From contig NZ_AP014724.1 of the NCBI RefSeq assembly GCF_001548055.1, positions 496,001-560,000 of the forward strand: a DNA stretch of 64,000 nucleotides. The letters are read 5' to 3'. Below the pieces are notes generated by a model that worked only from the letters and a program-made list of their open reading frames with translations, was not told the DNA's origin and did no database searches. The position numbers and the translations under genes are program-made. The DNA comes from Sulfurospirillum cavolei. Its GTDB lineage: Bacteria > Campylobacterota > Campylobacteria > Campylobacterales > Sulfurospirillaceae. Shown piece after piece: positions 1-64,000 of this stretch (positions are counted from its first letter, which is position 1; every line of letters starts with the position of its first letter).

Positions 1-241
1 ATTTATGATCGAGCGTGTCGTCTAAAAAGCGTTTAAACCAATTGAGATGATGAAAGTCGGTCACCATACCGTCTTGAAGCTTCGTACTTTGAAGGTAAAC
101 GACGATTTTCCCTTGGTGTCCGTGCAAATGACGGCACGCCAAACACCCCGTAAGCGCAAACTCCGAATCGAGCTGCTGCGACCAAACACGGTGTCCGTAA
201 CAAAAATCGAACTCTTTACTGATTTGCCATAGCATGAACAT
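1..241 (-). CDS. queD: 6-carboxytetrahydropterin synthase QueD, 3' end cut by window edge
   Basis: Reading the minus strand leftward from 241 gives an open frame of about 80 residues beginning MFMLWQISKEFDFCYGH and running off the left edge. QueD converts dihydroneopterin triphosphate to 6-carboxy-tetrahydropterin in queuosine synthesis. The zinc-ligand histidines lie in FCYGHRVW and HLHGH, the probable catalytic Cys in LTGCLACR, and the downstream DFHHL is also typical of the family. It is the longer QueD form, with an insertion between the first His and HLHGH. Start 241 has AAGG close upstream; the in-frame ATG at 235 is an alternative. It stands divergent to queE and queC, the next two steps of the same pathway. 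Confidence 0.88.
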   Translation of the reverse strand, partial: MFMLWQISKEFDFCYGHRVWSQQLDSEFALTGCLACRHLHGHQGKIVVYLQSTKLQDGMVTDFHHLNWFKRFLDDTLDHK

Positions 242-323
242 GTCACCTTATTTTAAAGTAAGAAATGATACCCAAAAAGAGATATAAAGAAAATTTTTGA
301 CGTGCTTTTTAGTGAAAATAGAC

Positions 324-329
324 TATGAT
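324..329 (+). promoter_or_regulatory. Possible -10 box of queE
   Basis: TATGAT lies 30 bp before the queE start in the 117-bp divergent gap between queD and queE. No convincing -35 stands at 16-18 bp. I see no preQ1 riboswitch fold in this leader. Confidence 0.3.
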
Positions 330-358
330 AAAAGTATCAAAATGAGAGAAAGAGCGGT

Positions 359-937
359 ATGTTAAACGTCGTTGAAATATTTTATTCTATTCAGGGCGAG
401 GGTGCGCAAGTCGGCGTGCCTTGCGTTTTTATTCGCTTGCACGGGTGCAATTTGGCGTGTTCTTTTTGCGACGAGGAGCTTCATAAAGGTGCGTACGAGC
501 GTTTGACGTTTGAGGCGGTTTTGGAGCGCATCGCCGCGTATCCTTCCAAAAACGTCATTATTACCGGAGGCGAGCCGAGTTTATACGATCTTCGCGATTT
601 TATCGCCGTGTTGCATTCTCACATGTACCGCGTCGGCGTCGAGACGAACGGGTATAATTTCGCGCATATCGCCGATGCCGATTGGATCACGTACAGCCCG
701 AAAGATTGGGACGCGATCGCTCTAAGCGGTTACGACGAGATCAAGTTTGTGGTCGACAAGGACGCTTCGGTGGAAAAAATTGCGGCGTTTCAAAGCGATA
801 AAGCGATGTTCATTCAACCGCAAAACAAGCCGCACGCGCCTGACATGTCAAACGTTCGTTTTTGCCTCGAGTTTGTGATGCAACACCCTCAATTTACGTT
901 TAGTGCGCAGTTGCACAAATTTTTAGGAGTCGAGTAA
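359..937 (+). CDS. queE: 7-carboxy-7-deazaguanine synthase QueE (radical SAM)
   Basis: 192 residues. The enzyme turns 6-carboxy-tetrahydropterin into 7-carboxy-7-deazaguanine, the ring-contraction step of queuosine synthesis, in the cytosol. The radical-SAM cysteines are C30, C34 and C37 in HGCNLACSFC (CX3CX2C), the form usual for QueE. IQGEGAQVG near residues 11-19 and the SAM-binding GGEP at 70-73 also fit. The length is on the short side of the family. The stop codon TAA at 935-937 overlaps the queC ATG at 937 by one base, so the two are translationally coupled. Confidence 0.93.
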   Translation: MLNVVEIFYSIQGEGAQVGVPCVFIRLHGCNLACSFCDEELHKGAYERLTFEAVLERIAAYPSKNVIITGGEPSLYDLRDFIAVLHSHMYRVGVETNGYNFAHIADADWITYSPKDWDAIALSGYDEIKFVVDKDASVEKIAAFQSDKAMFIQPQNKPHAPDMSNVRFCLEFVMQHPQFTFSAQLHKFLGVE

Positions 938-1605
938 TGAAAAAAGCTTTGGTCGTTTTTAGCGGAGGACAAGACAGCACGACCTGCCTTGGATGGGCGA
1001 AAAATCGTTTTGATTACGTCGAGACGATTACGTTTGATTACGGGCAAAAGCACCGTGTCGAAATCGCGCAGGCGCAAAAGATCGCCGAAATCTTACATGT
1101 TAAAAATACGGTACTGAGTTTAGATGCTTTTTCACAGCTCAACGACTCGGCGTTGATCGATGCGACGCAAGACATTAGCGCGCATCACAAAACGCACACC
1201 AACCTTCCCGCCTCGTTCGTGCCCAACCGCAACGCCATTTTCTTTACGCTAGCGCATGCATTTGCCCAAAAACAAGGCATCGAGCATTTGGTCATCGGCG
1301 TCAATCAGACCGATTATTCGGGCTATCCCGATTGCAGGGAGCCGTTTGTAAAGGCTCTTGAGCTTGCTCTTAATCTTGGCAGTGAAGCGTCCATCACGTT
1401 TCATTACCCTTTGATGCATCTCACCAAAGCCGAAACCTTTGCGCTTTCCCATGAAGAGGGCGTTTTAGACTTGGTCATCGATGAGTCGCATACGTGCTAC
1501 AACGGCGTGCATACGCACAAACACGCATGGGGTTACGGGTGCGGCGAATGCCCCGCATGCGTGCTACGAAAACAAGGGTTTGAGGCGTTTTGCAAAGGCC
1601 GATAA
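937..1605 (+). CDS. queC: 7-cyano-7-deazaguanine synthase QueC
   Basis: 222 residues. QueC is an ATP-dependent enzyme that converts 7-carboxy-7-deazaguanine to preQ0 using ammonia. The PP-loop SGGQDS is at residues 9-14. The C-terminal zinc-binding cysteines are visible as C187 and GCGECPAC (C202, C205, C208). FVPNRNAIF and GVNQTDYSGYPDCR are typical internal motifs. It is coupled to queE by a one-base overlap; with queD upstream and divergent, three successive steps to preQ0 are clustered here. Confidence 0.95.
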   Translation: MKKALVVFSGGQDSTTCLGWAKNRFDYVETITFDYGQKHRVEIAQAQKIAEILHVKNTVLSLDAFSQLNDSALIDATQDISAHHKTHTNLPASFVPNRNAIFFTLAHAFAQKQGIEHLVIGVNQTDYSGYPDCREPFVKALELALNLGSEASITFHYPLMHLTKAETFALSHEEGVLDLVIDESHTCYNGVHTHKHAWGYGCGECPACVLRKQGFEAFCKGR

Positions 1606-1660
1606 AGCTTTACATGTAAGCGTTAAAAAAGTACAATCAGTAAAAAATAAAGGCAAAGCC

Positions 1661-2062
1661 ATGAGCGATACTCTTTTGCGTTTTAGGCAGCGATTTTCCA
1701 ATTATGAGAAGTCTCTCAGACAGCTTAAAATGACCGTGGAAAAAGAGAGCCTCAATGAGATCGAAAAAGCGGGACTTATCCAGTTTTTTGAAGTCGGCTT
1801 TGAGCTAGCATGGAAAGTGATGAAAGACTACCTCATGGCGGAAGGCTATGAGGTCAAAAGTCCCCGTGAGAGCATCAAGCAAGCTTTTCAATACGGACTC
1901 ATCGACGATGGCGCATTGTGGCTTGAAGCCCTTGAAAAACGCAACCTTAGTGCGCACACGTATGATGAAAGCATTTTAGATGAACTTGAAACGCTCATCG
2001 TTCATACCTACTACCCGATGATGGAAAAACTCCAAGATGTATTGGCAAAAAAGACATGCTAG
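1661..2062 (+). CDS. hepT: HepT-type HEPN toxin (nucleotidyltransferase substrate-binding family)
   Basis: 133 residues, all helical in appearance. The HEPN ribonuclease motif RX4HXY is intact as R94-NLSA-H99-T-Y101. In the characterised Shewanella HepT-MntA pair this motif forms the RNase site, and its tyrosine is the residue the antitoxin adenylylates. The start at 1661 (MSDTLLRFRQ) is chosen over frames opening inside queC because that is where family similarity begins. The 3' end overlaps mntA by 7 bases, giving the usual toxin-antitoxin order. The toxic role is inferred from the motif and the partner. Confidence 0.85.
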   Translation: MSDTLLRFRQRFSNYEKSLRQLKMTVEKESLNEIEKAGLIQFFEVGFELAWKVMKDYLMAEGYEVKSPRESIKQAFQYGLIDDGALWLEALEKRNLSAHTYDESILDELETLIVHTYYPMMEKLQDVLAKKTC

Positions 2063-2373
2063 GGTTGAGTGAAACAGAACTTTCAATACTGCGTGAAGTT
2101 TTTGCAAAATTCGATGCCATCGAAGAGGTCATACTCTTTGGCTCTCGCGCCAGAGGTACACACCAAAAAGCCTCTGATGTTGATCTTGCCATCAAAGGCA
2201 AAAACATCGACCTTGATACGCTTGCAAAACTCACGTATACCCTCGAAGAAGAAACCAATTTACCCTATTTTTTTGATGTGGTGATGTACGATAGAATCAA
2301 CGATGATGCGTTGAAAAGAGCGATAGACGAGGGTGGGAAAAAGATATATACTGGAGTATTTCTATGCAAATGA
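2056..2373 (+). CDS. mntA: MntA-type minimal nucleotidyltransferase antitoxin
   Basis: 105 residues. The nucleotidyltransferase signature GSX10DXD is exact: G29-S30, ten residues, then D41-V-D43 within LFGSRARGTHQKASDVDLA. In the HepT-MntA family this enzyme blocks the HEPN toxin by transferring AMP to its tyrosine. Overlaps with hepT (7 bases) and with the following cupin gene (10 bases) suggest a single transcript. A general MNT-family transferase is the alternative, but the HEPN partner makes the antitoxin role likely. Confidence 0.87.
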   Translation: MLGLSETELSILREVFAKFDAIEEVILFGSRARGTHQKASDVDLAIKGKNIDLDTLAKLTYTLEEETNLPYFFDVVMYDRINDDALKRAIDEGGKKIYTGVFLCK

Positions 2374-2693
2374 CAAATATTCTTTTCACCACAACCGATT
2401 GGGCGAAGATTGAGGCAGTAGAGCACAAAGGCGAAAGCGGCAGTGCCTTTTGGCGAACGAAGCAGTGTGGAAGCATTCGTGTGCGTATGGTTGAGTACAC
2501 CGCTGGCTATAAAGCCGATCACTGGTGTCAAAAAGGGCATATTTTGTTGTGCCTAGAAGGTGAGCTTTACACGGAGCTTGAAAACGGTGAAGTGCATCTT
2601 TTGAAGGCGGGTATGAGTTATGAAGTGGCGGATGAGACGATGGCGCATCGCTCGTATACGCCCTGTGGAGCGAAGCTTTTTATCGTTGATTGA
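2364..2693 (+). CDS. DHCW-motif cupin-fold protein
   Basis: 109 residues. KADHWCQKGHILLCLEGEL around residues 50-68 is the hallmark of the small cupin family named after this His/Cys motif; the rest shows regular beta-strand alternation. The function is unknown; a bound metal through the His and Cys residues is plausible. The start at 2364 is chosen for GGAG at 2353-2356, seven bases upstream; the second ATG at 2370 would give a four-base overlap with the mntA stop. Its place after the toxin-antitoxin pair is probably incidental. Confidence 0.75.
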   Translation: MQMTNILFTTTDWAKIEAVEHKGESGSAFWRTKQCGSIRVRMVEYTAGYKADHWCQKGHILLCLEGELYTELENGEVHLLKAGMSYEVADETMAHRSYTPCGAKLFIVD

Positions 2694-2714
2694 TCTTTAC
2701 ATGTAAGGATTTTT

Positions 2715-4043
2715 ATGAGCAAAGAAACTTACCAATGGCTTGAGCGGGAGCTTCCCTCTTGGGTCAAAGAGGGGCTTGTTAGTGAAGGGAGTGCGCAAGC
2801 ACTTTTACAGCGTTATGCAGGTGATAAAGCCTCTTCGCGCTCTTCGGGTACGGCGTTTAGCCTTTTGGGATTTGTCCTTGTGGGACTGGGGATCATCTCC
2901 ATTTTTGCGTATAACTGGGATGAGCTTGGGCATTTGGAGCGAACGCTTTTGGCGGTTTTGCTTTTGGTAGGCGCGCAAGCGTTTGCATTTTGGGTAAGGC
3001 GTTACCGTGCAAGCGACGCGGCACTGCGTGAGGGAAGCGGCGTCTTTTGGTTTTTGATGACGGGTGCTTCGCTTGCGATCATCGGGCAGACGTATCATTT
3101 GGGCGGCTCGATGCTGGATTTTCTAAGCGTCTGGCTTGTACTCTCTTTGGGAATTGCGTGGGTGCTTCCCTCTTCGGGCGCGGCATTTTTTCAGATGATT
3201 TTGTGGACGTTTGTGTGGCTTGGAAGCCGAGATGAAATGCGTGAGGTGTTTTCTTCGGAACACTCCTTTTTAAGCCCGTGGATGCTTGCCTTGCTTGCTC
3301 TGAGTTGGTTGGGTTTTTATGCGCTACGGTACCGCAAAGAAAGAAATGCCTATGCAACGCTTCTGCTTGGTTGGGCACTTGCCGTGTGCGTTCTGGCGGT
3401 AGGTTCCGTTGAAATGCTTCTGGCAACCTATCCCGAGCAAAATGTTCGTATGCTCAGTATGCTCTTTGCTTTTTTCTTTGCTATCTATTATCTTTTGGGG
3501 AAGATGTATTTTTTTTGGGGAGAAAAATCATGGCAACGTCCTTTTGAGCGTATGGGTAAACTAGGAGCTTTGGTGCTTGTGTTGGCGCATGTCTCTTTCA
3601 ATGCCGGCACATGGCTCTTAAGATTTGACTTAGAGCCTACGCGCTACAACAGCCTTTTGGGATTGTTGCTCATGCTGCTTTTTGGCGTACTGTTGATTTT
3701 GTTTATTCGCAAAGAGCAGAAGCTTCCCTCGGAAATACTTGTGTGCGCCGTGCCTATCATCATGTTAGGGTACAACCTGTTACACACGATGCCCTATAGT
3801 GCGATGCTCTTTGTGAATGCTTCGGTAATTTTAGGGGCAGGGTGGATGATTTACTGCGGGATCAAAGAGGTGACGCTCGGACTGGTCAATCAAGGAATGA
3901 TCGTGATCGCCTTGGTGATCTGGATTCATTTTTTCAATGCTAACTTTGATCTGGTCGCCAAAGGCATGGCGTTTATCGTCACGGGCATTCTTTTTTTAAG
4001 CCTCAATGCCTTTTTGAAACGCCGTTTTAGGGGTGTGGCATGA
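2715..4043 (+). CDS. DUF2157 polytopic membrane protein
   Basis: 442 residues. A soluble helical N-terminus (about 1-45, LERELPSWVKEGLVSEGSAQALLQ pattern) is followed by roughly a dozen hydrophobic segments, for example FSLLGFVLVGLGIISIFAY near 48-66. This is the layout of DUF2157 proteins, which often sit next to a GDYXXLXY-family gene, as here (the next gene overlaps by four bases). The function is unknown. A TTACATGTAA palindrome lies just before the start at about 2697-2707. Confidence 0.8.
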   Translation: MSKETYQWLERELPSWVKEGLVSEGSAQALLQRYAGDKASSRSSGTAFSLLGFVLVGLGIISIFAYNWDELGHLERTLLAVLLLVGAQAFAFWVRRYRASDAALREGSGVFWFLMTGASLAIIGQTYHLGGSMLDFLSVWLVLSLGIAWVLPSSGAAFFQMILWTFVWLGSRDEMREVFSSEHSFLSPWMLALLALSWLGFYALRYRKERNAYATLLLGWALAVCVLAVGSVEMLLATYPEQNVRMLSMLFAFFFAIYYLLGKMYFFWGEKSWQRPFERMGKLGALVLVLAHVSFNAGTWLLRFDLEPTRYNSLLGLLLMLLFGVLLILFIRKEQKLPSEILVCAVPIIMLGYNLLHTMPYSAMLFVNASVILGAGWMIYCGIKEVTLGLVNQGMIVIALVIWIHFFNANFDLVAKGMAFIVTGILFLSLNAFLKRRFRGVA

Positions 4044-4630
4044 AACGAATGCAACGCCTTTTAGGGATTCTTTTTGGTTTCATATGCGCGGTGCAACTGG
4101 GCGTGATCGGATGGAGTATTTGGAGTTACGAGCGCATTTTAAAGGAAGGCGAAGTCTACTTTTTTAACGTTTTACCTCTTGATCCTTACGATGCGTTTCG
4201 GGGGCGTTACGTGACGCTTCGTTTTGAAAATGCGAACAAAGCTCCCGCCGGCGACACGACACCGCAGGAGCATCGTTCTAAAGCCTATGCGATATTGGAG
4301 CACACGCAAGAGGGCGATCGCATCAAAGAGATGCGTTTTTCCAAACCCGTAAGCGGAAATTTTTTGGAAGTGAACGTGCACTCTACGATGGCGGCGCAAA
4401 AAACCGATGTCTCAAATACGGTCTATTTTTCACTCCCGTTTGATCGTTTCTACCTGCGAGAAGATAGAGCACCCAAAGCCGAGCGCATTTTGAGAATGCG
4501 CGACGTAAACGTAAGCGTGAAAGCTTCTTTGCGCGTTTTAAACGGAAAAGCGGTGATTGAAAATCTCTGGATAGAAGGCGTGCCTTTGGTCGAGTGGATG
4601 CGTCGGCACGAAGAAGCGCGTTCGCGTTAA
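4040..4630 (+). CDS. GDYXXLXY-family membrane-anchored protein
   Basis: 196 residues. One N-terminal membrane segment (about 8-26) precedes an exported domain. The family motif region is PLDPYDAFRGRYVTLRFE near residues 47-64, where RGRYVTLRF replaces the consensus GDYXXLXY. The gene starts inside the end of the DUF2157 gene (ATGA overlap), and the two families are regularly found as a pair, so they probably act together in the envelope. No function is known. Confidence 0.78.
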   Translation: MKRMQRLLGILFGFICAVQLGVIGWSIWSYERILKEGEVYFFNVLPLDPYDAFRGRYVTLRFENANKAPAGDTTPQEHRSKAYAILEHTQEGDRIKEMRFSKPVSGNFLEVNVHSTMAAQKTDVSNTVYFSLPFDRFYLREDRAPKAERILRMRDVNVSVKASLRVLNGKAVIENLWIEGVPLVEWMRRHEEARSR

Positions 4631-4657
4631 ACGCCCGAGGCGTCTTGACATGTAAGC

Positions 4658-5068
4658 CTATTCGTCAAGCGTATCGGTGTCGATGTTTCCTTTTTGAAGC
4701 GCTTGCCGTGCTTTTTGTGCGAGCATTTCATAGTGTTTGCGAAATGCGTCGATTTGGTCTTCTTCGAGCTCTTCCAAGTCCAGTAAGGCGTTGTGCGCGC
4801 CTTTGGTAACGCGAATCAGCTCGTCAAGTTTCACTTGCATCGCCTCGGTGTCGCGGTTTTGCGTGTTTTGAATCACGAAAACCATAATAAACGTAATGAT
4901 CGTCGTCGAGGTATTGATGGCGAGTTGCCACGTATCGCTGTAGTGAAAAAAAGGACCGCTGACGAGCCAAACGACAATGAGAAGGATCGAGAGCGCAAAT
5001 GTCGCGGATTTTCCCGTGAGTTTAGCAATATACTTCGTAAATTGCGAGTACCATGTATGCGAATTCAT
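4658..5068 (-). CDS. Low-affinity iron permease family membrane protein
   Basis: 136 residues. Two hydrophobic helices (about 23-43 and 54-72) flank SGPFFHYSDTWQLAINTSTTIITF, the signature of the low-affinity iron permease (PF04120) family. QNTQNRDTEAMQVKLDELIR follows the second helix, and the C-terminal third is a charged helix. Despite the family name, bacterial members have no firmly proved transport role. Convergent with the GDYXXLXY gene across only 27 bp. Confidence 0.8.
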   Translation of the reverse strand: MNSHTWYSQFTKYIAKLTGKSATFALSILLIVVWLVSGPFFHYSDTWQLAINTSTTIITFIMVFVIQNTQNRDTEAMQVKLDELIRVTKGAHNALLDLEELEEDQIDAFRKHYEMLAQKARQALQKGNIDTDTLDE

Positions 5069-5093
5069 CGTCCCTCCTTGTCGCGTTCGGGGA

Positions 5094-5513
5094 TTATTTT
5101 TGTTCGATTCCTAAAGCTAGGAGTTCGTTGGCGGTATGCGGAATGGGTTTTTTGTTGCCTTCGTTATCCACGTTGACGTAGGTGATAACGGCACTCGTAA
5201 CATGTAAGCAGCGGCGCGTGCCCTCGATCGAGCGTTCGGAGTTGACTTCGACTTGCGTCGTGATGGACGTCGTGCCTACTCTGATGATTTTAGCGTAACA
5301 GCTCAAAATATCGCCGACTTTCACCGCTTCTTTAAACTCCAAGGAGTTGACGGCGACCGTGACGACGCGAGAGACGTTGAGATCGCGTGCGGCAAGACTG
5401 CCGGCAATGTCGATTTGCGACATAATCCATCCGCCGAAGATATTGCCGGCGGGATTGGTATCTTTGGGCATCGCGACGATTTTAATACGGGGTTCTCCCA
5501 TGTTGTACATCAT
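5094..5513 (-). CDS. Acyl-CoA thioesterase, YciA-like hotdog fold
   Basis: 139 residues. TNPAGNIFGGWIMSQIDIAG near residues 19-38 is the conserved active-site segment of YciA-type acyl-CoA hydrolases, with Asp in MSQID, and VGDILSCYAKI follows at the expected distance. These enzymes hydrolyse acyl-CoA to free acid and CoA in the cytosol. The start could be 5513 or the internal Met at residue 5 (MGEPRIKIV); both keep the whole domain. Confidence 0.87.
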   Translation of the reverse strand: MMYNMGEPRIKIVAMPKDTNPAGNIFGGWIMSQIDIAGSLAARDLNVSRVVTVAVNSLEFKEAVKVGDILSCYAKIIRVGTTSITTQVEVNSERSIEGTRRCLHVTSAVITYVNVDNEGNKKPIPHTANELLALGIEQK

Positions 5514-5540
5514 TGACCTTTATAAACAAATTCGAGCGTA

Positions 5541-6941
5541 TCATAATACAGAATTGTTTGAAGGCAATTTAAACGAAAAATCAGATCCGACGCCTAAGCT
5601 ACTTTGTATCTCCAAAGCGGTGTTGTGCAGTTTTAAGATGTAACTCACGAGGGCGAGTCCAAGCCCCATCGAATTGTCCCATGAATGCGAGTTGGAGCGG
5701 TAAAATTTGTGGGTAATTTTTTCGATCTCTTCTTCTTTGATGCCGATGCCTTGATCTTTGACATGTAAGACGTCTTCTTCGATGCTTAGGCTGATCGTAT
5801 CGTCGGAATATTTGAGTGCGTTGTCGATGAGATTGGAGACGACGATCTCCATCATCGTGCGGTCCGCATAGATACTGTAGGTTTCGGGAAGAAGGCAAAC
5901 GATGTTGCGCGAAGGGTTTTTTTCGCGAAAGCTTTGCGCGACGTCGCCGAGGACTTTCACGATGTCGAACGTACTGTTTTGCGCGGTAAAATCGCCGTTT
6001 TCAAATTTGGTCGTTAGTGTTAAACGGTCGATCATCGTGGAGATTTTTTGCGCATTTTGCGCGATTTTGCCTAAAAAGCGCTCTTTAATTTGCATGTTCG
6101 CGTTGGGATCGTCAAGCAGCGTTTGCGCATAGCCGACGATAGAGGCGATCGGGTTTTTAAATTCGTGGCTGATGGCGGAGATGACGTCGCTTCGCTGTTG
6201 GGAAATGAGCTTGATTTTGGCGGTGTACTTGCGTTTTTGTTTGGCACGTTTTTCCAGTTTCGCGGCAAGCTTTTTCAAGTAGTTGGCAATTTCGAAAAAT
6301 TCCAAGCTAAAGTGCGACGAAATCGTGATGCGGTACTCTTTATCGGCGATTTGTTGAAGGTTCTCGACGATTTTATCGATCTCTTGTCGTATTTTTTTAC
6401 TGAAAAGATACGCGCCGTAAAGCCCCGCAAGAAGCGCACTACCGAAGATGAGCGTCAGTTTTGTCCATAAGGCGTAAAAGTTGTGCATAATCGTATCGAT
6501 GTTGATCGCAAGGCGTAAAAAATAGGTTTGATCGTGCATCGAAAAACGGTGAGCGACGTACAAAAGGGTACTACCCAGCGTGTCCGAAAAACGTGAAGAG
6601 GTTCCAAAAGGCGTCTTTTCGGATTTGAGTATTTCTTCGCGGTGAAGGTGGTTGTCCATCGTCTCTTTGTCGTGGTCGCTGTCGGCGACGACCGCGCCTT
6701 TGGCGTCGATGAGCGTAAAGCGAATCTGCGTCGCCTCTTTAAAACGTTTGGCAAAAGCATTCAGGTCGTCCATCTCGGGGAGTTCGCGCACCAAAATTTG
6801 GATGTGCGATTCTAAGCGGCTTTGGTAATGCTCCATATTGTCGTTTTGAATCGCGACGTAACTCACGATGCCGCACAGAAGCAAGGTTGCGATAAACAGG
6901 GCGATAAACGAGCGAACGATGTGTTGATGAAGCATTAGCAT
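5541..6941 (-). CDS. phoR: Phosphate-sensor histidine kinase, PhoR-like
   Basis: 466 residues from the start chosen here. A membrane helix near 5-28, an extracytoplasmic region of about 130 residues and a second helix (LIFGSALLAGLYGAYLF) precede the kinase core. The HisKA box is ISHEFKNPIASIVGYA with His near 259. The ATPase motifs are NLIDNALKYS (N box), KDQGIGI (G1, near 400) and SMGLGLALV (G2). The start 6941 has AGGA eight bases upstream; 6935 would give a one-base overlap with the stop of phoB. It is assigned to phosphate sensing because it follows phoU and phoB in one minus-strand operon behind a Pho-box promoter. Confidence 0.82.
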   Translation of the reverse strand: MLMLHQHIVRSFIALFIATLLLCGIVSYVAIQNDNMEHYQSRLESHIQILVRELPEMDDLNAFAKRFKEATQIRFTLIDAKGAVVADSDHDKETMDNHLHREEILKSEKTPFGTSSRFSDTLGSTLLYVAHRFSMHDQTYFLRLAINIDTIMHNFYALWTKLTLIFGSALLAGLYGAYLFSKKIRQEIDKIVENLQQIADKEYRITISSHFSLEFFEIANYLKKLAAKLEKRAKQKRKYTAKIKLISQQRSDVISAISHEFKNPIASIVGYAQTLLDDPNANMQIKERFLGKIAQNAQKISTMIDRLTLTTKFENGDFTAQNSTFDIVKVLGDVAQSFREKNPSRNIVCLLPETYSIYADRTMMEIVVSNLIDNALKYSDDTISLSIEEDVLHVKDQGIGIKEEEIEKITHKFYRSNSHSWDNSMGLGLALVSYILKLHNTALEIQSSLGVGSDFSFKLPSNNSVL

Positions 6942-7606
6942 AAACTGTATCCTACGCCCCAAATCGATTTGATGTACTCTTTTTCTTTGGTGGGGTCAAT
7001 CTTTTGTTTGAGGCGGTTGATGGCGACGTTGACCGTTTTATCTTGGAAAAAGTCGTCGTTTTTCCAGACGTGTTCGAGTAAAAATTCGCGACTCAAGACC
7101 GAACTTTTGTTTTCGATAAGCGTGCGCAAAAGATCAAATTCGAGTTTGGTGAGTTCTACGGCTTTGGCATCGACGTGAAGCGTGTGGGCGTTCAAATCCA
7201 AGACCAAATCGCGGTACGACAAAAGAGCGTTGTTTTGCGGAGAAGTCCGCGCTAAAACCGCTTTGATGCGAAGGAGGAGTTCTTTCATATTGTAAGGTTT
7301 GGTAACGTAGTCGTCGCCGCCGCGTAAAAATCCTTCTTCGACGTTTGTATCGCTGTTTTTAGCGGTTACGAAAATGACGGCTTGGGTAAAACCTTTTTTG
7401 CGTAGGCTCTCGACAAATTCGCTGCCTTCGATTCCCGGAAGGTTGCGATCGACGATTAATAAGTCGATCGGCTCTTCGTTCAGACACTTTTCGACGTTTT
7501 TCGTGTTTAAAAATCCGAGCGTTTCGTAGCCTTCTTTTTGCAGATGGTACTCCAAAAGCTCCAGTAAATCCTCTTCGTCTTCAATAATCAAAATGCTTTG
7601 TTTCAT
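6935..7606 (-). CDS. phoB: Phosphate response regulator, PhoB-like (OmpR family)
   Basis: 223 residues. The receiver domain (about 1-120) carries the acidic pocket at residues 9-13, the phospho-acceptor D53 in LIVDRNLPG, and a lysine in YVTKPYN near 104. The C-terminal winged helix (about 130-223) ends in KTVNVAINRLKQKIDP and KSIWGVGYSL, typical of OmpR/PhoB DNA-binding domains. It lies between phoU and phoR and overlaps phoR by seven bases. I infer that it binds the 11-bp direct repeats found before five transcription units here. Confidence 0.87.
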   Translation of the reverse strand: MKQSILIIEDEEDLLELLEYHLQKEGYETLGFLNTKNVEKCLNEEPIDLLIVDRNLPGIEGSEFVESLRKKGFTQAVIFVTAKNSDTNVEEGFLRGGDDYVTKPYNMKELLLRIKAVLARTSPQNNALLSYRDLVLDLNAHTLHVDAKAVELTKLEFDLLRTLIENKSSVLSREFLLEHVWKNDDFFQDKTVNVAINRLKQKIDPTKEKEYIKSIWGVGYSLC

Positions 7607-7624
7607 TGTTCCTCTTAATGTTTA

Positions 7625-7662
7625 CGCGTTTGGCATGATGCGTGCGTACCACGCCAAGCGCG
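7625..7662 (-). other. Hairpin between phoU and phoB
   Basis: The arms CGCGTTTGGC (7625-7634) and GCCAAGCGCG (7653-7662) pair over 10 bp with one wobble; the 18-base loop can form a further short stem. No T-run follows on the minus strand, so this looks like an mRNA processing or attenuation structure inside the phoU-phoB-phoR transcript, not a full terminator. Confidence 0.5.
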
Positions 7663-7673
7663 CCCCGATGTTT

Positions 7674-8342
7674 TTAATACGTTTTCATCTCTCCGCCCAC
7701 GCGCGCGAAAATCATCAGTTGTACGATGCTCACGCTGCGATCCGCCATACGCTCTAATTTGCGCATCGTACTTAAAATCTGAATAAAATCGGCGGATTGG
7801 TCGATCAATTTGGCGATGTCGCTTAAAATATTTTTTTCCAAAATCGAGTAAAGATCGTCGCTTTTGCTCTCTTCGACTTTGACGCGGCGGTAGGTCTCTT
7901 CCAAGGCTTCGCGGTCGCTGACGCTCAATGTTCCGATCGAAAGCGTTACCGCATGAATCGCCGTTTTGCAAAGGTGCATAGAGTATTCGTGAAGGGTCGT
8001 AAAGGGAATTTCGCTTTGGAGATGAGCGATCATACGTTTGCTGAAGCTGCGAATATTTTCGGCTATCTTAACCAATTCGTTCGTGATTTTTAAAAAAGCG
8101 ACCATTTTACGTAGATCTTTGGCTTCGGGTCCAAAAAGTGCTAAAGCGACGACGATTTCGTTATCGATGGCGTTGGCTTGCGCTTCGACGTTTTTAAGAA
8201 GCGTTCGAGCCGATTCAAAGCGGGAGATATCTAAATTTTCGATACCGCAAAGCGCTTTTTCGCCTGCCATCGTGATTTCGGAGCCGAGATCTAAGAGCAT
8301 TTGCTTGATTTGAGCAAGTCTCTCTTCGTATTTTTGAAGCAT
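7674..8342 (-). CDS. phoU: PhoU-type phosphate signalling regulator
   Basis: 222 residues, helical throughout, as two repeats of the PhoU three-helix unit. Metal-cluster-type acidic patches appear as EAQANAIDNEIVVALAL near 52-68 and KVEESKSDDLYSILE in the second half. PhoU links the PstSCAB transporter to PhoR and restrains phosphate uptake. It is the first gene of the minus-strand phoU-phoB-phoR unit, 67 bp before phoB, and has a Pho-box promoter immediately upstream (8370-8401). Confidence 0.88.
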   Translation of the reverse strand: MLQKYEERLAQIKQMLLDLGSEITMAGEKALCGIENLDISRFESARTLLKNVEAQANAIDNEIVVALALFGPEAKDLRKMVAFLKITNELVKIAENIRSFSKRMIAHLQSEIPFTTLHEYSMHLCKTAIHAVTLSIGTLSVSDREALEETYRRVKVEESKSDDLYSILEKNILSDIAKLIDQSADFIQILSTMRKLERMADRSVSIVQLMIFARVGGEMKTY

Positions 8343-8369
8343 TGATTTTCCTTAGAATAATTTACTTCC

Positions 8370-8401
8370 ATTGTAAAGGTAAAACATTACAATATGGTAA
8401 C
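8370..8401 (-). promoter_or_regulatory. Pho-box promoter of phoU-phoB-phoR
   Basis: On the minus strand GTTACCATATTGTAAT (8401-8386) is an 11-bp direct repeat GTWAY-N6-GTWAY. After exactly 10 bp comes TACAAT (8375-8370) as the -10 box. The box therefore takes the place of the -35. The same spacing recurs at four other promoters in this window. Confidence 0.78.
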
Positions 8402-8418
8402 ATAAAAATGCCCTCATC

Positions 8419-8450
8419 GTTACCGTCTTGTAATGAGCCGCTCTTATAAT
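8419..8450 (+). promoter_or_regulatory. Pho-box promoter of olsF
   Basis: GTTACCGTCTTGTAAT (8419-8434) is the 11-bp direct repeat; 10 bp later stands a perfect TATAAT (8445-8450), 30 bp before the olsF start. It is back-to-back with the phoU promoter, leaving 17 bp between the two boxes. Confidence 0.8.
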
Positions 8451-8480
8451 CGACGTTAAAATATCCCTCAAAGGACAGCC

Positions 8481-10196
8481 ATGGTTGACGTCGAAAAAAC
8501 CTTAAGCCTTAAATATCCTCGCATCGTCTATTATCCCGCCGTGATTCGTAATCTCATCGTTTATTGTTTAAAAAAAGTCTTGCATCAAGACGAGATTAAC
8601 GACTTTTTAATTCACGGTGAGGCGTATCGGGGTTTTGATTTTGTGGAAGCGGTTTTAGAGTACTTCAACTTCGGTTATACGGTTTCCAATAAAGATAAAG
8701 CGAATATTCCCTCTTCAGGACGCGTGATTATCGTCGCAAACCATCCTTTAGGCGCACTCGACGCATTGGCTTTGATCTCGCTCGTCAAAGAGGTTCGCCG
8801 AGACGTTAAAGTGCTTGCCAACGACGTTTTGATGCAAATTGAGCCTTTAAACGCGTTATTGATTCCGATCGACAATTTAAGCGGAACGACGGCGAAAGAG
8901 TCGATAAAAAAGGTGTACGATGCCTTGGAAAACGACGAAGCCCTCATCGTGTTTCCTTCCGGCGAAGTGTCGCGTGCGCAACCGACGGGGATTAAAGATA
9001 CGAAGTGGAAAAAAGGGTTTTTGAAATTTGCGCAAAAAACCAATTCGCCGATCTTGCCTGTTTTTATCGACGCCAAAAATTCGCCGCTTTTTTACACCCT
9101 TTCGATGGTCAATAAAAAACTCTCCACCTTTTTGCTGGCGCGCGAGATGTTCAAAAAACGCTCCAAAATCATTCACTTCAAAATCGGCGAGATGATTGCC
9201 TATAAGACGATCGAGAAGTCGGGGTTTAGCGACCATACGGTGCTCAATTTGCTCAAAAAGCATCTATATAAAATCAGTAAAGGCAAGAAAGGACTTTTCA
9301 GTACCCAAACGGCGATCGCGCATCCTGAGGAGCGTAAAGCCATTCGTGCGGAATTGAAAAAATCGACGCTTCTAGGCGAGACGAACGACGGTAAAAAAAT
9401 CTTTTTGTACGAATGCGAAGAGGGGTCGATTTTGATGAAAGAGATCGGAAGGCTTAGGGAGTATACGTTTCGCAAAGTCGAAGAAGGGACCGGTTATAAG
9501 CGCGACGTAGACGCTTTTGATAAGCACTACAAACATATCGTTTTATGGGACGATGAAGAGCTGGAAGTCGTAGGGGCATACCGTATCGGCGAGGCGGATT
9601 TTATTGCTCGGTATTTCGGCGTGGAGGGATTTTATTCGCATACGCTTTTTGAATTTACCGACGCTTTCGAGCCTTACATGCACAATGCGATTGAGCTGGG
9701 ACGAAGCTTCGTACAGCCGCGTTATTGGGGAACGAGGGCATTGGATTATCTCTGGCAAGGTATCGGTGCGTATTTGTACCAAAATCCGCATGTGCGTTAC
9801 ATGTACGGTCCGGTAAGCCTGAGCGACGTCTATACGAAAATCGCGAAAAATCTGATCGTGACGTTTTATTCACTCTATTTTTCGACTTCCAAAGAGCTTG
9901 TGCGAGCACGAAGCGGCTTTTTTATGAGCAAGGCGGAAAAAGAAGAAGCTCTCTCTTTCTTCGGCGGAAAAGATTACAAAGAGGATTTCGCCGTTTTAAA
10001 AGAGCAGCTTTCGCATATGGATTTAAGCGTGCCGACCTTGTATAAACAGTACACCGAATTGTGTGAAGAGGGCGGTATTTTATTTTTGGATTTTAACATC
10101 GACAAAGACTTTTCCAACTGTGTCGACAGTTTTATCTTAGTCGACATCGCCAAGATCAAAGAGGCAAAAAAGGCACGCTATATCAAAGGGGCATAG
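8481..10196 (+). CDS. olsF: OlsF-like bifunctional ornithine lipid synthase (two acyltransferase domains)
   Basis: 571 residues. The N-terminal half is a PlsC/OlsA-type acyltransferase with the HX4D motif NHPLGALD near 87-94 and FPSGE near 158. The C-terminal half (about 300-520) is the GNAT-like OlsB/hemolysin acetyltransferase type, seen in FDKHYKHIVL, VVGAYRIG, ELGRSFVQPRYW and MYGPVSLSD. This O-acyl plus N-acyl domain order is that of Serratia OlsF, which makes ornithine lipid from ornithine and two acyl chains. Its own Pho-box promoter and position beside phoU-phoB-phoR fit a phosphorus-free membrane lipid made under phosphate limitation. A generic acyltransferase fusion is the alternative. 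Confidence 0.82.
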   Translation: MVDVEKTLSLKYPRIVYYPAVIRNLIVYCLKKVLHQDEINDFLIHGEAYRGFDFVEAVLEYFNFGYTVSNKDKANIPSSGRVIIVANHPLGALDALALISLVKEVRRDVKVLANDVLMQIEPLNALLIPIDNLSGTTAKESIKKVYDALENDEALIVFPSGEVSRAQPTGIKDTKWKKGFLKFAQKTNSPILPVFIDAKNSPLFYTLSMVNKKLSTFLLAREMFKKRSKIIHFKIGEMIAYKTIEKSGFSDHTVLNLLKKHLYKISKGKKGLFSTQTAIAHPEERKAIRAELKKSTLLGETNDGKKIFLYECEEGSILMKEIGRLREYTFRKVEEGTGYKRDVDAFDKHYKHIVLWDDEELEVVGAYRIGEADFIARYFGVEGFYSHTLFEFTDAFEPYMHNAIELGRSFVQPRYWGTRALDYLWQGIGAYLYQNPHVRYMYGPVSLSDVYTKIAKNLIVTFYSLYFSTSKELVRARSGFFMSKAEKEEALSFFGGKDYKEDFAVLKEQLSHMDLSVPTLYKQYTELCEEGGILFLDFNIDKDFSNCVDSFILVDIAKIKEAKKARYIKGA

Positions 10197-10479
10197 TTTT
10201 TAATTCTTTGACATACGCTCTAATTCCATGCTAAAAAGGATAAATTAAAGTGCTTTGAAAGTCTTACATGTAAAGAATTTCAACTTCTGAAAGCTTTACA
10301 TGTAAAGATACAATCAGCACAAACTATCCCTTTACTTTTTAATGAGAAACAACACTTTGGCTTAATAAAGAATCTAAGAAGAACACAAAATATCTATTTT
10401 TTAGTACCTAACAATGTATAATGTGGCATTAAAGAATGCAAAGGTCTATTTTGAATATAAATGTACCTGACTTTATAAA
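10197..10479. repeat. Gap with paired 20-bp direct repeats around TTACATGTAA
   Basis: GAAAGTCTTACATGTAAAGA (10257-10276) and GAAAGCTTTACATGTAAAGA (10289-10308) match at 18 of 20 positions and are offset by 32 bp. Each contains the TTACATGTAA palindrome found throughout the window. The rest of the gap is AT-rich with no open frame; it marks the shift from backbone composition to the AT-rich helicase gene. Confidence 0.6.
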
Positions 10480-13400
10480 ATGTGTGATTTGATGAGCATC
10501 GATAAAATCGCTTTTTTTGATATTGAAGTAAATGTTTCCAGTCTAAACATAGAAAAATTGGGCTTAGTCTTTGATCATGTCAAAGTGACAGAAACTTCTG
10601 TTGAAAAAATCAACGACATTTTTAGTGCATATACACCTCATTTTATCTGTGGTCATAATTTTATTGATCACGATAAAGTGTATTTAAGCAAAACAAGCTT
10701 TAATCCCTATTTGCAAAATATCCCGATTATTGACACGTTATTTTTATCCATGCTTTTATACCCCAATAAAAAAACACATAAGCTTGATAAACCATATAAA
10801 ACAGAGCTCAATATTGAAAACCAACCTCTTGGTGATGCGGAACAAACTAAAGAACTTTTTAATCTTTTAAATAGAAAATTTGACGCTTTATCTCAGGATT
10901 TACAAAATCTCTACAGTGCTCTATTGAGTGACAATCAGTATTTTAGTGCTTTTTTCAAGTACAGGCAGTTTGAATATACGCAAGTTGATCTTTACGATAT
11001 TGTAAAAAGTAAAATTATTTGTACCAAAGATCATCTGGAAACATTAGTCAAAGATTATCCTTTAGAGCTTGCTTTTGCGATAGCCTTTTTATTTTCCGAC
11101 AAAGAAGCTTCTGTCTCATCAGTTATTTTAATGAAATATCCAAAAATTGTTGGTGTTCTCAAAACGTTGAGTTTTGATCAAAGCAGTTTAGATTTAGAAG
11201 CATTTGCTCAAGATGAATTTAAATTTCCTTCTTTTAAAGAATTTGATGCTCAAGAAACAAAAGAGGACAACACTTCGCTGTTTGAAGAAAGTACTCGTCG
11301 TACGACAAAAATTTCACAAAAAGAGATTATTATCAATTCTTTGGATCAAGGTTCCATTTTAGCGATCCTTCCAACGGGAGGAGGAAAAACATTTACCTTT
11401 CAGCTCCCTGCACTCATAAAAGCACAAGCCTATAAAGGCTTGACCGTTGTTATATCTCCTCTTCAAGCTCTTATGAAAAACCATGTTGATAGTTTCAAAG
11501 AAAAAAATCAAAATTTTAGAGTAGTCGCCATCAGTGGCTATTTAAGCCCTATAGAGCGCATGAATATTATTACAGAGATTGAAAATGGCGTTGTAGATAT
11601 TTTATACTTAGCTCCTGAAGCTTTAAGGTCAAATTCGATTTTTAAAGCGTTAAAAAAACGCATTATCGAGAGATTTGTTATTGATGAAGCGCACTGTTTT
11701 TCTTCGTGGGGGCACGATTTTAGGCATGACTATTATTTTATAGCCGACACCATCAAGGAGCTCGAAAATGCCTCTTCTTTTCAACCAAAAATTCCCATTT
11801 CATGTTTTACGGCAACGGCTAAACCAGAGGTTTTAAAGGACATTAAACACTATTTCCATGAAAAATTGTCTATCGAATTAAAAGAATTTATTGCCTCTAC
11901 ACAGAGGTATAATTTAGAATACAGAGCGATAGAAGTTGCCTCTAAGCACGAAAAATACGAAACGCTTATAAAAGAACTTAACGCACTAGGTAAAAAACCG
12001 ACGATTATTTATATTCCGCAAAATGCAAGAGAGTGTAAAGAACTTTGCGAAAAATTAAATGGCGATGAGCGGTTATTTGAACTTGATTTGGTCATAGAGC
12101 CTTTTTATGCCAGAATTGATCATGAAATCGAAAACAAGCAACGAGAAGGACGCAATAAAAGTGAAATTCTCAATGATTTTATAGAAAATAAAATCGACAT
12201 TGTTATCGCAACGACAGCATTTGGAATGGGAATTGACAAGCCTGACATTCAAGCAGTTATTCACTATGAACAGTCCGATTCGCTTGAGGCTTACTTACAA
12301 GAATCGGGTCGTGGTGCGAGGAGCGAAGAGCTCAAAGCACAGTGCATCGTTTTATACGCTAAAGATGATTTCAACAAAACATTTGCCCAACTCAATCGTT
12401 CAAAGATTGACTACCATGAAATTGAAAGCATTGTCAAAGAGCTCAAAAGTATGAAGAGAGATGAAATTTATATCTCGCCAAAAGAGTTAGCCCAAAAAAT
12501 GGGAATTGATACGGAAGATTCTAGGATTGATTATGAGGTCATTATTAAAACGGCTCTTTTGGAGCTAGAACAAGCCCAAATCATCTCAAGAGGAAGAAAC
12601 AACATTAAAATACTTGCAACCTCGACCATCGCAAAAGAAAAGCGAAGTATGGAGCATGTACATGCAGTTTTAGATGCTAAAAAAGAGGAATATGAAACAA
12701 TTTATGCGTATATGATTCTTGTGATGCAAAATATCATACAAAAAAGCAAAGTAGATTCTATTGAGGTTGATGATTTAGCAGACATCGTTGGTGTAGAAAA
12801 AAAACTTATTTTTGAAGTTTTGTATGCCCTGCAAAATGAGAAGCTTTTGGATTTCAATAATGACATTAGTGTTTTTGTCAAAAAATCGGTTTTAGTTGAT
12901 TTTGAAGAACATTTTGAGCTTGAACAAAGTATTCTTAACGTCTTTCTTGAACTTCCTCCATTCTCGACCAGTATCAATTTAAGAGAGATCAATACAAAGA
13001 TAAGCGATAAAAATCTCATCAAAGAGATTAAAAAGATTATTCAAAGCTGGAGCCATCTCTCCAAATTAAAAGCCAATATTTTTAATGCACACTTTCATAA
13101 GGATACGTGCCATTTTCAAATGGAACACAAAAATAGACAAAAGCTTGAATCTCTCATTGCCATAAGAAAAACGACATGTGATTTTATTATTAAAAAGGTG
13201 TTGAGAGCCTTGGAAGAGAAAGATGAAGATGAAGTAGAAATATCAACCAATGAGTTAAAAGTTGAGTTTGATACCTCTCAAAAATTGAGTTTGGAGGGTT
13301 TTCATCACTCGATTGTCTATTTGCATGAGATGCTAAAAGATTTCAAACTAAGGCGAGGGCGGTTGATCTATTACCAAACGTTTCACCTTAGTAAAGAAGA

Positions 13401-15447
13401 AAACATCAAACAGTCTAAGCCGTATCAAAAAAGGAAGCATTACGAAAAAAGTTTGAAACCCTATTATGAACGAAAAGTAGAGTCTATTCATATTCAAATC
13501 GCATTTCTTAAAAAGCTGATTAAAGACGGTTGGGAAAAAACGATGGGGTTTGTTCATGACTATTTTGGTATGGAATACGGGGCATTTAAAAAGAAGTATG
13601 GGTTTGTTGAAAAAGAGATCAAATTGCCCATTACACAAGAGCGATTACGTGAAATTCTGTATGACTTGAATGATGAGCAAAGAAGGGTCTTTGAGGACAG
13701 AAAAAGCAGTTCTATTATGGTGTTAGCAGGACCTGGAAGCGGAAAAACCAAAACCTTGGTTCACAAAATAGCTTCTTTGATTACGGTTGAAAATAATAAA
13801 CCCGAATATTTTCTTATGTTAGCACACTCAAGAGTTGCCGTAGCCGAATTTAAAGAGCGTTTGCATAAATTGATTGGTTCACAAGTGTATGAGATGAAGA
13901 TTTTTACGTTTCATGCGTTTGCCGCTCATTTAGTGGGCAAAAAAATCGATGAACAAAATCGCTTGCAAGATGTAATTGAACTAGCAACAAAAATGTTGCG
14001 AGCTAAAACGGTTACACTACCGTATGTGCAAATGTTTGTCTTAGATGAATACCAAGATGTTGGGTTTAAAACATACGAATTTATCAAAATCATTTATGAG
14101 AATATGTCAAAAGATAAGAAAATTATTGCCGTGGGTGACGATGATCAATGTATCAATAACTTTGGCAATGATAGAGCCGATATTTTTTATATCAGCCAAT
14201 TTCAAAAAGATTTTCAAGAGATTTTAGATGATGATGAAGAGGTTGCAACCCCTGAGATACTTTTTAGCGAAAAAGAGAGTAGTTTTAAAGAGTATAGTCT
14301 TTTAACCAATTATCGAAGTAAAAAAAATATTGTTGATTTTGCAAATGCTCTTAGCCAGTATCTTCCTCAAAGAATTAAGCAAGAAAAACTGGTCTCGCAG
14401 ACTAAAAATAGTGGAGAGATTACAATCTCAATGTATAAAAATACGAGTTACAGTGACAATATCGTTGATGCTGTATCTTGTGATGAATCAGAGTCTATTG
14501 CCATTTTAGTGCGCACGAACGATGAAGTATTGACGCTATATTCGCAATTAATGGCACGAAATATTAAGGCAAAGTATATCACCTCAAAAAATGGGTTTAA
14601 CCTTGGAGATTTAATAGAACTAAGGGATTTTTTGGATTTTTGGGAGCACAGTACGTTTGAGAATGCTCGAATCAAAATAGATGAAAAATACGCTCATTCT
14701 AAAAATTATAAGCTTACATGTAACGTTATCGATACCTTTTTTGAACAGTATGAAGACGAGATTCAACGAAGTGAAATACACTTCCAAGCCATTTTTCGTG
14801 AGTACCTAGAGGAGATAGAATTTGATGAGTTTGAGCAAAGCCGTTCACGCATTATTGTCTCAACAATGCACAAGGCAAAGGGTAAAGAGTTTGCATCGGT
14901 TTATGTTGGGCTAAAAGAAAATTGTATTGAAGATGATTATGCGTTAAGACTCATTTATGTTGCAGCCACACGGGCAAAAAACCAGTTGCATATTCATAGC
15001 AAGGATAGGTTTATTTTCAAATTAGCAAGTTATGCAGATAGTGTGGTTCATTATGAAAAGTATGTGAAAGAACCTGATAGAATTGTGTTTATTATGGGGC
15101 TTGGCGATCTTGTACTTTCGAATGAAGATGCGCAAAGGGGTATTGAAAAGACACAGCCGCTAGCTGGCGAGCAAATTCAAATTATTCAAACAGGTCATGA
15201 AACGTTTGAGCTTGTCAAAAATTCAGTTATGATCGGAAGATTATCGGGTGTGGATGCCACTAAGCCAGAGAGATTGTGTATGAAAATACTTCAAATGCAA
15301 GCTAAGGGTTATCAACTAGAGACTGATGTGGAGATAGAATATGTTGTCCTGTGGAGTCCGAAATCAGATAAAGAAAAATCGCAAAAAAAATATGCGGAAG
15401 TGCTAGTAAAAATTTTTATGATACAAGGTTCTTCTTTTGTAGAGTAG
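10480..15447 (+). CDS. Giant exonuclease-like / RecQ helicase / UvrD helicase fusion
   Basis: 1655 residues. The N-terminal 180 or so look like a DEDD 3'-5' exonuclease fold: FFDIEVN near 12-18, GHNFIDHD near 57-64, DTLFLSMLLYP near 85-95. A RecQ helicase follows: Walker A PTGGGKTF near 298-305, DEAHCFSSWGHDFRHDY near 400, SAT-like FTATAKPE, TTAFGMGIDKPD and QESGRGAR near 606. The C-terminal third is a UvrD/Rep helicase: AGPGSGKTK near 1084, FTFHAFA, LDEYQD near 1188, GDDDQCINNF, TNYRSK, TMHKAKGKEF near 1463, VAATRAK near 1494. All ATPase motifs look intact. The gene is clearly more AT-rich than its neighbours, suggesting transfer. A genome-defence or DNA-repair role is possible. ATG at 10492 (MSIDKIAFF) is an alternative start; neither has a strong ribosome site. 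Confidence 0.85.
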   Translation: MCDLMSIDKIAFFDIEVNVSSLNIEKLGLVFDHVKVTETSVEKINDIFSAYTPHFICGHNFIDHDKVYLSKTSFNPYLQNIPIIDTLFLSMLLYPNKKTHKLDKPYKTELNIENQPLGDAEQTKELFNLLNRKFDALSQDLQNLYSALLSDNQYFSAFFKYRQFEYTQVDLYDIVKSKIICTKDHLETLVKDYPLELAFAIAFLFSDKEASVSSVILMKYPKIVGVLKTLSFDQSSLDLEAFAQDEFKFPSFKEFDAQETKEDNTSLFEESTRRTTKISQKEIIINSLDQGSILAILPTGGGKTFTFQLPALIKAQAYKGLTVVISPLQALMKNHVDSFKEKNQNFRVVAISGYLSPIERMNIITEIENGVVDILYLAPEALRSNSIFKALKKRIIERFVIDEAHCFSSWGHDFRHDYYFIADTIKELENASSFQPKIPISCFTATAKPEVLKDIKHYFHEKLSIELKEFIASTQRYNLEYRAIEVASKHEKYETLIKELNALGKKPTIIYIPQNARECKELCEKLNGDERLFELDLVIEPFYARIDHEIENKQREGRNKSEILNDFIENKIDIVIATTAFGMGIDKPDIQAVIHYEQSDSLEAYLQESGRGARSEELKAQCIVLYAKDDFNKTFAQLNRSKIDYHEIESIVKELKSMKRDEIYISPKELAQKMGIDTEDSRIDYEVIIKTALLELEQAQIISRGRNNIKILATSTIAKEKRSMEHVHAVLDAKKEEYETIYAYMILVMQNIIQKSKVDSIEVDDLADIVGVEKKLIFEVLYALQNEKLLDFNNDISVFVKKSVLVDFEEHFELEQSILNVFLELPPFSTSINLREINTKISDKNLIKEIKKIIQSWSHLSKLKANIFNAHFHKDTCHFQMEHKNRQKLESLIAIRKTTCDFIIKKVLRALEEKDEDEVEISTNELKVEFDTSQKLSLEGFHHSIVYLHEMLKDFKLRRGRLIYYQTFHLSKEENIKQSKPYQKRKHYEKSLKPYYERKVESIHIQIAFLKKLIKDGWEKTMGFVHDYFGMEYGAFKKKYGFVEKEIKLPITQERLREILYDLNDEQRRVFEDRKSSSIMVLAGPGSGKTKTLVHKIASLITVENNKPEYFLMLAHSRVAVAEFKERLHKLIGSQVYEMKIFTFHAFAAHLVGKKIDEQNRLQDVIELATKMLRAKTVTLPYVQMFVLDEYQDVGFKTYEFIKIIYENMSKDKKIIAVGDDDQCINNFGNDRADIFYISQFQKDFQEILDDDEEVATPEILFSEKESSFKEYSLLTNYRSKKNIVDFANALSQYLPQRIKQEKLVSQTKNSGEITISMYKNTSYSDNIVDAVSCDESESIAILVRTNDEVLTLYSQLMARNIKAKYITSKNGFNLGDLIELRDFLDFWEHSTFENARIKIDEKYAHSKNYKLTCNVIDTFFEQYEDEIQRSEIHFQAIFREYLEEIEFDEFEQSRSRIIVSTMHKAKGKEFASVYVGLKENCIEDDYALRLIYVAATRAKNQLHIHSKDRFIFKLASYADSVVHYEKYVKEPDRIVFIMGLGDLVLSNEDAQRGIEKTQPLAGEQIQIIQTGHETFELVKNSVMIGRLSGVDATKPERLCMKILQMQAKGYQLETDVEIEYVVLWSPKSDKEKSQKKYAEVLVKIFMIQGSSFVE

Positions 15448-15479
15448 TAATTTATTAGCAGCGTTACATCAAAGGCGAG

Positions 15480-15503
15480 TCCAAGCCTTGATGGAGGCTT
15501 GGA
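15480..15503 (+). terminator. Hairpin between convergent helicase and chemoreceptor genes
   Basis: TCCAAGCCT (15480-15488) and AGGCTTGGA (15495-15503) form a perfect 9-bp stem with a 6-base loop; outer CATCA/TGATG can extend it. It lies 33 bp after the helicase stop and just before the stop of the oncoming gene. No strong T-run, so terminator strength is uncertain, but the position suits a bidirectional terminator. Confidence 0.6.
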
Positions 15504-15512
15504 TGCTGATGT

Positions 15513-17114
15513 TTAAGCAGTTTTAAACGTTGAGAGAGCGTTGCTTAAATTGGTGGAGAGTTTGGCGAGGTGTTCTGCTGCGCTGGCGATCTCTTCGACA
15601 CTTCGGGCATTAATCGAGGTTAGCTTATGAATTGTCGCCACACGCTCTAGCATGACGTCCGCTTCTTTGCTTCCGTGTTTGGCTTTTTGAGCGGAGCTTT
15701 GTGCAACGGCGGACGTTTCGTTCATACTATCGACGGTTTTCAGCATTAAGCGTTGAGTGTTTTCGGCGCGATTGCCGAGTGCTTGAATCTCTTGGGCGTT
15801 CTTCTTCATCAGCTCGGAAGTCGTTGCAACCGACTGGGTGATGAGCGCTACGGTGGAGTGGCTCTCCACAAGGCTTTTTTGCGTACGTTCGGCGAGCTTG
15901 CGTACTTCATCGGCGACGACGGCAAATCCACGACCGTGCTCTCCAGCGCGCGCGGCTTCGATGGCGGCGTTGAGTGCTAGTAGGTTGGTCTGATCGGCAA
16001 TATCGGCGATGACTAAAAGCACTTGTTGCACTTGCGTTACTTCTTGATCGAGTTGTTCTAAACGTGCGGAAAGATCGGTTTGATTGAGGACAACGGCTTG
16101 AAGGTCGGACGATACGGCAAGCACTTCACTAGAAGCGTTATGCAAATCATCGGCGACATTTTGCATGATTGTTCCCGCGTGATGGGCATTGTTCTCGCTT
16201 TCGCGTAAAATGGTTGCAACGTTTTGCGTTGTTTTGACCGCATGGTCGACTTCTTTATCGGTCTCTTCGGTGCGTTTACCAATTTGCAGCGAAGTCGAAG
16301 AGAGTTCTTCGGCGACGGCGGCATTTTCCGTTGCGGTGCGTTTGGCATCATCAATCGCGGTGCGTAATTGATCGAAAAGTGCATTGATCGTTCGCATGAT
16401 GTCGGCGATCTCGTCATTGCCGATGCTTTCAATCGGACGGCTTAGATCTTTGGTTCGCCCGATGTACTCGCACTCTTGAGCCGCTTTGGAAAGCGATTTT
16501 TTGATCTTCAGTGCGATAAATCTAAAAAGAAACGTCGTAAAACCTAAGATGAGAAGTGCCACCGTAATGCCGATGTGTTGCGCTTTATCAAGCTTGGCAT
16601 CTTCTTCGTGTTCGATCAGTTTGGAGAGTTCATCGGAATTTTTGGAGATCGCAATAAACGCGGTTCGTCCGATGTTGGTCAGCTCGGTAAATTTTTTTCC
16701 CTCAGGCGTGGCGAGAAATTCCGGGGAGTTGGTTGTCTCTTTGTATTTTTTCAGCATCTCAAAGCGTGGCGTACTGGAAGCTTTAAACTCCTCAACGCCT
16801 TTTGCGATGCGTTCTAAAAGTTCGATCTCTTGAGGAGAGCTAAGCATAGTCTTAAGCTCGTCGATGGCTTGAATAAGGTTGGTTTGTGCTTGATAGGAAT
16901 CGTCCATAAATTTTTGTGCGTAGGAGATTTGATACCCTCTGGAATACATCAAAAGCTCCGCCGTATAACGCGGCAATTTGCCGATAGTTTGCACTTTTTC
17001 CACGGCGGTTTGCGCGTGAGAGCCGTTGTGTATGAGCAAATAACTGAGTCCCAAAGTTCCCGTAAGAATAATGACCAGTAAAAAAAGTAGTTTGGCTTGA
17101 ATCGTCTGAAACAT
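15513..17114 (-). CDS. Methyl-accepting chemotaxis protein
   Basis: 533 residues. A membrane helix (about 5-27) precedes a periplasmic helical ligand domain to about 185, a second helix (about 186-207) and a cytoplasmic signalling domain. The CheA/CheW-contact hairpin is unmistakable: [20 protein letters not shown], then [18 protein letters not shown]. The start 17114 (MFQTIQAK) is chosen over an upstream frame because AAGGGAAA stands seven bases before it and the membrane helix follows at once. The ligand is unknown. The MCP is transcribed 141 bp after the dioxygenase gene. Confidence 0.92.
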
Positions 17115-17201
17115 AAAATTTCCCTTACAATCAATAGCGCGTTTTAAACGCCTTTTACATTGTAATTTGTCTGTGTGAGATTTGGCGTGAGATAGGAGCA
17201 A

Positions 17202-17244
17202 AACGAGCGTGACATGTCAAAAATCGGCTTGATCGACGCTCGTT
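17202..17244 (-). terminator. Possible terminator after the DODA-type dioxygenase gene
   Basis: On the minus strand AACGAGCGT (17244-17236) and ACGCTCGTT (17210-17202) make a perfect 9-bp stem followed by two more Ts. The 25-base loop is long and contains the GACATGTC palindrome, so the call is tentative. Confidence 0.45.
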
Positions 17245-17255
17245 AGGAAAAAGCG

Positions 17256-18035
17256 CTAATGAAGCATAAATCCTCTCATCGAAAGGCTGGCGTTTTGGAA
17301 AAAAGGCGTTAATACGCTTAGCGTATCGTCGGCTCTGCGCGAGCCTGCCGTATAAAGAAGCGGTACATAGTGATCGACGCTCGGATGGGCGGTTTTAAAT
17401 GTTTCGCATCGACGTTCTATATCGATCAGGCTTTGTATGTCGTTTTGCGCAAAAGCATGATCGATATACGCATCGACGTTTTGCGCCCATATCGGCGGCG
17501 TTGCATCGATAGTGTAAAAATCGACCGTTCCCAAGTTGTGCGTGACGTTTCCGCTGGCGATGAGCATGACTCCCTCATCGCGCAAAGAGGCGAGTTTTTT
17601 ACCTAAAGCGACATGTTCGTCGAAACGTAAATGTTTATTGATGCTCAGTTCTATCACGGGAATGCTGGCTTTGGGAAAAAGGTAATAAAGCGGCATCCAA
17701 GCCCCGTGATCCAAGCCGCGTTCTATCATAGGAATACCGCCTAAAAGATCGCTAACGTGTTTGGAGAGCGAATTATTGCTCGGGCTCTCGTAGGAGAGTT
17801 CGTACAAAGAGGGCGGGAAACCGTAAAAATCGTAGAGTGTTTCGTAGGTAATGCCCGAAGCGATGCTTACCGCCGTTTGATCGGCGTACCAATGCGCCGA
17901 AACGACTAAAATCGCTTTAGGAAGCACTAGTTGCGTGCTGAGCGTTTCCAACGCTTGCGTAAAACGGTTGTCCAACACCAAGTTCATCGGCGAGCCGTGG
18001 GAGATAAAAAGGCTCGGCATCGTTTGCGTCATCAA
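17256..18035 (-). CDS. DODA-type extradiol dioxygenase (YgiD family)
   Basis: 259 residues. SLFISHGSPMNLVLDN near 8-23, VVSAHWYADQ near 44-53, and RGLDHGAWMPLYYLFP near 107-122 carry the His residues that bind the non-haem iron in 4,5-DOPA-type class III dioxygenases. Bacterial members open catechol rings; the natural substrate here is unknown. A TATAAT-like sequence stands about 20 bp upstream on the minus strand. ATG at 18035 or at the next codon (MTQTMPS) is the start. Confidence 0.88.
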   Translation of the reverse strand: MMTQTMPSLFISHGSPMNLVLDNRFTQALETLSTQLVLPKAILVVSAHWYADQTAVSIASGITYETLYDFYGFPPSLYELSYESPSNNSLSKHVSDLLGGIPMIERGLDHGAWMPLYYLFPKASIPVIELSINKHLRFDEHVALGKKLASLRDEGVMLIASGNVTHNLGTVDFYTIDATPPIWAQNVDAYIDHAFAQNDIQSLIDIERRCETFKTAHPSVDHYVPLLYTAGSRRADDTLSVLTPFFQNASLSMRGFMLH

Positions 18036-18109
18036 CGTATCCTTTGTCGAAAAACGTATTATAACGGCAAAAGATTAACAATCGATAAAAAGCAAAGGAA
18101 GATCGGAAA

Positions 18110-18901
18110 TTAACCGAACCTTCCCGTGATGTACTCTTCGGTCAGTTTTTCTTGCGGATTGACGAACATATTTTTCGTATGATCGAGTTCAATGAGTTCG
18201 CCCAAATACATAAACGCCGTATAGTCCGAAATGCGCGCGGCTTGCTGAAGGTTGTGCGTGACGATGATGACGGTAAGTTGTTCTTTGAGCTCGATAATAA
18301 GCTGTTCGATCGAAATGGTCGAAATCGGATCGAGTGCAGAGGTCGGTTCGTCGAAAAGAAGAACCTGAGGTTCAACCGCAACGGCACGTGCAATACACAA
18401 ACGTTGTTGCTGACCGCCCGAGAGTGCGGAAGCTCCGTCTTTGAGTCGGTCTTTGACTTCGTCCCACAATGCGGCACCGCGGAGGGCTTTTTCGACTTTT
18501 TCGGCAATGACTTTTTTATCTTTGAGCCCTTGAAGGCGAAGTCCGTAGGCGACGTTATCGAAAATGCTCATCGGAAACGGGGTCGGTTTTTGGAAAATCA
18601 TACCGATTTTCATACGAAGCGCGATAAGGTCGGTCTCTTTGGAAAGAAGATTTTTATTGTCCATATGAAAGTGAATTTCGCCTTCGTAGCGGTTTCCCGG
18701 ATACAAATCGTGCATACGATTGAACGATCGAAGCAAAGTCGTTTTTCCGCATCCGCTAGGGCCGATCAGTGCGGTGACTTTTTTCTGCGCGATCGGCATA
18801 TTGACCGCTTTAAGGTTGGGTTCGTTTTTACCCGCATAGTAAAAGTTAAAGTCTTTGACTTCAAGTTCGAGAGGATCGGTAATGGTCGTGATGGTAGACA
18901 T
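18110..18901 (-). CDS. pstB: Phosphate ABC transporter ATP-binding protein PstB
   Basis: 263 residues from the start at 18901 ([14 protein letters not shown]), which has AAGGAAA upstream and follows pstA by 10 bp; a longer frame opens inside pstA but lacks family similarity. Walker A GPSGCGKT is at 47-54; the signature [14 protein letters not shown] and Walker [13 protein letters not shown] follow near 150 and 172, and the switch His is in [13 protein letters not shown]. PstB drives high-affinity phosphate import. Last gene of the minus-strand pstS-pstC-pstA-pstB operon. Confidence 0.96.
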
Positions 18902-18911
18902 CGATTTCCTT

Positions 18912-19760
18912 TTAGCGTTTTTTACGTTTGATAATAATGCGTCCGATGATGTTAATGGCAAGAATGGAAAATGCCAAGATGGCGGCACTTGCCCAACCGA
19001 TGGCTTGCCAATCTTCAAAAGGGCTCATCGTATAGTTAAACATCGTCACGGTCAACGACGCGATGGAACGAGACATATCCATCGAGTAAAAGTTATTGTT
19101 AAAGGCGGTGAACAGAAGCGGTGCGGTCTCTCCCGCCACTCTGGCAACACCGAGCAAAATACCCGTCGTAATGCCCGTAATCGCTCCTTTATAGACGATT
19201 TGGACGATAACTTTCCATTTGGGAGCACCCAGAGCGTAAGCGGCTTCGCGAAGTTCTCTTGGAACGAGGGCTAACATGTCATCAGTCGTTCGGATAATGA
19301 CCGGAATCATAATGATCGCAAGCGCGATGCTTCCCGCCCAACCGGAAAATTGTTTAAATGGCATGACTAAGATACCGTAGACGAAAACACCGATAATAAT
19401 GGAAGGTGCGGACATCATAATATCGGAAATATCGCGTGTGAAATTGGCAAAACGAGAATTCGCACCGTATTCGCTTAGGTACGTTCCTGCCAGCAATCCC
19501 ATCGGTACGCCGATCATCGTCGATGTTACGGTCAGCATCAAATGTCCCACAAGCGCATGGCGTAAACCGCTCGGTTCAATGCCCGGAGGCGCACCGTCAA
19601 CGCTAAAAATTTCCCAAGAGATGTGTGACAATCCGTTAAAGAGTAAAATACCCAAAATCCAAAAAAGGAAGAAAATGCCTAAAACCGTCGCAAAAGAGGC
19701 TAAGGAGAGGGCAATGATATTGTTGATTTTGCGTTTTTGGTACGAGGATTTATTAACCAT
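18912..19760 (-). CDS. pstA: Phosphate ABC transporter permease PstA
   Basis: 282 residues with six hydrophobic segments, the first near 17-40. The coupling-helix region [22 protein letters not shown] near 178-199 is the permease EAA loop. [13 protein letters not shown] further on is characteristic of PstA. It forms the membrane channel with PstC. It overlaps pstC by eight bases and precedes pstB by ten. Confidence 0.95.
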
Positions 19761-20619
19761 TTTTTCTCACTTTACGTAAAAAGACGAATTTGGCTACGGC
19801 GATGACGCCGAAGCTCAGTACGAATAAGATCAGTGCCAAGAAAAAGAGGCTCGAATAGTACAAATCGCCGTCGGCTTCGCTAAATTCGTTTGCCAAAATG
19901 ACCGGAATACTCGTGGCGGGTTCTAAAATGGAAGAAGGCATGCGCGTAGCATTTCCCATCACGAAGGTTACTGCCATCGTTTCACCCAAAGCCCTTCCTA
20001 AAGAGAGAATAATCGAGCCGATAATGCCCACTTTGGCAAACGGAATCACGACGTCTTTAATCACGTCCCATTTGGTCGCTCCCAGTGCGTATGCCGATTC
20101 TTTGAGAATATCGGGCGTCGTATCCATCGCGTCTCTTGAAACTGCGGCGGTAAAGGGAATAATCATAATTGCTAAGATAACGCTCGCCGTCAACGTTCCG
20201 ATTCCCGAACTGTGCGTGAGTGCTTGAATGACGGGCACGAAGAAAAAAAGTCCCCACATACCGTAAACGATGGACGGGATCGCCGCTAAAAGCTCGATCA
20301 TCGTACCGATCAGCGTTTTGATACCGCCTCGAACGATTTCGGAAAGAAAAATCGCAATACCCAAAGCGATAGGCGTGGCTAACACCATAGCGATAGACGT
20401 ACTGCTCAGTGTTCCGTAAATGGCGGGAAATGCACCGAATTGCTCGACGTTGGGCGCCCAGTTGGTATCGAAAATAAATTTAAAACCGAGCTTATCGATT
20501 GCCAGCTTGGCATGATCGTAGAGGACGTAAAAAATACTCACTAAAATCACTAAAACCGAGATCGACATCAATCTCGCGAGGTTGCCGAAAATAAAGTCGC
20601 CGATATTAAAATGCTTCAT
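19753..20619 (-). CDS. pstC: Phosphate ABC transporter permease PstC
   Basis: 288 residues, six hydrophobic segments. The EAA loop is KESAYALGATKWDVIKDVVIP near 172-192, and GRALGETMAVTFVMGN near 206-221 is typical of PstC. AAIPSIVYGMWGLFFFVP is another conserved family stretch. It is 63 bp downstream of pstS, with a GC-rich hairpin in the gap. Confidence 0.95.
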   Translation of the reverse strand: MKHFNIGDFIFGNLARLMSISVLVILVSIFYVLYDHAKLAIDKLGFKFIFDTNWAPNVEQFGAFPAIYGTLSSTSIAMVLATPIALGIAIFLSEIVRGGIKTLIGTMIELLAAIPSIVYGMWGLFFFVPVIQALTHSSGIGTLTASVILAIMIIPFTAAVSRDAMDTTPDILKESAYALGATKWDVIKDVVIPFAKVGIIGSIILSLGRALGETMAVTFVMGNATRMPSSILEPATSIPVILANEFSEADGDLYYSSLFFLALILFVLSFGVIAVAKFVFLRKVRKNG

Positions 20620-20653
20620 AACGAAGTGGTTTCCTTCACAAGGAGATAAGGTG

Positions 20654-20675
20654 TCGCGGAGCTTTAGCCCCGCGA
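20654..20675 (-). other. GC-rich hairpin between pstS and pstC
   Basis: TCGCGGAGC and GCCCCGCGA pair over 9 positions with one A-C mismatch around a TTTA loop. No T-run follows on the minus strand. Such a structure at the 3' end of a binding-protein gene usually stabilises its mRNA or limits read-through, giving more PstS than membrane subunits. Confidence 0.55.
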
Positions 20676-20682
20676 GTTAAAA

Positions 20683-21684
20683 TTATTTTGCGCCGTTGGT
20701 TTTCAAGTAAGCTTCGATGGCTTCTACGGTCGGTTTAGGAAGTGGGATATAGCCCAATTTTTCAGCTTCCGCCGCACCTTTTTCAAACGCGAACGTAAAG
20801 AATTTTGAGACTTCTTTGTTTTCAGCCGCTTTTTCTTGAGGTAAAAGAATAAACGTTGCCGCTACGATCGGATAGGTCGTTTTACCCGGTTGAGACGCAA
20901 GGATTTGATAAAAGCCCTCTTCGCCTTTCCATTTTGCGTTCGCCGCAGCTGCCATAATATTTTCGGTCGTCGCTTTTACCCACGTACCTTCGGCACTTTG
21001 AAGCGTTGCCATCGGAAGGTTATTTTTTGCGGCATATGCCGTTTCGATATAACCGATAGAGCCCGGAGTTTGTTTGATCATATTGGTCACGCCTTCGTTA
21101 CCTTTTCCGCCGATACCCACAGGCCATTGAACGGTTTTACCCAAGCCCACTTTTTCATGCCATGTTTTACCCATTTTATCGAGCCAGTAGGTAAAGTTCC
21201 ATGTCGTACCGCTTCCGTCAGATCGATACGCAATCGTGATTGTTTTATCCGGAAGAGCTACGCCTGCGTTGTCCGCGGCAATTTTAGGATCGTTCCATTT
21301 GGTAATCGTGCCTAAGAAAATTTCTTCGACGACGGCATTGGAAAGCTTGACTTCTTTGCCTTCAAGTTCGGGAAGGTTGTACGCTAAACAGATAGCACCG
21401 ACGACGGCAGGAAATTGAAGAAGTTTGCTCTCGCCCAAGCGTTTAGCTTCAAGCGGTTCATCGGAAGCTCCGAAATCCACCGTACGCGCTTCGATTTGTT
21501 TAATACCGCCGCCGGAACCGATAGATTGATAATTGACTTGTACGCCGGTTTGTGCTTGGTAATCGTGCGCCCATTTATAATAGATCGGAGCCGGAAAGCT
21601 AGCACCCGCGCCGTTGATTTTATCTGCCGCTACAAGGCTGACTGCCGCTAGAGCTGAAAGAAGTAACATTCTATTCATCTTCAT
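20683..21684 (-). CDS. pstS: Periplasmic phosphate-binding protein PstS
   Basis: 333 residues with a signal peptide (about 1-20, LLLSALAAVSLVAA). INGAGASFPAPIY near 24-36, SIGSGGGIKQI near 54-64 and VDFGASDEPL near 69-78 form the phosphate pocket seen in PstS; RSDGSGTTWNFT near 153-164 supplies further ligands. It scavenges phosphate in the periplasm and hands it to PstCA. AGGGG lies eight bases before the ATG. First gene of the pst operon, driven by a Pho-box promoter at 21724-21755. Confidence 0.96.
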   Translation of the reverse strand: MKMNRMLLLSALAAVSLVAADKINGAGASFPAPIYYKWAHDYQAQTGVQVNYQSIGSGGGIKQIEARTVDFGASDEPLEAKRLGESKLLQFPAVVGAICLAYNLPELEGKEVKLSNAVVEEIFLGTITKWNDPKIAADNAGVALPDKTITIAYRSDGSGTTWNFTYWLDKMGKTWHEKVGLGKTVQWPVGIGGKGNEGVTNMIKQTPGSIGYIETAYAAKNNLPMATLQSAEGTWVKATTENIMAAAANAKWKGEEGFYQILASQPGKTTYPIVAATFILLPQEKAAENKEVSKFFTFAFEKGAAEAEKLGYIPLPKPTVEAIEAYLKTNGAK

Positions 21685-21723
21685 TGAAATTCCCCTTTGC
21701 TGAAGTTTGATATAACAAGAGGC

Positions 21724-21755
21724 ATTCTAATAGGAATTGGTTACCGTTTGATTAC
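21724..21755 (-). promoter_or_regulatory. Pho-box promoter of pstSCAB
   Basis: On the minus strand GTAATCAAACGGTAAC (21755-21740) is the 11-bp direct repeat. It is followed by exactly 10 bp and TAGAAT (21729-21724), 40 bp before the pstS start. Confidence 0.8.
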
Positions 21756-21797
21756 ATGTAAGGCTCTTTTTGAAGCGTGACATGTCAAAAACGAAAC

Positions 21798-21829
21798 GTA
21801 ATCACACCGTAATGAAATCCCTTTAATAT
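21798..21829 (+). promoter_or_regulatory. Pho-box promoter of the second pstS operon
   Basis: GTAATCACACCGTAAT (21798-21813) is a direct repeat with identical GTAAT halves, followed by 10 bp and TAATAT (21824-21829). It is divergent from the pstSCAB promoter, and two ACATGT palindromes lie between them. Confidence 0.78.
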
Positions 21830-21884
21830 AGCGTTTGCAATTGCATCGGATCGAAAAAGTTTGAACGCCCAAGCGGCGAGCGTA

Positions 21885-21909
21885 GGCGTTTGGGCTTTGC
21901 CTAAACGCC
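21885..21909 (+). promoter_or_regulatory. Strong leader hairpin with an alternative upstream partner
   Basis: GGCGTTTGGGC (21885-21895) pairs with GCCTAAACGCC (21899-21909) over 11 positions (one G-T pair) around a TTT loop. The 5' arm can instead pair partly with AACGCCCAA at 21864-21872 (through GGCGTT or TTGGGC). It sits in the roughly 100-base untranslated leader of the second pstS gene. An A-rich stretch follows, not a T-run, so it is not a plain terminator. Confidence 0.5.
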
Positions 21910-21940
21910 GTGGTAAAAATAAAAAAGAAGGAGCGTTAGG

Positions 21941-22981
21941 ATGAACATGTCAAAACGTGCTATCGTGTGGTTGTTGGGCATTGCCTCTTTAAGCGGCGTT
22001 GCCGTTGCGAGAGATCAAATTTATATCGTCGGTTCTTCGACGGTTTATCCGTTTACGACCTACGTTGCCAAGGCATTTGCCGCGAAAAGCAATCCGCTTC
22101 CGCGCGTCGAGTCGACCGGAACGGGCGGAGGAATGAAACTGTTTTGTGCCGGCGTAGGCCCCGATACGCCCGATATAACGAATGCTTCACGCCCGATGAA
22201 GCAAAGCGAATATGAAACGTGCGTCAAAAACGGCGTGAGCGACATTACCGGTATGAAAGTCGGATTTGACGGCATCGTATTTGCCCATTCACAAAAAAAT
22301 CCCGACATATCGCTGACGCGCGAACAGATTTTTCTAGCACTTGCCGAAGAAGTGCCCTCTAAAGACGGCAAAAGCTTGGTCAAAAATCCGTATAAAACAT
22401 GGAATGAAATCGACCCTTCGCTTCCCAATCGCAAAATCGTCGTTTACGGCCCTCCGACAACTTCGGGAACGCGCGATTCTTTCGAAGAGATGGTCATGGA
22501 GCATGCTTCTAAACATTTTGACGCGTACGGCGATCAAAAAGGTAAATACAAAGCCATTCGCCAAGACGATGTGTATGTTCCCGCGGCGGAAAACGATGAT
22601 TTGGTCGTGCGTAAACTGACAAAAGACCTCGAAGCGTTCGGTATTTTCGGTTATAGCTATCTTGAAGAGAACGCCGATAAAATCCAAGGCGCACACGTCG
22701 ACGGCAAAGACCCCACTTTTCAAACGATCTCTTCGGGCGAATACCCGATCGCGCGAGGGTTGTATCTTTACATCAAAAACGCCCACCGAAACGACGTTAA
22801 AGGCATGGAAGCGTTCATTAAATTGTACACGAACGCAAACATGATAGGTCTCAAAGGAGCACTGCAACGCATCGGCTTGATTCCGATGGACGAGCGCGAA
22901 TTGAAAAAAGTGCAAGTCGCCGTTTGGGCTCAAACCAAACTGACCGAAGCGATGGTCAAGAAAAATACGATTTTACCCTAA
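21941..22981 (+). CDS. Second PstS-family phosphate-binding protein
   Basis: 346 residues with a signal peptide (about 1-24). IVGSSTVYPFTTYVA near 29-43, STGTGGGMKLFCAG near 60-73 and TNASRPMKQSE near 82-92 are pocket motifs of the PstS family; PTTSGTRDSFEEM near 173-185 supplies the SGT ligands. The sequence is clearly different from the first PstS, closer to the type with VGSSTV and long inserts. It has no permease of its own here, so it may feed the same PstCA or act as a scavenger or sensor. AAGGAG stands seven bases before the start; a Pho box lies upstream. Confidence 0.87.
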   Translation: MNMSKRAIVWLLGIASLSGVAVARDQIYIVGSSTVYPFTTYVAKAFAAKSNPLPRVESTGTGGGMKLFCAGVGPDTPDITNASRPMKQSEYETCVKNGVSDITGMKVGFDGIVFAHSQKNPDISLTREQIFLALAEEVPSKDGKSLVKNPYKTWNEIDPSLPNRKIVVYGPPTTSGTRDSFEEMVMEHASKHFDAYGDQKGKYKAIRQDDVYVPAAENDDLVVRKLTKDLEAFGIFGYSYLEENADKIQGAHVDGKDPTFQTISSGEYPIARGLYLYIKNAHRNDVKGMEAFIKLYTNANMIGLKGALQRIGLIPMDERELKKVQVAVWAQTKLTEAMVKKNTILP

Positions 22982-23027
22982 GCTATCTTGCCTTCGATAG
23001 GGCACGCTTTTAGAAAGGAAACACGGA

Positions 23028-23837
23028 ATGCAACGAACGATTTTAGGATGCGCTTTTGCGTTGGTAGGCACGGTAGCCCTCACGATTGCAGGCGTCCATG
23101 TCATGCAATCGCAAAGCCCCTCTCAAACGCAAAAAGCGACGCTTGAGACGCTTCATTCGATGAGCCCGACGCTTATGAAGTTACGTTTGGACGTGAAAGA
23201 GTATATGATCGTCCAAGATAAAAAATACCTGATCGATTTCGATCAAGAAGCCAAACGTCTGTACGCGCTCTTAGACACTTTGGACGCGCAATCGTCTCAG
23301 GACAAAAACCGTGCGCAAACGATCGATGCCTTGCGTCGCGATATGCAAGCTTTCGATCGTTTGTTCAAAGCGATCATCGCGCTTGAAGAAGAGAATGCCA
23401 AGATTGAAGTGGAGATTTTCGCCAAGTACGATGCGTTATTGGAAGAGCATCCCAACCGTATTTTGTTTCAGGCGTTTACCGATAACGATCCGATGAGCGG
23501 CAACAGTGCGGCGCATCTTTTAGACGCGGCGTTGAAGTATAAACTGGCCGTGGCGTCGTATTCGCTCAATAACAGTGAATTTTTCTTGATTCGAACCAAA
23601 GAGATGAAAGATCTCGTTAAAAAGCATGCCGACAAGATCGAGCTTTTAGTCGACAATAAAGAGAGCGTTAAACGCATTAAAGCCTTTAAAGAGGTTTTCG
23701 AGACCTATACGCAAGGGTTCGATCGTTTGGCAAGCAACATTCAAGCCAAACGTAAAAACGTGAGCGATGCCTTTGACGACGTGGTACCGCGTATGATGAG
23801 CCGTTCGCAGGCTCTTTTGTTTGCATCGGAGAAATAA
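23028..23837 (+). CDS. Membrane-anchored helical sensor-like protein without output domain
   Basis: 269 residues. One N-terminal membrane helix or signal anchor (about 4-26) precedes a wholly helical domain of about 240 residues, with heptad-like stretches such as MKLRLDVKEYMIVQDKKYLIDFDQEAKRLYALLD. The layout resembles the bimodular four-helix ligand domains of chemoreceptors and sensor kinases, but there is no second membrane segment, HAMP or signalling domain, and the protein simply ends. It is 46 bp after the second pstS and probably shares its Pho-box promoter. I do not recognise a named family; it could pass a binding signal to a separate receptor. Confidence 0.6.
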   Translation: MQRTILGCAFALVGTVALTIAGVHVMQSQSPSQTQKATLETLHSMSPTLMKLRLDVKEYMIVQDKKYLIDFDQEAKRLYALLDTLDAQSSQDKNRAQTIDALRRDMQAFDRLFKAIIALEEENAKIEVEIFAKYDALLEEHPNRILFQAFTDNDPMSGNSAAHLLDAALKYKLAVASYSLNNSEFFLIRTKEMKDLVKKHADKIELLVDNKESVKRIKAFKEVFETYTQGFDRLASNIQAKRKNVSDAFDDVVPRMMSRSQALLFASEK

Positions 23838-23845
23838 AGTAGCGT

Positions 23846-24295
23846 TTAAAACGTATATTTTTGTAAAAGGGCGTTCAGCGTATCGGCGAAGGCGCGTTTT
23901 TGCTTTTCGCCGATCGCGCTTGGTCCGCCGGTGATTTCACCCGCATCTCTGAGTTCTTGCATGAGATTTCGCATCGCAAGCAGGCTTTTGATATTGTGTT
24001 CGTCGTAGAGCGTTCCTCTGGGATCAAGTACCAAAACTTTTTTATCGACGAGTCGATTTGCCAAAGGAATATCCGCCGTCACGACCAACTCATACGGTTT
24101 GACATGTTCAAAAATATAATGATCGGCTTCATCGGCTCCTTGGGCGACGACGATCCTATGAAGGTGCGACGAGGCGGGCAAAGGAATGGGTTTGTTGGCG
24201 ACGAAATAGGTCGTGATTTCGCGTTTGGAAACGGCGCGTAGCAAAATGTCTTTCAGCAGGTTAGGAAAAGCGTCGGCATCGACGTAAATTGCCAT
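23846..24295 (-). CDS. YaiI/YqxD family protein (DUF188)
   Basis: 149 residues. IYVDADAFPNLLKDILL at the N-terminus, GADEADHYIFEHV near 54-66, VVTADIPLANRLVDKK near 71-86 and GGPSAIGEKQKRAFADTLN near 122-140 match the conserved blocks of this family, a PIN-like fold with acidic residues. No biochemical function is established. Convergent with the sensor-like gene across eight bases; eight bases separate it from the PilZ gene behind it. Confidence 0.88.
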   Translation of the reverse strand: MAIYVDADAFPNLLKDILLRAVSKREITTYFVANKPIPLPASSHLHRIVVAQGADEADHYIFEHVKPYELVVTADIPLANRLVDKKVLVLDPRGTLYDEHNIKSLLAMRNLMQELRDAGEITGGPSAIGEKQKRAFADTLNALLQKYTF

Positions 24296-24302
24296 ATGTC
24301 GT

Positions 24303-25433
24303 CTAACTTCGATGTTTGAGTTGATGGCGTAATTCCATCAAAAGCCCGTTTTGGCGCATGGCGATGTACTGATGAATTTTGGATTTCATAAATGCGTTGG
24401 GTTGAATCGCAAGCACAAGCGTTTCGTTGATGAGGCTAAAAATCGTCGCATCCGCGCTAATCATCGTTAAAAAACCCTTGTCGCTTGGCAGTTGAAAACG
24501 AATCTCAAACGTCTCCTCCAAAAGACCCTTTTGTAAAATCTTTTCAATATCGCTCAATTTGACGCGAAGCACGATCGCACTCTCCGACAAATTGTCGATC
24601 GTACCGTCGAAGAGTTTGATTTTTGTGCGTAAAAGCGTCGCGTTAATCGCTTTTTGCGGTTGAACGCGGATGTAGGAGCGATCAAGCGGCGAAGCGTCTA
24701 AAAATTCAAGTTGCGTCAAGACGACCAAGGATTTTGCCGGATCGACTTTGATGATTTTGGCTTTGATAACGTTAGGGATTTTGTCGTGTTGTAAAAACGT
24801 AAAGTGTTCCAAGCCGTAGTAATGAATTTTGGGCGTCGTAATTTTCAGCTGTGCTACGCCCTCGTCGAAGTGGGCGACGCTTGCTTCTTCTTGGATAGGA
24901 ATACCGTTGTAAAGATTATGCAGCGTGACGCGTTTGTCTTTACGCAAGATAGCGGCTAAGACGTCGTTTTTGGTATGTGTTTCGTAAAAGTCAAACTCCA
25001 AGGTGCCGTAAAAAATCTTTTTGCGCGTCGAAAGCTTGGACATAACGTAGTATTTATCGAGCCGATCCATCAGGCTTTTGTACGTATCGCTCGGATCGTA
25101 AAGCGTGATACCGATGCTTTTAAGCTCGACTTTAAAATAGACTTTCAAGGCGTGCTCCACGTGTTTCATGATTTTTTTGGCATGGTGGAGTTTCGTATCG
25201 CGCAAGATGACGACGAAGGTGTCGTTTGATTGTTGCAAAATCGTTTGAAACGAGAGTTCCGAATGCATAAACGTGATCACGTCGCGGAAGAAAAAGCCGT
25301 CTTCGACATCGACCTCGAAGCCGAATTTTACCAAGCAAAACGGACTTTCGTGCATTTTGGCAAAATTGATAGCGGCTTCGAGAATCCCTCGATTGAGATA
25401 CGTGTTGATCGTTTCGTAATGGCTCGTGTTCAT
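24303..25433 (-). CDS. Degenerate GGDEF-like plus PilZ domain protein
   Basis: 376 residues. The first 150 or so (CLVKFGFEVD..., FVVILRDTKLHHAKKIMKHVEHAL) have the strand-helix pattern of a nucleotidyl-cyclase-type domain but no GGDEF active-site motif. The C-terminal part (about 240-376) looks like PilZ: RSYIR provides the RXXXR arginines and DNLSESA replaces the usual (D/N)XSXXG, with Ala for the final Gly. PilZ domains bind c-di-GMP. I infer a c-di-GMP effector, perhaps for motility or polysaccharide; the family assignment is by pattern only. Confidence 0.55.
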   Translation of the reverse strand: MNTSHYETINTYLNRGILEAAINFAKMHESPFCLVKFGFEVDVEDGFFFRDVITFMHSELSFQTILQQSNDTFVVILRDTKLHHAKKIMKHVEHALKVYFKVELKSIGITLYDPSDTYKSLMDRLDKYYVMSKLSTRKKIFYGTLEFDFYETHTKNDVLAAILRKDKRVTLHNLYNGIPIQEEASVAHFDEGVAQLKITTPKIHYYGLEHFTFLQHDKIPNVIKAKIIKVDPAKSLVVLTQLEFLDASPLDRSYIRVQPQKAINATLLRTKIKLFDGTIDNLSESAIVLRVKLSDIEKILQKGLLEETFEIRFQLPSDKGFLTMISADATIFSLINETLVLAIQPNAFMKSKIHQYIAMRQNGLLMELRHQLKHRS

Positions 25434-25449
25434 GCGGATCCTTTGCGTG

Positions 25450-26724
25450 CTAAATCGTACGAAGTGCTTGGTCGAAATCGGCGATAATATCGTCGATATT
25501 TTCGAGTCCTACGGTGACGCGAACCAAATCTGGCGTCACGCCGGCTTTGAGTTGTTCTTCGTCGCTGAGTTGACGGTGCGTCATGCTCGCCGGATGCAAC
25601 ACGCCCGTGCGAACGTCGGCGACATGTACGACGATGGCGGCAAGTTTGAGTGCGTTCATCACTTTTTCGCCTTCGTCCCTTCCGCCTTTAACGCCGAACG
25701 TTAAAACGCCGCTCGCGCCTTTGAGGTACTTTTGCGCTAATGCGTAATCTTTATGCGAAGGGAGTGCGGGATAGTTGACCCAGCCGACTTTGGGATGCGC
25801 TTCTAAAAACGAAGCGAGCTTTAAGGCGTTTTCGCAATGCCTGTCCATTCTGACATGTAAGGTTTCCGTGCCGAGGTTGGTTAAAAAAGCATTCATCGGC
25901 GTCAAGTACGAACCGATGTCACGAATCCACTGAACGCGCGCTTTGACGATGTAGGCGAGATTGCCGAATTTTTCGGTATAGACGATGCCGTGGTAACTTT
26001 TGTCGGGTTCGGTAAATTCGGGAAATTTACCGTTGCGCCAGTTAAATGTACCACCGTCTACGATCACGCCTCCGACGCTGATCGCGTGACCGTCGAGGTA
26101 TTTGGTCGCCGAGTGAATGACGATGTGCGCTCCGAGTTCCAGCGGGCGGCAAAGGTAAGGCGTGGCAAACGTATTATCTACGATCAGCGGAACGTCCATC
26201 TCGTGCGCCAAGGCGGAAAATTTTTCAAAATCGAGAACGTCAAGTTTCGGATTGGCGATGGTTTCGCCGAAAATCGCTTTGGTATTGGGTCTGAAAAACG
26301 TTTTGAGTTCCTCTTTGGAGAGGCTTGCGTCCACGAGCGTGACGTCGATGCCCATCTTTTTCAGCGTGTTGGTGAATAACGAAACGGTTCCGCCGTAAAT
26401 CGCACCCACGGCGATAAAGTGGTCGCCCGAGGAGCAGATATTGGCGATAGCGATCGTCGAAGCGTTTTGTCCCGAAGAGGTAACCAATGCGCCCACACCG
26501 CCTTCAAGGGCTGCGATTTTGTTTTCTAAGGCTTCACATGTAGGATTGGAAATACGCGAATACATATGCCCCGGTGCTTCCAAATCGAAAAGCATCGCAA
26601 CTTCTTTGACGCTGTCGTATTTGTAGGTGGTGCTTTGGTATATGGGAAGGACGCGCGGCTCGCCGTTTTTCGGCTCCCACCCGCATTGAATGGTTTTGGT
26701 TTCAATCGCCCAGTCGTGTGACAT
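25450..26724 (-). CDS. metY: O-acetylhomoserine sulfhydrylase MetY (PLP enzyme)
   Basis: 424 residues, the usual length. MYSRISNPTCEALENKIAALEGG near 53-75, SSGQNAST, and the PLP-lysine motif HSATKYLDGH near 205-214 identify the Cys/Met-metabolism PLP family; VDNTFATPYLCRP is typical. The enzyme makes homocysteine from O-acetylhomoserine and sulfide, the direct sulfhydrylation route to methionine. It is divergent from ciaB. Two ACATGT palindromes occur inside the gene, near 25,850 and 26,526. Confidence 0.93.
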   Translation of the reverse strand: MSHDWAIETKTIQCGWEPKNGEPRVLPIYQSTTYKYDSVKEVAMLFDLEAPGHMYSRISNPTCEALENKIAALEGGVGALVTSSGQNASTIAIANICSSGDHFIAVGAIYGGTVSLFTNTLKKMGIDVTLVDASLSKEELKTFFRPNTKAIFGETIANPKLDVLDFEKFSALAHEMDVPLIVDNTFATPYLCRPLELGAHIVIHSATKYLDGHAISVGGVIVDGGTFNWRNGKFPEFTEPDKSYHGIVYTEKFGNLAYIVKARVQWIRDIGSYLTPMNAFLTNLGTETLHVRMDRHCENALKLASFLEAHPKVGWVNYPALPSHKDYALAQKYLKGASGVLTFGVKGGRDEGEKVMNALKLAAIVVHVADVRTGVLHPASMTHRQLSDEEQLKAGVTPDLVRVTVGLENIDDIIADFDQALRTI

Positions 26725-26796
26725 TATGTATCCTTTAAAGCGTTCATGAGATTAAATGAGATAAAATTATACTTAAAAAAACACGAGAATGAAGTG

Positions 26797-28659
26797 ATGA
26801 AAGCAAAATTTTTAAACGATTGGGCGCGATTGTACGAAATCGTAGCGATGCGCCAAAAAGAGTTGGGCGATTATTTCGGCTTGGTCGAGCACGAAGCGTT
26901 TGACGTCGACGTTGCGACGCTGATCGATGCGTTTTTGGAAGAGGTCGAGTTGGCTCAAACGCGCGACAATCGCGTCGCGGCGTTAACAAGACTGATCAAT
27001 CTTCGAGACGACCAGCTCGTTCAGGCGTTGGAAAAAGAGGGCAAAGACGCCGTCTTTATCGCGCAAGCCAAAGAAAAAGCTTATCTTTGGGTAAAAGCGT
27101 TTTATATGAAACGCCACGCGTCGTTGATCGAAACCGTCGAACAAGAGGCACTTTTTTCACCGTTTTACCGACGTGTTTTACAAGGCGTACACGAAATAGG
27201 CGTCGCAATGAGCGAATGGCAATCGCAATGGAACGAGCACATCGTCAACACGATCAATCCGCTTTTGGAACTGGAATACGAGCGCGACGGACAAAAAATC
27301 GCCGCGATGCTCCACGAAAAGGGGCTCTTCGATCCCGATCCTTGCGGTGAAGAGGGCGATCGTTCGTATTCCGTACTGCAAAAAGTCGAAAACGGTTATA
27401 TCGCTCAGGCGTACGCAACGGCGTTTCCGCGCGAAGTCGCAAGCGTACGCGCGGCAATCGGCTCTTTGGTTGAAGACTTAAACGCTTTGGACGATCTTGT
27501 TTGGGGACAAAAAGAGGCGTACGTACGCTATTTTCAAGCCTTGGATCAAGCCTTCGGCGAAGAAGACCGCACGCAATTGATCGCCAAATGGGCAGATGTG
27601 GATCGAACATGGATGGATATGACCGCTCCGATTCAAATCGGACACCCTTTGGAATACTATGAAGACCATTACAAAAAAGCGGTTGCCCTCGAGTGGGACG
27701 TCAGGCTTTCACGACCTGAACATCAAAGTGCCGCAACGACGTATGCGCGAATCGAGCAGGCGTTTGTGCGTTTGTACGACGCTTTAGGCTCGACACAAAC
27801 GCATGTGAGGGAAAATGTCCTCTCCAACTTAAAACGCGTGCAACTCTATATCGGTCGTCCGGCACTTTTTTACGCGGCGGAGTTCAACGGGCTTTTTTCC
27901 GCGCAAGTCGTTCCTAACGACGAAACGGTAAGCAAGGAGCGCGGCAAAAAGATTTTTGCGTTTGCCGATAACGTTTTGGACGCCCAACGCGCCAAGCCTT
28001 TTTTGAAAATCCATCACGAAGTTTTCGGAAAAGCCTTTATCGACGAAGAACGCGACATTCTCTTTCATCGTCCGGATTTGTGGCATCGCATCTACGAAGT
28101 CGGTACGATCGGGCATGAATACGGGCATATTTTGTGGATGGACGAGGGAACGGAAACCCGAATGAATCGAAGCGGCGTTTTTAAAAATATCGAAGAGTTC
28201 AAAGCGACGACGGGCGGTTTGGTTGCCTTTTTTATGCACGAAGACGCGACGCTCAAAAGAGCGCTTTTAAGTGATACGATCAAACGAAGCGTCGGATTGA
28301 TCGCGTGGATGAAAACAAGCGAAGTCGAGCCTTATTATTGCGAAGGATTGATCCATTTAAGCGGGTTGTTCGAAAGCGGCGTTTTACGATTTGACGAAAC
28401 GTTAAGCATCGATCAAAGCGACACGGCGTACGAAAAACTCAAAAGTTGGTATCTTCAGACCTATACCGATTTGGCAAAACATTACCTTGCCCAAAACGAT
28501 GCAAAAATCTTTTTAGATCGCTTTGCATCTCAAAACGCCGAAGGTTTATACATGCCTTGCCGTACGGACGTGAAGCGGTTTGTGGAGTATTATTGGTATT
28601 TGCATCAAACGATCGGAAGGCAGATCGACGAGCAGAGTAAACGCTCCGATTGGCTTTGA
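26797..28659 (+). CDS. ciaB: CiaB-type protein with HEXXH-like peptidase motif
   Basis: 620 residues from 26797 (MKAKFLNDWARLYEI), close to Campylobacter CiaB in size. The frame stays open to an ATG at 26746, but that would leave 21 bp to the divergent metY start and put a TATACT-like -10 inside the gene. The second half holds HEYGHILWMDEGTE near 445-458, an HEXXH-type zinc motif, and VEPYYCEGLIHLSGLFESG, conserved in CiaB. In Campylobacter CiaB is known as invasion antigen B; in free-living relatives its role is unknown and a metallopeptidase activity is only suggested by the motif. Confidence 0.8.
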   Translation: MKAKFLNDWARLYEIVAMRQKELGDYFGLVEHEAFDVDVATLIDAFLEEVELAQTRDNRVAALTRLINLRDDQLVQALEKEGKDAVFIAQAKEKAYLWVKAFYMKRHASLIETVEQEALFSPFYRRVLQGVHEIGVAMSEWQSQWNEHIVNTINPLLELEYERDGQKIAAMLHEKGLFDPDPCGEEGDRSYSVLQKVENGYIAQAYATAFPREVASVRAAIGSLVEDLNALDDLVWGQKEAYVRYFQALDQAFGEEDRTQLIAKWADVDRTWMDMTAPIQIGHPLEYYEDHYKKAVALEWDVRLSRPEHQSAATTYARIEQAFVRLYDALGSTQTHVRENVLSNLKRVQLYIGRPALFYAAEFNGLFSAQVVPNDETVSKERGKKIFAFADNVLDAQRAKPFLKIHHEVFGKAFIDEERDILFHRPDLWHRIYEVGTIGHEYGHILWMDEGTETRMNRSGVFKNIEEFKATTGGLVAFFMHEDATLKRALLSDTIKRSVGLIAWMKTSEVEPYYCEGLIHLSGLFESGVLRFDETLSIDQSDTAYEKLKSWYLQTYTDLAKHYLAQNDAKIFLDRFASQNAEGLYMPCRTDVKRFVEYYWYLHQTIGRQIDEQSKRSDWL

Positions 28660-28708
28660 AAATGTCAAAAAAATGTCTTAATCATTTTTTAATTGGGCAT
28701 TTTAGTGC

Positions 28709-28714
28709 TATAAT
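28709..28714 (+). promoter_or_regulatory. -10 box of pycA
   Basis: A perfect TATAAT in GTGCTATAATAAC, 30 bp before the GTG start, preceded by a T-rich stretch. GGGGAG stands eight bases before the start codon region. Confidence 0.6.
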
Positions 28715-28744
28715 AACACCCTTAATTTCTTTGGGGAGATAGTT

Positions 28745-30190
28745 GTGCAAACACAAAAAATAAAAAAAGTGCTCATCGCAAATCGCGGCGAGATTGCGCT
28801 TAGAATTATTCGGGCATGTCAAGAGTTGGAAATCAAAAGTGTTTGTATTTTCTCTACGATTGACGCGAGGGGCGTTTGGGTACGCAAGGCGGACGAGTGT
28901 TATCTGATCGACGGCGATCCGATTCAAGCCTATTTAGACTACGAGCGAATCGTCGCTTTGGCGAAAGAAGTAGGTGCGGATGCCATTCACCCGGGATACG
29001 GTTTCTTATCCGAAAATCCTGATTTTGCGCAACACTGTATCGATAACGGCATCACGTTCATCGGTCCAAAACCTGAACACATCGCACTTTTCGGCGATAA
29101 GATGGCGTCCAAAGTGGCGATGAAAGCCGTCGGCGTTCCGGTCATCGAAGGAACGGATACGCCGATTACGGATATTGCCGAAGCAACGAAAATCGCTAAA
29201 GAGATCGGTTTTCCGGTCATTATCAAAGCGGCATTCGGCGGCGGCGGTCGCGGTATGCGTATCGTCAAAAAAGAAGAAGAGTTTGCTTCGATGTTCGAAG
29301 CGGCAACGCAAGAAGCGAAACGCTTTTTCGGCAGAGGCGATGCGTTTATTGAAAAGTATCTTTCCAATCCCCGCCATATCGAAGTTCAAATCGTCGCCGA
29401 CAAATACGGCAACGTCATTCACTTAGGCGAACGGGATTGTTCGATTCAGCGAAAGCACCAAAAAGTGGTTGAAATCGCTCCGAGCCCGAGACTTAACGAA
29501 GAGATTCGCAAAGAGTTACTTCGTACGTCTAAAAAAGCGATGATCAAGCTCGGTTACGAAAGCGTAGGTACGATCGAATACCTTGTGGACGAAGACGACA
29601 ACTTCTACTTTATCGAGATGAATACACGCGTTCAAGTCGAACATACGATTACCGAACAGATTTCAGGCGTGGATATTATCTACCGTATGATTCGTATTGC
29701 AGAGGGTCAACGCTTGCCGTTTATGCAAGAGGACATTAAATTTAGAGGTTATGCGATCGAATTTCGTATTAATGCCGAAGATCCTAAAGTCGGTTTCATT
29801 CCTTCCTCCGGACGCATTACGCGCCATCTCTCCCCCGGCGGTCCGGGCGTTCGTATGGATTCGATCGGTTATAAAGATTATATCGTTCCGAGCAATTACG
29901 ACTCGATGATCGGAAAATTGATCGTGACGGGACTTGACTGGGAAGGAACGGTTCGCCGCGCAAAACGTGCGTTGAACGAGTTTATTATTTGGGGTATTCC
30001 TACCAACGTTCCGCTTCACCGCCAAATCGTTCGCGACGAAGACTTTAAAGCGGGTATTTTCAATACGACTTACCTTGACCATAAATTACCGACCTTTACG
30101 CTAGATGCACTTCACGATATCGAAGAAGACGAAAGCAAAGAAGAGTACATCGCGGCAATCGTCGCGGCATTGAAACAACGCGGTCAATAG
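28745..30190 (+). CDS. pycA: Biotin carboxylase subunit, PycA/AccC type
   Basis: 481 residues with a GTG start behind GGGGAG. IANRGEIALRIIRA near 11-24, the glycine-rich loop AAFGGGGRGMR near 160-170, and FYFIEMNTRVQVEHTITE near 287-304 are the biotin carboxylase ATP-grasp motifs. It carboxylates biotin on a carrier protein. The length, with a short acidic C-terminal tail, matches the separate PycA subunit of two-part pyruvate carboxylase in Campylobacter; an acetyl-CoA carboxylase role cannot be excluded. No biotin carrier or PycB gene is in the window. Confidence 0.9.
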   Translation: MQTQKIKKVLIANRGEIALRIIRACQELEIKSVCIFSTIDARGVWVRKADECYLIDGDPIQAYLDYERIVALAKEVGADAIHPGYGFLSENPDFAQHCIDNGITFIGPKPEHIALFGDKMASKVAMKAVGVPVIEGTDTPITDIAEATKIAKEIGFPVIIKAAFGGGGRGMRIVKKEEEFASMFEAATQEAKRFFGRGDAFIEKYLSNPRHIEVQIVADKYGNVIHLGERDCSIQRKHQKVVEIAPSPRLNEEIRKELLRTSKKAMIKLGYESVGTIEYLVDEDDNFYFIEMNTRVQVEHTITEQISGVDIIYRMIRIAEGQRLPFMQEDIKFRGYAIEFRINAEDPKVGFIPSSGRITRHLSPGGPGVRMDSIGYKDYIVPSNYDSMIGKLIVTGLDWEGTVRRAKRALNEFIIWGIPTNVPLHRQIVRDEDFKAGIFNTTYLDHKLPTFTLDALHDIEEDESKEEYIAAIVAALKQRGQ

Positions 30191-30214
30191 GCTCTTTTCG
30201 TAAAAATTCTTAAC

Positions 30215-30249
30215 AACGATTCGAGAAGTGCCGCGCTTCTTGAATCGTT
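30215..30249 (+). terminator. Long hairpin after pycA
   Basis: AACGATTCGAGAAG (30215-30228) pairs with CTTCTTGAATCGTT (30236-30249) over 14 positions with one G-T pair, around a 7-base loop. No T-run follows, so it may partly terminate or protect the pycA message before fetB. Confidence 0.55.
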
Positions 30250-30261
30250 CCTAAGGTTCTC

Positions 30262-30954
30262 ATGCAGACCATCGCTTTATCGCATCTGCTTTTTATGATC
30301 ATTCCTTTAAGCATTGTCGGATATGCCTATTATCGATGGGTCGGGAAAAAAGGCGAGATCGCGCAAGCAACGCTTCGTATGAGCGTTCAATTGATCCTCG
30401 TCGGATACGTTTTAACCTCTTTGTTTGAGACGAATACGCTTTGGATGCTCTCTTTACTGCTGATCGTGATGGTAACGACGGCTTCGTTTATCGCGAGACG
30501 CAATATTCCCCAAAAAGATTTCAAAACGTTCGGGCTTATTTTGGTTTCCATCGTTTTGGGAGGTTCGTTTAATTTAGCGTGGGTTTTATGGGTTGTCCTT
30601 GAATTAAACAATCCGTTTGACGCTAGGTTTGTGATTCCTTTGGCGGGAATGATTTATGCCAATGCAATGAATGCCCTCTCTTTAGCCGCCGAACGCTACG
30701 AAAAAGAAAAAGAACATCTTCCTCATGAAAAAGCACGTTCGATCGCGTTTAAAGCGTCGATGATCCCTCAAATTAATCAATTTTTAGCAGTAGGTTTCGT
30801 CTCGCTTCCGGGGATGATGACCGGACAAATCCTTTCCGGAGTCGATCCTTTAGTTGCCGTTCGTTATCAAATCGTCGTTATGGCAATGATCTTATGCAGC
30901 GGAGCGATGAGCAATATTATTTATTTGGCGTATTTACCGCGTTTGTACAAATAG
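30262..30954 (+). CDS. fetB: FetB-family (UPF0014) ABC permease
   Basis: 230 residues with about six or seven membrane helices. RMSVQLILVGYVL near 40-52, GMIYANAMNALSLAAERYEKE near 131-151 and SLPGMMTGQILSGVDPLVAVRYQIVVM near 180-206 are conserved FetB blocks. In E. coli FetAB exports iron and eases oxidative stress. The ATPase partner FetA is not adjacent here, which is unusual. Confidence 0.85.
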   Translation: MQTIALSHLLFMIIPLSIVGYAYYRWVGKKGEIAQATLRMSVQLILVGYVLTSLFETNTLWMLSLLLIVMVTTASFIARRNIPQKDFKTFGLILVSIVLGGSFNLAWVLWVVLELNNPFDARFVIPLAGMIYANAMNALSLAAERYEKEKEHLPHEKARSIAFKASMIPQINQFLAVGFVSLPGMMTGQILSGVDPLVAVRYQIVVMAMILCSGAMSNIIYLAYLPRLYK

Positions 30955-31043
30955 CCTTCGTTTTTTGACATTTTTTTCGTCCATTTTGTCACACTCTTTT
31001 GCTTGAATTAAGCTAGATAGGACTACAATTTTAAAGAATCCTT

Positions 31044-31049
31044 TATAAT
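31044..31049 (+). promoter_or_regulatory. -10 box before the periplasmic binding protein gene
   Basis: TATAAT in an AT-rich stretch (CTTTATAATATATTTTAG) about 55 bp before the start at 31104. No clear -35. Confidence 0.4.
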
Positions 31050-31103
31050 ATATTTTAGTATTTTTTCTTATCTATGCTGTCATAACAACGCTATTAAGGA
31101 TAA

Positions 31104-31901
31104 ATGATGCATCGTTTGTATTTTGCTTTCGCGCTTTGCGTTACGGTGATTTCTGTGTGTGTGACTCCCTCTTTTGCGCTCGAGCCGTTAGTGTATGCCG
31201 CGCCGAATCCGCCCTTTAGTTTTCGCGATAAAGGCGAGATTAAGGGCTTAAGCGTCGATCTACTCGAAGCCAGTCTTTCGACGTTGCGTTCACGTTTTTC
31301 GCACGACGAATTGACGATGGACGCTTGGAATAAAATGTACGAAGAAGCCCTCAAACACCCCAAGGCTTATTTGATGACGGCGGTTAAGCTGAAAGATCGA
31401 GAACCGCACTTTTATTGGCTAGGACCGGTGGCGACGGTTAGATTGGGCGTGATTACCAAAAGAGCGACGCCGGTGGCTGGTGGTAAAAGTTTGACGGAAA
31501 TTTTACGTCCGATGCGTATCGCTACGATTAAAGAGACCTCTTCGGAGAAGTTACTGTTTCAAGAAATCGGAGAGCACCACGGCTTAAATATTATCCGTGT
31601 TTCGACGCCGATTCAAGGGTATAAGATGTTGGAATACGGCAGAGTCGACGCGGTAGTGTATACCGACGTTCCGTTCGTGTATCATTTGATTACCGAAGGG
31701 CAAGACGTTTCGCAGTACCGTATGGCATACGTGATTTTAAATACGGATTATTACATTTGCGCGGGTAAAGAGATTCCTAAAGAGCAGATACAGATCATGC
31801 AAACGCAACTCAATCGCCTTAAAGAGCCTGACGGCGACAAAGGAAGCCTTTACGATCGGATGATGGCGCAGTATCTTAAAGGGGCGAGGCTCGAGCCTTA
31901 A
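31104..31901 (+). CDS. Periplasmic solute-binding protein, family 3 type
   Basis: 265 residues with a signal peptide (about 1-25, cut near SFALEP). YAAPNPPFSFRDKGEIKGLSVDLLEA near 31-56 is the standard opening of family-3 amino-acid-type binding proteins; YGRVDAVVYTDVPFVYHL near 178-195 is the hinge region. It has no adjacent permease or ATPase genes. The ligand is unknown; such stand-alone proteins can serve chemotaxis or c-di-GMP sensing. Confidence 0.78.
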   Translation: MMHRLYFAFALCVTVISVCVTPSFALEPLVYAAPNPPFSFRDKGEIKGLSVDLLEASLSTLRSRFSHDELTMDAWNKMYEEALKHPKAYLMTAVKLKDREPHFYWLGPVATVRLGVITKRATPVAGGKSLTEILRPMRIATIKETSSEKLLFQEIGEHHGLNIIRVSTPIQGYKMLEYGRVDAVVYTDVPFVYHLITEGQDVSQYRMAYVILNTDYYICAGKEIPKEQIQIMQTQLNRLKEPDGDKGSLYDRMMAQYLKGARLEP

Positions 31902-31927
31902 TTCACCGTTTTTTCACGATTGTAGCG

Positions 31928-31933
31928 TATAAT
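31928..31933 (+). promoter_or_regulatory. -10 box inside a palindrome, before the lipoprotein gene
   Basis: TATAAT is embedded in GCGTATAATACGC (31925-31937 region), a 13-base inverted repeat centred on the -10, about 28 bp before the start. A repressor could bind here; a chance palindrome is possible. Confidence 0.45.
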
Positions 31934-31960
31934 ACGCAAAAAAATGACGAAAGAGCGGCA

Positions 31961-32563
31961 ATGCGACAGACACTTATTTTGATAGTCGGGTTATTGTTTA
32001 TCGGATGCGGACCTCGGTACGTGATTCAAAATCAATACGTTCCGCCCCTCACGACAACAGAAGCAAGTACCGCGTGTTTCAACGGCTGTATGACGGCGCG
32101 CGAGCGTTGTCAAACGCCGTGTCAAGCGGCATATCAGCGTTGTTTAGACGATGCGTACGCAAAAGCAAAAGTGATTGAAGTAGAAGAGATGCGTTCTTTC
32201 GATCGTGCCTACGATCGTTATATGTTCGAACTCTCTTCGTATCGGGCAGAGCGATTTGCGTGGGAGAGTGCTTATCGCGATTACAGTCGCGATTTGAGCT
32301 ATTTTCAATCCCAATGCGAACGCACGAAAGATCCGAGTGCCTGCCAAAGACGCGACGAGTTGCGCTCGCGCATGAATGCGCTACGCTATCGTCAACCGCG
32401 CGAGCCGTGGGTGCCCGTACGCCCTTCTTTTGAGCAAATTTTAGTCAATCAACAAAGCTTTTGTACGACCGATTGCGGGTGCGACCAAGCCTACGATGCT
32501 TGTTTTGCGGGATGCGGAGGGCAGGTGATACTGCATAAAATTTGCGTGGAAAATTGCGACTGA
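31961..32563 (+). CDS. Cysteine-rich lipoprotein with CX3C modules
   Basis: 200 residues. The signal peptide ends in the lipobox LFIGC (Cys16). Fourteen further cysteines fall mainly in two clusters: CX3CX6CX3CX6C near residues 39-61 and CX3CXCX6CX3C near 169-185, with two more cysteines close to the C-terminus. The middle is an alpha-helical, Tyr/Arg-rich segment. I recognise no family. Twin CX3C units often form disulfide-linked helical hairpins, so an exported, disulfide-bonded outer-membrane or periplasmic protein is likely. Confidence 0.7.
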   Translation: MRQTLILIVGLLFIGCGPRYVIQNQYVPPLTTTEASTACFNGCMTARERCQTPCQAAYQRCLDDAYAKAKVIEVEEMRSFDRAYDRYMFELSSYRAERFAWESAYRDYSRDLSYFQSQCERTKDPSACQRRDELRSRMNALRYRQPREPWVPVRPSFEQILVNQQSFCTTDCGCDQAYDACFAGCGGQVILHKICVENCD

Positions 32564-32574
32564 ATACGTGACAT

Positions 32575-32606
32575 GTAACAATTCGGTAATCGCTTTAGCG
32601 TAAAAT
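32575..32606 (+). promoter_or_regulatory. Pho-box promoter of the EAL-GGDEF gene
   Basis: GTAACAATTCGGTAAT (32575-32590) is the 11-bp direct repeat; after exactly 10 bp comes TAAAAT (32601-32606), 31 bp before the start. The box overlaps a GACATGTAA palindrome. Confidence 0.7.
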
Positions 32607-32636
32607 TCTTCCATTTCAATGGAGGAGTCACGTCAC

Positions 32637-34406
32637 ATGTTAAACGAGCGATGGCAAAAACTCATTGAGGTCGCCGATTTTGCGTTTCAGCCGATTGTCA
32701 ATATTTATACGGGAAGGCTTTACGCCGTTGAGGCGTTGATTCGTAATTACGAAGCGGCGGATTTTAATACGATTGATGCCGTTTTTGATACCGCCTTTAG
32801 CGAAAAAGTGCTTTACAGCGTCGACATTAAGCTCCGTGAAAAAGCCATTCACAAATTTTCGTTACTTCCTTTTGCCAAACATGTCAAACTTTTTTACAAT
32901 CTCGACAACCGCATTACGATGATGCCCGATTTTAAATCCGGTTATACATGTGAGCTTTTAAGCACTTACGATATGGACTTTTCGAACATCTGTTTCGAAC
33001 TTTCGGAAAAGCATCAAGTCGGTATGTACGCGGGCGTGGATAAACTCGTGCTCAATTTGTACAAGCAACAAGGCTATAAAATGGCGATCGATGATTTCGG
33101 AGTGGGCTTTTCCGGACTTCAGATGCTTTTTCATGCCGAACCCGATTTTATCAAAATCGACCGTTTTTTTATCAACGACATTCATAAAAGCAAGAAGAAA
33201 AAACTCTTCGTCGGTTCCATCGTTCAGATCGCGCAGGCGATGGGTATTTTTACGATCGTCGAGGGTTTAGAGTGCGAAGAGGAGTATATCGAATGTAAAA
33301 AACTCGGTTGCAATATGGTGCAAGGCTATTTCGTGCAACGCCCGACGCTAAACGTCTGGGAAATTATGCCTTCCTATGAACATGTCAAAAATATTTCGCA
33401 AAACGAGAAACGCAAAAACGGGAAGATTTCCAATATCGAAAAGTACATTCAAAAAAGCCATCCCGTTTTTGTGGATTCGCATATTAACGAAGTATACGAA
33501 CTTTTACGCGGTGACAAAAAGACCCATTTCGTGCCGGTTTTGGCGCGCGATTGGACGCCGATGGGCATTATTAAAGACTCCGACATCAAGTCTTACATGT
33601 ACTCCAATTACGGTAAGTCGCTTTTGTACAACATCACTCAAGGTAGCTTGAAAAATATCGTTTCGCATTGTGGACGCGCCGACATCAACGATCCGTTGGA
33701 TAAAATTTTGAAAATTTACGCCTTTGACGACGATAACGACGCTATCTTGATTACCGAAGATGAAAAATACATCGGTTATTTAAGTTCTAAAGTGCTTTTG
33801 GACATCGTCAACGAAAAGAATATCGTCGACGCAAAAGATCAAAATCCGCTCACGGGACTCTCGGGCAATCGCATCATCAACGAATTTGTCGCCAATGCGA
33901 TGGAGAGTAAAGACAAAGTGATGATGGCATATTTCGATTTTGACAATTTTAAACCGTTTAACGATTATTACGGCTTTCGCAAAGGCGATCGCGCTATTAC
34001 GCTTTTTGCCGATATTTTACGCAGTTCGATCGGTTTTGAAGAGTGCTTGATAGGGCATGTCGGCGGAGATGATTTTTTCTTAGGCTGGAATTTAAAAGAA
34101 GAAGATACGTTTGAAAAAGTCTACGCGATCATTTTGGAAATCGTCTCGAAATTTTCCGAAGATATTAAGAGTTTTTATTGCGAACAAGGACTGAGTTCTG
34201 GGTATATTATGGCAAAAAATCGTGAAGGAGCATTGCAAAAATTTCCGCTGATGACGGTAAGCTCTGCAGTCATTTGCCACGGATTCGGCTACCAGCACGA
34301 TTTTGACGATAATGAACTCAATGAAATTTTCGGTGTCTTAAAGAAAACCGCCAAAGCCTCCCTCAACCATATCGCTTGCGTCGATCTGGGCGTGATCAAA
34401 AACTAA
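32637..34406 (+). CDS. EAL - CBS pair - GGDEF c-di-GMP enzyme
   Basis: 589 residues from 32637 (MLNERWQKL); an ATG at 32619 overlaps the ribosome site GGAGGAG, which is nine bases before 32637. The N-terminal EAL domain (about 10-260) keeps EALIR, FYNLDN, FELSEKH, IDDFGVGFSG, FIKIDR and VQGYFVQRP, so phosphodiesterase activity is likely. A tandem CBS-like region (about 275-405) follows, with HFVPVLARDWTPMGIIKDSDI. The C-terminal GGDEF domain has PLTGLSGNR and the motif GGDDF, so synthesis is uncertain, and no RXXD inhibitory site is visible. A Pho-box promoter suggests phosphate control. Confidence 0.87.
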   Translation: MLNERWQKLIEVADFAFQPIVNIYTGRLYAVEALIRNYEAADFNTIDAVFDTAFSEKVLYSVDIKLREKAIHKFSLLPFAKHVKLFYNLDNRITMMPDFKSGYTCELLSTYDMDFSNICFELSEKHQVGMYAGVDKLVLNLYKQQGYKMAIDDFGVGFSGLQMLFHAEPDFIKIDRFFINDIHKSKKKKLFVGSIVQIAQAMGIFTIVEGLECEEEYIECKKLGCNMVQGYFVQRPTLNVWEIMPSYEHVKNISQNEKRKNGKISNIEKYIQKSHPVFVDSHINEVYELLRGDKKTHFVPVLARDWTPMGIIKDSDIKSYMYSNYGKSLLYNITQGSLKNIVSHCGRADINDPLDKILKIYAFDDDNDAILITEDEKYIGYLSSKVLLDIVNEKNIVDAKDQNPLTGLSGNRIINEFVANAMESKDKVMMAYFDFDNFKPFNDYYGFRKGDRAITLFADILRSSIGFEECLIGHVGGDDFFLGWNLKEEDTFEKVYAIILEIVSKFSEDIKSFYCEQGLSSGYIMAKNREGALQKFPLMTVSSAVICHGFGYQHDFDDNELNEIFGVLKKTAKASLNHIACVDLGVIKN

Positions 34407-34517
34407 GGCGACGTTGCTTCGCATTCGTTACCGCGTGTTAATCGTAAATAAAGTCGTAAGAGACTAAAATAACTTCTTCAAAAGAAAAACATAGTTTGAT
34501 TCATAAATATAACGAAA

Positions 34518-34541
34518 AACGTAACGCTGTTACGTTATAAT
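34518..34541 (+). promoter_or_regulatory. Palindromic operator overlapping the galE -10 box
   Basis: AACGTAAC (34518-34525) and GTTACGTT (34529-34536) form an inverted repeat with a 3-base centre. TATAAT (34536-34541) begins at its last base, about 30 bp before galE. The position is that of a repressor site on the promoter of the whole polysaccharide operon. Confidence 0.5.
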
Positions 34542-34571
34542 TTTAAATTAAAGTTTGCATGTCGGGGTAGT

Positions 34572-35576
34572 ATGACGGTTTTAGTAACGGGCGGAGCGGG
34601 ATATATCGGCTCACATACCTGCGTTGAATTACTGAACGCGGGATTTGAAGTTGTCGTGTATGATAATTTTTCCAACAGTACGCCCGAGTCGCTCAAACGT
34701 GTAATGCAAATTACGTCTAAAAAACTTTTAACGGTTTGCGGCGACGTTCACGATAAAGCCTTGCTTGAAAAAACCCTCGAAGGTTGCGACGCCGTGATTC
34801 ATTTTGCCGGATCTAAAGCCGTCGGCGAATCGGTCGAAAAGCCGCTTGAGTACTACGACAACAACGTATATGCAACACTTTGCCTTCTTCAATCCATGCG
34901 TCGTATGAATATCAAAAAGCTGATTTTTAGCTCTTCGGCTACCGTATACGGAAATCCGGAATTTCTCCCGTTTACCGAAGCACACCCTTTGCGCACGACG
35001 AACCCTTACGCACAGACGAAACTGGTTATCGAAGAGATGCTACGAAACTTACATGTCAGCGATCCTACGTGGTCGATAGCGATTTTACGTTATTTTAATC
35101 CCGTCGGTGCACACGAAAGCGGTTTGATCGGCGAAAATCCGCAAGGCATTCCGAACAATCTTATGCCCTACATCGCTCAAGTTGCTATTGGAAGGCGTCA
35201 ATGCGTCAATGTTTTCGGGAACGATTATCCCACAAAAGACGGTACGGGAGTGAGGGATTATCTTCACGTGGTCGATTTAGCATCGGGGCATCTTAAAGCC
35301 CTTGCTTTGTTAGCTCGCCCACAGTGTACGGCCGTTAATTTGGGAACGGGAAAAGGGTACAGCGTTTTAGACGTGATTCATGCTTTTTCAAAAGCGTGCG
35401 GACAAGAGATACCGTACGCGATTTTACCCAGACGCGCCGGCGATATCGCGGAGTTTTACTCCGATCCGAGTTTTGCTAAAGAGCTTTTAGGGTGGGAAGC
35501 AAAGTACGATTTGGATAAAATGTGCGAAGATATGTGGCGATTTCAGCGTCAAAATCCTAAAGGATACGAAGAATGA
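34572..35576 (+). CDS. galE: UDP-glucose 4-epimerase GalE
   Basis: 334 residues. The NAD-binding [12 protein letters not shown] is at 5-16, [14 protein letters not shown] near 78-91, the catalytic SSSATVYG and YAQTK (Tyr and Lys) near 119-146, and [16 protein letters not shown] near 172-187. It interconverts UDP-glucose and UDP-galactose, supplying galactose for the surface polysaccharide. First gene of a tightly packed locus; four-base overlap with rfbA. Contains a TTACATGTCA palindrome near 35,048. Confidence 0.95.
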
Positions 35577-36460
35577 AAGGTATTATTTTAGCCGGCGGAA
35601 GCGGCACGAGACTTTATCCCATTACCAGAGGCGTGAGTAAGCAACTGGTGCCGGTTTACGACAAGCCGATGATTTATTATCCGCTTTCCGTTTTGATGTT
35701 GGCGGGGATTAGGGAAGTTTTGATTATCTCGACGCCACAGGATTTGCCGAGATTTGAAGAGTTACTGCAAGACGGAAGCGAGCTTGGTATGAAGTTTTCG
35801 TACGTCGTACAACCCAGCCCAGACGGCTTGGCACAAGCATTTCTCTTAGGGGAAGAGTTTATCGGAAATGAGAGCGTGTGTTTGGTTTTGGGCGATAATA
35901 TTTTTTACGGGCAAGGCTTAACGGGCTTGTTGGAAAAATCGGTTGAAAATGTCGAGAAAGAGGGAAAAGCGACGGTTTTTGGTTACTACGTCAGCGATCC
36001 GGAACGCTATGGGGTTGTGGATTTTGATGAGAACGAAACGGTTTTGAGCATTGAAGAGAAGCCGCAATATCCTAAGTCCAACTATGCCGTCGTCGGGCTC
36101 TATTTTTATCCCAATTCCGTCGTCCAAATCGCTAAAAACGTCAAGCCGAGCGAACGAGGAGAGCTAGAGATAACCTCCGTCAATCAAGCCTACTTAACGC
36201 AAGGTGCGCTCAAAGTCGAACTGATGGGAAGAGGTTTTGCATGGCTCGATACGGGAACGCACGAAAGCTTGCTAGACGCGGGACAATTTATTCAAACCAT
36301 CGAAAAAAGACAAAGCCTTAAAGTTGCCTGCCTTGAAGAAATAGCGTACGATAAAGGGTATATCAATAAAGAGCAGTTGCTTGCCTTAGCCGAGCCTTTG
36401 AAAAAAAATCAATACGGGCAATACCTTTTGAAAAAAGTACAAGGAAAAAAATATAAATGA
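35573..36460 (+). CDS. rfbA: Glucose-1-phosphate thymidylyltransferase RfbA
   Basis: 295 residues. The nucleotidyltransferase loop [20 protein letters not shown] at 6-25 and [17 protein letters not shown] near 82-98, LGDNIFYG near 108-115 and [19 protein letters not shown] near 160-178 are RmlA hallmarks. It makes dTDP-glucose, the first step to dTDP-L-rhamnose. Overlaps galE and rfbC by four bases each. Confidence 0.97.
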
Positions 36461-37032
36461 ATTTTATTAAAGCAAATATTCCAGAAGTGATTATTATCGA
36501 GCCTAAAGTGTTTGGCGACGAGCGAGGCTATTTTGTCGAAACGTTTCGACAAGAGGCGTTTGAAAATTTTATCGGCTATCGCGTCAATTTTTGCCAAGAT
36601 AACGAGTCGAGGAGCCATCACGGCGTTTTACGCGGGCTTCACTATCAATTGCCTCCGTTTGCTCAGTCTAAATTGGTTCGCGTGATTGACGGAAAAGTCT
36701 TGGACGTTGCGGTCGATATTCGCGTGGGAAGTCCGACGTTTGGGGAACATGTGGCGGTTGAACTTAGCGGTAAAAACAAACGCCAGATGTTTATTCCACG
36801 AGGCTTCGCGCACGGTTTTGTAGTGCTGAGCGAAACCTGTACGTTTACGTATAAGGTCGATAATTATTATGCTCCACAGTGTGATCGCGGTATTGCGTAT
36901 AACGATAAAAATTTAAAAATAGAGTGGCTGCTAAGCGCAGAAGCGTTGCATCTCTCCGAAAAAGATACCAAGCAACCCAAACTCGAAGATGCGCTCGATC
37001 TTTTCGACTACGGCGTGAACTACTATGCCTAA
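36457..37032 (+). CDS. rfbC: dTDP-4-dehydrorhamnose 3,5-epimerase RfbC
   Basis: 191 residues. [17 protein letters not shown] near 20-36, [20 protein letters not shown] near 56-75, including the catalytic His of RGLHYQ, and [14 protein letters not shown] near 113-126 identify RmlC. Third step of dTDP-L-rhamnose synthesis. Overlaps rfbD by eight bases. Confidence 0.96.
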
Positions 37033-37891
37033 GATATTAGTGACCGGTGCAAACGGACAACTCGGAAGCGAACTGCGCGAACTCTCACGTTCGTATACGC
37101 ATACCTATTTTTTCACGGATAAAGAAGAGTTGGACATCACCGATGAAGAAGCGATAAGGTCGTATGTGAAACAAAACGCCATCGATACGATCGTCAATTG
37201 TGCGGCGTATACGGCGGTCGATAAAGCCCAAAGCGACGAAGCTTTAGCAGATGCCATCAATCATCAAGCGGTCAAATATCTGGCAACGATTGCCAAAGAG
37301 TCTCACTGCAAACTCGTGCACATCTCCACCGATTACGTCTTTGACGGAGAAAATTACCGGCCTTACGTTGAAGACGATGCGACCAATCCGCAATCGGTTT
37401 ACGGGCAAACGAAGCTTTTAGGCGAAAAAGCACTCTTACATGTGAAGCTTCCTCATAGCGTCATTATACGCACGTCATGGGTTTACAGTCGTTACGGAGC
37501 TAACTTTGTCAAAACGATGTTACGCCTTGGAAAAGAGAAAGAGTCTTTAGGCGTCATTTTTGATCAAGTCGGAACGCCGACTTACGCGCGAGACCTTGCT
37601 AAGGCGATTTTGGATATGTTGCCGCACATCGACAACGCGCAAACGCAAATTTACCATTATTCTAACGAAGGTGTTTGCTCTTGGTATGATTTTGCCAAAG
37701 AAATTATGAAGAGCGCCAAGCTTACATGTAAGGTTGTGCCCATTGAAACCGTTTCGTATCCGACACCGGCTAAAAGGCCGCATTATTCGCTTTTAAATAA
37801 ATCAAAGATCAAACAGGCGTATGCGTTGGAAATTCCTCATTGGCAAGAGAGTTTACACGCCTGTTTACGTCATATGGGAGAAGAACGCTGA
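37025..37891 (+). CDS. rfbD: dTDP-4-dehydrorhamnose reductase RfbD
   Basis: 288 residues. VTGANGQLGSELREL at 6-20 binds the cofactor; HISTDYVFDGEN near 100-111, PQSVYGQTKLLGE near 122-134 (Tyr and Lys of YGQTK) and RTSWVYSRYGANFVKTM near 148-164 are RmlD motifs. It performs the last reduction to dTDP-L-rhamnose. TGATG overlap with rfbB. Holds one perfect TTACATGTAA near 37,724. Confidence 0.96.
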   Translation: MPKILVTGANGQLGSELRELSRSYTHTYFFTDKEELDITDEEAIRSYVKQNAIDTIVNCAAYTAVDKAQSDEALADAINHQAVKYLATIAKESHCKLVHISTDYVFDGENYRPYVEDDATNPQSVYGQTKLLGEKALLHVKLPHSVIIRTSWVYSRYGANFVKTMLRLGKEKESLGVIFDQVGTPTYARDLAKAILDMLPHIDNAQTQIYHYSNEGVCSWYDFAKEIMKSAKLTCKVVPIETVSYPTPAKRPHYSLLNKSKIKQAYALEIPHWQESLHACLRHMGEER

Positions 37892-38907
37892 TGCCGTATA
37901 CCAAATCAATTTTAGTGACCGGATGTGCCGGTTTTATCGGCTCTAATTTCGTGCCGTACTTTTTAGAACAGTACCCCCACTACCGTATCGTCAATCTTGA
38001 TCTTTTAACCTATGCGGGCAATTTGGACAATTTGGCGGAAGTGGACGATAATGAACGCTACGTATTCGTTCAAGGCGATATTTGCGATCGTGCTTTAGTG
38101 GAATCGTTGTTCGAACAATACGCGATTTGCGGCGTCATTCATTTTGCTGCAGAGTCGCATGTCGATAATTCGATTAAAAATCCGGGCGTTTTTGTCGAAA
38201 CGAATGTTAACGGCACGTTTACGCTGATCGACGTGGCGTATAAAACGTGGATGGAAAAACCTTTCGTCTGGAAAGAAGGATACGAGGCGTGTCGTTTTCA
38301 TCACATCTCGACCGATGAAGTTTACGGAACCTTAGGCGAAGAGGGTTTGTTTACCGAAAGCACGCCTTATGCGCCCAACTCGCCTTATTCGGCATCGAAA
38401 GCCTCCAGTGATATGATCGTAAGAGCTTACCATCACACGTACGGGATGAACACCGTCGTGACCAATTGTTCCAACAACTACGGGCCTAAGCAACACGATG
38501 AAAAGCTCATTCCCACCATCATACGCAAAGCCCTTGCCGGTCAAAAAATCCCTATTTACGGCGACGGTAAAAATATTCGCGATTGGCTCTATGTGCTCGA
38601 TCATTGTAAAGGAATCGATCTTGCTTATCATGAGGGCATCTCAGGCGAGACGTACAATATCGGCGGACGTAACGAGCGCAACAATCTTTATATCGCCCAT
38701 AAAATCTGTGAAATTTTAGATACGCTCAAGCCGAAAGCAACATCGTATCAAGAACAAATCACATTTGTCGAAGATCGAGCGGGGCATGACAGACGTTATG
38801 CGATCGATGCGACGAAGATCGAAACAAAACTCGGTTGGAGTGCCGAAGAGAATTTTGAAAGCGGCATCGTCAAAACCGTTGAATGGTATCTAAGGAAATA
38901 TAATTGA
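37891..38907 (+). CDS. rfbB: dTDP-glucose 4,6-dehydratase RfbB
   Basis: 338 residues from the ATG at 37891, which overlaps the rfbD stop; a longer in-frame opening inside rfbD is not needed. VTGCAGFIGSNFV near 8-20, HFAAESHVDNSI near 81-92, STDEVYGTLG near 136-145, YSASKASSDMIVRAYH near 162-177, and NCSNNYGPKQHDEKLIP near 188-204 are RmlB signatures. The gene order A-C-D-B is unusual compared with rfbBDAC but complete. It is the last gene with backbone-like composition before the AT-rich cassette. Confidence 0.96.
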   Translation: MPYTKSILVTGCAGFIGSNFVPYFLEQYPHYRIVNLDLLTYAGNLDNLAEVDDNERYVFVQGDICDRALVESLFEQYAICGVIHFAAESHVDNSIKNPGVFVETNVNGTFTLIDVAYKTWMEKPFVWKEGYEACRFHHISTDEVYGTLGEEGLFTESTPYAPNSPYSASKASSDMIVRAYHHTYGMNTVVTNCSNNYGPKQHDEKLIPTIIRKALAGQKIPIYGDGKNIRDWLYVLDHCKGIDLAYHEGISGETYNIGGRNERNNLYIAHKICEILDTLKPKATSYQEQITFVEDRAGHDRRYAIDATKIETKLGWSAEENFESGIVKTVEWYLRKYN

Positions 38908-39713
38908 AATATATAAAAGCTTTTTATCGCTTTTTGAAAGATATTTATCAAAACAGAAGATTACTCAAAGATTTGGTAAAAAATGATTTTAAATCGCGCT
39001 ATCTCAACAATTACCTTGGAATATTATGGGCATTTATACAACCAACAGTTTTAGTTCTTATCTTTTGGTTTGTTTTTCAAGTAGGGTTTAAATCTGCTCC
39101 TGTTCAAAATGTACCTTTTATTCTTTGGCTTGTAGCTGGAATGATTCCTTGGTTTTTTCTTTCTGAATCACTTCTCTCTGCCACTAATGCAATCTTAGAT
39201 AATAGTTTTTTAGTCAAAAAGATTGTTTTTCGTGTTAGTCTTTTACCTATTGTGAAGATTACTTCAGCCATAATCGTTCATCTTTTCTTTATAACTTTTA
39301 TGATAATAATGTACAAAATATATGGTTATGAAGCAAGCTTGTATTGGTTTCAGGTGCTCTATTATCTTTTTTCAGCGATAATCTTACTTTTAGGAATTTC
39401 ATGGATGACAAGTAGTGTGGTTGTCTTTTTTCGTGACTTGGGACAACTTATAAGTATGGCGATACAGTTTGGCTTTTGGTTTACTCCTATATTTTGGTCT
39501 CTGGCGATGGTTCCAGAAGAGTTTCGATGGATTTTTGAGCTCAACCCTGCACATTATATTACTCAAGGATATCGGGATGCTTTTATATACCATGTGTGGT
39601 TTTGGGAAAAGCCATTAGAAGCTTTTCAGTTTTGGGGAATAACACTTATTTTTTTTGCCCTGGGAGCTATTATTTTTCGAAAACTTAGACCTCATTTTGC
39701 GGACGTGCTATGA
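38904..39713 (+). CDS. wzm: O-antigen ABC transporter permease Wzm
   Basis: 269 residues with a TTG start overlapping the rfbB stop. About six membrane helices after an N-terminal amphipathic segment; LKDLVKNDFKSRYLNNYLGILWAFIQP near 20-46 is the ABC-2/Wzm signature. It forms the inner-membrane channel that exports finished, lipid-linked polysaccharide. It is coupled to wzt by a four-base overlap. First gene of the AT-rich cassette. Confidence 0.92.
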   Translation: MKYIKAFYRFLKDIYQNRRLLKDLVKNDFKSRYLNNYLGILWAFIQPTVLVLIFWFVFQVGFKSAPVQNVPFILWLVAGMIPWFFLSESLLSATNAILDNSFLVKKIVFRVSLLPIVKITSAIIVHLFFITFMIIMYKIYGYEASLYWFQVLYYLFSAIILLLGISWMTSSVVVFFRDLGQLISMAIQFGFWFTPIFWSLAMVPEEFRWIFELNPAHYITQGYRDAFIYHVWFWEKPLEAFQFWGITLIFFALGAIIFRKLRPHFADVL

Positions 39714-40993
39714 TGATAAATAATGTTATAAGAGTCAGTCATCTTACTAAGCTTTATAAACTCTATGATAAGCCTATAGATCGTCTTAAAGAGGCATTGA
39801 ATCCTTTTGAAACAAAGTATCATAAAGATTTTTATGCGTTGAATGATATTAGCTTTGAGATCAAAAGAGGTGAAACAGTTGGCATCATTGGTAAAAATGG
39901 TGCAGGTAAAAGTACACTACTAAAAATTATAACGGGCGTCCTTACTCCTACGAGTGGAAGTGTTCATGTAAATGGTCGTATTGCTTCTTTATTGGAATTG
40001 GGTGCTGGATTTAATCCTGAGTATACAGGAATAGACAATATCTATTTCCAAGGGGCGTTGATGGGCTTTTCGCAAGTAGAAATGAAAGCGAAAATTGAAG
40101 AAATTTTAGCTTTTGCAGATATTGGAGATTTTGTTCATCAGCCCGTTAAAATGTATAGTAGTGGGATGTTTGCACGACTTGCGTTTGCAGTAGCCATTAA
40201 TGTTGATCCCGATATTTTGATTGTCGATGAGGCATTAAGTGTTGGAGATATGGCTTTTCAAGCAAAATGCTTTAATAAGTTTAAAGAATTCAAACGACTC
40301 AATAAAACCATACTTTTTGTTACTCATTCTATTGATCTAATTATTAAATATTGTCACTCAGCTATTTTGATAAATAATGGTTGTTTAGAAATACAAGGCG
40401 ATGTTAAAAAAACAACAGAGCAATTTAGAAAAATTATGGTTTCTATTACACCAGAAAGTATATTTGAAGAAAATGAAAAAGGTGTTGAAATTGACATATC
40501 AAATCATGACTTAAAATCTCAATTACCTACCAATAGCAATGCTAATATTTATGGTACTTTTGAAGCTGAAATTATTGATTATTCAATTATTAATAATGAA
40601 AACAAAATAACGAACCAATTAAGACACAATGAGGATTTCACCATTTTAATGACTGTGGCATTTCATAAAGATATTATAGATCCTATTTTTGCATATACAC
40701 TTAAGAGTGTCGATGGAATGGAATTAACAGGTACAAATACAAATCAATTAAATGAAGTCTTTGGTGTTGTTAAAAAAGGAGAAATAATCACTATTAAATT
40801 TACACAAAAAATGATTCTTAATTCAGGAAGTTATTTTTTGGCACTTGGATGCACAAAATATGAAAATGAAAATTTAAAGGTGTTCCATAGAATTTATGAT
40901 GCAACTTTTATTGACGTCGTATCGCCCGTTTTAGCTACTGGATTAGCATTCAGTAATACAAAGTTAATTTATGTTAGAAAAAATCATGAGTAA
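39710..40993 (+). CDS. wzt: O-antigen ABC transporter ATPase Wzt with C-terminal binding domain
   Basis: 427 residues. Walker A GKNGAGKST near 63-71, the signature YSSGMFARLAFAVA near 155-168 and Walker B ILIVDEALSVGD near 175-186 form the ATPase (about 1-245). The remaining 180 residues are a beta-rich extension, in the place of the carbohydrate-binding domain that recognises the capped chain end in E. coli O8/O9a Wzt. That suggests export depends on a terminal modification; the next two genes could provide it. The start could be 39713. Confidence 0.92.
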   Translation: MMINNVIRVSHLTKLYKLYDKPIDRLKEALNPFETKYHKDFYALNDISFEIKRGETVGIIGKNGAGKSTLLKIITGVLTPTSGSVHVNGRIASLLELGAGFNPEYTGIDNIYFQGALMGFSQVEMKAKIEEILAFADIGDFVHQPVKMYSSGMFARLAFAVAINVDPDILIVDEALSVGDMAFQAKCFNKFKEFKRLNKTILFVTHSIDLIIKYCHSAILINNGCLEIQGDVKKTTEQFRKIMVSITPESIFEENEKGVEIDISNHDLKSQLPTNSNANIYGTFEAEIIDYSIINNENKITNQLRHNEDFTILMTVAFHKDIIDPIFAYTLKSVDGMELTGTNTNQLNEVFGVVKKGEIITIKFTQKMILNSGSYFLALGCTKYENENLKVFHRIYDATFIDVVSPVLATGLAFSNTKLIYVRKNHE

Positions 40994-41876
40994 AATAAAT
41001 TTTAATTTTTATAAGAATCAAGATCTCTATTCTGATGGAGATATTGAAGATACTATTCTCGAGATAGTAAAAAAACATACTGATTTTACAGAAATATTAT
41101 ATACAACAGATAATTGGCCAATTATGTATCATCTATCACCTATTAGACAAAATTTGCTTAACTGGTACAAGTTTAGTAAAGACGGTAATTTATTAGAAAT
41201 TGGTGGCGGATGCGGAGCTTTTAGTGGGATGTTTGCAAAAAAACTTAGGGATGTTAAAGTAGTTGAACTATCAAAGCGACGAGCTGAAATTATTTATAAT
41301 AGGCATAAGAATTATGATAATCTAGAAATTATTGTAGGTAATCTTAATGACATTACATTTGATGAAAAATTTGATTATATTACATTGATAGGTGTTCTAG
41401 AATATGCTGGTAAATTTACTTCTGGAGCTCAACCTTTTAAAACTTTTCTAGAAAAAATTAAATCATATCTTAAGGAAAACGGAAAATTACTTTTAGCTAT
41501 AGAAAATAAATTTGGACTTAAATACTGGGCTGGAGCTAGAGAAGATCATACTGGGAAATTTTTTGATAGTATAGAAAACTATCAGAACGATAAAAGTATT
41601 CAGACTTTTGGACGACAAGAACTCGAAGAATTACTTAAAGATATAGGCTTTGAAGAACTAAATTTTTATTATCCTATGCCAGATTATAAGTTGCCAACAG
41701 TGATTTATTCAGATGATTATTTACCATCTGATAATATATTGTTTGATGAGTATACTCCAAACTATGATCAAGATCGACTAGCTTTATTTAATGAACGTGA
41801 AGCTTACAAATCAATAATAAAAAATAAAAATTTTTCATTTTTTGCTAATTCCTTTTTAGTAGAAGCCATTTTATGA
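40986..41876 (+). CDS. Class I SAM-dependent methyltransferase, candidate chain-end methylase
   Basis: 296 residues from 40986 (MSKINFNFYK), overlapping the wzt stop by eight bases; an earlier ATG at 40971 is possible. The SAM site is LLEIGGGCGAFSGMFAK near 68-84, followed by VKVVELSKRRAE near 88-99 and FDYITLIGVLEYAG near 125-138. It overlaps the next gene, which begins with a kinase-like domain. Between wzt and that gene it is well placed to methylate the non-reducing end or its phosphate, as the methylase part of WbdD does. The acceptor is an inference. Confidence 0.82.
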   Translation: MSKINFNFYKNQDLYSDGDIEDTILEIVKKHTDFTEILYTTDNWPIMYHLSPIRQNLLNWYKFSKDGNLLEIGGGCGAFSGMFAKKLRDVKVVELSKRRAEIIYNRHKNYDNLEIIVGNLNDITFDEKFDYITLIGVLEYAGKFTSGAQPFKTFLEKIKSYLKENGKLLLAIENKFGLKYWAGAREDHTGKFFDSIENYQNDKSIQTFGRQELEELLKDIGFEELNFYYPMPDYKLPTVIYSDDYLPSDNILFDEYTPNYDQDRLALFNEREAYKSIIKNKNFSFFANSFLVEAIL

Positions 41877-44800
41877 AAACTATTTTCATTAAACAAAATT
41901 CTAATCGTCTGCCCCAGTATCAGACAATGACTACAATAGTTGAGGATGATTCAGGTCGAAGATATGCAATAAAAGAACCTTTACATGAAGATGCAAAAAA
42001 ACATATTGATAATATATTTTTTAATTATAAATTATTAAAGAACCAATTTAATATTAATCTTGTTAAACCTACAAAGAAATCAAATCAAATACAATTTGAA
42101 ATGGCACAAGGTCAATTGATGGAAAAATTGATGTCAATGGCACTAGAAGAAAGAAATCCAACACTTTTTGAAAGCTATATTCAAAAATTTGTTTCTTATG
42201 TTGATCAATTTGTAACAAAAAGGAATGTAGAATTTCAACCTTGTAATCAATTTAAAACTGTATTTGGAGAATGGACAATCTCTGAACCACAAGACCTCCT
42301 TGAATGCGCAAATATTGATATGATTTTTGGAAATCTTTTTATCTTTGATAACAAGTTCACATTAATAGATTATGAGTGGGTGTTTGAATTTAGCATACCA
42401 AAAAGTTTCATTATTTGGCGAGCTATTTTTGTTTTTTCAATCTATCACAATATTGAGAGTTTTATAAATAATTTAAAGCCTTTTTTTAAGCATCATGAGG
42501 ATTTTTTAAAATTAGATCATAGTTTTAATGCCTATGTATATGGTAAGAAAAAAAAATACTTATTAAGTGATTCTGTTAAAAAAGCTACTATTCTTTTGCC
42601 TTTCAATAAGGATAGTGTTAATTTCTCAAGTTTATTTATACAGCTCTTTTTTCAAATGAATGAAGATGCAACTTTTAATGAAAAGAATTCTATTAGACTT
42701 CCAATATCTAAAGATAATGAATTTCAGGAGTTCGTTTTTGAACTAAGCGATATACAAGGAAAGTTTCAATCACTTAGGCTTGATCCTCTTAATGAAAGTT
42801 GCGTAATAGAGATAAAAAATTTGTATTTGGAAACAACTCAATGCAAAATTGATCTTGAATCTTTTATTTATTCTAATAGTATTGTATCTTATGGAGGAAA
42901 ATATTTTTTTTATACTGATGATGCACAAATATTATTTCATGATTTAGATATAAGTAAAGTTCCGAATGTACAAAAGCTTATAATAAATATTCGTTACGTG
43001 CAAATCGAAAAAGAAGTATTATTTACGTCTTTTAAAAACTTCTTCCTTGAAAAAGAAGTGGAATTACAATCATTATCTACAAGTAATACAAACTTAAGTG
43101 AAGAAATAATAGGACTCAATAATAAAGTAACAGAGCTTGAACAAGATAGATCAAATTTAAGTATGGAAATAGAAATTTTATCTACAAGTAATACAAACTT
43201 AAGTGAAGAAATAATAGGACTCAATAATAAAGTAACAGAGCTTGAACAAGATAGATCAAATTTAAGTATGGAAATAGAAATTTTATCTACAAGTAATACA
43301 AACTTAAGTGAAGAGATAATAGGACTCAATAATAAAGTCGCAGAGCTTGAAAATATAATATGGCACTACTGTAATAGTTTTAGTTGGAATATTACAAAAC
43401 CAATAAGGTTAGTAGGGAATATAATTGAACAGTTTAATAGGGGAGACTATATGCAATATAAAAAAGATATGAAAATTATTTTTCAAAGTGGATTATTTGA
43501 CGAAAAATACTATGTTAATACATACAATGATGTAAAAGAATCAGGTATTAACCCATTAAAGCATTTTTGCAAATATGGTTGGAAAGAAGAGAGGAATCCA
43601 TCGTCAACATTTAAAATATCTTCATATCCAGATGTTTTAAATGCAGGAATTAATCCTCTTGTTCATTTTATTATAAGTAATGGTTATACAAATCCTCTTT
43701 CTTTAAAAAACATGATTAAGTTTTATCGCAATTATAGCAAAAAGTACCCTGGAACAATTGCATTTAAGCGGGTTTTTACACAATGTTTACGTACAATTAG
43801 AGAAAGTGGTATTAGAGGACTTTATAATAAAGTAATCTCATATCTTCGTGACAATTCAAGTTCACCATTCAGCAACACCGAATACACATTGATACATGAT
43901 TTTTTAGATAATAATATTGGCTTGCCACAAGATATTGCAGTTCACGCACATATTTTCTATTCTGACCTTGGATATGAAATTCGAAATTATCTTACAAATA
44001 TTCCTGTTAAATTTTTTCTGTATATAACAACAGATACTAAAGAAAAAGCACAATTACTTGAAAAAATTTTTTTTGATATGAAGAATATTTTAGGACTAGA
44101 CATTCAAATTACAGAGAACATCGGACGCGATTTGGCTCCTATGATTATTGCATTGGGCTCCAAATTATCCAAACATGATATAGTATTACATATCCATTCA
44201 AAGCGTTCTCCTCATAATATGGCATTAAGAGGTTGGCGTCGCTATTTAATGGAATCATTACTTGGCAATTCTCAAAGAGTTAGCAATATTCTCCAACAAT
44301 TTGTAAAGTATCCTTCACTTGGGATCTTATTTCCATTGATATACAATCCCATTAGACCATGTATGAATATTGGAGATAATTATAACAATATGTTGAAGTT
44401 GGCTATGAAACATGGCAAAGATTATAAAGTTATTGAAAATTTAAAAAAAGATTATTTTCCTGCAGGTTCCATGTTTTGGTTCCGTGGTAAAGCAATCTGG
44501 CCATTTGTTCAAATGCAGCTTAAATGGCAAGATTTTGAACAAGAAAATGGGCAAAGTGATGGAACTTTAGCACATGCTATTGAGCGTATGTTTATTTATT
44601 TTGCGGAAGATGCTGGCTTTCAGACACAAATGTATTCAACATATCAATTTGATCCAGATAGTAGTGTCTCTGGTATTGATTGGTTTAGAATGTATATAGC
44701 TAAAGGATTAATACAAGCTGATACGATTATTTTCGATCATAATTTTGGTGGTGGAACTAATGTTTACAGTAACGTTTTGATTAAGAGTAATCTATTGAAT

Positions 44801-45796
44801 GATAAAGATGCAGTTTTAAGATGTACGTATAAAGATAATTTTTGGTTTATTGAGTGGATTAAAATTGATGACAGCATTTTGTTTGCTACTGCCGATATTA
44901 ATATTCTTTTTGAGGTCTTAAAGGAAGTTGGTAGTAAACATATAATTGTCAATTCATTTTATGGATATTCAAATATTGCTCAAGTCGTTAATAAGATTAT
45001 TGATTTAACTCAATTTTGTAAAACCTCTCTAGTGTATAAAGTACATGATTTTCACGCTCTTTGTCCGTCTCCACATCTTTTAAATTTCGAAAATATATAT
45101 TGTGCAATACCACAAAGTCACATTATTTGTACTGACTGCCTTAAGAAAAATTCTGCTTGGTATATTAAAAATAGTTGGTCTAACGATATTGACGAATGGC
45201 GTTTACCTTTTCATCAGTTACTCAAAGCTTCCACTAATATTGATTTTTTCGATTCATCTGCTGTGGATATCTATCGAAAGGTGTTTCATTTAGAAGATTT
45301 TAAAATAAGAATTGTTCCTCATCAAATTAATTACTTTAACTGTAGTCAAAAAATTGATTTATCAGGGATGTTGCATATTGGCATTTTAGGCACTTTAACA
45401 ATGGTAAAAGGTGGAGCCGTAGTAAATGCTTTATATGATTATATTAATAAACAAAAAATGCAGATTCCAATTACAGTTGTTGGTAGCAGTATGTTACCAT
45501 TAAGTCCACAAATTAAAATAATTGGTTCTTATAAGATTGATGAATTACCGGAGATAATTTGTGCTAATGGAATTAATGTAATTTTTATATCTTCTATTGT
45601 CCCTGAGACTTTTAGCTACACCGTTTCTGAAGCAATAGAAATGGGTCTACCTATTGTAGCATTTGATATTGGAGCTCAAGGAAATCGAGTCAAACAATAT
45701 AAATTGGGAAAAGTAATTCCGCTTGATTCTTCGCCCTCAGTTATCATGTCTGCAATTCAAGATGTTTATAAAATAAATAAGGAAAGCAAAATATAA
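41873..45796 (+). CDS. Kinase-like / repeat coiled coil / RgpF / GT4 multidomain protein
   Basis: 1307 residues. The N-terminus looks like a protein-kinase/APH fold: K34 in YAIKEP, N147-I-D149-x4-N154 in place of HXDXXXXN, and D166 in TLIDYEW. A beta-rich stretch (about 250-390) precedes a coiled coil at 400-505, built from 35-residue repeats with Leu every seventh residue. Two DVxxxGxNPLxHF motifs lie near 555-605. Residues about 688-920 are an RgpF-type domain (HAHIFYSDLGYE, ENIGRDLAPMI, HIHSKRSPH). About 930-1300 is a GT4-like transferase (GILGTLTMVKGG, VPETFSYTVSEAIEMGLP). I infer chain-end modification plus polymer synthesis. Confidence 0.8.
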   Translation: MKTIFIKQNSNRLPQYQTMTTIVEDDSGRRYAIKEPLHEDAKKHIDNIFFNYKLLKNQFNINLVKPTKKSNQIQFEMAQGQLMEKLMSMALEERNPTLFESYIQKFVSYVDQFVTKRNVEFQPCNQFKTVFGEWTISEPQDLLECANIDMIFGNLFIFDNKFTLIDYEWVFEFSIPKSFIIWRAIFVFSIYHNIESFINNLKPFFKHHEDFLKLDHSFNAYVYGKKKKYLLSDSVKKATILLPFNKDSVNFSSLFIQLFFQMNEDATFNEKNSIRLPISKDNEFQEFVFELSDIQGKFQSLRLDPLNESCVIEIKNLYLETTQCKIDLESFIYSNSIVSYGGKYFFYTDDAQILFHDLDISKVPNVQKLIINIRYVQIEKEVLFTSFKNFFLEKEVELQSLSTSNTNLSEEIIGLNNKVTELEQDRSNLSMEIEILSTSNTNLSEEIIGLNNKVTELEQDRSNLSMEIEILSTSNTNLSEEIIGLNNKVAELENIIWHYCNSFSWNITKPIRLVGNIIEQFNRGDYMQYKKDMKIIFQSGLFDEKYYVNTYNDVKESGINPLKHFCKYGWKEERNPSSTFKISSYPDVLNAGINPLVHFIISNGYTNPLSLKNMIKFYRNYSKKYPGTIAFKRVFTQCLRTIRESGIRGLYNKVISYLRDNSSSPFSNTEYTLIHDFLDNNIGLPQDIAVHAHIFYSDLGYEIRNYLTNIPVKFFLYITTDTKEKAQLLEKIFFDMKNILGLDIQITENIGRDLAPMIIALGSKLSKHDIVLHIHSKRSPHNMALRGWRRYLMESLLGNSQRVSNILQQFVKYPSLGILFPLIYNPIRPCMNIGDNYNNMLKLAMKHGKDYKVIENLKKDYFPAGSMFWFRGKAIWPFVQMQLKWQDFEQENGQSDGTLAHAIERMFIYFAEDAGFQTQMYSTYQFDPDSSVSGIDWFRMYIAKGLIQADTIIFDHNFGGGTNVYSNVLIKSNLLNDKDAVLRCTYKDNFWFIEWIKIDDSILFATADINILFEVLKEVGSKHIIVNSFYGYSNIAQVVNKIIDLTQFCKTSLVYKVHDFHALCPSPHLLNFENIYCAIPQSHIICTDCLKKNSAWYIKNSWSNDIDEWRLPFHQLLKASTNIDFFDSSAVDIYRKVFHLEDFKIRIVPHQINYFNCSQKIDLSGMLHIGILGTLTMVKGGAVVNALYDYINKQKMQIPITVVGSSMLPLSPQIKIIGSYKIDELPEIICANGINVIFISSIVPETFSYTVSEAIEMGLPIVAFDIGAQGNRVKQYKLGKVIPLDSSPSVIMSAIQDVYKINKESKI
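43073..43355 (+). repeat. 105-bp in-frame tandem repeat, 2.7 copies
   Basis: Copies begin at 43073, 43178 and 43283, a period of exactly 105 bp. The first two are almost identical at DNA level; the third matches for about 70 bp, with GAAGAG for GAAGAA and GTCGCA for GTAACA. Each encodes 35 residues, starting LSTSNTN, LSEEIIG, LNNKVTE, LEQDRSN and LSMEIEI: five complete heptads. Gain or loss of a copy keeps both reading frame and coiled-coil register. Confidence 0.95.
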
Positions 45797-46983
45797 TGAT
45801 AGTTTATACATCAATAACAAAAAGTTATTTACCTAAAGCAAGAGTTTTAGCTAGGTCATTAAAGAAGTTTCATCCAGAATGGATATTTGTGCTTTTATAC
45901 TCGGATGATTTACCAAGCAATTTTAACCTGGGAAATGAGCCATTTGATGAAATACTTATGATAGAGGATTTAGGTCTTCCAAATTTAGAAAGTTGGACAT
46001 TTGGACATAACATTGTAGAGCTTTGTACTGCAGTCAAAGGCCCTGCAGCTGAATTATTAGCTTCTCGAAAAAATATTGACAAAATTATGTATTTGGACCC
46101 AGATATAAAAGTTTTTAACAGTTTAAAAGATTTAGATAATTTATTGGATAGATACGATATTTTGTTAACTCCACATCTCTTAGACTTGGAAACTGATAAT
46201 ATTGCAATACAAGATAATGAAATTTCAGCATTAAAACATGGGGTATATAATCTTGGTTTTTTCGCAGCAAAAACAACTGGGCAAGGGCTTGATTTTATTA
46301 AATGGTGGTCTGCTAGATTAAAAAGTTTTTGTATTGATGATATTCCAAATGGTTTATTTACAGATCAAAGATGGTGTGATCTCGCACCCGCATTTTTTAG
46401 TAATTTATATATTGTAAGAGACAGAGGTTATAACGTTGCAACATGGAATATTGCACATAGAGTATTATCAAAAGATGATGAAGGAAATTTTATTGTTGCA
46501 GGGACACCTCTTAGATTTTATCATTTCACTGGTTATGATAGTGGAGCTGGATTTAGTATGATGAACAAATATGCTTCAAGCCAAAACATAGCTTCAGAGC
46601 TTTGGGATATCTATGCGCAAGATTTGGCTCAATCTGGTCATGGTGATTTGGCTTATAAATCTTGGAGGTATAGTAAATTTGACAATGGCGAAAATATTAG
46701 CTCTGACATGAGAAAGTTATACCGAAAAAGAGTAGATTTACAAAAAGCATTTCCCGATCCATATTCATTAGTAGAACCTTCCTTTTTATCTTGGTTTCAG
46801 GCAGAAATAAAACAAAAAACTGATTTGAAACTAGACACTTGTATTAAAAAAAATAGCTTTATAGGGCGTATTAAAAAAGCACTTTCTAATCCGTCATATG
46901 GTTTTTATTTAACTAAGATAGTTGTTTTGACAATTAAAAATGAAGGTTTATATGCATTAGTAAGGAAGATGCGTAATTTATAG
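45796..46983 (+). CDS. Glycosyltransferase, GT-A fold with DPD motif
   Basis: 395 residues. The start MIVYTSITKSYLPKARVLARSLKK and the metal-binding YLDPDIKVF near 99-107 indicate a retaining-type GT-A enzyme related to GT8; WWSARLKSFC, FTDQRWCDLAP near 190-200 and RFYHFTGYDSG near 235-245 are found in surface-sugar transferases of this type. It shares one base with the previous gene. Donor and acceptor cannot be told. Confidence 0.78.
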   Translation: MIVYTSITKSYLPKARVLARSLKKFHPEWIFVLLYSDDLPSNFNLGNEPFDEILMIEDLGLPNLESWTFGHNIVELCTAVKGPAAELLASRKNIDKIMYLDPDIKVFNSLKDLDNLLDRYDILLTPHLLDLETDNIAIQDNEISALKHGVYNLGFFAAKTTGQGLDFIKWWSARLKSFCIDDIPNGLFTDQRWCDLAPAFFSNLYIVRDRGYNVATWNIAHRVLSKDDEGNFIVAGTPLRFYHFTGYDSGAGFSMMNKYASSQNIASELWDIYAQDLAQSGHGDLAYKSWRYSKFDNGENISSDMRKLYRKRVDLQKAFPDPYSLVEPSFLSWFQAEIKQKTDLKLDTCIKKNSFIGRIKKALSNPSYGFYLTKIVVLTIKNEGLYALVRKMRNL

Positions 46984-47004
46984 ATTAAAGTAAGGAATAG
47001 ACAA

Positions 47005-48906
47005 GTGAATTGGAAAAAAACATTAGTTTTTTTTAGTATCTTTATAATTTTCAACATTTTATGTGTTGGATTAAGATTAATTTATCCGAATAATATTTCT
47101 CTTGAGATACAAAATAATAAATCAGATTTTGTACAAATATTTTTTAAGAAAAATGGAATATACACCGAAGAAAATAGTGTATGGTCAAATATCCAAAATC
47201 AACCAATAGTTGATTTTGAGTTACCATTTGGAGGTGTTCCTGAAAATGTACTACGTATAGATCCATCTAACCAAAGTGGTACATTAATCATTAAGAATAT
47301 TCAAATAGGGGGATTGTTCTACAATAAAAAATATACAAGTGAAGATTTAATCAATTATTTAAAGCCGATTCAAATGATTAATCAAATAGTGTTAATATCA
47401 GAAGGCTTGCAAATGAATACTACAGGGAATGATCCAATTTTAGAATTTTATGTTAATGATGGATTTAAATTACAAAATTTTGTACAAATTATTATATGTT
47501 TATTCTTTACTATAATTTTTTTCTTTCTATATATAAATAAGTATTTCTCAAAAATTAAAATTGTAGGTCTATATTTTGAAAAATATAATAAGATATTGAT
47601 TATATTTTTCCCTATTATTGTAACGGTTGGGATAATAATTATATTCTATCCAGGTTTTATGTCATATGATACTCTTCATGCACTTAGAAGTGCAAGGAAC
47701 GGAGTAACTGATTCAATGTGGCCACCAATGGTTAGTTATATTTGGAGATGCGTTGATTTGATTTCTACAAATCCATCTGCTATGCATTTTACGCAAGTTA
47801 TACTACTATTGAGTGCCACCAGTTGTATAATTTACTTTATTACTAAAAAAGTTTTATATGTATTATTAGTATTTATCCTTATATTGATTATTCCTGCTAT
47901 TTTAGGCACCCTTGCTGTAATTTGGAAAGATGTCTTAATGGCATCATTTTTTCTAACGGGCTTTGCATCTATTCTTGCATTAAAAACAGCCAAAACTACA
48001 AAAATGATTATAATTTACACTTTAATTGCAATAATATTTATTTTTTTAGGTATTTCTACAAGACATAATGCAATCTTGGCTGCTTTACCATTACTAGTAT
48101 ATTTATCATACACTCTAATTTACATCTTTCAATTTAAAAGATATTTTTTAATTTATTCACTTTTAATTGGATTATTGATGTCATCTTCTTTGTATACGAT
48201 AAAAATTCAACTAGATAAATATACAATACCGGAGCTTAATGAAATAAAAAGCAGTAATAGCGTTTTTTTCGAAACTGTCAGAATATTAGATGTTGCAGGC
48301 GCTAGCATTTGTACAAATTCAAATTTATTTCATAAATTACTACCTGATCTAACAGTTAATGATATTCGTAATATGTATGATCCAAGACATATTAACTTAT
48401 CACAAGCAATATTAGCTAAGATCCCTACTGATGGTAGAATAAATCAAGTTTGGTTTAATGTTGCATTTGAGCATCCCATTTGTTTTTTGTATAATAAATA
48501 TCAAATGACTAAATTTTTAGTTGGTTTCAATTCTGGGCAACAGTTCTTGATTACAAATCCTTCAATTATAGACAATGAATATGGCTATAAATTGTTGGAT
48601 TCAAAAATAAGAGATTTTTTTGTAAATTATATTATTAACGCTTCAAAGATTTTTATTTTGAAACCTTGGTTCATATATTTAATTGTATTTGTTGTCTTCT
48701 TTTATTTAATTGTCAAAAGGAAATTAAATATAGAACTTTTTGTTTTATTCTCATCCGCTTTATTCTATTTTGGTGGATTAATTTTATTAGGGAATGCATC
48801 AGATGCAAGATTACCATTTTACACAACAGTTACATTAATAATATTTATAATATTAGGTGTTTTTGAAATTAGAAAATATAATATATTATCAGGAGATATT
48901 AAATGA
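47005..48906 (+). CDS. Polytopic membrane protein, possible GT-C glycosyltransferase
   Basis: 633 residues with a GTG start. One N-terminal membrane helix, a beta-rich periplasmic segment of about 130 residues, then some ten or more membrane helices. YPGFMSYDTLHALRSARNG near 218-236, with SMWPPMVSYIWR following, and VIWKDVLMASFFL near 305-317 recall DUF6020-type and Gtr-like membrane transferases. With the GtrA and GtrB types further down the operon it could be the third, sugar-specific partner. This is inferred from topology and context. Confidence 0.6.
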   Translation: MNWKKTLVFFSIFIIFNILCVGLRLIYPNNISLEIQNNKSDFVQIFFKKNGIYTEENSVWSNIQNQPIVDFELPFGGVPENVLRIDPSNQSGTLIIKNIQIGGLFYNKKYTSEDLINYLKPIQMINQIVLISEGLQMNTTGNDPILEFYVNDGFKLQNFVQIIICLFFTIIFFFLYINKYFSKIKIVGLYFEKYNKILIIFFPIIVTVGIIIIFYPGFMSYDTLHALRSARNGVTDSMWPPMVSYIWRCVDLISTNPSAMHFTQVILLLSATSCIIYFITKKVLYVLLVFILILIIPAILGTLAVIWKDVLMASFFLTGFASILALKTAKTTKMIIIYTLIAIIFIFLGISTRHNAILAALPLLVYLSYTLIYIFQFKRYFLIYSLLIGLLMSSSLYTIKIQLDKYTIPELNEIKSSNSVFFETVRILDVAGASICTNSNLFHKLLPDLTVNDIRNMYDPRHINLSQAILAKIPTDGRINQVWFNVAFEHPICFLYNKYQMTKFLVGFNSGQQFLITNPSIIDNEYGYKLLDSKIRDFFVNYIINASKIFILKPWFIYLIVFVVFFYLIVKRKLNIELFVLFSSALFYFGGLILLGNASDARLPFYTTVTLIIFIILGVFEIRKYNILSGDIK

Positions 48907-49676
48907 AAGTAGTGTTATTGGCTGGCGGATATGGAACACGAATAGCAGAAGAGACAGACATCAAACCTAAACCGATGGTGGAGATTGGTGGAAAACCAAT
49001 ATTATGGCATATCATGAAGATTTATTCCCATTATGGTTTTAATGAGTTTGTCGTTTTACTTGGCTACAAAGGCTATTATATTAAAGAGTATTTTGCAAAC
49101 TATTTTTTACACCAAAGTGATATAACCATTGATCTTCAAACCAATAGCATGGAAGTGCATAACAATAGCAGTGAACCTTGGAAAGTAACGTTGGTTGATA
49201 CAGGTCTTGATACAATGACCGGTGGGCGTATTAAGCGAGCCCAGAAATATATAGGAAATGAGCCTTTCTTATTGACCTATGGCGATGGTGTCAGTGATAT
49301 TGATATTGCTAAAACGGTTGAGTTTCACAAACAACATGGCAAAGCACTCACGATGTCAGCGATTCAACCAGAAGCACGGTTTGGAAATCTTGCAATTGAT
49401 GAGACGATGAATATTAAAAGTTTTATAGAAAAACCTAAAACAGAAGCAGGATGGATTAATGGAGGCTTTTTTGTCTGTTCTCCAAAAGTATTTGATTATA
49501 TCACCGAAGATGAGAGTTGTGTGTTTGAACAAGCGCCGCTTCAAAATTTAGCCAAAGATGGCGAGATGTTTGCCTATAAACACGAAGGCTTCTGGCAACC
49601 GATGGACACACTTCGCGATAACCAAAAACTCAATAAACTCTGGAAAGACAATAAAGCACCATGGAAAGTCTGGTAA
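48903..49676 (+). CDS. rfbF: Glucose-1-phosphate cytidylyltransferase RfbF
   Basis: 257 residues. LAGGYGTRIAEETDIKPKPM at 6-25 is the nucleotide-binding loop in the form special to CDP-glucose pyrophosphorylase; GGKPILWHIMKIYSHYG, TGGRIKRA and LTYGDGVSDIDI near 121-132 agree. It makes CDP-glucose, opening the CDP-3,6-dideoxyhexose pathway. Overlaps the preceding gene by four bases and rfbG by one. Less AT-rich than its neighbours. Confidence 0.96.
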   Translation: MKVVLLAGGYGTRIAEETDIKPKPMVEIGGKPILWHIMKIYSHYGFNEFVVLLGYKGYYIKEYFANYFLHQSDITIDLQTNSMEVHNNSSEPWKVTLVDTGLDTMTGGRIKRAQKYIGNEPFLLTYGDGVSDIDIAKTVEFHKQHGKALTMSAIQPEARFGNLAIDETMNIKSFIEKPKTEAGWINGGFFVCSPKVFDYITEDESCVFEQAPLQNLAKDGEMFAYKHEGFWQPMDTLRDNQKLNKLWKDNKAPWKVW

Positions 49677-50773
49677 TGCAACATCTTTTTGGAGGCATCT
49701 ATAAAGATAAAACGGTCTTAGTCACAGGACATTCTGGCTTTAAGGGCTCATGGCTTGTGTATTGGCTAAAACAGATGGGTGCTAAGGTGGTAGGATATTC
49801 CTTGGAAGCTCCCACACATCCCAATCATTTGGCACTGCTTGATCTAGACATTACGTCGATTATTGGTGATATTCGTGATTTAGAGAAGCTCAATGAGACT
49901 TTTGCAACGCATCAACCAGATATCGTTTTTCATTTGGCAGCGCAAGCACTCGTTAGACCTTCCTATGCCAATCCCATTGAAACCTATGAAACCAATGTGA
50001 TAGGAACCCTTAAAGTCTTTGAAGCATGTCGTAAATATCAGGTTAAAGCGATTGTAAATATCACCAGTGACAAAGCCTATGAGAACAAAGAATGGATTTG
50101 GGGATACCGAGAGAATGACCCAATGGGTGGGTATGACCCTTACAGTTCTTCTAAAGGATGCGCAGACATCTTAGCAACTTCATATCGCAACTCTTACTTT
50201 AATATCAATGATTATAAAAAATCACATCAAACGCTTCTAGCAACATGTCGAGCAGGGAACGTCATTGGTGGAGGAGATTGGGCTCAAGATAGATTGATGA
50301 CTGACATTATGGTGTCCGTTAGTCAAGGTAAAAAAGTAAGTATCCGCAACCCAAAAGCTACCAGACCATGGCAACATGTTCTAGAACCACTCAGTGGCTA
50401 TTTACAAATAGGTCAAAAATTGCTTGAAGAAAAAGTGGAATTTGCAGAAGCTTGGAACTTTGGACCGAGTGATGAAGGAAGTATTTGTGTCGAAGAAGTG
50501 GTTTTACATGTAAAACAGCATTGGGATAAAATTGACTATGAGATCAATCAAACTCCAAATCAACTTCATGAAGCCAATTTGTTAAAACTTGATTGCTCAA
50601 AAGCCCATATCAAGCTTCATTGGAAAGATGTATGGGATAGTGAAAAGACCTTTGAAAAGACGGTGAAATGGTATAAATCATTTTATGAGCACAATAAACT
50701 TTTAAGCGAAGAAGATTTGCAAAATTATGTGCAAGATGCAAAAGAAAAAAATATTGAGTGGAGTCAATCATGA
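49676..50773 (+). CDS. rfbG: CDP-glucose 4,6-dehydratase RfbG
   Basis: 365 residues from 49676, where ATG overlaps the rfbF stop. VTGHSGFKGSWLVYWLKQMGA near 15-35 is the NAD loop typical of RfbG (HSGFKGSWL), FHLAAQALVRPSY near 78-90, NITSDKAYENKEW near 125-137 and YDPYSSSKGCADI near 152-164 carry the SDR catalytic residues. It yields CDP-4-keto-6-deoxyglucose, the substrate of RfbH. Contains TTACATGTAA near 50,507. Confidence 0.96.
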   Translation: MQHLFGGIYKDKTVLVTGHSGFKGSWLVYWLKQMGAKVVGYSLEAPTHPNHLALLDLDITSIIGDIRDLEKLNETFATHQPDIVFHLAAQALVRPSYANPIETYETNVIGTLKVFEACRKYQVKAIVNITSDKAYENKEWIWGYRENDPMGGYDPYSSSKGCADILATSYRNSYFNINDYKKSHQTLLATCRAGNVIGGGDWAQDRLMTDIMVSVSQGKKVSIRNPKATRPWQHVLEPLSGYLQIGQKLLEEKVEFAEAWNFGPSDEGSICVEEVVLHVKQHWDKIDYEINQTPNQLHEANLLKLDCSKAHIKLHWKDVWDSEKTFEKTVKWYKSFYEHNKLLSEEDLQNYVQDAKEKNIEWSQS

Positions 50774-52554
50774 ATATTCGAGTTGCAGATTATTTAACAC
50801 AAAAATTAGCTGAAGTAAGCGGGCATAAACTGTTTATGATTACGGGTGGCATGATTATGCATTTAACAGATGCTGTATATAAACAAAGAGATACGTTAGA
50901 TACATACTTTTTTCATCATGAACAAGCTGCTACTATGGCTGCTGAAGCATACGCACGATATTCTAAAAAAATAGGGGTTGTTTATGTGACAGCAGGACCT
51001 GCCGCACTCAATACATTAACGGGCGTTGTTGGAGCATATGTTGATCGATCACCTTGTATTATTGTTTCTGGACAATCCAAAGTGGAGCAAGTACATGTAA
51101 CAACTCCACGACAATTTTCTTTACAAGGGTTTAATACCTTACCTATTTTTGAACAAGTAACTAAATTTGCAGTTGTTTTAGATGATATTAGTAAAATAAA
51201 ATATAATATTGAAAAGGCCATTTATATGGCTCATCAAGCTCCTTTTGGTCCAGTATGGATTGAGTGTCCCATTGATATACAAGGAGCTACTTTTGATCCT
51301 GATTTGTATGATGGTTTTATTCCTGAACCACTATTGGCAAAAAGTGAAATTTGTAATATTGAACTCATTATCCAAGAATTGAAAAAAGCAAAAAGGCCTG
51401 TTATTTTATTGGGTGCTGGTGTCCAACAAGCGAATGCTGTCAAAGAAGCGAATGAAATAGCAAATGCATTTGGTATTCCCATTGTGACTACTCGAATGGG
51501 GATGGATATCTTAGATCATGAGCATCCAAATTTTATAGGAAGACCTGGAACGTATGGAGATAGGGCTGGAAATTTTGCTGTACAAAATTCTGATGTATTA
51601 CTGGTTTTAGGCTCTAGGCTTAGTATTGGGCTCATTGGTCATGATTATCAAGCATTTGCACCAAATTCTAAAATCATCCTTGTGGAAATTGATCCTAAAG
51701 AGTTTGAAAAGCCTTCTGTTAAAAAAGCAATTAAAATTTTATGTGATGTAAACGAGTGTATGAAAGCGCTTATAATTAAGTTTCAGCCTAACTTAAAAGC
51801 TTGTGAAAAGTGGTTAAAAAAAGCACAAGGCTGGAAAGAAAAATATCCTGTTGACTTACCAGAATATGTTAATGAAACAGAAGGAGTTAATTCTTATCAT
51901 TTTATGAGAGTTTTTTCAGAATTTTTAGATAAAAATGCTGTCATTGTAACTGATACAGGATCATGTTTTCATGTTCATGCTCAAGCATTTAAAGTCAAAT
52001 TTGGACAAAGACATATTATTACAGGCGGATTGTCAACAATGGGTTATAGTCCCGCTTCAATTGGCGTAGCTGCTTTAGCTAAAGATGAACAAAAAGATGT
52101 CTATTGCATTAGTGGTGATGGCTCTATTCAGATGAATTTACAAGAATTTCAGACAATTGCACATTATAATTTACCAGTCAAAACTATTATTTTAAATAAT
52201 AATGGGTACCTTTTGATCCGACATACTCAGAATAATTTTATGGAAGGTCGCCTTATAGGAGAAAGTAGTGCAACGGGACTTTCTACTCCTTCTATGGAAA
52301 AAGTAGCCAATCTGTATGGTATTAAATATATACATATATCCACTATTGATGAAATGAATGAAAAAATAGAAGAGCTTATTGCTTATAAAGGGCCAGTTAT
52401 ATTTGAAGTTATGACTCCTACAAATCAATTATTGATACCAAGGGTTGCGTCAAAAAAATTGGATGATGGAAAAATGGTTTCTATGCCGTATGATGATATG
52501 TTCCCTTTTTTACCTCGAGAGGAATATGAAGAAAATACAAGAATGGAGTCTTAA
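50770..52554 (+). CDS. Thiamine-diphosphate enzyme, YerE/acetolactate-synthase-like
   Basis: 594 residues; the ATG at 50770 overlaps the rfbG stop (ATGA). HHEQAATMAAEAYAR near 44-58 holds the Glu that activates thiamine diphosphate; GDGSIQMNLQEFQTIAHYN near 452-470 with NNNGY near 477-481 is the cofactor/metal site. The family includes acetolactate synthase and YerE, which adds a two-carbon unit from pyruvate to a CDP-4-keto sugar to make yersiniose. Position between rfbG and rfbH points to a branched CDP sugar. The 2-oxo acid used is unknown. Confidence 0.87.
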   Translation: MNIRVADYLTQKLAEVSGHKLFMITGGMIMHLTDAVYKQRDTLDTYFFHHEQAATMAAEAYARYSKKIGVVYVTAGPAALNTLTGVVGAYVDRSPCIIVSGQSKVEQVHVTTPRQFSLQGFNTLPIFEQVTKFAVVLDDISKIKYNIEKAIYMAHQAPFGPVWIECPIDIQGATFDPDLYDGFIPEPLLAKSEICNIELIIQELKKAKRPVILLGAGVQQANAVKEANEIANAFGIPIVTTRMGMDILDHEHPNFIGRPGTYGDRAGNFAVQNSDVLLVLGSRLSIGLIGHDYQAFAPNSKIILVEIDPKEFEKPSVKKAIKILCDVNECMKALIIKFQPNLKACEKWLKKAQGWKEKYPVDLPEYVNETEGVNSYHFMRVFSEFLDKNAVIVTDTGSCFHVHAQAFKVKFGQRHIITGGLSTMGYSPASIGVAALAKDEQKDVYCISGDGSIQMNLQEFQTIAHYNLPVKTIILNNNGYLLIRHTQNNFMEGRLIGESSATGLSTPSMEKVANLYGIKYIHISTIDEMNEKIEELIAYKGPVIFEVMTPTNQLLIPRVASKKLDDGKMVSMPYDDMFPFLPREEYEENTRMES

Positions 52555-52557
52555 GCT

Positions 52558-53436
52558 ATGAATCTAAAAGTTGCTATTTTAGGTACAGGTAATATTGGCA
52601 CAGATTTATTAATTAAAATTTTTAGATCACCGTATCTTCAATGCACTTTGTTTGCAGGTAGAAATTTAAGCTCTAAAGGAATGTTAAAAGCTATGTCTTT
52701 TGGCGTTCCTCTAAGCGATAAAGGCATAGATGCGATTATCGAGAACCCTACATGTTGTGATTTGGTCTTTGATGCGACTTCAGCTGCAAGTCATAAAATA
52801 CATGCACCTATATTAAAGCAATTACATAAAATTGTGATTGATTTGACCCCCGCAAAATTAGGGTTGTTTACTATTCCATCAGTAAATTTAGCCGAAGCCT
52901 TACAATATGATAATCTTAATATGATTACATGTGGAGGGCAGGCTTCTATTCCCATAGCATATGCCATTAGTAAAATTGTAAAAAATATTGATTATATTGA
53001 ACTTGTGTCAACCATTGCGTCAAAAAGTGCAGGCCCAGGCACGAGAGCCAACATAGATGAATATATTGAAACAACAGAAAAGGCATTATCTCATTTTAGT
53101 GGTTGTAAAACTGTAAAAGCAATTATAAACCTCAATCCAGCACAACCCAGTATTGATATGAATACTACAATCTATTTAAAAATCGATGAGCCAGATATGC
53201 ATTTGATTTCTGTCGAAGTAAAAAAAATGGTAGAGGTGATTCAATCTTATGTCCCTGGATATTTTCTAGCACTTGAACCTGTTTATGATAATGGTTTTGT
53301 AATATTATCTATCAAAGTACAAGGCTTAGGTGATTATCTTCCAAAATATGCAGGTAATTTAGATATTATTAATTCTGCCGCCATAGCGTTAGCCGAGGAA
53401 TTTGCAAAAAATAAAGAGGTTATTTATGACAAATAA
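52558..53436 (+). CDS. Acetaldehyde dehydrogenase (acylating), DmpF/MhpF type
   Basis: 292 residues. The NAD loop ILGTGNIGTDLLIKI at 7-21 and the catalytic cysteine in NMITCGGQASIPIAYA near 120-135 match the aldolase-coupled acylating dehydrogenases; GPGTRANIDEYIETT near 160-174 is conserved. It interconverts acetyl-CoA and acetaldehyde, passing it to the partner aldolase encoded next (11-base overlap). In catabolic gene sets the pair breaks down meta-cleavage products; here it lies inside a sugar operon, so the anabolic direction is suggested. Confidence 0.9.
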   Translation: MNLKVAILGTGNIGTDLLIKIFRSPYLQCTLFAGRNLSSKGMLKAMSFGVPLSDKGIDAIIENPTCCDLVFDATSAASHKIHAPILKQLHKIVIDLTPAKLGLFTIPSVNLAEALQYDNLNMITCGGQASIPIAYAISKIVKNIDYIELVSTIASKSAGPGTRANIDEYIETTEKALSHFSGCKTVKAIINLNPAQPSIDMNTTIYLKIDEPDMHLISVEVKKMVEVIQSYVPGYFLALEPVYDNGFVILSIKVQGLGDYLPKYAGNLDIINSAAIALAEEFAKNKEVIYDK

Positions 53437-54433
53437 AATTAATCTTTATGACGTAACATTAAGAGATGGTTCTCATGCGATTGCTCATCAACTAAGTATA
53501 GAGCAAGTAGAACACTATACGAAAGCTATCGACCAAACAGGTGTATATGCGGTAGAAGTAGGGCATGGTAATGGCTTAGGTGCATCCTCTGTTCTTGTTG
53601 GGAAAAGTCAGTTAAGTGATGAAATATTGCTTAAAACGGCTAAAGAGAATTTACAGCATACAAAATTGGGGATTCATGTAATCCCTGGATTTGCAACGAT
53701 TAAAAAAGACATAGAAAATGCAATATTGTGGGGCGTTGATGTTTTTAGAGTCGCAAGTCATTGTACGGAAGCAGACATAACAGAACGTCATATAGGTTAT
53801 GTTAGAAATAAAGGAAAAGAAGCATATGGGCTTTTAATGATGAGTCATATGACCAGTCCAGAAATTCTACTGGATGAAGCGATTAAGATGCAAACGTATG
53901 GAGCAGAAGGGATTATAATTTTGGATTCAGCAGGTAGCTATTTACCTGATGATGTTAAAGAAAGAATTACACTTTTATCCCAAAATCTAAATGTTCCTGT
54001 AGGTTTTCATGCACATAATAATTTAGGTTTAGGAATTTCAAATTCGCTTGTTGCTATTGAATCAGGTGCGCAAATTATAGATGGTGCCACAAAAGGTTTT
54101 GGTGCTGGCGCGGGGAATGCACAGCTTGAAGTTTTAGCTGCGGTACTCCAAAAAATAAACTATCAAACAAACATTGATTTATACAAATTATTAGATGCAG
54201 CGGATATGGTAGAAAAAGATTTAATTAAAGAACCCATTACAATTTCATCATTAAGTATTGTTAGTGCAATGGCAGGAGTTTTTTCAGGATTTTCAAAACA
54301 TGTGAAAAGAGTTGCCAAAGAATTGAATGTAGATCCACGAGATATTTTTATGGAGCTTGGACGACACAAAGTAGTGGCAGGACAAGAAGACACAATTATT
54401 GATATAGCACTCAAATTAAAAAAAAGGATTTGA
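53426..54433 (+). CDS. 4-hydroxy-2-oxovalerate aldolase, DmpG/MhpE type
   Basis: 335 residues from 53426 (MTNKINLYDVTLRDGSH), overlapping the dehydrogenase. YDVTLRDGSHAIAHQ near 7-21 has the metal-binding Asp and catalytic His; VGFHAHNNLGLGISNS near 190-205 gives the other His ligands; GATKGFGAGAGNAQLEVL follows. These aldolases reversibly join pyruvate and acetaldehyde to 4-hydroxy-2-oxovalerate. In this operon the product would be a candidate 2-oxo acid for the thiamine-diphosphate enzyme two genes upstream. Confidence 0.92.
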   Translation: MTNKINLYDVTLRDGSHAIAHQLSIEQVEHYTKAIDQTGVYAVEVGHGNGLGASSVLVGKSQLSDEILLKTAKENLQHTKLGIHVIPGFATIKKDIENAILWGVDVFRVASHCTEADITERHIGYVRNKGKEAYGLLMMSHMTSPEILLDEAIKMQTYGAEGIIILDSAGSYLPDDVKERITLLSQNLNVPVGFHAHNNLGLGISNSLVAIESGAQIIDGATKGFGAGAGNAQLEVLAAVLQKINYQTNIDLYKLLDAADMVEKDLIKEPITISSLSIVSAMAGVFSGFSKHVKRVAKELNVDPRDIFMELGRHKVVAGQEDTIIDIALKLKKRI

Positions 54434-54434
54434 T

Positions 54435-55436
54435 TTGTTTACTTTAACTGAGAACGAAATTTCAAACCTTGAAAAATTAAAGAATAAAGAAATCTTAATT
54501 ACAGGTGGGAGTGGATTTGTTGGTACATGGCTTACACAATTATTACTCTATTTGAATGATACATACAATTTTAATATTACGTTATACCTTATTGCTAGAC
54601 AACTTACTTGTAATTTGGAAGCTTTAATAGATAGTCGTAAAGATATTATTTTTATTAAAAATGATATTCGCAATATTCGTGAATTTCCTAAAGATATTGC
54701 TTATATTATTCATGCTGCGAGTTCCCCAGATAATAGAATCTATATGTCTAATCCTATAGAATCTATGAATATCATCTCCGATGGTACAAAAAATACGATG
54801 GAAAATGCTTTATTATTAGAAAAATTGGAAAAGATTGTGCATCTTAGTTCGGGGCAGATTTATGGTTCTCTTGATAGTCATAATATTACAGAAAATGATT
54901 TCGGAAAATTAAATTGTAATAGTATTTCTGCAATTTACCCAGAAGCAAAAAGATACGCTGAAACACTTGTTAATGCTTATCGAAGTTTACACAAATTGCC
55001 AGTTGTGCAAGTACGACCATTTTCTTTTATAGGTCCTTTTATGAGTTTGAACAAACCTTGGGCCGTAAATAGCTTTATAAGAGATGTTTTAAAAACAAAA
55101 AATATCCGAATTTTAGGCAACGGTAAACCTGTAAGGAGCTATATGTATCCAACAGATATGGCTGTATGGATTTTAACAATGTTATTATATGGCAAAAGTG
55201 GTGCATCATATAATTTAGGTAGCGATGTAGGAATATCACTCGAAGAAGTTGCCATAAAGATAAAAAATATTGTTGGCAATGATGTTAGTATTGAGATTTT
55301 GAATATGAATGATAGTTGTTCTGAGTTTGTCCCCAATATTGATTATGTGAGGCACGAATTAGATTTAGATATTACAGTAAATATTGACGATACACTTAAA
55401 AAATCAATACAATGGTTTGAGAAGAATCTATTATGA
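54435..55436 (+). CDS. NAD-dependent sugar epimerase/dehydratase (extended SDR)
   Basis: 333 residues with a TTG start. ITGGSGFVGTWLTQLLL near 22-38 binds the cofactor; HAASSPDN near 94-101, HLSSGQIYG near 132-140 and YPEAKRYAE near 160-168 (Tyr and Lys) form the active site; RSYMYPTDMAVWIL near 236-249 is typical of extended SDRs. A nucleotide-sugar substrate is likely, possibly the branched CDP sugar of this operon. Overlaps the next SDR gene by four bases. Confidence 0.82.
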   Translation: MFTLTENEISNLEKLKNKEILITGGSGFVGTWLTQLLLYLNDTYNFNITLYLIARQLTCNLEALIDSRKDIIFIKNDIRNIREFPKDIAYIIHAASSPDNRIYMSNPIESMNIISDGTKNTMENALLLEKLEKIVHLSSGQIYGSLDSHNITENDFGKLNCNSISAIYPEAKRYAETLVNAYRSLHKLPVVQVRPFSFIGPFMSLNKPWAVNSFIRDVLKTKNIRILGNGKPVRSYMYPTDMAVWILTMLLYGKSGASYNLGSDVGISLEEVAIKIKNIVGNDVSIEILNMNDSCSEFVPNIDYVRHELDLDITVNIDDTLKKSIQWFEKNLL

Positions 55437-56356
55437 ATATTTTTATCACAGGTGCTAGCGGTTTTGTAGGTTCACATCTTAAAGAATATCTCTATGCGAG
55501 GTATCAAAACCATACACTTTTTACGCCATCTAGTAAAGAACTTGATCTTAGTGATGAAAAAGCAGTCGATAAGTATATTTTGGAAAATCAGATCGATGTC
55601 ATTGTTCACACGGCGAATCGTGGTGGTGGACGTGATACGGCTGATATGAAAAATGTGACAGAGTATAATTTACGCATCTTTTTCAATCTTGCTAAACATG
55701 AAAAGGATGTTCAAAAAATCATCTCTTTTGGCAGTGGTGCGGAGTATGGGAAACATCAGCCCATTATTAAAGCCAAAGAAGACGATTCTTTAAAAGCACT
55801 GCCCCTTGATGAATACGGATTTTATAAGTCTATTACATCGCGCTATATTGAAAGAGCTCAAAATATCATTCAATTACGGATTTTTGGAGCATACGGTGAG
55901 TATGAAAACTATCGTTTTAAGTTTATCTCAAATGCAATCGTTAAAAATCTTTTGCATTTACCGATAACAATCAATAAAAATGTCTACTTTGACTATATTT
56001 ATATTGATGATTTAGTTAAAATGATCGACTTTTTTATCCATAACGATGTCAGAGAGAAGATTTACAATGTGACGACAGGAACGAAAGTAGATCTTATCAC
56101 ATTAGCAAATTTGATAAACGAAGTCAGCGATTTTCAATCAGATATACATGTCATCAATGAAGGGTTAAATAACGAATATACCTCAAATAACGAGCGAATT
56201 TTAAAAGAACTTGGAGATTTTCAGTTTACATCTCATAAAAATGCAATAGCAAAAATGAGATGTTGTTTTCAAGAAAATTTAGAGCAATTGGATATTCAAA
56301 CCATCAAAGAAGATCCTTATATTAAAAAGATAGATTCAATGTGGAAAGGAAAATAA
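55433..56356 (+). CDS. NAD-dependent epimerase/reductase (extended SDR)
   Basis: 307 residues. ITGASGFVGSHLKEYLYARYQ at 4-24, SFGSGAEYGKH near 102-112 and YGFYKSITSRYIERA near 129-143 (Tyr and Lys of YGFYK) are the SDR motifs; FDYIYIDDLVKMIDFF near 184-199 is the usual C-terminal block. The sequence SGAEYG recalls reductases that finish CDP-dideoxy sugars. Overlaps rfbH by one base, so it is probably a late enzyme of the same CDP-sugar route. Confidence 0.8.
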   Translation: MNIFITGASGFVGSHLKEYLYARYQNHTLFTPSSKELDLSDEKAVDKYILENQIDVIVHTANRGGGRDTADMKNVTEYNLRIFFNLAKHEKDVQKIISFGSGAEYGKHQPIIKAKEDDSLKALPLDEYGFYKSITSRYIERAQNIIQLRIFGAYGEYENYRFKFISNAIVKNLLHLPITINKNVYFDYIYIDDLVKMIDFFIHNDVREKIYNVTTGTKVDLITLANLINEVSDFQSDIHVINEGLNNEYTSNNERILKELGDFQFTSHKNAIAKMRCCFQENLEQLDIQTIKEDPYIKKIDSMWKGK

Positions 56357-57693
56357 TGATAAAAGAGCAGCAACTCAAACAAGAGATTTTAGATAAAACC
56401 AAAGAGTATTATGAACTCGTGCATAAAAAAAACCAAACTAAACCCTTTGTAGCAGGGCAAAGCCGTGTGAATTATGCAGGGCGTGTATTTGATGAAAAAG
56501 AGATGGTCAATCTCGTCGATAGTTCTCTTGATTTTTGGTTGACCTATGGCGATTACTCTAAAAAGTTTGAAAAAGAGTTGGCAGCATTTTTACATGTAAG
56601 ATGGGCGTTCTTGGTCAACAGTGGTAGTTCGGCTAATTTATTGGCATTTTATGCCCTAACGTCACCTTTGTTAAAAGAGAGACAAGTTAAACGAGGCGAT
56701 GAAGTCATCACCGTAGCGGCTGGTTTTCCAACAACCGTAGCGCCTATCGTTCAATACGGTGCAGTGCCAGTGTTTGTCGATATGGAACTTAAACACTTTA
56801 ATATTGATGTAACACAGTTAGAAAAAGCACTCAGCCCCAAAACAAAAGCGGTGATGATAGCGCATACGCTTGGTAATCCTTTTGATATCAAGTCCGTTAA
56901 GGCTTTTTGTGATAAACACAATCTATGGCTCATTGAAGATAACTGCGATGCCCTTGGCTCAACGTATGAGGGTAAACCTACAGGGACATGGGGTGACATT
57001 GGAACCAGTAGCTTTTACCCGCCACATCATATGACGATGGGTGAGGGTGGTGCAACCTATACAAACAATCCTCTGCTTAAAAAAATCATGCTTTCCATGC
57101 GTGATTGGGGAAGAGACTGTTGGTGTGAAAGTGGAGTCGATAATACCTGCGGATGTCGTTTTACCCAACAGTTTGGAAGCCTTCCTAAAGGGTATGACCA
57201 TAAGTACGTCTACAGCCATTTTGGATTTAACCTCAAAGTGTCCGATATGCAAGCTGCTGTTGGATGTGCACAACTGGAAAAATTCCCACGCTTCGTAGAA
57301 AAACGAAAAGAGAATTTTAAAAAGCTTTACAATGGACTTAAAGATGTTCACGAATTAACGTTGGTGGAGACACAACCTCTGAGTGATCCTAGTTGGTTTG
57401 GTTTTATGATGACCCTGACACAAGAAGCAAAATTCACAAGAAATGACCTTGTCGAATACTTGGAAAACAACAATATCCAAACACGCAATCTGTTTGCAGG
57501 TAACATGCTACGACACCCACTGTTTGAATCACTTGAAAAAGATAAAGACTATAAGATTGTAGGGACATTGGTCAATACAGATAAGATTATGAACGATAGC
57601 TTTTGGATTGGACTTTACCCTGGTATGGGCGATGAAGCTATAGCGTATATGATTCATAAAATTAGAGAGTTCGTGTGCTTAAAAAACAAATAA
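56356..57693 (+). CDS. rfbH: CDP-4-dehydro-6-deoxyglucose 3-dehydratase RfbH (E1)
   Basis: 445 residues from the ATG at 56356, overlapping the previous stop. HHMTMGEGGATYTNN near 224-238 has His where ordinary PLP aminotransferases have the Schiff-base Lys, the hallmark of this PMP-dependent dehydratase. The [2Fe-2S] cysteines follow the exact E1 spacing: Cys in DNCDALGS, 57 residues, CXC, seven residues, Cys (CWCESGVDNTC). It removes the 3-hydroxyl of CDP-4-keto-6-deoxyglucose with electrons from an E3 reductase, which is not encoded in this window. Contains TTACATGTAA near 56,590. Confidence 0.95.
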   Translation: MIKEQQLKQEILDKTKEYYELVHKKNQTKPFVAGQSRVNYAGRVFDEKEMVNLVDSSLDFWLTYGDYSKKFEKELAAFLHVRWAFLVNSGSSANLLAFYALTSPLLKERQVKRGDEVITVAAGFPTTVAPIVQYGAVPVFVDMELKHFNIDVTQLEKALSPKTKAVMIAHTLGNPFDIKSVKAFCDKHNLWLIEDNCDALGSTYEGKPTGTWGDIGTSSFYPPHHMTMGEGGATYTNNPLLKKIMLSMRDWGRDCWCESGVDNTCGCRFTQQFGSLPKGYDHKYVYSHFGFNLKVSDMQAAVGCAQLEKFPRFVEKRKENFKKLYNGLKDVHELTLVETQPLSDPSWFGFMMTLTQEAKFTRNDLVEYLENNNIQTRNLFAGNMLRHPLFESLEKDKDYKIVGTLVNTDKIMNDSFWIGLYPGMGDEAIAYMIHKIREFVCLKNK

Positions 57694-58037
57694 TAATGTT
57701 TATCTTTACAGGAATAATCAATACTATTTTTGGTTATGCGATGTATGCTCTTTTTATTTATTTAGGGTTTCAATATATTTTTGCAAGCGCATTAGCAACA
57801 GTATTGGGTATATTATTTAATTTTAAAACGATCAGTAAATTTGTATTTAAAGCTAATGAGAATAGATTAATTTTTAAATTTATTGGTGTTTATGGGGTTG
57901 TATTTATTGCTAATATAAGTTTGATAAAAATTCTTAAAATAATAGGACTTAATGACTATATGTCAGGGTTCATAGCGGTATTTCCATGTGCAGTCATATC
58001 GTTTATTTTAAATAAATTTTATGTATATAATCGATAA
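57675..58037 (+). CDS. GtrA-family small membrane protein
   Basis: 120 residues, four membrane helices, opening MLKKQIIMFIFTGIINTIFGYAMYALF in the manner of GtrA. GILFNFKTISKFVFKANENRL near 44-64 and VISFILNKFYVYN at the end are family landmarks. GtrA proteins are thought to flip a lipid-linked sugar made by GtrB for periplasmic transfer to O-antigen. The GTG start at 57675 is preferred over ATG at 57693 because the family N-terminus needs the extra residues; it overlaps rfbH by 19 bases. Confidence 0.85.
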   Translation: MLKKQIIMFIFTGIINTIFGYAMYALFIYLGFQYIFASALATVLGILFNFKTISKFVFKANENRLIFKFIGVYGVVFIANISLIKILKIIGLNDYMSGFIAVFPCAVISFILNKFYVYNR

Positions 58038-58052
58038 TAAAGAAAGGTTGTA

Positions 58053-58982
58053 ATGAAAAAGATTAGTATAGTTACTCCATGTTATAATGAAGAAGATAAT
58101 GTAAGTGAATGTGCAAGAGTTATTAAAGAAGTTTTCGCAAAGTATGATATCTATACATATGAGCATATTTTTATTGATAATGCTTCTACTGATCAAACTG
58201 TTGTAAAACTAAAAGAGCTTGCAGGTAAAGATAAAAATATAAAAATCATTGTTAATAGCAGGAATTTTGGACATATCCGTTCTCCTTATTACGGATTATT
58301 ACAAGCTAATGGCGATGCAGTTATTTTATTTGTTGCTGATTTACAAGATCCTGCTGAACTAATACACCAATTCATTGAAAAATGGGAGAACGGATATAAA
58401 AGTGTTGTTGGTACGAAAAAAACGAGTGAAGAAAGCCATATTATGTTTAAAATTCGAACACTTTATTACAAAACAGTCAATAGACTATCAAGTATTGATT
58501 TAATAGATAATTTTACGGGTTTTGGCTTATTTGATAGAGAAGTTATTGAGCTTTTAAGATCAATTGATGACCCTTATCCTTATTTTAGGGGTTTGATTCC
58601 AGATTTAGGGCTTAAAATTTATAAAATTCAATATGACCAGCCAATTCGCAGAAAAGGTATTACAAAAAATAATTTTTTTACATTATACGATATAGGAATG
58701 TTGGGAATAATAAGCCACTCATTAGTTCCGCTTCGACTAGCAACCATGTTGGGTTTTTTAATCTCAGTTTTAAGTATTGTCGTAGCTTTTGTTTATTTAG
58801 TTTTAAAATTAGTTATGTGGAATTCTTTTAGTTTAGGAGTAGCCCCTCTTGTTATTGGATTATTTTTCTTTTCTTCAGTTCAATTATTTTTTATAGGAAT
58901 TATTGGAGAATATGTAGGATCTATTCATACATATAGTAAAAAAAGACCTTTAGTTGTTGAGCAAGAAAGAGTAAATTTCTAA
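58053..58982 (+). CDS. GtrB-like polyprenyl-phosphate glycosyltransferase
   Basis: 309 residues. A GT2 domain (ISIVTPCYNEEDNVSEC at 4-20, FIDNASTDQT near 41-50, LVADLQDPAELI near 91-102 with metal-binding DLQD) is followed by two C-terminal membrane helices (about 228-255 and 265-290) and EYVGSIHTYSKKRP, the DPM1/GtrB architecture. It loads a sugar onto undecaprenyl phosphate. It sits 15 bp after the GtrA-type gene, matching a side-branch glycosylation module. Confidence 0.88.
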   Translation: MKKISIVTPCYNEEDNVSECARVIKEVFAKYDIYTYEHIFIDNASTDQTVVKLKELAGKDKNIKIIVNSRNFGHIRSPYYGLLQANGDAVILFVADLQDPAELIHQFIEKWENGYKSVVGTKKTSEESHIMFKIRTLYYKTVNRLSSIDLIDNFTGFGLFDREVIELLRSIDDPYPYFRGLIPDLGLKIYKIQYDQPIRRKGITKNNFFTLYDIGMLGIISHSLVPLRLATMLGFLISVLSIVVAFVYLVLKLVMWNSFSLGVAPLVIGLFFFSSVQLFFIGIIGEYVGSIHTYSKKRPLVVEQERVNF

Positions 58983-58984
58983 GT

Positions 58985-59950
58985 ATGCTTAATGAAAAAA
59001 AATATGTAATTGCTATTTGCCTTTCTTCCTACAATGGAGAAAAATTTTTACAACAACAATTAAGATCAATTGCGAATCAATCATATGAGCTATCCAAAAT
59101 CCTTTTGATTGCCCGAGATGATGGTTCAATTGATAAAAGTTATGAAATACTTCACAAATTGGTTAATAATGCTGTCATAGATGTAAAATTGTTAAATGAT
59201 CGAACGAATTATGGTATTAAAAAAAGTTTTGAGATTTTAATGCTTAAGGCGTTTGAATTTGGCGTAAAATATATCATGTTTTGTGATCAAGATGATATTT
59301 GGAATACAGATAAAGTTGAAAAAACTTATAATAAAATGCAAGAATTAGAGGGTATACATGGAAAAAATATCCCACTGCTTGTTCATAGTGATCTAACAGT
59401 TGTTGGTGAAAAATTGGATCTTATATCTCCATCTTTTTGGAATTATCAGCACATAGACCCATTCAAAGATAGCCCCAATCGTCTTTTATTGCACAATGTA
59501 GTAACGGGGTGTACAATGATGATCAATCGTGCTTTGGCTGAAAAAGTAAAAACTATCCCTGACGAAGCAATAATGCATGATTGGTGGATAGCTCTTGTTG
59601 CTTCAATATTTGGAAAAATTGCTTATATTGATAAGCCGTTAATGTTTTATAGGCAACATGGACAAAACGATACTGGAGCCAAAAAGTATGGATTTTACTA
59701 TGTATGTAAGAGGCTTGTTATGAAATTCTGCACAAAAAAATATACTTCTCAGCTTGATAAACATATTATACAAGCAAATACTTTTTTAGAAATTTATCAC
59801 AATGACTTGGATGATAACAATAAAACTATGTTACAGGCTTTTCAGCAATTTTCACATTTATCGAAACTTCAGAAAATAATTTTTTTATTCAAATATAAAA
59901 TATGGAAAAATGGTTTTATGAGAAATTTAGGGTTAGTTGTATTTGCATGA
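58985..59950 (+). CDS. GT2 glycosyltransferase, rhamnosyltransferase-like
   Basis: 321 residues. ICLSSYNGEKFLQQQLRSIANQS near 11-33, ARDDGSIDKSYEIL near 43-56 and FCDQDDIWNTDKVEK near 97-111 (metal-binding DQDD) are the GT2 signatures in the form common among rhamnosyl- and alpha-linked sugar transferases of O-antigen loci; HDWWIALVASIFGKI near 200-214 is the acceptor loop. The dTDP-rhamnose genes upstream make rhamnose a plausible donor. Confidence 0.85.
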   Translation: MLNEKKYVIAICLSSYNGEKFLQQQLRSIANQSYELSKILLIARDDGSIDKSYEILHKLVNNAVIDVKLLNDRTNYGIKKSFEILMLKAFEFGVKYIMFCDQDDIWNTDKVEKTYNKMQELEGIHGKNIPLLVHSDLTVVGEKLDLISPSFWNYQHIDPFKDSPNRLLLHNVVTGCTMMINRALAEKVKTIPDEAIMHDWWIALVASIFGKIAYIDKPLMFYRQHGQNDTGAKKYGFYYVCKRLVMKFCTKKYTSQLDKHIIQANTFLEIYHNDLDDNNKTMLQAFQQFSHLSKLQKIIFLFKYKIWKNGFMRNLGLVVFA

Positions 59951-60780
59951 AGATTGTTACACTTATCCCTATTTTAAATCCGCAATTATCATTTGTCAAT
60001 AAAGTTTTACCTTCTTTAGAGCAACAAAATATTAGTTCAGAAATTATTTTGATTGATTCTGGAACCGTAGATGTATGTTCTGAGCATCCCCACATGATGA
60101 AAATTCACCAAAGTGAATTCAACCATGCTAATACGCGTAATTTAGCGTTACATTACGAAGCGGATTTTTACCTTTTTATGACCCAAGATGCAATGCCTTG
60201 TGATGGTTTTTTGGTGGAAAATCTGCTTCAAGCGTTTGAAGATCCCGATGTCGTCGTAGCGTATGCACGGCAAATTCCTTATGAAAATGCCGATGCGATC
60301 GAAGTGTTCGCGCGCACGACCAACTATCCGCCGATTTCTCGGGTGAAATCTCAAAGTGATTTACCCGTTTTGGGCATTAAGACGTTTTTTTGTTCCGATA
60401 GTTGTGCGATGTATAAAGCGCATTATTTTAAAGAAGTAGGCGGATTTACCAAAGATTTGTGTACCAACGAAGATATGGAGTTTGCGGCACGTGCGATTAT
60501 GGACGGTAAAAAGATCGCATACGTGGCTGAAGCGCAAGTATACCATTCGCACGTTTTGACATGTAAGGATATTTGGAGGCGTTACCGCACTATCGGACGT
60601 TTTTTTAAGGACAACCGTTGGATTTTAGACGAAGCGGCAAAATACGGCAAAATAGAATCTTCCGGCATAGGACAAGCGTGCAACGAACTACGTTATTTGC
60701 TCAAAAATGCCCCTAGCGCGCTTCCTCGTTCGATTCTCTGCTCGTTGATAAAATTCATCGCGTTTAAATTCTCTTTTTAA
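59947..60780 (+). CDS. GT2 glycosyltransferase, mosaic across the cassette boundary
   Basis: 277 residues from the ATG at 59947, which overlaps the previous stop (ATGA). TLIPILNPQLSFVNKVLPSLEQQ near 5-27, SEFNHANTRNLALHYEADFYLFMTQDAMP near 58-86 and FTKDLCTNEDMEFAARAIMDG near 167-187 (NEDMEFA for the catalytic base) resemble rhamnosyltransferases. The first 60-70 codons are AT-rich like the cassette; after about 60,150 codon choice becomes GC-richer like the backbone, with TGACATGTAAG near 60,556. The frame is intact, so this is a functional hybrid gene. Confidence 0.85.
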   Translation: MKIVTLIPILNPQLSFVNKVLPSLEQQNISSEIILIDSGTVDVCSEHPHMMKIHQSEFNHANTRNLALHYEADFYLFMTQDAMPCDGFLVENLLQAFEDPDVVVAYARQIPYENADAIEVFARTTNYPPISRVKSQSDLPVLGIKTFFCSDSCAMYKAHYFKEVGGFTKDLCTNEDMEFAARAIMDGKKIAYVAEAQVYHSHVLTCKDIWRRYRTIGRFFKDNRWILDEAAKYGKIESSGIGQACNELRYLLKNAPSALPRSILCSLIKFIAFKFSF

Positions 60781-60825
60781 CCTTCTTTTGTTACACTATT
60801 GTCTTGTTATACCACGGAGCATCGT

Positions 60826-62184
60826 ATGCGTTATTTTATATTAAAGTTTCTCATCAGCCTTATTTTTTTTGTGATCAATCTCTACGCTTCTTTATACATT
60901 GCCGACGTTTTTTTGGAGATGGATGCATCGCAAACGCCCGCGCGTTACGGCTGGATGATTTTTATTTACATGTTAAGCTATTTTTACGTACGTTTGATGA
61001 CGCATAGAATGGTAACGGTCAATGCGGCTATTTTATCGCTCAAGGCTAACTTCTTCTCGTTTGCGATTATTTTGATTATTATCGCTTTGGCAAAACTCAA
61101 CGACACGACTTCACGAGCCATCGTTTGTATTTTTTACCTCTTGAATAATGCCAATGCTTTATGGTCGTATTACCTCAAAAAAATCTTTTTTCAATGGGAA
61201 TATTTTAGACAGCCTGTTTTCGTGATCTGCGATAATCAAGGTTTGAAAAATGTTCGCACGTGGTTTGCCAAAGGCAATCCTTTCGGTTACGACATCAAAG
61301 GTATCGTCAATACCGATCTTTTATCGCCGAATATGGTTATGCAGACGATAGACTATCTTGTCGATGAACAGCAATTCGACTCCGTCGTCATTGACTTGGA
61401 ATCCAACACGTTGCTGGATTTAAACATCTTGGTCAACCACGTGCAAAAACGTGTCCGCAAAGTCATTGTTTTGCCGAAAATGACGAAAATTCCTATTATT
61501 AACGGGGAGCTGATCAGCTCGATTCACCATAAGGGCATGGCATTTTATATCAAAAACAATCTTCTAAGCCCTTTGGATCAAGCGATCAAACGCGTGTTCG
61601 ACGTAAGTGTTGCGTTTATCGCTTTCGTGTTGACATCGCCTTTTCTCATGTGGCTCTACGGCGTCGTATACGTAACGACCAAAGGGAATCCTATCTTTAC
61701 GCACGAACGTATCGGTTTTGGCGGCAAGAAGTTTAAGGTTTATAAATTCCGTACGATGTATATTGACGCCAACGAGCGCCTTGAAGAGCTTTTAGAAACA
61801 TGTGAAGAGAGCAAAGAGGAGTGGGAGAGGGATTTTAAGCTCAAAGACGATCCTCGCATCACGAAAATAGGCAAATTTTTACGCAAAACCTCATTAGACG
61901 AGCTCCCGCAACTCCTTAACGTTTTAAGAGGCGAGATGTCCTTGGTAGGCCCTCGTCCTATCATCGAACAAGAAGTCGCCAAGTACGGCGAATACTTTGA
62001 GTATTTTATCGCCGTAAAACCGGGCATTACGGGCTTATGGCAAGTAAGCGGCCGCAACGACATCGAATACGACGAGCGCGTACAACTGGACGTATGGTAT
62101 GTACGTAACTGGTCGATAGAACTGGATTTGCAGATTTTGTTCAAAACCGTTTTGGTCGTATTGGGGAGAAAAGGGAGCTACTGA
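60826..62184 (+). CDS. wbaP: Undecaprenyl-phosphate sugar phosphotransferase, WbaP type
   Basis: 452 residues from 60826; GGAG lies seven bases upstream, while a TTG at 60799 has none. Four or so membrane helices (to about 125), a Rossmann-like middle domain, another helix near 255-285, then the phosphoglycosyl transferase domain: KFRTMYIDANERLEELL near 308-324, DPRITKIGKFLRKTSLDELPQ near 343-363, and MSLVGPRPIIEQE near 373-385. It starts synthesis of lipid-linked glycan by moving sugar-1-phosphate to undecaprenyl phosphate. Galactose is the likely sugar, given galE, but glucose is possible. Confidence 0.88.
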   Translation: MRYFILKFLISLIFFVINLYASLYIADVFLEMDASQTPARYGWMIFIYMLSYFYVRLMTHRMVTVNAAILSLKANFFSFAIILIIIALAKLNDTTSRAIVCIFYLLNNANALWSYYLKKIFFQWEYFRQPVFVICDNQGLKNVRTWFAKGNPFGYDIKGIVNTDLLSPNMVMQTIDYLVDEQQFDSVVIDLESNTLLDLNILVNHVQKRVRKVIVLPKMTKIPIINGELISSIHHKGMAFYIKNNLLSPLDQAIKRVFDVSVAFIAFVLTSPFLMWLYGVVYVTTKGNPIFTHERIGFGGKKFKVYKFRTMYIDANERLEELLETCEESKEEWERDFKLKDDPRITKIGKFLRKTSLDELPQLLNVLRGEMSLVGPRPIIEQEVAKYGEYFEYFIAVKPGITGLWQVSGRNDIEYDERVQLDVWYVRNWSIELDLQILFKTVLVVLGRKGSY

Positions 62185-62247
62185 TAAAAGGGTAGTCAAA
62201 CGTAAAAAATGTTGGGAAGGGGTATTTGCTAGGGTGAAATAAGGTGG

Positions 62248-62323
62248 TGGTGGCTGGAGACGGAATCGAACCGCCGACACGGAGATTTTCAGTCTCCTGC
62301 TCTACCGACTGAGCTATCCAGCC
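62248..62323 (-). tRNA. tRNA-Phe (GAA)
   Basis: On the minus strand the acceptor arm GGCTGGA (5' end at 62323) pairs with TCCAGCC (62258-62252), followed by discriminator A and an encoded CCA. D-arm AGCTCAGTCGGTAGAGC, anticodon loop CTGAAAA with GAA, and T-arm GGTTCGATTCC are all in place; 76 bases including CCA. The anticodon reads phenylalanine. Confidence 0.97.
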
Positions 62324-62341
62324 ACGTTTTGAAGAGTTGAA

Positions 62342-62347
62342 ATTATA
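62342..62347 (-). promoter_or_regulatory. -10 box of tRNA-Phe
   Basis: TATAAT on the minus strand, 18 bases before the tRNA 5' end, in the 41-bp gap between murD and the tRNA. Confidence 0.6.
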
Positions 62348-62364
62348 GCTTAAAAACTTTAATA

Positions 62365-63558
62365 CTAGCTTAGTGCCAACTCTTTGAAACGATCGCCGCG
62401 ATGGGCATAGGATTTAAACTGATCCAAACTTGCCGCCGCGGGAGAAAGGAGGGCGACGGTCTCTTTTGTATGGACAGCGTGAATTTGCTTCATCGCTTCT
62501 TCGAGAACAAAGCATTTTGAGAGCCAAACACCCTCTTTTTGCGCCAAAGAAGCCAGTCTTTCGGTATTGGAACCGATAGCAAAAATCTTGACATGTAAGG
62601 TTTTCATAAAGTCGAAAAGTTCTTGCAAATCAACGCCTTTGTCATCGCCTCCGAGCACCAGTAAAATCTGCTTGTCTTTATAACGTTTTAACGCTTCTAC
62701 GGTTGCATCGACGTTGGTGCCTTTAGAATCGTCGACCCAGAGGCGTCCTTGCGTATCGTGAAACTCTTCGATTTTATAGTGGTCGATTTTAAACGTATTG
62801 AGGTGGGCGTAATCGACCGTATCGAGTAAAATTTTTTGTGCACATGCGGCGAGTACGGCATCGAGTAAAAACGGCGATTTGAAGTGGATGCGGTCGATGT
62901 CGATTCCTACGTGTTGCGCTAAATCCGTTTCGTTTTCATAAGCCACGATATGGGCAAGCGTTGGCGTATCGGCGAAGGCTTTGGGAACAATGGCTACGCT
63001 GCCTTCTTTCATACGCCCTAAAACGGAAAGTTTTGCTTCGATGTAGGCTTCCATACTTCCGTGCCACGTCAAATGATCAGGTTTGATCGGAAGAAGCAAG
63101 TAAATATCGGGTGCCGTGATTTTCGTATAGTGAAACGTGAACGAACTGGTTTCCAAAATCCATATCGTTGCTTTTTCGTCGATGGCGGCCAAGGGCGTTC
63201 CGATGTTACCGCCGGCACATGCGCCTTTGTCTTGGAGCAGATGTTCGCAAATTTGCGTCGTCGTCGTCTTTCCGTTGGTCCCGCTGATCCAAATCGAAAA
63301 GGGCATTTGCTCTTTAAAAAAGTCGTACTCGCTTGTGACGTGTTTGGCTTTAACGATAAGCGGATGGTTGGATGGAAATCCGGGGCTTGGGATTTCAACG
63401 TCGCTTTGTTCGGGATCGAAGCAAGAGGGCGGTAACAAACGATTACCGTATTCGTCCGTACTTGGTTCGGTAAAATGATCGTCGAAGATCTGACATTGTC
63501 CGCTAAATTTCGCCGCAATGGCTTTAGTTGTTTTTCCGTGTCCAAATAGTGTTATCAT
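62365..63558 (-). CDS. murD: UDP-N-acetylmuramoyl-alanine-D-glutamate ligase MurD
   Basis: 397 residues from 63558 ([15 protein letters not shown]), whose ATG overlaps the mraY stop (ATGA); a longer frame inside mraY is not needed. The ATP loop [17 protein letters not shown] near 91-107, [18 protein letters not shown] near 160-177 and [18 protein letters not shown] near 265-282 are Mur-ligase motifs. It adds D-glutamate to the peptidoglycan precursor in the cytosol. It is short compared with E. coli MurD (about 440) because the N-terminal domain is reduced, as in related Campylobacterota. Confidence 0.94.
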
Positions 63559-64000
63559 CTGATTTTCAATGCCGTTAGTGCTAAAAGATTTGACATCAAT
63601 GCGAGAATCCAAAATCGCACGATAATCTTGTTTTCCGGCCAACCTTTTACCTCAAAGTGGTGATGGATCGGCGCCATAAGAAAGATCCGTTTTTTGCGTG
63701 TTTTATAACTGCCTACTTGTAAAATAACCGATACGGTTTCTAGGACGAAGACAAATCCGACGAGAAACAACAAAATCTCATTTTTAGAAATAATCGCCAT
63801 ATAACCGATAAACGAGCCGATACTCAGGCTTCCGCTATCGCCCATAAAAACTTCGGCGGGGTAGCAATTGAACCATAAAAAACCGACGAGCGAACCCATC
63901 ACGGCTGTGGCGACGATGACCACTTCACCGCTTCCGCCGACTTTAGGGAGCAATAAATACCCGCTTAAATACGCATTGCCGCCGACGTAAACAAAAACGC
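63555..64000 (-). CDS. mraY: MraY, phospho-MurNAc-pentapeptide transferase, 5' end cut by window edge
   Basis: The C-terminal 148 or so residues are present; the frame runs past the right edge as [36 protein letters not shown] holds the catalytic-type Asp, and [24 protein letters not shown] near the C-terminus is the conserved MraY HHH motif. It transfers phospho-MurNAc-pentapeptide to undecaprenyl phosphate to make lipid I. It competes with WbaP, encoded nearby, for the same lipid carrier. Confidence 0.95.

Follow-up and report, generated by a model that had tools for sequence, protein, structure and literature searches.

The EAL-CBS-GGDEF gene of Sulfurospirillum cavolei, located in the 64,000-nucleotide stretch of DNA analyzed here (the window), probably belongs to the Pho regulon and is predicted to encode a phosphodiesterase of the RapA/PA3258 family that would be induced via PhosR, with LapD as the likely route of its output. 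The features found in the sequence are a box with its regulon context and conservation, intact EAL residues, genes for LapD, LapG, and secretion, and an adhesin carrying TAAG.

The box and -10 element upstream of the gene read GTAACaattcgGTAATcgctttagcgTAAAAT (32575-32606, + strand). The same layout, an 11-bp direct repeat followed after 10 bp by a -10 element, was common to the pstS, second pstS-like, phoU, and olsF promoters of the window; the gene thus has the direct repeat at the fixed distance from -10 that is seen at pst promoters. A preliminary description of this DNA, made from the letters alone, had given coordinates that proved exact and had matched repeat, spacing, and -10 to the pst and olsF promoters, in agreement with our results. 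The canonical Pho box of Escherichia coli (CTGTCAT-N4-CTGTCAT) was not present at the c-di-GMP gene, indicating that the box there is a local form. When a matrix trained on the other Pho sites was applied, the site scored 10.2 bits and ranked fifth in the window, a score that did not exceed the best match in two of five shuffles. Additionally, its spacer and flanks were unlike those of the pst-type Pho sites. On its own, the site is only moderately strong, and its single-site strength, which falls within the shuffle range, was dropped as an argument. Because of this modest matrix score, the case for the box rests on conservation.

To place the site in the genome, we used a strict pattern (GTWAY-N6-GTAAY-N10-TANNNT) and, as the control, the reversed pattern. 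The strict pattern gave seven matches in the 2.70-Mb genome versus one for the reversed pattern, and 149 versus 40 over 24 genomes of the genus. The seven sites precede five phosphate genes or operons (phoU-phosRS, olsF, pstS, a second pstS-like gene, and phoX), an autotransporter gene, and the EAL-CBS-GGDEF gene. The genome has 27 EAL and 51 GGDEF loci, and the strict box was found at the EAL-CBS-GGDEF gene only, with none at the other 26 EAL or 50 GGDEF loci.

Several other genes with this box were noted. The autotransporter-type surface protein has 958 aa (L067:631-3577; G000:C1:2026131+), and its strict Pho box is kept in relatives in G008 and G020. The second PstS-family gene, which is divergent from pstS and has its own Pho box, is followed by a gene for a CHASE3-domain protein (window 21941-23837). 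Two distinct secreted-protein genes carry the box, namely that of PhoX (L068 and L078) and another conserved gene of 617 aa (L079 and L080). In other members of the genus, the strict pattern marks a phosphonate-binding periplasmic protein gene (L072, L073, and L077) and, together with the -10 element, the gene of a 632-aa dCache chemoreceptor (L069, L070, L071, and L076); the latter suggests that chemotaxis may be under Pho control in these members.

Within the genus, 21 of 21 genomes with the gene had the box before the orthologue; upstream sequence was complete in 19, masked bases followed the box in one, and the remaining one, G003, has a broken gene copy that still retains the box. In the genus alignment, nine of the 10 half-site positions were invariant versus seven of 72 flanking positions. 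The box was retained despite a different upstream gene (L008-L010) and despite an insertion of ~140 bp ahead of the gene (L007). Across the order, the gene was found in 107 of the 399 genomes searched. A box plus -10 score of at least 12/13 was reached in 23 of 27 members of family f17, whose second half-site is often GAAAT, in four of seven of the remainder of f1, in one of three of f15, in one of two of f10, and in single members of f4, f6, f13, and f21, but in only three of 30 members of the Arcobacter-like family f9; the shuffle control for this score gave ~0. Three f9 genomes (L281, L287, and L290) have a full box ~156-174 nt upstream, and it is mostly lost elsewhere in this family. The pstS promoters in f17, f4, and f9 genomes carry the same element (13/13), indicating that the element is the Pho box of the order. 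The central claim of the preliminary description, that a Pho box precedes the gene of a c-di-GMP enzyme, is borne out by retention of the box throughout the genus and in further families of the order and by the element shared with the pstS promoters. It had named absence of the box upstream of orthologues as the contrary outcome; every genus orthologue had kept the box.

Coordinates of the features are given in Table 1. The start of the gene is more likely ATG 32637, behind GGAGG, than the first ATG (32619), since orthologues align from there. The scores of the EAL and GGDEF domains were well over the cut-off, and the CBS match (23.5 bits versus a cut-off of 24) was found in 20/20 orthologues. 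Of the CBS pair in the preliminary description, the first repeat is backed by the Pfam match, and the second is recognized by model topology only. In the predicted structure (mean pLDDT 84.5, pTM 0.57), parts corresponding to EAL, CBS-like, and GGDEF domains can be distinguished, with their packing uncertain, and the Foldseek listing for the protein holds EAL matches only and is not informative on the CBS pair.

Table 1 Features of the window discussed in this study.
Feature	Position	Strand	Basis or remark
PhoR/PhosS-like histidine kinase	5541..6962	-	
PhoB/PhosR-like response regulator that presumably reads the box	6935..7606	-	
PhoU-domain protein	7674..8342	-	
Pho box and -10, phoU-phosR-phosS operon	8370..8401	-	strict pattern, matrix
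Pho box and -10, olsF	8419..8450	+	strict pattern, matrix
Bifunctional ornithine lipid synthase OlsF	8481..10196	+	NF052615, 837.9 bits vs cut-off 620
PstS	20683..21684	-	TIGR00975, 361 bits vs cut-off 205
Pho box and -10, pstS (pstSCAB)	21724..21755	-	strict pattern, matrix
Pho box and -10, divergent second PstS-family gene	21798..21829	+	strict pattern, matrix
Pho-box-like direct repeat GTAAC-N6-GTAAT, 11-bp period	32575..32590	+	sequence; conserved in the genus wherever the gene occurs (21/21 genomes)
-10 element TAAAAT, exactly 10 bp past the repeat, as at pst, phoU, and olsF	32601..32606	+	
Probable ribosome-binding site GGAGG for ATG 32637	32621..32625	+	sequence inspection
EAL-CBS-GGDEF protein, 589 aa (595 aa from first ATG 32619)	32637..34406	+	
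EAL domain with intact catalytic and metal residues	32679..33344	+	Foldseek best matches are the EAL enzymes Bd1971, RocR, BifA, and BlrP1
CBS pair	33459..33824	+	first repeat (33459-33599) by Pfam; second by model topology only
GGDEF domain, GGDDF at 34062-34076, without RxxD inhibitory site at the usual place	33846..34214	+	

The order EAL, CBS, GGDEF on one soluble protein, the intact EAL catalytic site, and the Pho box in the promoter, in a lineage-specific sequence, are characteristics of the RapA/PA3258 type that were found here. In the EAL domain, E32, N88, E124, D152, K173, E212, and Q229 were invariant in 20/20 orthologues, and each of E121, D153, and E209 is replaced in a single distant member of these 20. 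The EAL motifs are thus intact, as had been described before, and a phosphodiesterase output of the protein is likely because of this intact site. The preliminary description had also taken GGDDF in place of GGDEF as favoring a phosphodiesterase, a point that we do not retain: GGDDF and the GTP-site residues were invariant in the 20 orthologues, and GGDDF occurs in 116 of the 122 members of the family, which come from several phyla, and in 30/30 Pseudomonas orthologues, indicating a family signature, not decay. GGDDF by itself does not rule out cyclase activity. Since the GGDEF domain may be active, the net effect of the enzyme would be condition-dependent.

RapA of Pseudomonas fluorescens is under the control of a Pho box and depletes c-di-GMP when phosphate is low (PMC3032545). 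The preliminary description had cited it as an example of PhoB control of a c-di-GMP enzyme; RapA is more than an analogue, being described in the literature as a homologue of PA3258, itself an EAL-CBS-GGDEF protein (PMC12900916) and termed a putative RapA orthologue (PMC9394441). The gene was found in 58 of the 59 Pseudomonas genomes searched. A canonical Pho-box-like repeat lies in all 30 of the Pseudomonas upstream regions examined, with a score of at least 11/14 in 28 versus 0.7% in shuffles. Among 80 diverse relatives, 15 reached 11/14, compared with a mean of 1.1 and a maximum of 8 over 200 permuted half-sites and with one inside the genes. The relatives in Rhizobiaceae had such a repeat at 11 or better in seven of nine regions examined, and no report of a rhizobial Pho-regulated GGDEF gene was found in the open-access literature. 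In the family tree, which was built without the RapA sequence, Pseudomonas and Campylobacterota fall in separate clades, and the box state changes at least 18 times, with thresholds that differ by lineage. We therefore put forward only tentatively, at slightly less than an even chance, that Pho control of a RapA-type phosphodiesterase is an old link of Campylobacterota, pseudomonads, and rhizobia, either kept through a change of box or repeatedly gained. Each genome encodes dozens of EAL and GGDEF proteins, and repeated gain may mean that this one enzyme suits the task.

A repeat that matches by chance, before a gene expressed independently of phosphate, is extremely improbable. Chance alone would produce about one to two strict matches in each genome, yet the repeat is found at its fixed distance from -10 throughout the genus (21/21) and in several other families. 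That this conserved repeat is bound by another OmpR-family regulator instead of PhosR is also improbable, if less so. Half-sites of OmpR-family regulators are similar to one another, and such a regulator would fit the low matrix score and the spacer and flanks that differ from pst-type sites. However, the half-sites, the 11-bp period, and the exact 10-bp distance to -10 agree with those of the phoU, pst, olsF, and phoX promoters, and the same element stands ahead of both pstS and the c-di-GMP gene in several families.

A Pho-induced gene could instead encode a diguanylate cyclase or a switchable enzyme, so that starvation raises c-di-GMP or sets it by nucleotide levels. We regard this as unlikely, although it deserves somewhat more weight than the preceding explanations. 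It agrees with the invariant GGDDF and GTP-site residues and with PA3258, which appears to act as a cyclase when its EAL domain is disabled (PMC12900916) and whose Pseudomonas relatives all have GGDDF. Additionally, biofilm of Campylobacter jejuni rose on loss of phoX, an effect that was reversed by phosphate (PMC3197622). In contrast, the main EAL residues were invariant in 20/20 orthologues, and RapA and PA3258 are net phosphodiesterases in cells. A Pho-induced phosphodiesterase is therefore the reading that we carry forward.

A candidate output was found elsewhere in the genome. Genes for LapG (a C93 protease), LapD, an LssB-type ABC exporter, HlyD, TolC, and an adhesin adjoin at 1.81-1.83 Mb. 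LapD has a LapD_MoxY_N domain and a degenerate EAL domain in which the EAL motif and DDFG are lost, and the adhesin has TAAG, a di-alanine site in its N-terminal region, at residue 118. The receptor, protease, type I secretion, and adhesin characteristic of LapD-LapG-LapA are thus all present, and a detachment circuit in the style of RapA-LapD-LapG could be complete in this genome. The NCBIfam equivalog cut-offs for LapD and LapG were not reached, indicating a diverged member of the Lap system. A strict Pho box was not found in the lap cluster of the genome, and the open-access literature held no report of a Sulfurospirillum Lap system. The large adhesin (L311:3808-11238, -) is read as three ORFs that overlap in different frames, and its repeats may contain frameshifts, whether genuine or introduced by assembly. 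LapG was found in only 15 of the 24 genus genomes, so outputs other than Lap detachment must exist.

From these features we infer that PhosR binds the repeat, that starvation induces the gene, and that the protein acts as a net phosphodiesterase coupled to LapD, as follows. At low phosphate, the PhoR/PhosS-like kinase would phosphorylate the PhoB/PhosR-like regulator, which would bind the 11-bp direct repeat in place of a -35 element and switch the gene on. The EAL domain would then lower c-di-GMP, with its activity possibly tuned by the CBS pair as a nucleotide input and by the GGDEF domain through GTP binding or as a conditional cyclase. A fall in c-di-GMP, with LapD as the likely receptor, would release LapG, and LapG would cut the surface adhesin at TAAG so that cells detach. 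By analogy with the RapA case in P. fluorescens, this suggests that Campylobacterota with the boxed gene may leave surfaces when phosphate runs out.

How phosphate acts on c-di-GMP and adhesion has been worked out for RapA, which was studied in a single pseudomonad (PMC3032545). The sequence evidence presented here would place the RapA enzyme family behind a phosphate switch across an order of another phylum, with few instances in f9, and in rhizobia. Among the many EAL and GGDEF loci of the genome, it singles out one c-di-GMP enzyme for which signal, trigger, and output can all be predicted, and it opens a direct test of how a transcriptional link has evolved across phyla. The resulting prediction is phosphate-triggered detachment in environmental Campylobacterota.

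Compared with the known LapD-LapG-LapA system, the genes here are alike in the LapD_MoxY_N receptor with a degenerate EAL domain, LapG, the type I exporter, and TAAG in the N-terminal region of the adhesin. They differ in lying ~1.3 Mb from the c-di-GMP gene, to which they would be coupled, and in the split adhesin. In C. jejuni, a member of the same order, the half-site of PhosR is reportedly GTTTC, which differs from the half-sites found here. Its two-component system PhosS/PhosR regulates pst and phoX when phosphate is low, and the available portions of the two reports name no c-di-GMP enzyme as a PhosR target (PMC3197622 and PMC6250842). From RapA (Pf0-1) and PA3258, the S. cavolei gene is separated by phylum, by clade, and by box, which is CTGTCAT-N4-CTGTCAT there and GTAAY-N6-GTAAY here, and its protein is a predicted one. 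The evidence nevertheless supports a putative Pho-regulated phosphodiesterase that is of the RapA kind but belongs to another phylum and has a box sequence of its own: a Pseudomonas orthologue aligns with the S. cavolei protein over the full length at 28% identity, and common to both lineages are the EAL-CBS-GGDEF order, the Pho-box control, and the phosphodiesterase activity expected at low phosphate (PMC3032545, PMC12900916, and PMC9394441).
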